From Candidatus Nanohalarchaeota archaeon (GTDB lineage: Archaea > Nanohalarchaeota > Nanosalinia > Nanosalinales > JAFCCC01), in assembly GCA_017610385.1 (NCBI GenBank), contig JAFCCC010000012.1, positions 1 to 16,138 on the forward strand: a stretch of DNA of 16,138 bases, in the 5' to 3' direction. Under the pieces are notes generated by a model. The model made no database searches, had not been told where the DNA came from, and was given only the letters and a program-made list of their open reading frames with translations. Position 1 is the first letter of the stretch. Each line of letters starts with the position of its first letter. This document shows, in pieces, positions 1-16,138 of this stretch. The position numbers were made by a program, and so were the translations under genes.

Positions 1-210
1 TTTTCGCTTAAGCCTTTACTAAAAGGCTTATTTTGCTTGAATTGGAAATGCATTAATTTCCGATTTAGGAAACTTAACAAGTTTCCGTGAGCTTTTATCT
101 GAAAAGCTCATTTTCTTTTGGCTTAAGCCTTTTACTAAAAAGGCTTAGTGAGTTACACTCGTAACTCGCTGTTTAATTTTGGCTTAAGCCTTTTACTAAA
201 AAGGCTTATG
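1..210. repeat. Tandem array of seven short hairpins
   Basis: Seven stem-loops follow one another about every 30 nt: 9-17/22-30, 40-49/56-65 (one G-T pair), 68-75/79-86, 88-96/102-110, 124-133/138-147, 150-156/161-167 and 185-194/199-208. The first, fifth and seventh share the stem TAAGCCTTT(T) with loop ACTA; the fifth and seventh are identical. Four units (near 1, 31, 116, 177) start with a leader close to TTTTnGCTTRA. In the AAGCC units a preceding GGCTT gives the AAGCC arm two possible partners. There is no open reading frame. The array ends about 60 bp upstream of rpl21e and may continue beyond the window. The same unit type recurs inside the tRNA-Pro intron at 15938-16078. Unequal stems and the lack of unique 30-40 nt spacers argue against CRISPR. 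Function is unknown. Confidence 0.9.
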
Positions 211-270
211 TTAATAAAGTTTTGTATGTTTATTAGGAATAAGTAAAAGTAGATTTATAGAGTGGTAAGT

Positions 271-558
271 ATGACAAGAAGTGCGGGAATCAGACGAAAA
301 ACAAGAAGTTTATTAAAGAAAGATAGACGAAGTAAATTAACACTTACACGACTTATGAAAAAACTGAAAATAGATGAAAAAGTTGTGATTAAAATCAATT
401 CATCAGTACAAAAAGGTATGCCACATCCGAGATTTCAAGGAAAATCAGGGGTAGTTGCAAATAAAAAAGGCCGAAGTTATGTTGTAAAAATAAAAGATGG
501 CGGGAAAGAGAAAACTCTAAATGTGCATCCTACGCATCTAAAGCGAGTTGAGGAGTAA
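271..558 (+). CDS. rpl21e: 50S ribosomal protein L21e
   Basis: A 95-residue, very basic protein of the archaeal/eukaryotic large-subunit protein family L21e. The N-terminus is an Arg/Lys-rich tail (residues 1-32). An SH3-like barrel follows, with the family signature HPRFQGKSGVV near residues 52-62 and a conserved VHPTHLK end. Length matches the family (about 95-100). I chose the ATG at 271 rather than an in-frame GTG at 262, because GTGGTA just upstream resembles the GGTG-type ribosome-binding sites before rpoL, tfs and rpl10e here, and most L21e proteins begin directly with a short basic tail. It leads a cluster with rpoF, a DUF655 gene and ksgA, an arrangement common in archaea. The only unusual context is the hairpin array directly upstream. 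Confidence 0.93.
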   Translation: MTRSAGIRRKTRSLLKKDRRSKLTLTRLMKKLKIDEKVVIKINSSVQKGMPHPRFQGKSGVVANKKGRSYVVKIKDGGKEKTLNVHPTHLKRVEE

Positions 559-563
559 ATAAA

Positions 564-905
564 ATGAAAATCTTAGCAAGACAAGAAATAACGGCAGCAG
601 AAACATTGGAAATTCTCTCTAAAACAGAGAAAAATAGGGATTTAGTTCGTGAACAACAAATCTGCCTAGATTTTCTAAGGAAACATCTTAAATTTAAAGA
701 AATTAAGGAATTCAATCATGTTAAAGAAGAATTGAAGGGAATTAAAGACTTTAAGGAACATCAATTAGACAAACTTGTAGAAATTCTTCCAGTAACTGAA
801 GAACAAGTGTATGCATTATTTTCCAAAGAAAGAATCAAGCTAGAAAAGGATGATGTTAAAAAAATTATTGATTTATGCACGTCCGTGATTAAAAATGGTA
901 AATAG
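564..905 (+). CDS. rpoF: DNA-directed RNA polymerase subunit F (Rpb4-like)
   Basis: A 113-residue acidic/basic helical protein matching archaeal RpoF, the Rpb4 homologue that pairs with RpoE (Rpb7) to form the polymerase stalk. The N-terminal segment carries the family-typical start of the form ILxxxEIxxAE (residues 3-13), followed by an HRDC-like helical bundle with VEILPVTEEQVYALFSKER near residues 72-90, where archaeal Rpb4 proteins have a conserved turn before the last helices. The call rests on this and on its position between rpl21e and DUF655/ksgA, a strongly conserved archaeal neighbourhood. It starts 5 nt after the rpl21e stop, and GAGGAG in the end of rpl21e is a good ribosome-binding site. 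Co-transcription with rpl21e is likely. Confidence 0.87.
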   Translation: MKILARQEITAAETLEILSKTEKNRDLVREQQICLDFLRKHLKFKEIKEFNHVKEELKGIKDFKEHQLDKLVEILPVTEEQVYALFSKERIKLEKDDVKKIIDLCTSVIKNGK

Positions 906-916
906 AGGTTCGAAAA

Positions 917-1474
917 ATGAAAGACGAATATGGAATAGTATTAGATTTTTTGGAAAACGGTCATCCTTCTGGAAGAAGTCAGCCTATTGCACAAATAATT
1001 GGGGAACAATTTATGAACTTATTAGAAGTAGTTGTAAGAAAGGAAATTCGATTAAAATTAGAAGATCGTGTTTATATTGGTGAAGGTCTAAGAAAAGACG
1101 TTCAATTTATTAAAGGAAGAATTCAGTTACATGAATTAAGTGGAAACGCTAAATCTGAACTAGAATATGTTCTGGAAAAATTAATCAAAAAAAATGAGTC
1201 AAAATTCATAGAGTTCTTTAACACTGCAGAACCAATTAACTCTAGAATGCATACCTTAGAACTACTTCCTGGTGTCGGTAAAAAACATATGTGGGAGATT
1301 TTAGATGAAAGAGAAAGAAAAAAATTCGAGAGCTTTGAGGACTTAAAAAAACGGGTTAGTTTACTTCCAGACCCAGAGAGAATGGTTGTAAAAAGAATAA
1401 AAGAAGAATTATCCGGAACCACCAAAAGGTATCTTTTCATACAAGCTCCAAAAGAGAATAAAGAGTATTATTGA
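917..1474 (+). CDS. DUF655 helix-hairpin-helix protein
   Basis: A 185-residue protein of the archaeal DUF655 family, which is nearly always encoded between rpoF and ksgA. The N-terminal half looks like a small nucleic-acid-binding barrel: the stretch EYGIVLDFLENGHP (residues 4-17) and a later RVYIGEGLRKDV (51-62) are family hallmarks. A helix-hairpin-helix motif follows at about residues 115-130, with LPGVGKKHMWEIL as the hairpin. The biochemical role is not established; the motif suggests RNA or DNA binding, and the context suggests a link to ribosome biogenesis or transcription. It starts 11 nt after rpoF behind the site GAGGTT. The next gene begins 1 nt after its stop, so translation with ksgA is probably coupled. 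Confidence 0.86.
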   Translation: MKDEYGIVLDFLENGHPSGRSQPIAQIIGEQFMNLLEVVVRKEIRLKLEDRVYIGEGLRKDVQFIKGRIQLHELSGNAKSELEYVLEKLIKKNESKFIEFFNTAEPINSRMHTLELLPGVGKKHMWEILDERERKKFESFEDLKKRVSLLPDPERMVVKRIKEELSGTTKRYLFIQAPKENKEYY

Positions 1475-1475
1475 A

Positions 1476-2279
1476 ATGCTAGAAGAACTTTTGAAAAAAT
1501 ATAATTTAAAATTAAATAAAAATAGAGATCAATTCTTTCTTAAAAATGAAAAAATTTTGGATTTTGAAGTTAATTGTGCAAACATTTCTAAAGAGGAAAC
1601 AATTTTAGAAATTGGGGCGGGAATTGGGACGCTCACAAAAAAACTTGCTGAAAAAGCTAAAAAAGTTTATGCAATTGAAAAAGACAAAACTTTAATTCCC
1701 ATATTAAAAAATAACGTGAAAGACCATAAAAATGTTGAAATAATTCGGGGGGATATTTTAGAAATTACTCTTCCAAAATTTGATAAATGTGTTTCAAATA
1801 TTCCTTATAAAATATCATCAAAAATCACTGAATTATTAGCCAAAAATAAAATATTCTCAATAATATGTTATCAAAAGGAATTTGCAAAAAGATTAATTTC
1901 AGAACCTACCGAAAAAGAATACTCTAGAATATCAATATTATCTAATTTTTATTTTACACCTGTTTTTTTAAAAGAGGTCTCCAAAAAACAATTTATTCCA
2001 GAACCAAAAGTGGATTCTATGATTATTAAATTAGTTCCTAAAAATTTTAATTATAAGGTAAATGAAGAATTATTTTTCAAAATAGTTTCTGCATTATTTG
2101 TTCATAAAAATAAAAAAGTAAGAAATTCATTTTATAATTCTAGAGTGTTTTTTAATTTAGAAAAAGAACAAGCGAAAAAATTAATTAAAAATATGCCATA
2201 TAAAGAAATCAGAGTTATTTCATTAAGTATTGAAAAATTACTTGAGATATATAATTATATTTCAAATAAATGTAAATAA
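1476..2279 (+). CDS. ksgA: 16S rRNA dimethyladenosine transferase (KsgA/Dim1)
   Basis: A 267-residue Rossmann-fold methyltransferase that should dimethylate two adjacent adenines in the helix 45 loop of 16S rRNA with S-adenosylmethionine, a late step of small-subunit assembly. Visible motifs in order: SAM motif I EIGAGIGTLT (45-54), an acidic ribose-binding residue in YAIEKD (65-70), the RGDIL segment (91-95) and the catalytic NIPYKISS motif (108-115) typical of N6-adenine dimethylases. The C-terminal half contains the family-typical FIPEPKVDSMIIKL stretch (around 178-191) and a helical RNA-binding domain. Length is normal for archaeal KsgA. The ATG lies 1 nt past the DUF655 stop. It is the fourth gene of the rpl21e-rpoF-DUF655-ksgA cluster. 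Confidence 0.95.
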   Translation: MLEELLKKYNLKLNKNRDQFFLKNEKILDFEVNCANISKEETILEIGAGIGTLTKKLAEKAKKVYAIEKDKTLIPILKNNVKDHKNVEIIRGDILEITLPKFDKCVSNIPYKISSKITELLAKNKIFSIICYQKEFAKRLISEPTEKEYSRISILSNFYFTPVFLKEVSKKQFIPEPKVDSMIIKLVPKNFNYKVNEELFFKIVSALFVHKNKKVRNSFYNSRVFFNLEKEQAKKLIKNMPYKEIRVISLSIEKLLEIYNYISNKCK

Positions 2280-2320
2280 ATAAATTACAAATCAAAACTC
2301 ATGGAAATTCCTAGTAAAAA

Positions 2321-2902
2321 ATGAAATTTGAATACGAAGATTTAATTTTAGTTGTTCCCGAAGAGGTCTATGAACCTAGAGAAGATTCTTTTCTGATTGC
2401 TCAAGAAATTAAAAAAATCAATTTAAAAAATAAAACAGTTTTAGAGATTGGAGTTGGATCAGGAATACTTTCATTAATTGCAGCAAAAACTGCAAAAAAA
2501 ATAGTCTCAGTAGATATTAATAATTCAGCAGTGATTGCAGCACAAAAAAATTCAGAGAGAAATCAGATAAAAAATATTGAAGTTCTAAAAAGTGATTTAT
2601 TTGAAAAAATCAAAGATAAATTTGATTTAATAATTTTTAATCCGCCGTATGTTCCTTCAGAAGAAGTAAGTGAAATTCAAGATAAGTCATGGTCTGGAGG
2701 AAACTCTGGGAGGGAAGAAACAGATCGATTTTTAGCTCAGTTTAATTTCTATTTACGTAAAGGAGGCCAAATTCTACTTTTACAAAGCTCTCTTTCGAAT
2801 ATAGAACTAACTTTAAAGAAACTGGAAAAATTTAATCCAAAGGTTATTGCTTCTACGAAATTAGCGTGGGAGAAACTAGTGGTAATTCAAGCACATAAGT
2901 AA
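2321..2902 (+). CDS. HemK2/Mtq2-like protein methyltransferase
   Basis: A 193-residue class I SAM methyltransferase of the HemK2/Mtq2 (N6AMT1) type. The N-terminal VYEPREDSFL (17-26) is the diagnostic PxEDS element of this subgroup. SAM motif I is LEIGVGSGIL (41-50), the acidic ribose-binding residue is in VSVDINN (62-68), and the catalytic NPPYVP is at 107-112. The known role is methylation of the glutamine in the GGQ motif of the class-1 release factor, usually with Trm112 as partner; some family members also modify lysines. There is no separate RNA- or RF-binding N-terminal domain, as expected for archaeal members compared with bacterial PrmC. It sits 41 nt after ksgA and probably ends that operon, since a strong TATA-like box follows its stop. 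Substrate assignment is from family knowledge. Confidence 0.9.
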   Translation: MKFEYEDLILVVPEEVYEPREDSFLIAQEIKKINLKNKTVLEIGVGSGILSLIAAKTAKKIVSVDINNSAVIAAQKNSERNQIKNIEVLKSDLFEKIKDKFDLIIFNPPYVPSEEVSEIQDKSWSGGNSGREETDRFLAQFNFYLRKGGQILLLQSSLSNIELTLKKLEKFNPKVIASTKLAWEKLVVIQAHK

Positions 2903-2904
2903 TG

Positions 2905-2912
2905 TTTTTATA
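2905..2912 (+). promoter_or_regulatory. TATA-like box A for the envelope gene at 2937
   Basis: TTTTTATA is centred about 28 nt before the ATG at 2937. Archaeal transcription starts roughly 24-28 nt downstream of the box centre, so the mRNA probably begins at or next to the start codon (leaderless). No ribosome-binding site is visible. Confidence 0.6.
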
Positions 2913-2936
2913 CAAAGAAATGAATTTTATATTAGT

Positions 2937-5693
2937 ATGATAAGAAGAATCCTTTATCTATTTTTAATTCTATTTTTATTAGTTCCAGCCACACATGCTG
3001 CATGGACTTTAACAGCCACAAGTTTACCCATGGAACTAGATAGTAATTCATACACCGTACTTAGAGCAAAATTACTAAATGGAACAACCCCTATTGATGA
3101 AGAAACATGTATTCCGGGCCCCATTACAATAAAATACCAGTACGGGTCAACATTGGGCTTTCTAAATTCGATTGGGAATGGGATATGGGTTGCAGAACAT
3201 TCACCCACAGACTTACCTGCAACAATCACCATAACAGCTACAGGAGATTGTGGGGTAGCAAGTGATGTGACTACATTTTTAAATCTTCCAGCAAACGGTG
3301 GTCTTTCCGTAGACATTTTGAATTTCAACTCAGAAGCACCACAAGGAAGTTCAAAAGTACTTTTGGTTAATGTTAGTAATTCTAGCGGCGTTGTTTCTGG
3401 CGCTACGGTGCTATACAGAATATATAATTTATCAGGTTCTTCACAAGCAATAATGGAAGGCACATTTTCAGAATTCGGTGAATTTTATAATGCTACGATG
3501 GAACTGCCTACAGAACTTGGAAACTATTCATATGAAGTTACTGCAACGGCTCCAATTGGGACGGGAGTAACAGGTGGGGACGGACGTTTATTTCATACAG
3601 TTGAAACGATTTCTGGTCCAGTAAGCATTAATGGTACAGAAAACAAATGTGCAACCTCTAATGGAATTATTACTTCATGCGAATTAAATTCTATGCTAAG
3701 CTTTGAGTTTGAAGAAGAGGTTGGGGTTCCAGATAATGTTTGGGTAGAAATCTGGGGAACTGATTTAATAGAAAAAGTCAATTTAAGTAATGTAACAGAA
3801 GGTAGCCAAAGATATTGGCGGGGAACTTATTCTTTACCAGAAGATTATAATTTATCAAAAACAAAAGAATCTCAAAACAATGAGCTAACTTTAAAAGTTA
3901 TTGCAAATGACGAATTTGAAAATTACACCCTATTAACCTCAAATGTAAATTTAGTTACTTATTGGACAATTCCGTATTCTAAGTATTCTACTAGACCAGG
4001 AGAAGTATTAGATATTTCTTTTGAAGTTGTTAAACCATATAGTGGAGATCATTTGCGTATGGGGGATTTAGAAGGTTTTAATGTTTCTGTATTTTATATC
4101 ACCGATTCTGGGACAAAAACATCAGTAAAAAACTATACTCTCTCACAGATGACTTATGATAATGACTTATTTCATCTGCAACATACTGTACAAGAAGATA
4201 CTCTTGAAGGGACCTATGGATATCAGTGGACTATATTAAATGCTTTTGGTCAAAAATCATCAGATTCACTCACATACAAAGAATTTTCAGTAATTAGTCA
4301 AACACAATCTGGTCCAGTAATAATTAATCGGTCTGTGATTTCTAATTCATTTGAAGAATCAGGAATATTTTATGAAATTTTAAACTTTAATAACACAGAT
4401 TTAAGTAGAGTCATTGTTCGACCAATCGTTTTAGGCTCTATTTCCGAAATTGTTTTTGGGGATTTTGTTCTAGATGAAAATAACGCGAGTGAAGATAGCA
4501 AATACATAATTGAATCCAATACTTCAAAAGAATTTATTATTGGATATAATATAACTAATAATTTATCTGAAAACTACGATGGAACTTTGGTTATTCGGGT
4601 GTTCTCGGATTTACAGGGCAGCATAGAAAAGTACAGAACAGAAATACCGTTAGAAACGCAAATTGGTGGCAAAACAACAAACGGAACCCTTCAAGTTAAT
4701 GTAAATAAAATAGAACGAAACTTTATTGATTCGGGAACATATGTTCAAAATATTACCGTATTTAATAGGGGTTCTGAGACCATAAATGTAAGTATTAGCG
4801 CAGAAGGGACGATTAAACAAATAAATTCTATCTCGCCAACAGAATTAACAATTGCTGCAGGGGATGTAGGCTATGCTTTTTTCACTCAAACAGTATACGT
4901 AACTGATAATGGAATTTATGGGGGATATTATGTTTTTAATACCTCTGAAAATAAAATAAAAATTCCTGTAAATCTAACCACAGACATTTCTGGTATTGTA
5001 AGTGGAAAATTACAAGTAACTATTGAAAACGCTTCACTTGGTTCCGTTATTAAAGGAGATCCATTAAATATAACTGTAGAAGTAAAAAATATAGGGCAAT
5101 CTAATTTAAGCAATTTTACAGCCTCTACTCTAGTTATCTCTAACTTATATACCATCACAAATGCAGAAGGACTTGTATTAGAACCAGAAGAAAGTATTAA
5201 CTTAGAACTAACAATTCACACAGAAAAACTAAGTGAGGGAATAGACAATACAAGAAAATTAATTATTTCTGCAGATCTCAATGCGGAAAATTTTACATAT
5301 ATTTCATTAAAAGTAGATGCAAACTATTCGACTAAATTTGAGAGTCTAAATAGCTCTATATCAACATATAGAACTGACTTGGAGGACATTTTAACAGAAG
5401 AGTTAAAAGAAAACAAAACAGATTTAGAATCAAAAATTACAGATTTAGAAAATCTCATTGAAAAAGGAAAAGGAGAATGGGACACTAAAAACTATAATGC
5501 ATCTAAGACAACATATAGTGCTGCAGAAAGACTAAGTGAAGAAATACATTCTAGAATAAGAGCTTTGCAAAATTATACGCCAGCTCCCGATGAAACTCCT
5601 TCAGGGAACTCTAAAGCGTGGATTTTCATAGTTATTTTTATAATTTTAATTGTTATTGGAGTAGTAATTTACATGAGTTTAGTTCCAGAGTGA
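2937..5693 (+). CDS. Large exported, C-terminally anchored surface protein
   Basis: A 918-residue protein with a clear Sec signal peptide (two arginines, then a hydrophobic core, residues 1-21, likely cut after THA). A very long beta-rich extracellular region follows with many N-X-S/T sequons. A charged, coiled-coil-prone segment spans about 803-879, followed by a Pro/Ser linker, and one transmembrane helix is at about 895-913 with a five-residue end (SLVPE). The segment around residues 690-790 (DPLNITVEVKNIGQSNLSNF and on) resembles CARDB/COG1361-type Ig-like domains common in archaeal envelope proteins. The topology is therefore outside the cell with a membrane stalk. No enzyme motif is seen. 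It may be an S-layer-associated, adhesin or structural protein; the exact role is unknown. It has its own TATA box and leads a group with two downstream membrane/cytosolic genes. Confidence 0.82.
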   Translation: MIRRILYLFLILFLLVPATHAAWTLTATSLPMELDSNSYTVLRAKLLNGTTPIDEETCIPGPITIKYQYGSTLGFLNSIGNGIWVAEHSPTDLPATITITATGDCGVASDVTTFLNLPANGGLSVDILNFNSEAPQGSSKVLLVNVSNSSGVVSGATVLYRIYNLSGSSQAIMEGTFSEFGEFYNATMELPTELGNYSYEVTATAPIGTGVTGGDGRLFHTVETISGPVSINGTENKCATSNGIITSCELNSMLSFEFEEEVGVPDNVWVEIWGTDLIEKVNLSNVTEGSQRYWRGTYSLPEDYNLSKTKESQNNELTLKVIANDEFENYTLLTSNVNLVTYWTIPYSKYSTRPGEVLDISFEVVKPYSGDHLRMGDLEGFNVSVFYITDSGTKTSVKNYTLSQMTYDNDLFHLQHTVQEDTLEGTYGYQWTILNAFGQKSSDSLTYKEFSVISQTQSGPVIINRSVISNSFEESGIFYEILNFNNTDLSRVIVRPIVLGSISEIVFGDFVLDENNASEDSKYIIESNTSKEFIIGYNITNNLSENYDGTLVIRVFSDLQGSIEKYRTEIPLETQIGGKTTNGTLQVNVNKIERNFIDSGTYVQNITVFNRGSETINVSISAEGTIKQINSISPTELTIAAGDVGYAFFTQTVYVTDNGIYGGYYVFNTSENKIKIPVNLTTDISGIVSGKLQVTIENASLGSVIKGDPLNITVEVKNIGQSNLSNFTASTLVISNLYTITNAEGLVLEPEESINLELTIHTEKLSEGIDNTRKLIISADLNAENFTYISLKVDANYSTKFESLNSSISTYRTDLEDILTEELKENKTDLESKITDLENLIEKGKGEWDTKNYNASKTTYSAAERLSEEIHSRIRALQNYTPAPDETPSGNSKAWIFIVIFIILIVIGVVIYMSLVPE

Positions 5694-5727
5694 ATCTTTT
5701 TAACCTAACAAAAACAAATTGTTTTGT

Positions 5728-6141
5728 ATGGCAATAACAGATTTTTTAGGAGTATTTCAGCTAAATAATCTTTTGTTATTTGTTCTAATTGTAATTATTC
5801 TAGTGATTGCATTCAAACTTCTTAAAATATTCTTTGAAACATTGTTAGTTGCGATATTATCTGCAGTATTTTACTTATTTTTAAGCTATTCTGGAGCGAA
5901 TTTAGACATGAATGCAACTAATATTCTATTTTTCTCTTTAATTGGAACAATAGTCTTCATAATTTATTCTATGCTCTCTCCGCTAGTTTCTTTGCTCTTT
6001 AAAACAGGCAATAAAGTAGTTAAAGGAACTTCAAAAGCATTAAAGGGAAGAAAATTCAAATCAAGAATAAAAAGCAAACCAAAAGAAAGTGCACATCCTC
6101 AAGAAAAAGAAGTGATCTTAAAAGAGATTAAAAATGACTGA
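5728..6141 (+). CDS. Small membrane protein with three helices and a basic tail
   Basis: A 137-residue protein I do not recognise. Three hydrophobic segments are visible at about residues 14-35, 37-56 and 66-90, followed by a Lys/Arg-rich cytoplasmic tail from about 95 (KGTSKALKGRKFKSRIKSKPK) that ends in an acidic/basic helix. I chose the ATG at 5728 rather than an in-frame TTG at 5719, because TTTTTAA at 5697-5703 lies about 28 nt upstream of that ATG, implying a leaderless start. It follows the 918-residue surface protein closely on the same strand and overlaps the next gene by 8 nt. The positively charged tail could interact with nucleic acid or acidic lipids; this is inference. Confidence 0.68.
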   Translation: MAITDFLGVFQLNNLLLFVLIVIILVIAFKLLKIFFETLLVAILSAVFYLFLSYSGANLDMNATNILFFSLIGTIVFIIYSMLSPLVSLLFKTGNKVVKGTSKALKGRKFKSRIKSKPKESAHPQEKEVILKEIKND

Positions 6142-6328
6142 AGTGTATTTTATAGAAAATGGCAAAGTAGAGTACAAAAATTTTTATCATGTACTTACTA
6201 TTGCCGAAGCAAAGGCACAGGAAGAAAATAAACCTGTTTTAATTTTTAAAAAACTACAAGGGTATTCGAAACCAATTTCAAGAGTATATCCCACGGGTAA
6301 AAGAGAAGACATAAAAAATACAAAATAG
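6134..6328 (+). CDS. Hypothetical 64-residue protein
   Basis: A small soluble protein of unknown function, rich in Lys and aromatic residues, with no transmembrane segment. It overlaps the end of the preceding membrane-protein gene by 8 nt in another frame, the usual sign of translational coupling, which is the main reason to accept it. The predicted order is a beta-hairpin (VYFIENGKVEYKNFY), one helix (TIAEAKAQEENK) and a final strand and basic tail. The stop codon lies inside a perfect palindrome shared with the convergent reverse-strand gene, and both proteins end in Thr-Lys. No family recognised. Confidence 0.55.
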   Translation: MTEVYFIENGKVEYKNFYHVLTIAEAKAQEENKPVLIFKKLQGYSKPISRVYPTGKREDIKNTK

Positions 6329-6338
6329 CTATTTTGTA
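6319..6338. terminator. 20-bp perfect palindrome holding both convergent stop codons
   Basis: TACAAAATAG followed by its exact reverse complement, with the centre between 6328 and 6329. Each half carries the last two codons (ACA AAA) and TAG stop of one gene, so both converging reading frames end at the symmetry axis with no intergenic base. It could act as a bidirectional terminator or processing hairpin; the AT-rich stem is weak, so function is inferred. Confidence 0.6.
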
Positions 6339-7009
6339 AATTTAATAAGGGGTGTGCCTTCAATAAGTAATTTTGAAACATCCCCAACAAAAGAATATGT
6401 TTTATTTTCAAATAAGAAAACCGCAGAGCCTTCAAAATCTTTTATAGAAAGAGGTTTATCTTCTAAAAAGATTCTTGCTCCGGAAGAATTAACTTGCCCA
6501 TTAACTGAATCAAAACTAAATCCAGTTTTTGGAAATCCATTAATCTCTAATTTTTTAGGAATTAATTCTTTTGAAAATAACTTGGCGTTTTTAAGACTCA
6601 CGTCTCCGAATTTAAGTTCTCCTGCGTATCCATTTATACTAAGAACCTCTCCGAAAGTAAACAAACCCTTAAAATCAAGAATATGCAAAGTCAGACTACT
6701 GGCATTTGTAAAAACCTCTGATCCTCTTACTTCTACTGAACTTACTCTGGGATTATATGTTAGCTTTATTTCAGATACCGGGGTACTAAATATTTTAGTT
6801 CTAACTGGAAATTCATCGGTTGTAAACAGAGCAGAGATAGGAATTTCAGAATCTGGTGAAAAAGCTCCAAATAGATCAGTTACACTCCAACCGCCTGTTT
6901 TAAAATTACTAGTACTGATATCTGAAATATTAATTGATCCTTGCGCCATGCCGATTGCAATACCCCATAATGTAATAAATACTGCAATCAAAACTTTCCA
7001 ATCGAACAT
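6329..7009 (-). CDS. Exported beta-rich hypothetical protein
   Basis: A 226-residue protein I cannot place in a family. The N-terminus is a clear export signal (one lysine, hydrophobic core residues 6-21, possible cleavage after GMA at 20-22). The remainder is polar with alternating hydrophobic residues typical of beta sheets, short repeated themes such as LSINGYAGELKFGDVSLKN, and no cysteines or second membrane segment. The reverse strand is preferred over a similar-length forward frame because only the reverse product has a signal sequence and compositional sense, and because TTATAAAAT (7028-7036 on this strand) lies about 23 nt upstream of its ATG. It converges on the forward gene at 6134 with no gap. 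A role at the cell surface is likely. Confidence 0.68.
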   Translation of the reverse strand: MFDWKVLIAVFITLWGIAIGMAQGSINISDISTSNFKTGGWSVTDLFGAFSPDSEIPISALFTTDEFPVRTKIFSTPVSEIKLTYNPRVSSVEVRGSEVFTNASSLTLHILDFKGLFTFGEVLSINGYAGELKFGDVSLKNAKLFSKELIPKKLEINGFPKTGFSFDSVNGQVNSSGARIFLEDKPLSIKDFEGSAVFLFENKTYSFVGDVSKLLIEGTPLIKFTK

Positions 7010-7027
7010 AAATATAAATTGAATTGT

Positions 7028-7036
7028 ATTTTATAA
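7028..7036 (-). promoter_or_regulatory. TATA-like box for the reverse-strand exported protein
   Basis: TTATAAAAT on the reverse strand, centred about 23 nt upstream of the ATG at 7009. This implies a leaderless or near-leaderless transcript separate from the upstream membrane-protein gene. Confidence 0.5.
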
Positions 7037-7072
7037 TAAGTTATCGTACGAGGAATTATAAAGAAATTATAC

Positions 7073-7423
7073 TCATTTACGCGGCTTCTTTTTCTTCTTA
7101 GAATTTAAAAAGCTTGTAAAAAATAAAATTCCTGAAATACATAGAGGCACAGAAATTATAACTACAGAAATCCAAGAAACTTTTTGAGATGTAGCTAAAC
7201 CAAAATAGCCCAAACCATATAAAAAAAATAAAATGCCAAAGTTCTCCCATCTCCAAGAAAGAATTAAAGTTAATAAAAGGATGGTTCCTGGAACTGAACT
7301 CATTAAGAAGCTGTAAATATTAAATTGTTCAGCAAAACTTTTCGCGATAAACAAATAAAAGAACAGTACAATCAAGATTGTAAATATTCGTGTAGTCCAA
7401 AATAAAATTTTTCTAAAATCCAT
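7073..7423 (-). CDS. Four-helix membrane protein, unknown function
   Basis: A 116-residue integral membrane protein with four hydrophobic segments (about residues 10-28, 38-56, 60-77 and 83-105) and a very basic C-terminal tail ending in SKKKKKPRK. The positive-inside rule places the C-terminus in the cytoplasm. No catalytic or transport motif is evident, and I do not recognise a family. The TATA-like element TTTTTATA (7446-7453 on this strand) is centred 26 nt upstream of the ATG, suggesting leaderless transcription. The gene is divergent from a 55-residue membrane protein at 7504, so the two may share a short divergent promoter region. Confidence 0.62.
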   Translation of the reverse strand: MDFRKILFWTTRIFTILIVLFFYLFIAKSFAEQFNIYSFLMSSVPGTILLLTLILSWRWENFGILFFLYGLGYFGLATSQKVSWISVVIISVPLCISGILFFTSFLNSKKKKKPRK

Positions 7424-7445
7424 AATTCTTATTGGTTTAATTTAT

Positions 7446-7473
7446 TATAAAAACAATTCCCTAAAGTTTATAA
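7446..7473. promoter_or_regulatory. Divergent TATA-like boxes between two small membrane-protein genes
   Basis: TTTTTATA on the reverse strand (7446-7453) sits 26 nt from the ATG at 7423. GTTTATAA on the forward strand (7466-7473) sits about 34 nt from the ATG at 7504. The two boxes are 12 nt apart, so binding of TBP/TFB at one could hinder the other; that interaction is inference. Confidence 0.5.
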
Positions 7474-7503
7474 TACAAGCTCTACAAACTATTATTGAGA
7501 AAA

Positions 7504-7671
7504 ATGAATTTAATAATCATAGAATTGGTAATCGGTTTGATCTTTGCTATCGTTGGTGTTCTTGGCTCTTTCGGATTATTTGGAATTGGAACAATAATTT
7601 CATGGATTCTTGTAGGCATAGGTTTTATTTTATTAATTGTCGCATTACTCCAGAATAAAAAGAAACAATAA
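7504..7671 (+). CDS. Small two-helix membrane protein (55 residues)
   Basis: A short reading frame, ATG at 7504 to TAA at 7671, encodes 55 residues. The sequence contains two glycine-rich hydrophobic helices (about residues 3-25 and 28-49) separated by a short GIGT turn and ended by a basic tail QNKKKQ. The regular hydrophobic pattern, a TATA-like box at 7466-7473 and the clean position between a divergent gene and the TrmJ-like gene support a real gene. Glycine spacing (GVLGSFGLFGIG) suggests tight helix packing or oligomerisation. Function is unknown; it could be a DUF-type small membrane protein. Confidence 0.6.
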   Translation: MNLIIIELVIGLIFAIVGVLGSFGLFGIGTIISWILVGIGFILLIVALLQNKKKQ

Positions 7672-7696
7672 AAATCTTGGACACAAAGCCAAGATA

Positions 7697-8383
7697 ATGA
7701 GAGTTGTTTTTGTAGAACCAAAAATAGAAGGAAATATTGGTTTCTTAGCAAGAGTAATGGCCAATTTTGACTTTAATGAGCTTTACTTAGTTAGCCCTAT
7801 TTTTAAAATTTCAGATGAAGATAAAAATCGCGCGGTCCATGCAAAAGATGTTTTAGAAAAAATGAAAATTGTGGATTCTTTAGAAGATGCCCTGAAAAAT
7901 ATTGATTTTGTTATTGGAACTACTGGAATAAAGTCAGGTTCAAAAAACATCACAAGAAGAACAATTACTTCAAAAGAACTAGGCAAAATCATTTCAAATT
8001 GCAAAGGAGATTTTGCAGTATTAATTGGAAGGGAAGATGTTGGTCTTTTTAATACAGAATTAGAATTATGTGATATAATTGTTCGCATTGAAACTTCCTA
8101 TAAATATCCCATAATGAATGTAACTCACGCGGCAGCAATTATCCTTTATGAAATTTACACGTCCAAGTTTAGGGGAAAACGCGAAAGCGTTTTATTTGAA
8201 AAAAATCAAATAGAAAAAACATTTGAATCAATAATTAATCAGATGAATTATCCGGAGAATAAGAAAAAAATTACATATAAGTGTGCAAAACATTTAATAG
8301 GTAGATCTTTTATATTTAAGGAAGAAGCCAAGAATTTAATTGGTCTTCTAAAAAATATCAATCACAAGTTGAGGAATAAATAA
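7697..8383 (+). CDS. TrmJ-like SPOUT RNA 2'-O-methyltransferase
   Basis: A 228-residue SPOUT (TrmH-family) methyltransferase, most like archaeal TrmJ, which methylates the ribose at tRNA position 32. Motif 1 is VEPKIEGNIGFLARVMANF (6-24, with the conserved Asn and Arg). Motif 2 is VLIGREDVGLFN (108-119), and motif 3 is MNVTHAAAIILYEI (140-153), together forming the trefoil-knot SAM site. A C-terminal helical extension (about 160-228) is usual for the family. I use the ATG at 7697; an in-frame extension to 7637 would overlap the 55-residue gene and adds no conserved sequence. A weak inverted repeat CTTGG/CCAAG (7676-7693) sits just before the start. The stop overlaps the next ATG (TAATG), implying translational coupling with the DUF1512 gene. 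Confidence 0.88.
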   Translation: MRVVFVEPKIEGNIGFLARVMANFDFNELYLVSPIFKISDEDKNRAVHAKDVLEKMKIVDSLEDALKNIDFVIGTTGIKSGSKNITRRTITSKELGKIISNCKGDFAVLIGREDVGLFNTELELCDIIVRIETSYKYPIMNVTHAAAIILYEIYTSKFRGKRESVLFEKNQIEKTFESIINQMNYPENKKKITYKCAKHLIGRSFIFKEEAKNLIGLLKNINHKLRNK

Positions 8384-9579
8384 TGATTTTTGAAGGTTTT
8401 TGGGCGGGTTTTGATCCCCTTAGAATTTTATTGTCCTTAGTGACATTAGTACTCTTTTTCCTACTGCTCCCAAAATTAATGATTTATACATCATTAGCCA
8501 AAATGAAACGCTCTTTATTAAAAATGCAGAATTATGCAAAGGACTCAGAAGAACTCTTCTTAAAAGCAGTCATGGCTAGACCGACAAAAGCTATCAAGGA
8601 AAGTTTAATACCAATGAAAAATTTAGTTATTGTGCCACCAACAGATCTTGATCCGTATGGCATTATTCAAAAACTAGAACATTTATTAGATGGTTCAGAA
8701 ACCAAAATTAAAAATTATATTGAAAAAATTGCACCGAAGAAGAGTAAAGATGAAAAAGCAAACTTAGCAATGGCTTTTAAAGGAGTTTATGGTGCACATC
8801 AACTTTATGTAATTATGAGGCATTTTACAAAGTTAATTGAAAAAACAAATAATTATCAGTTGGGTGCTGCTATTCAAATGTTTCTTCCTATGTACGAAGA
8901 AGTTTCAAAGTCTCAAAAAGATGCGACAGTCGCGTTTGTTAAAGCGCTTCCAATTGGAGATTCAATTGGACCTTTTGTAGCTGCAAGTTTCATTTCTAAA
9001 AAACCAAAAGAAGTTGCAGAGGATATTATACTTTCTACAGAAAAAGTAGGCGGTAAAAAATTACTTGTTTTGAAATCCAATGGTCCTGGTTCTCGTTTAG
9101 GTAAATACGGGGATGCTGTAAAAAAACTAATTAAAACTGAGAAAATTGAAGAAATTATTACAGTTGATGCTGGTTTAAGATTTGAAGGAGAAGAAACAGG
9201 TACTGTGGTAGAAGGTATTGGAGTTTTAATGGGTGGCCCGGGTGTTGAAAAATATAAAATAGAACAGGCGGCTACAGAAGCCAAAGTTCCTTTAGAGGGA
9301 TTTATAGTGAAAATGAGTGCACCGCAGGCGTCTGAAGCAATGAGCAAAAAGGTTTACGAAGGCGGTAAAAAGGCAGTTAAATCAGTTGAAAAACAGATTA
9401 AAGAAAGCGAAGCCAAAACGATCTTATTAATTGGAGTAGGAAATACTGTCGGCGTTGGAAATATTAAAAAAGAATTAGGTTCTGTTCCCAAGAAGTTAGT
9501 TGAGTATTGGAAAGAAAATAAAAAAGAATCAACATCATATGTGGGTCTAATGAAAGCGTTCCCATTAGGCGGCGGATAA
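8383..9579 (+). CDS. DUF1512 family membrane-anchored protein
   Basis: A 398-residue protein of the archaeal DUF1512 family. One N-terminal transmembrane helix (about residues 14-35) is followed by a large cytoplasmic part: a helical region (40-200) and an alpha/beta domain (200-398). Conserved stretches include ALPIGDSIGPFVA (around 186-198), NGPGSRLGKYG (232-242), VDAGLRFEGEETG (259-271), EGIGVLMGGPGVEKYKIE (275-292) and a GVGNTVGVGN turn near the end. Glycine-rich turns and acidic residues look like a nucleotide- or metal-binding site, but no activity is established for the family. The start shares one base with the stop of the TrmJ-like gene, so the two are almost certainly one operon. 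Length is typical. Confidence 0.85.
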   Translation: MIFEGFWAGFDPLRILLSLVTLVLFFLLLPKLMIYTSLAKMKRSLLKMQNYAKDSEELFLKAVMARPTKAIKESLIPMKNLVIVPPTDLDPYGIIQKLEHLLDGSETKIKNYIEKIAPKKSKDEKANLAMAFKGVYGAHQLYVIMRHFTKLIEKTNNYQLGAAIQMFLPMYEEVSKSQKDATVAFVKALPIGDSIGPFVAASFISKKPKEVAEDIILSTEKVGGKKLLVLKSNGPGSRLGKYGDAVKKLIKTEKIEEIITVDAGLRFEGEETGTVVEGIGVLMGGPGVEKYKIEQAATEAKVPLEGFIVKMSAPQASEAMSKKVYEGGKKAVKSVEKQIKESEAKTILLIGVGNTVGVGNIKKELGSVPKKLVEYWKENKKESTSYVGLMKAFPLGGG

Positions 9580-9648
9580 GTCTGTAGTCTTCTTGTATTG
9601 CTTCTTAGAAACTCTTAAAAAATTAAAAGTTTGAACGAGAGTAACACA

Positions 9649-9657
9649 TTTAAATAT
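9649..9657 (+). promoter_or_regulatory. TATA-like box for rpl10e
   Basis: TTTAAATAT about 37 nt before the rpl10e ATG. Transcription would start near 9680, leaving a leader of about 10 nt that still contains the site GAAGGTGT (9678-9685), so this mRNA probably has a ribosome-binding site rather than being leaderless. Confidence 0.5.
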
Positions 9658-9689
9658 ATTCTGTATAATGAATTCAAGAAGGTGTAAAA

Positions 9690-10205
9690 ATGGCGTTAAG
9701 ACCAGCAAAAATTTACAGGAATTTTACTAGAAGGCCGTTTACTAGAACAGCTCAAAAACAAAAAAAGGCATTTATTACAGGAGCGCCAGGTTCAAGAATC
9801 ACTTTGTTTGAAATGGGAAATAAAAAAGATACTTTCGAAAAAACCCTAAAATTAAAAATTTCAAAAGATTGTATTATTAGGTCTAATGCCTTGGAAGCGG
9901 CACGTATTGCTTCAAATTCCTACATTAAAAACAAAATTGACGTAATGAGTTATTATTTGAAAGTCCATCCATACCCACACCATATTTTAAGATACCATCC
10001 CTTGGCGGGAGTAGCTCAAGCAGATCGATATTATAGTGGAATGAGTCATGCGTTTGGTCGACCAACCGGAAGAGCTGCAAGATGCAGAAAAGGACAGGAA
10101 ATTATTACTGTTCGAATTAATGAAGCTAATGTAAAAATCGCTAAAGAAGCATTAAAAAGAGCAAGTATGAAATTTTCAGTATCCTCTAAGATTTCTATTG
10201 AATAA
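9690..10205 (+). CDS. rpl10e: 50S ribosomal protein L10e (uL16)
   Basis: A 171-residue ribosomal protein L10e (uL16), the archaeal/eukaryotic counterpart of bacterial L16, located near the peptidyl-transferase centre and the A-site tRNA. Recognisable conserved pieces are the N-terminus MALRPAKIYR, the EAARIASNSYI helix (68-78), the KVHPYPHHILRYHP segment (90-103) and SGMSHAFGRPTGRAARC (116-132), which contains the flexible loop that reaches the tRNA. Length is normal. A good ribosome-binding site (AAGGTG) precedes the ATG. It is separated by 110 bp from DUF1512 and has its own promoter, so it is probably transcribed singly or with the downstream PEP-synthase-like gene. Confidence 0.96.
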   Translation: MALRPAKIYRNFTRRPFTRTAQKQKKAFITGAPGSRITLFEMGNKKDTFEKTLKLKISKDCIIRSNALEAARIASNSYIKNKIDVMSYYLKVHPYPHHILRYHPLAGVAQADRYYSGMSHAFGRPTGRAARCRKGQEIITVRINEANVKIAKEALKRASMKFSVSSKISIE

Positions 10206-10293
10206 GCAAATAAGTTAGATTGAAGAATCAAATAAATTCTATTTAATAAAATGAATAAAAGTTCTTAAGCTTTAGTGAGAATATATTTTTGCA

Positions 10294-12276
10294 ATGCTTA
10301 TCGAATGGATTAATAAATTAAATCAGCAACAAGTGAATAGAGTTGGCAGTAAAATTAGTTTATTATCTGAATTACAATCTATGAGTTCAAAATTTGTTGT
10401 ACCACAAGCATTTATCTTAACAACTCAAATTGTAGAAGACTTTTTGAAAGAAAATAACTTACACACTCAGATCGACGCTATTTTAGCAGAAGTGGATTTA
10501 GAGGATATGAATCGTCTACAAGAAGCCTATGCACAAATTAAAGAACTTATTCTAAATGCTCATTTCAATAAAAATCAAGAACAACAAGTATGTGAAACAT
10601 ATAAACAAATTGGAATGAGCGAAGAACTCAGAAAGTATGGAAAAACTATGGATTTAGTTAGTGGAAGACGAGATAACCAACCCGTTGCAATTAGAGCATC
10701 TCCAATGGCGGGTGCAAATGTTTACAAAAGCATATTAAATGTAATTGGAAAAGAGTCAGTAATTATGAATATAAAAGAATGTATCGCATCATATTATTCT
10801 CCAGAAGCCATAATTTATCGTAAAAATATTAAAGAAAGTTCTGGACTTTCTATTTTAGTTCAAAAAATGATTATTTCTGAAAAATCAGTTAGTGTATTTA
10901 CTGCCAATCCTCTTGGAAATTCTTCAGAAATAGTTGTGGAAGCAGTGTGGGGCTTGGGAGCTTCTTTAAAACAAGGTATAACATCTCCAGATCAATATAA
11001 AATTGATAAAAATTCTGGGCAACTAGTTAAGGAACAAATAAATGTGAAAGAGTGGCTGTTTACAATAGATTCAATGTCTAATCAGGTTATCAAAGAAAGA
11101 GTTTCTTCAGAATTAAGAACTAGAAGTGTATTAACTACAAAAGAACTTCAAAACGTGGTTGAATCTGCATTATTAATCGAAAGTAAAGTAAATGTCCCAT
11201 ATAAACTTGACTTTTCTATAAATAGAGGTAAATTGAGTTTATTGGGTATAGAAAAAGCAGTTAGTCAAGATACGTCAAGTTTAGAGGAGTTTAATGAAGA
11301 AACTTTACTTATAGGCTCGGGTTCATCTGCGGGATCCTGCACTGGCTTGGCAAAAGTTATTTATGATTGTCAGGACATTTCGAATCTAAATGAACAGGAT
11401 ATTTTAGTTACAGTTAATCCGTCTTTAGAATTTTTGCCGGCCATAACAAAAATTCAAGGAATTATAACTGATGAAGGATCTATGAGCTGCAAATTAGCAA
11501 GCATACTTCGAGAAATTGGAATGCCTTTAATTACATCAACAAAAAATTCAACAGAATTATTAAATTCTACAGAGATTTCAATGAATGGTTTGACAGGAAC
11601 CATATCTGAAAAACCAATTCCACAGAGTTCTGAACCATCTTCCAAAAATTTTGATAGTGTCGAAATGATTACTGGAATTGAAGTCAAAACAATTGGAATT
11701 CAAAAAATTCCAGGATCTGATGGCGCGGTAGTTATAGATCATATTGGTTTTGAAGCTGCTAAAAATCTTGCATTAGATCACGCAAGCGGAAGCATTTGGA
11801 TGAAAAGCGCAGCTGCGGGTTTTGATTTTGATACCTCTTACTATGAAAATTATAACTCATTGGAGACTTTGCCAGAAAATGTAGAGTTTATCAATACTGA
11901 TTTTCATACAATTAATCAGAATCCACAAAGAGCTCAAGGAATTGTGCTTAAAGACTTTACATCTCTGATGCAATTAGAAGATTATTTGAGTGTTTTGAAT
12001 TTTGTGGTCATTGACTTAAATAATCTAAGTAGAAGCTTTGGGCATGCAGCAACACATCCTGCGGTCTTAAATTCTATTAAAAAAGTTCATGAAGTATGTA
12101 AAGACACAATCGAACTGTCTATATTATTAGAAAGTATGAACCCAAAATTAATTGAACGTTTAATTGAAATTGGGGCAGACTCTTTTGTAGTGCATCCAGA
12201 AGACTTTAATAAAATAAAAGCAATTTTAATGAAGAAGGAAAGAAAATTCATGATTAAAAAATTAAGAAAATTATAG
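10294..12276 (+). CDS. PEP synthase-like protein, probably inactive
   Basis: A 660-residue member of the phosphoenolpyruvate synthase/PPDK family, shorter than usual (about 750-800). The order is an N-terminal ATP-grasp-like domain (1-325; VAIRASPMAGANVYKSIL at 131-148, ILVQKMI at 187-193, VFTANP at 201-206, EAVWGLGASLKQG at 216-228), a swivelling phospho-histidine-like domain (340-437), and a reduced C-terminal barrel (470-645) ending with ESMNPKLIERLIEIGADSF. Key residues are missing. The family GGxTCHAA motif reads GSMSCKLA (395-402), so the phosphorylated His is Lys400. GLGE is GLGA, QxRP after the ATP domain is absent, and the Cys-Gly catalytic pair near the C-terminus is replaced by LLES. 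Canonical PEP synthesis is therefore unlikely; a regulatory or binding role is inferred. A TATA-like element near 10260-10268 implies a leaderless start. Confidence 0.85.
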   Translation: MLIEWINKLNQQQVNRVGSKISLLSELQSMSSKFVVPQAFILTTQIVEDFLKENNLHTQIDAILAEVDLEDMNRLQEAYAQIKELILNAHFNKNQEQQVCETYKQIGMSEELRKYGKTMDLVSGRRDNQPVAIRASPMAGANVYKSILNVIGKESVIMNIKECIASYYSPEAIIYRKNIKESSGLSILVQKMIISEKSVSVFTANPLGNSSEIVVEAVWGLGASLKQGITSPDQYKIDKNSGQLVKEQINVKEWLFTIDSMSNQVIKERVSSELRTRSVLTTKELQNVVESALLIESKVNVPYKLDFSINRGKLSLLGIEKAVSQDTSSLEEFNEETLLIGSGSSAGSCTGLAKVIYDCQDISNLNEQDILVTVNPSLEFLPAITKIQGIITDEGSMSCKLASILREIGMPLITSTKNSTELLNSTEISMNGLTGTISEKPIPQSSEPSSKNFDSVEMITGIEVKTIGIQKIPGSDGAVVIDHIGFEAAKNLALDHASGSIWMKSAAAGFDFDTSYYENYNSLETLPENVEFINTDFHTINQNPQRAQGIVLKDFTSLMQLEDYLSVLNFVVIDLNNLSRSFGHAATHPAVLNSIKKVHEVCKDTIELSILLESMNPKLIERLIEIGADSFVVHPEDFNKIKAILMKKERKFMIKKLRKL

Positions 12277-12309
12277 TTACCGTCCAAGAGAAATAAAGCC
12301 TACCGCAAA

Positions 12310-12318
12310 CTTTATAAA
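12310..12318 (+). promoter_or_regulatory. Strong TATA-like box for a 40-residue membrane protein
   Basis: CTTTATAAA, one of the best box A matches in the window. Its centre is about 28 nt before the ATG at 12342. No other start codon lies at the right distance, so it supports the short gene that follows and a leaderless mRNA. Confidence 0.55.
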
Positions 12319-12341
12319 ACCTTGATTGATTTATATGTTTC

Positions 12342-12464
12342 ATGATTGTGAATTTTGGTGAGACGTTAAACACCATTTCAAAACTCGGGGAGTTTTATCA
12401 GTGGTTTGCTTTAGTCTACATTGCGCTTCTATATGTTTCTTTTGTTGGCGTATATCTAAAATAA
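12342..12464 (+). CDS. 40-residue single-helix membrane microprotein
   Basis: A short reading frame, ATG at 12342 to TAA at 12464, fills the gap between the PEP-synthase-like gene and dph2. The product has an amphipathic N-terminus with one glutamate-rich turn (GETLNTISKLGEF, residues 6-18) and one transmembrane helix from about residue 21 to 39, ending in a single lysine. A strong TATA-like box at the proper distance for a leaderless mRNA supports it, as does the fact that the TATA-like element for dph2 overlaps its end, which packs this stretch with two promoter/gene units. No family recognised. Alternatively the ORF is chance and the TATA box drives an untranslated RNA. Confidence 0.5.
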   Translation: MIVNFGETLNTISKLGEFYQWFALVYIALLYVSFVGVYLK

Positions 12465-12494
12465 GTTTATGAAGTTATGTGTTAATTTCTTTTT

Positions 12495-13424
12495 ATGGAC
12501 TTAGAACAAATTTTAGATGAAATCAAAAAATTAGATTATAAAAAAATAGCAATTCAGGTACCTGACGGTTTAAAAAAAAGTGCTATAGATATCGCAGGAA
12601 AAATTAAAGAGCTTGGCAAGAAACCATTTATTATTTCTTCATCCTGCTTTGGCGCTTGCGATCTTCCGTACAATCAGATAATAGATTTTAATTGTGACTG
12701 TTTGATTCATATAGGGCATTCTAAATTTTATGGTAATTTTGAGGAAAAAATTCCAACATTTTATTGTGAAGTAAAATTTAAGGGGGATAGTCTGGGTCTA
12801 CTTAAAAAAAATTATGAAAAAATTAAAGAGACCAAAATTGGCCTAGTTTCCACAATACAGCACCTGCATGAACTTAAGAAAATAAAAGAATTTTTAGAAA
12901 GTAAGGGAAAAATTGTGATTATTGGTAAAAGAGGGTTAAGAACAAGACAGGAAGGTCAGATTTTGGGTTGTGATATAACTTCTGCTGAAAAAATTCATCA
13001 GGCAGTGGACTGCTTTTTGTTTCTCGGGAGCGGGGATTTTCATGTATCTAAACTACTAGAACTTAGGAAAAAAATATATCAACTAAATCCATACCAACAA
13101 ATATTTAGTGAACCGGTTTTGGATATAGAAAAAGAAAAACGAAGAGAAATTTTAAAGGTTTTAAAATACCAAAACGAAAAAAAATGGGGAATTATATTAA
13201 GTTCTAAACCAGGGCAATCTTTCCCAGAATTAGCAGATCAAATCAAAAAAGTATTACAAAGAAAAAATAAGGAAGTTTTCATGTTCATTGCAGATAAAAT
13301 TGTAGAATCAGATTATATGGGTTTTGGAATTAAAATTTTTGTGAATACTGCATGTCCGAGAATAACTGCAGATTTTACTGAATTCGCACTAGTGAATCCA
13401 TGGACATTAGAGTATTTAGAATAG
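12495..13424 (+). CDS. dph2: Diphthamide synthase Dph2 (EF2 modification)
   Basis: A 309-residue archaeal Dph2, the non-classical radical-SAM enzyme that transfers a 3-amino-3-carboxypropyl group from SAM to a histidine of elongation factor 2, the first step of diphthamide formation. The three repeated domains each contribute a cysteine for the [4Fe-4S] cluster: SCFGACD (Cys51/Cys55; the GACD cysteine is the likely ligand), LGCD (Cys159) and NTACPRI (Cys287). The N-terminal IQVPDGLK (20-27) and the IGHSKF segment (73-78) are family signatures, and the ending LVNPWTLEYL is typical. Archaeal Dph2 works as a homodimer, and length is normal. TTTAT at 12466-12470 fits a leaderless start at 12495. 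It is next to rpoL, both in translation/transcription. Confidence 0.93.
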   Translation: MDLEQILDEIKKLDYKKIAIQVPDGLKKSAIDIAGKIKELGKKPFIISSSCFGACDLPYNQIIDFNCDCLIHIGHSKFYGNFEEKIPTFYCEVKFKGDSLGLLKKNYEKIKETKIGLVSTIQHLHELKKIKEFLESKGKIVIIGKRGLRTRQEGQILGCDITSAEKIHQAVDCFLFLGSGDFHVSKLLELRKKIYQLNPYQQIFSEPVLDIEKEKRREILKVLKYQNEKKWGIILSSKPGQSFPELADQIKKVLQRKNKEVFMFIADKIVESDYMGFGIKIFVNTACPRITADFTEFALVNPWTLEYLE

Positions 13425-13469
13425 CATTACTTTTTAAATCTTATAGTTGAATAAATAGAGTGGATAATT

Positions 13470-13727
13470 ATGAAATTACGAGCCGAACAACATAAAGATC
13501 GATTAATTCTACACATGGAGAAAAACCATACAGTAGCTAATCTCCTAAGAAAAACCTTATGGGAAATAGGTTCAGAAGCCGGTTACGACAAGGGCCATCC
13601 GTATATAGGAGAAAGTACATTGGTTATTAAATCTAAAGATGCTAAAAAGGATCTTGAAAAAGCATTAACAAAGATAAAAAACGATTTAAAAGAATTCAAA
13701 GTTGAATTTGAAAAGAAATCAAAATAA
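13470..13727 (+). CDS. rpoL: DNA-directed RNA polymerase subunit L (Rpb11-like)
   Basis: An 85-residue RpoL, the Rpb11 homologue that dimerises with RpoD (Rpb3) to nucleate polymerase assembly. The diagnostic HTVANLLRKTLWEIGSEAGY (residues 20-39) is present, followed by HPYIGESTLVIKSKDAKKDLEKAL, the usual beta strand and long C-terminal helix of the alpha-like dimerisation domain. Length is typical (85-95). A TATA-like TTTTTAAAT (13431-13439) and the purine-rich GAGTGGAT just before the ATG give a short leader. The signal peptidase gene starts 6 nt after its stop, so the two are likely co-transcribed. Confidence 0.93.
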   Translation: MKLRAEQHKDRLILHMEKNHTVANLLRKTLWEIGSEAGYDKGHPYIGESTLVIKSKDAKKDLEKALTKIKNDLKEFKVEFEKKSK

Positions 13728-13733
13728 AGGGCA

Positions 13734-14321
13734 ATGAAATTTTTTGATGTGCGTTTTCCAAAAGATGTTAAGACAATTACGCTTTTTCTTGTTTTAGCAG
13801 TTATTTTAGCATACGGAGCATATAATACCGCAGGAACAGCATTACACACGACCATTCCGATTGTTTCTGTTGTCTCAGATTCTATGAAACATGATGAAAA
13901 AACTGGAAGTTCTTATTATGAGTATTTAATAACTAAATTTAGTTATACTAGAACATTTATTGATACCTGGCCACTAAAAAATGGTTTTGTGAGAGGGGAT
14001 TTATTAACAGTGACTGGTGCAAACACATCTACTCTAGATGTGGGGGATGTTATTGTTTATAATCTAAAAAACAGCGAATCAATAGATTGCGATAGATTTG
14101 AAAAAGCTTTAAAAGAGCAAGGAATCGATAAAGTAGTACACAGAATTATTAGAAAATTTACAGAAAATGGAGAGATTTATTTTATGACAAAGGGGGATCA
14201 TAACTTTCAGATGGACCCGTGCAGAATTCAGAATAAAGAGATTGAAGGAAAAGCCATTTTTAAACTTCCCTTAGTAGGTTATTTGAAATTAATCCCTGCT
14301 AAAATCTTTGGTGCAATTTAA
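13734..14321 (+). CDS. Signal peptidase I, Sec11 type
   Basis: A 195-residue membrane-bound serine peptidase of family S26B that removes signal peptides from exported proteins at the outer face of the membrane. One N-terminal transmembrane helix (about 14-33) precedes the catalytic domain. The nucleophile is Ser50 in SDSM (48-51), and the histidine of the archaeal/eukaryotic Ser-His-Asp type is His136 in VVHRII. The conserved GDVIVYNL (104-111) and TKGDHNFQMDP (152-162) complete the site, with Asp155/Asp161 as acid candidates. The C-terminal hydrophobic stretch LPLVGYLKLIPAKIF (178-192) may be a second membrane-contacting segment. It could process the exported proteins encoded at 2937 and 6329. 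It follows rpoL by 6 nt; GGGC is a weak ribosome-binding site. Confidence 0.9.
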   Translation: MKFFDVRFPKDVKTITLFLVLAVILAYGAYNTAGTALHTTIPIVSVVSDSMKHDEKTGSSYYEYLITKFSYTRTFIDTWPLKNGFVRGDLLTVTGANTSTLDVGDVIVYNLKNSESIDCDRFEKALKEQGIDKVVHRIIRKFTENGEIYFMTKGDHNFQMDPCRIQNKEIEGKAIFKLPLVGYLKLIPAKIFGAI

Positions 14322-14381
14322 GTTTTTATAGGGGAGTATATACTTTTTTAAGCGTAATTCTTATTACAAGTTACGGGAGCC

Positions 14382-14390
14382 TTTTTATAT
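14382..14390 (+). promoter_or_regulatory. TATA-like box for tfs
   Basis: TTTTTATAT about 48 nt before the tfs ATG. Transcription would start near 14412 and leave a leader of about 23 nt carrying GAGGTGA (14423-14429), the clearest ribosome-binding site in the window. Confidence 0.55.
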
Positions 14391-14434
14391 TTAACTGAAC
14401 CATAAAGGCTGGTATCTTAACAGAGGTGAGTATA

Positions 14435-14761
14435 ATGAAATTTTGTGATGCATGTGGTGGAATATTAATTCCAAAAATGGGCTCAAATGGTACTGAATTA
14501 GAATGTAGATCTTGTAAAGCAGTCTACAGAGTAGAATCAGAAGATCTTAAAATTTCAGCTAAACACTCTGAAAAAACTACTGCTCGCATTAATATTTTGG
14601 AGAAAGACAAAACAGGATTACCAATAACTGAAATATTATGTAACAAGTGTGGACATAAAAACGCATACTGGTGGATGCAACAAACAAGAAGTGGTGATGA
14701 GCCAGAAACCAGATTTTTCAAATGTACGAAGTGTGGAAATACTTGGAGAGAATACGATTAA
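14435..14761 (+). CDS. tfs: Transcription factor S (TFIIS-like cleavage factor)
   Basis: A 108-residue archaeal TFS, which stimulates RNA cleavage by backtracked RNA polymerase. There are two zinc ribbons: the N-terminal one with Cys4, Cys7, Cys24 and Cys27 (as in subunit Rpb9/A12.2) and the C-terminal one with Cys69, Cys72, Cys97 and Cys100. The catalytic acidic pair is Asp88-Glu89 in QQTRSGDEPETRFFKC, which reaches into the polymerase active site. Length is typical. The ATG at 14435 is preferred to an in-frame GTG at 14426, because the GTG is part of the ribosome-binding site GAGGTGA and the protein then begins with the usual MKFCxxCG. It has its own promoter and converges on a reverse-strand NIF3-like gene, whose stop overlaps its own by 4 nt. 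Confidence 0.94.
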   Translation: MKFCDACGGILIPKMGSNGTELECRSCKAVYRVESEDLKISAKHSEKTTARINILEKDKTGLPITEILCNKCGHKNAYWWMQQTRSGDEPETRFFKCTKCGNTWREYD

Positions 14762-15420
14762 TCAATAAATAAAAATTCGACTTTGTATTTTTTCTCGAGC
14801 AATTCTCCTAGTTTTAAGATGCTCGTAATTTCGAGAATTTTTTTAGATCTATAAATAATATTCATATGGGTTTTATGTTTGAAAATTATTGGATTTTCTG
14901 TAGTCAGAATGGTTTCTACGCCCACTTTTTTAGCTTTTTCCATCCATTCTTTATCATTTAATTTTCCACCAATTGCAATTTTGCCAATTTTTTTGTTTTT
15001 CTTTTTTATTCTTGGTTTCTCTCCAGTTAAGTTGTATAATCTTTCTTTAAAACTATTCAAATCATTTAATTCACAAGTACCATATATTGAAGTTTCATCT
15101 AAAGAGCCCTCTACTGTAATCCCCAATTTATCTGCCAGAGACTGCTCTGCATGCATAAATTCCGAGGTTTTTAAGGGTATTTCAGATATATATGTAGAAC
15201 AATTAACCTTTTTTAAGAATCTGGACTTTACTTTTGAATTAAAAACAATTAAAAGATCTATGTTATTTTCCTCTGTTTTTCGAAGAATATTTTCATTTAA
15301 GTCTAGAGCAAATGCCACTTTTTCAATATAATTTCCTCTTTTAATTATTAAACCGTCTGTTGCTTTTGATTTAAAAATTTGATCCAAATAATTAACTATA
15401 TTTTCTAAGTTGGTACCCAT
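14758..15420 (-). CDS. NIF3-like protein with degenerate metal site
   Basis: A 220-residue protein resembling the NIF3/YbgI family (dinuclear-metal proteins of uncertain function, often annotated GTP cyclohydrolase 1 type 2). Family landmarks in order: DGLIIKRG (22-29), ALDLNENILRKTEENNIDLLIV (38-59), ISEIPLKTSEFMHAEQSLADKLGI (78-101), IGKIAIGGK (a cgG-type strand, in the middle), GVETILTTENPIIF, and a C-terminal LGELLEKKYKVEFLFID. The ligands are mostly gone: the HHG motif reads FNS (60-62), the aspartate of the TPLD segment is Lys84, and the GHxxTE motif reads SKKILE (192-197), so at most Glu197 remains. Loss of the metals suggests altered or lost catalysis. The stop overlaps that of tfs by 4 nt. 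The start is 39 bp from the divergent tRNA-Gly gene. Confidence 0.76.
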   Translation of the reverse strand: MGTNLENIVNYLDQIFKSKATDGLIIKRGNYIEKVAFALDLNENILRKTEENNIDLLIVFNSKVKSRFLKKVNCSTYISEIPLKTSEFMHAEQSLADKLGITVEGSLDETSIYGTCELNDLNSFKERLYNLTGEKPRIKKKNKKIGKIAIGGKLNDKEWMEKAKKVGVETILTTENPIIFKHKTHMNIIYRSKKILEITSILKLGELLEKKYKVEFLFID

Positions 15421-15459
15421 AAGTATATTTTATTTCATGAGAATAAAAACTAATAATTT

Positions 15460-15632
15460 GCGACTGTAATCTACCGGTATGATTCAAGCTTCCCAAGCTT
15501 GCTGAGCGGGTTCGATACAAACTGCTGTCAGCTTGACCCTTACAGGGGGTTAATAATAACCCACTTTAAAGTCCGAGTACTCGGACTTTTTAACACTTTT
15601 ATCAGCAGTTTGCGAAAATCCCGCCAGTCGCA
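15460..15632 (+). tRNA. tRNA-Gly(CCC) with an intron in the T-loop
   Basis: The exons form a complete tRNA: acceptor stem GCGACTG (15460-15466) with CAGTCGC (15625-15631), discriminator A at 15632, and a D-arm at 15469-15483. The anticodon arm is CAAGC-TTCCCAA-GCTTG (15485-15501) with anticodon CCC at 15492-15494, and the T-stem is GCGGG (15506-15510) with CCCGC (15620-15624). After removal of 15517-15618 the T-loop reads TTCGATT, the standard sequence, and the mature tRNA is 71 nt without encoded CCA. The anticodon loop is uninterrupted. Odd points: A10-U25 and C15 opposite A48 are unusual, so the D-arm/variable-loop tertiary pair is altered. Upstream, TATATTTTAT (15424-15433) could be the promoter, shared in a 39-bp divergent gap with the NIF3-like gene. 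Confidence 0.9.
15517..15618 (+). other. T-loop tRNA intron with canonical bulge-helix-bulge
   Basis: A 102-nt intron between tRNA positions 59 and 60. The BHB is textbook: the T-stem as outer helix, a central 4-bp helix TTCG (15511-15514)/CGAA (15613-15616), 3-nt bulges ATA (15515-15517) and AAT (15617-15619), and an inner 10-bp helix CAAACTGCTG (15518-15527)/CAGCAGTTTG (15603-15612). Cutting after the second base of each bulge yields exactly the standard T-loop. Inside lie two more hairpins: GGGTTA/TAACCC (15547-15562) and a perfect 22-nt palindrome with arm AAAGTCCGAGT (15568-15589). No protein is encoded. Confidence 0.9.
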
Positions 15633-15799
15633 ATTATCTTTAACTGAGTTCCAAAATCCAAAAATAGAATGTAGAATTCGAAATTTATTTCTTCCTGTGC
15701 CTCATCTTTCGTCTTCTTTTTCTTTGCTTGTGCTTCCTTAATTTTTGTCTTTTTCTCTTCTTTCCGCAAGGCATGTATAAAACCTCTCTCAGATAACAT
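15602..15799 (-). CDS. Doubtful 65-residue Lys/Glu-rich reading frame
   Basis: This lies in the 260 bp between the two tRNA genes (15633-15892), which otherwise shows nothing clear. The product would begin MLSERGFIHALRKEEKKTK, with a Lys/Glu/Ala-rich helical stretch to about residue 37, then a hydrophobic region. Its last ten codons run antisense through the 3' exon of tRNA-Gly, which is unusual for a real gene. An AT-rich stretch at 15811-15826 could hold a promoter, but spacing is poor. It is either a short species-specific gene or a chance frame; I favour chance. Confidence 0.2.
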   Translation of the reverse strand: MLSERGFIHALRKEEKKTKIKEAQAKKKKTKDEAQEEINFEFYILFLDFGTQLKIIATGGIFANC

Positions 15800-15892
15800 T
15801 ATCAGTTAACTATATTAACTTTATTATGGGGGTTCTGGAAGTGAACAACCAAAAAGCAAAAAACGTTATATATTCTTAGTATTAAAGGATAG

Positions 15893-16114
15893 TGGGTCAG
15901 CCGAGACTCGAACTCGGGTCTGGACCTCTTTCTTAGCGTTTAATAAACTCAAACATTTGATTTTAGCTTAAACTTTTTATTAAAAAGTTTTATTTTATTT
16001 TCGCTTAAAGCTTTTTGTTTTTATTTTGCTTAAGCTTTTATTTGAAAAGCTTATTTGCTTGAGCTTTGTGAAAGCTCACCCGAAGGTCCAATGATACCAC
16101 TACACTACCGACCC
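15893..16114 (-). tRNA. tRNA-Pro(CGG) with a 151-nt anticodon-loop intron
   Basis: On the reverse strand the 5' exon (16114-16079) gives the acceptor GGGTCGG, a D-arm with loop AGTGGTA, anticodon stem GGACC and loop TTCGGG with anticodon CGG (16082-16080). The 3' exon (15927-15893) gives A38, GGTCC, variable loop AGAC, T-arm CCGAG-TTCGAGT-CTCGG, CTGACCC and discriminator A; CCA is not encoded. All stems pair (one G-U in the acceptor, one T-T in the D-stem). The intron sits at the canonical 37/38 position. Mature length is 71 nt. Downstream, a run of six T (near 15860) could terminate transcription. Both tRNAs in this corner of the genome are intron-containing. Confidence 0.92.
15928..16078 (-). 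repeat. tRNA-Pro intron built of hairpin-array units
   Basis: Read on the forward strand, the intron holds GTTT/AAAC (15938-15948), TCAAA/TTTGA (15949-15960), AAACTTTTT/AAAAAGTTT (15970-15990), a damaged unit around 16007-16020, TAAGCTTTT/AAAAGCTTA (16031-16053) and TGAGCTTT/AAAGCTCA (16060-16078). Leaders TTTTAGCTTAA, TTTTCGCTTAA, TTTTGCTTAA and TTTGCTTGA precede the last four, matching the leaders and stems of the array at 1-210. The last hairpin ends exactly at the 5' splice site. The splice sites fit only a relaxed BHB: TTC pairs with GAA (15930-15932 on this strand) but G35 faces A, and the inner helix is AGC/GCT plus TTT/AAA with mismatches. Confidence 0.85.
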
Positions 16115-16138
16115 AAACTTTACTCAAAACATTTCTCA

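Follow-up and report, generated by a model that had tools for sequence, protein, structure and literature searches.

Hairpin units of a dispersed palindromic repeat in a tRNA-Pro(CGG) intron of an Aenigmatarchaeota-like archaeon

The tRNA-Pro(CGG) gene near one end of the window (the whole stretch of 16,138 nucleotides analysed here, contig C12 of the source genome G000) contains a 151-nt intron composed of hairpin units. By sequence comparison, we established that these units belong to a repeat family dispersed through G000 and linked to tRNA genes in the tRNA sense, that the exons around them are spliceable, and that the same unit occurs in four genomes. We consider it probable (roughly 0.72) that a dispersed non-coding palindromic repeat, tolerated in intergenic sites and in sites that are processed away, has come to fill the 37/38 intron of this gene and made it longer. 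G000 (788 kb, 18 contigs, 93.5% complete) is Aenigmatarchaeota-like, and the closest matches for the hairpin feature were all named Aenigmatarchaeota. The features that carry the argument are as follows.

16079 to 16114, minus strand: tRNA-Pro(CGG) exon 1, up to G37 (direct reading; BLAST placement; ARAGORN on the spliced tRNA)
15928 to 16078, minus strand: tRNA-Pro(CGG) intron of hairpin units, 151 nt, position 37/38 (relaxed bulge-helix-bulge fold)
15893 to 15927, minus strand: tRNA-Pro(CGG) exon 2 (BLAST placement; ARAGORN)
16060 to 16078, minus strand: hairpin unit 1, TGAGCTTT-cac-AAAGCTCA then AAGCAAA, beginning exactly at the 5' splice site
16031 to 16053, minus strand: hairpin unit 2, TAAGCTTTT-caaat-AAAAGCTTA then AAGCAAAA, an exact member of the family core (core match C12:16028-16053)
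15998 to 16022, minus strand: degenerate unit between units 2 and 3, reading TTTTCGCTTAAAGCTTTTTG on the plus strand (sequence)
15970 to 15990, minus strand: hairpin unit 3, a derived copy, AAACTTTTT..AAAAAGTTT (C12:15966-15992, three mismatches to the core)
1 to 210, minus strand: array of seven hairpins upstream of rpl21e, starting at the contig edge (z = -10.7)
6 to 30, 121 to 147 and 182 to 208, minus strand: core units within that array

On the minus strand the gene reads GGGTCGG...TTCGGG, the intron, then AGGTCC...GACCCA. ARAGORN in plain mode called no tRNA in the window, the unspliced tRNA-Pro(CGG) gene included; the joined exons gave a tRNA-Pro(cgg) call in which all four arms pair, so that removal of the intron restores a canonical tRNA. 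This call confirms the gene and the intron at 15928-16078, both of which had been proposed at these coordinates from the letters alone. The junction, at the canonical 37/38 position, folds as a relaxed bulge-helix-bulge (BHB) made of the anticodon stem, a 6x6 internal loop and an AGC/GCU helix; owing to a repeated G, the boundary may move by 1 nt. No Rfam family matched the window at gathering thresholds, and the intron is thus without a group I model match. We rejected a twintron, in which every hairpin is a splice unit, because the perfect hairpins have no bulges. The window also holds a tRNA-Gly(CCC) gene (15460-15632, plus strand) with a 101-nt T-loop intron (15516-15616) that forms a textbook BHB and bears hairpins of a different kind (TCCGAGTACTCGGA).

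In the tRNA sense the intron presents TGAGCTTTcacAAAGCTCA-AGCAAA at the 5' splice site, then TAAGCTTTTcaaatAAAAGCTTA-AGCAAAA, the degenerate unit and the derived third hairpin; the core of the seven array hairpins is TAAGCCTTT..AAAGGCTTA-AGC(C/G)AAAA. The leaders and stems of the intron do match those of the array, as the sequence-only reading had claimed for units 1 and 2 and for TTTTCGCTTAA, which we found at 1-11 and at about 15999-16009. Three perfect hairpins with a stem of at least 8 occur in the intron, against an average of 0.16 in dinucleotide shuffles. When compared with 69 kb of G000 stretches, the intron gave a best match of 91.5 bits (best of 200 shuffles, 39.2) and 23 matches of at least 38 bits (0.02 per shuffle). 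Elsewhere in the genome, the 5' flank of tRNA-Asp resembles the intron most (87% over 75 bp). The initial 25 nt of the intron also appear at C3:27015-27039 (100%) and C9:73-97 (96%), in both cases 2 nt beyond another tRNA.

The family core, T(A/G)AGCC-TTT-loop-AAA-GGCTTA-AGC(C/G/A)AAAA, is found genome-wide in G000, with 31 matches at up to three mismatches (none for a reversed control pattern) and about 24 exact copies (again none for the control). The unit T[A/G]AGCC-TTT-loop-AAA-GGCTTA-AGCNAAAA frequently forms mosaic cassettes of 60-190 bp together with other hairpins; cassettes of 80-190 bp inside G000 contigs share 89-98% identity, and the 1-210 array matches 17 places above 86 bits. Stem variants remain paired (TAAGCC/GGCTTA, TAAGCT/AGCTTA, TGAGCT/AGCTCA, TAAACC/GGTTTA and CGAGC/GCTCG), evidence that is biased because the units were gathered as hairpins. 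Only 5 of 30 BLAST ends at mosaic breakpoints fell inside hairpins, though hairpins make up 44% of the array, which in this small sample suggests shuffling at unit edges.

Arrays occupy about 16 sites in G000. Nine either interrupt a tRNA gene or lie no more than 150 bp from one, positions that account for about 2.3% of the genome (rough binomial 2e-11); among non-coding sites alone the enrichment is modest, about 2-4 fold depending on the assumption. Two of the sites are introns, in tRNA-Pro(CGG) and in tRNA-Pro(GGG), where the hairpin repeat fills 276 nt and the joined exons are called Pro(ggg) by ARAGORN. The proposal that a repeat had inserted and expanded in a tRNA intron is supported by this second intron, filled by the same dispersed family. 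At the other seven the array lies within 150 bp of the tRNA: 3' of tRNA-Ser, tRNA-Leu and the tRNAs at C3:26939 and C6:4.1-4.3 kb, and 5' of tRNA-Asp, tRNA-Leu and a tRNA near C9:6.4 kb. One further site is in the 16S-23S spacer, and the remaining sites are near protein genes or contig ends. The spacer (C6:1-114, C9:1-175) apparently holds a tRNA followed by the hairpin array. The tRNA-Trp intron (about 176 nt) carries a related module that lacks the core and runs in the opposite direction. The hairpin-bearing introns, at 151, about 176 and 276 nt, are the longest found in G000, where many tRNA genes and introns have no hairpin unit.

Contig ends of this metagenome-assembled genome (MAG) fall at hairpin arrays (C3:1, C6:1, C9:1, C9:42590, C11:176423 and C12:1), so the assembly breaks at arrays and the count of arrays is too low. 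C3, C6 and C12 share an identical 114-bp end; because this is probably a single repeat node that broke the assembly, we did not count these ends as independent copies.

Orientation follows the tRNA. All 31 tRNA-linked core copies whose direction could be read lie in the tRNA sense (9 in G000, 15 in G060, 2 in G061 and 5 in G062). The remark that every unit runs in one chromosomal direction holds for the intron and the 1-210 array and fails genome-wide, where arrays occur on both strands of G000; since tRNA-linked cores follow the tRNA strand, it reflects a coincidence of two sites. The opposite orientation would place U-tracts beside the hairpin in the pre-tRNA. A terminator role for the tRNA copies was rejected, as their tRNA-sense strand has A-runs, not U-runs, after the hairpin.

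We scanned 84,980 species for the exact core and found it outside G000 in four contigs of three MAGs, all Aenigmatarchaeota: CSMAG_1110 (G060), CSMAG_1028 (G061) and a Lake Pavin genome (G062). All five exact copies in these contigs are inside tRNA genes. The exact core was absent from the 27 other Aenigmatarchaeota genomes searched and from the viral contigs searched. In CSMAG_1110, the element (TAAGCC-TTTT..AAAA-GGCTTA-AGCCAAAAGGAG..CTTCC) occurs in T-loop or anticodon-loop introns or a leader at about 15 tRNA sites; 15 of its 18 genuine copies are in tRNA genes or a leader and three are outside tRNAs. Near-identical T-loop introns occur in different tRNAs in CSMAG_1110 and in two tRNAs of CSMAG_1028, whose introns fold as textbook BHBs. 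The Lake Pavin genome has a 31-nt T-loop mini-intron, barely more than a single hairpin, and further copies in a second T-loop, a D-loop, a 3' flank and intergenic sites. The idea of the intron as a safe site fits what is seen in these genomes: the repeat lies in segments that splicing or end-processing would remove, which in the relatives include introns of the T-loop, the anticodon loop and the D-loop. Splicing may in addition yield an excised hairpin RNA, as the sequence-only reading had suggested, possibly one that is stable or functional. With the Rfam tRNA model, six tRNAs and no more are found in CSMAG_1110 (E <= 0.1), probably because most of its tRNA genes are interrupted by element-bearing introns. 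Many units in this genome carry a nested repeat, CATACCCTCAGGGGCACAAG, in their loop (stretches L125, L136, L145, L147 and L148), indicating that elements insert into elements. There too, an element is flanked on both sides by copies of the 13 nt that begin tRNA-Pro(CGG) (GGGGCCGTAGTGT; L151, about 1400-1560).

The sequence-only reading had proposed comparing the tRNA-Pro(CGG) intron in close relatives, where a short intron without units would show expansion. Among the genomes compared, which are distant relatives and all MAGs, another Aenigmatarchaeota genome (G005) has an intronless tRNA-Pro(CGG), and in that of CSMAG_1110 the 37/38 intron is 83 nt long, lacks hairpin units and shows no resemblance to the 151-nt intron. 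The CSMAG_1110 gene also has a T-loop intron, with a unit of compensated stem (CGAGC/GCTCG). The intronless gene and the unrelated 37/38 intron together suggest that the intron site is shared and its filling lineage-specific, as expected of insertion and expansion. Two findings had been named that would speak against insertion, orthologous introns of the same length but unrelated sequence, or generic AT-rich palindromes; the unrelated CSMAG_1110 orthologue answers to half of this, and the latter does not describe these hairpins. Because the units are a demonstrable genome-wide family, the CSMAG_1110 orthologue fits lineage-specific filling better than refutation.

We weighed several other explanations for these hairpins. 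That they are generic AT-rich palindromes, alike by chance, would draw on an AT-rich genome with other hairpins present, but we give this next to no credence and rejected it on the reversed-pattern and shuffle controls (31 core matches against 0; 91.5 bits against at most 39) and on the restriction of the exact core to Aenigmatarchaeota among 84,980 species. They may instead have a function in the RNA, for instance as processing signals or as scaffolds of long introns and trailers, and be kept by selection rather than spread. Stems that vary yet remain paired, a strictly sense orientation and the frequent position just 3' of a tRNA or at a splice site would all suit such a role; it is nonetheless improbable, given the many G000 tRNA genes and the orthologous introns without hairpins, the mosaic variation in unit number and order, and the absence of the core from 27 other Aenigmatarchaeota genomes searched.

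RNA-mediated intron spread is a serious rival, since the first bases of the element are where most T-loop and anticodon-loop introns start. On this account the units would be pieces of BHB introns passing from tRNA to tRNA, perhaps by reverse splicing and DNA copying, and the intergenic arrays would be side products. Near-identical T-loop introns in different tRNAs of CSMAG_1110 and CSMAG_1028 fit this account, as does the uniform sense orientation (31/31). Most such introns, and the window intron, start exactly at the element's TAAGC or TGAGC, and the 5' arm of the T-loop introns can also pair with the intron 3' end to form a BHB. We nevertheless judge it unlikely: intron spread alone does not explain copies that are part of no BHB (those behind the stop codons of S9 and peptidyl-tRNA hydrolase, in intergenic sites and in the 16S-23S spacer), the perfect hairpin units are not themselves BHB motifs, and many G000 tRNA introns have no unit. 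A still less likely variant is that the excised intron, as a circular or linear hairpin RNA, reinserts in sense into pre-tRNAs or spacers and is then copied into DNA. Such RNA-stage movement, if true, would constitute a protein-free class of archaeal tRNA-intron retroelement.

Returning to the dispersed repeat as the favored explanation, copy number and distribution suggest that it has been mobile in the evolutionary sense. The family would have spread within an Aenigmatarchaeota clade, its copies moving as DNA, either through some enzyme or because hairpin DNA underwent template switching, recombination or gene conversion. It would be tolerated where harmless, in tRNA introns excised by the splicing endonuclease EndA, in the 5' leaders and 3' trailers of tRNAs, immediately behind stop codons and in the 16S-23S spacer. 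In the window it would have made the 37/38 intron of tRNA-Pro(CGG) longer by filling it. Selection at tRNAs, for example against U-tracts able to end transcription, might then leave the sense copies. The stop codon of the S9 gene in G000 is the TAA that opens a hairpin unit (C9:8181-8183, stretch L158), and a peptidyl-tRNA hydrolase-like gene in CSMAG_1110 likewise stops at a unit's TAA (stretch L148, near 690), hinting at a TAA-related insertion preference.

We found EndA in all four core-bearing genomes. In G000 (93.5% complete) only a single-unit protein of 181-184 aa was found. The G062 protein resembles the ARMAN-2 enzyme 4FZ2 in direct comparison, and the enzymes of G060 to G062 are of the ARMAN-2 type, with G060 and G061 assigned as close relatives of the G062 protein. 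These three are mutually 56-64% identical, so their hosts are well separated. The ARMAN-2 type is an epsilon-2 EndA, reported in the account given in PMC12397907 to accept varied substrates. A search for a Y1/RAYT (IS200-type, PF01797) transposase returned none in the four genomes, which are incomplete MAGs, and no target-site duplications were identified.

These results bear on the origin, spread and growth of archaeal tRNA introns: a concrete, sequence-recognisable repeat appears to fill introns, trailers and leaders, and its size varies across four genomes, from a 31-nt mini-intron through introns of 60-150 nt to a 276-nt array. A comparison of strains could directly test the idea that a transposable element becomes a tRNA intron. 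The repeat also carries a warning, since tRNA finders miss genes with element-bearing introns, as the six Rfam calls in CSMAG_1110 illustrate. We found no paper on this repeat in the open-access literature.

Several known systems are comparable. In Thermoproteales, tRNA introns have been described as transposing (Fujishima et al. 2010), by a mechanism that the summary in PMC4090602 gives as unknown. In the present case, which concerns a DPANN lineage, the common item is a palindromic unit that is not confined to tRNAs and also builds tandem mosaics. Mitochondrial repetitive hairpin-forming or double-hairpin elements are short, dispersed, arranged in tandem mosaics and without an encoded protein (e.g. 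PMC2800124). The present units share their conserved stems, variable loops and intergenic and RNA-gene sites, and differ in their archaeal host, their place in spliced tRNA introns and their orientation, which is fixed with respect to the tRNA. Bacterial REP/BIME palindromes come with RAYT (TnpA-REP) transposases; our units resemble them as interspersed mosaics of palindromic units between genes, but have another sequence, lie inside tRNA genes as well and were found with no Y1/RAYT in four genomes. Rickettsia palindromic elements insert inside genes, where they are tolerated and retained in the mature product, whereas the repeats tolerated here are removed by splicing or end-processing. Finally, a 1.9-kb mobile element, which carries a putative recombinase, disrupts a tRNA-Thr gene of Caldiarchaeum (Sugahara et al. 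2012, PMC3293823), likewise an insertion leading to tRNA intron gain in an archaeon; the units here are non-coding and about 25-60 bp long.

A second set of three hairpins accompanies some tRNA genes. It consists of CTTGTGAA..TTCACAAG and AAAACTC..GAGTTTT, plus CAAACTT..AAGTTTG in some copies, and lies directly upstream of several tRNA genes with its order kept (L154 about 6920-7010, L157 about 380-460, L160 and the L072 flank).
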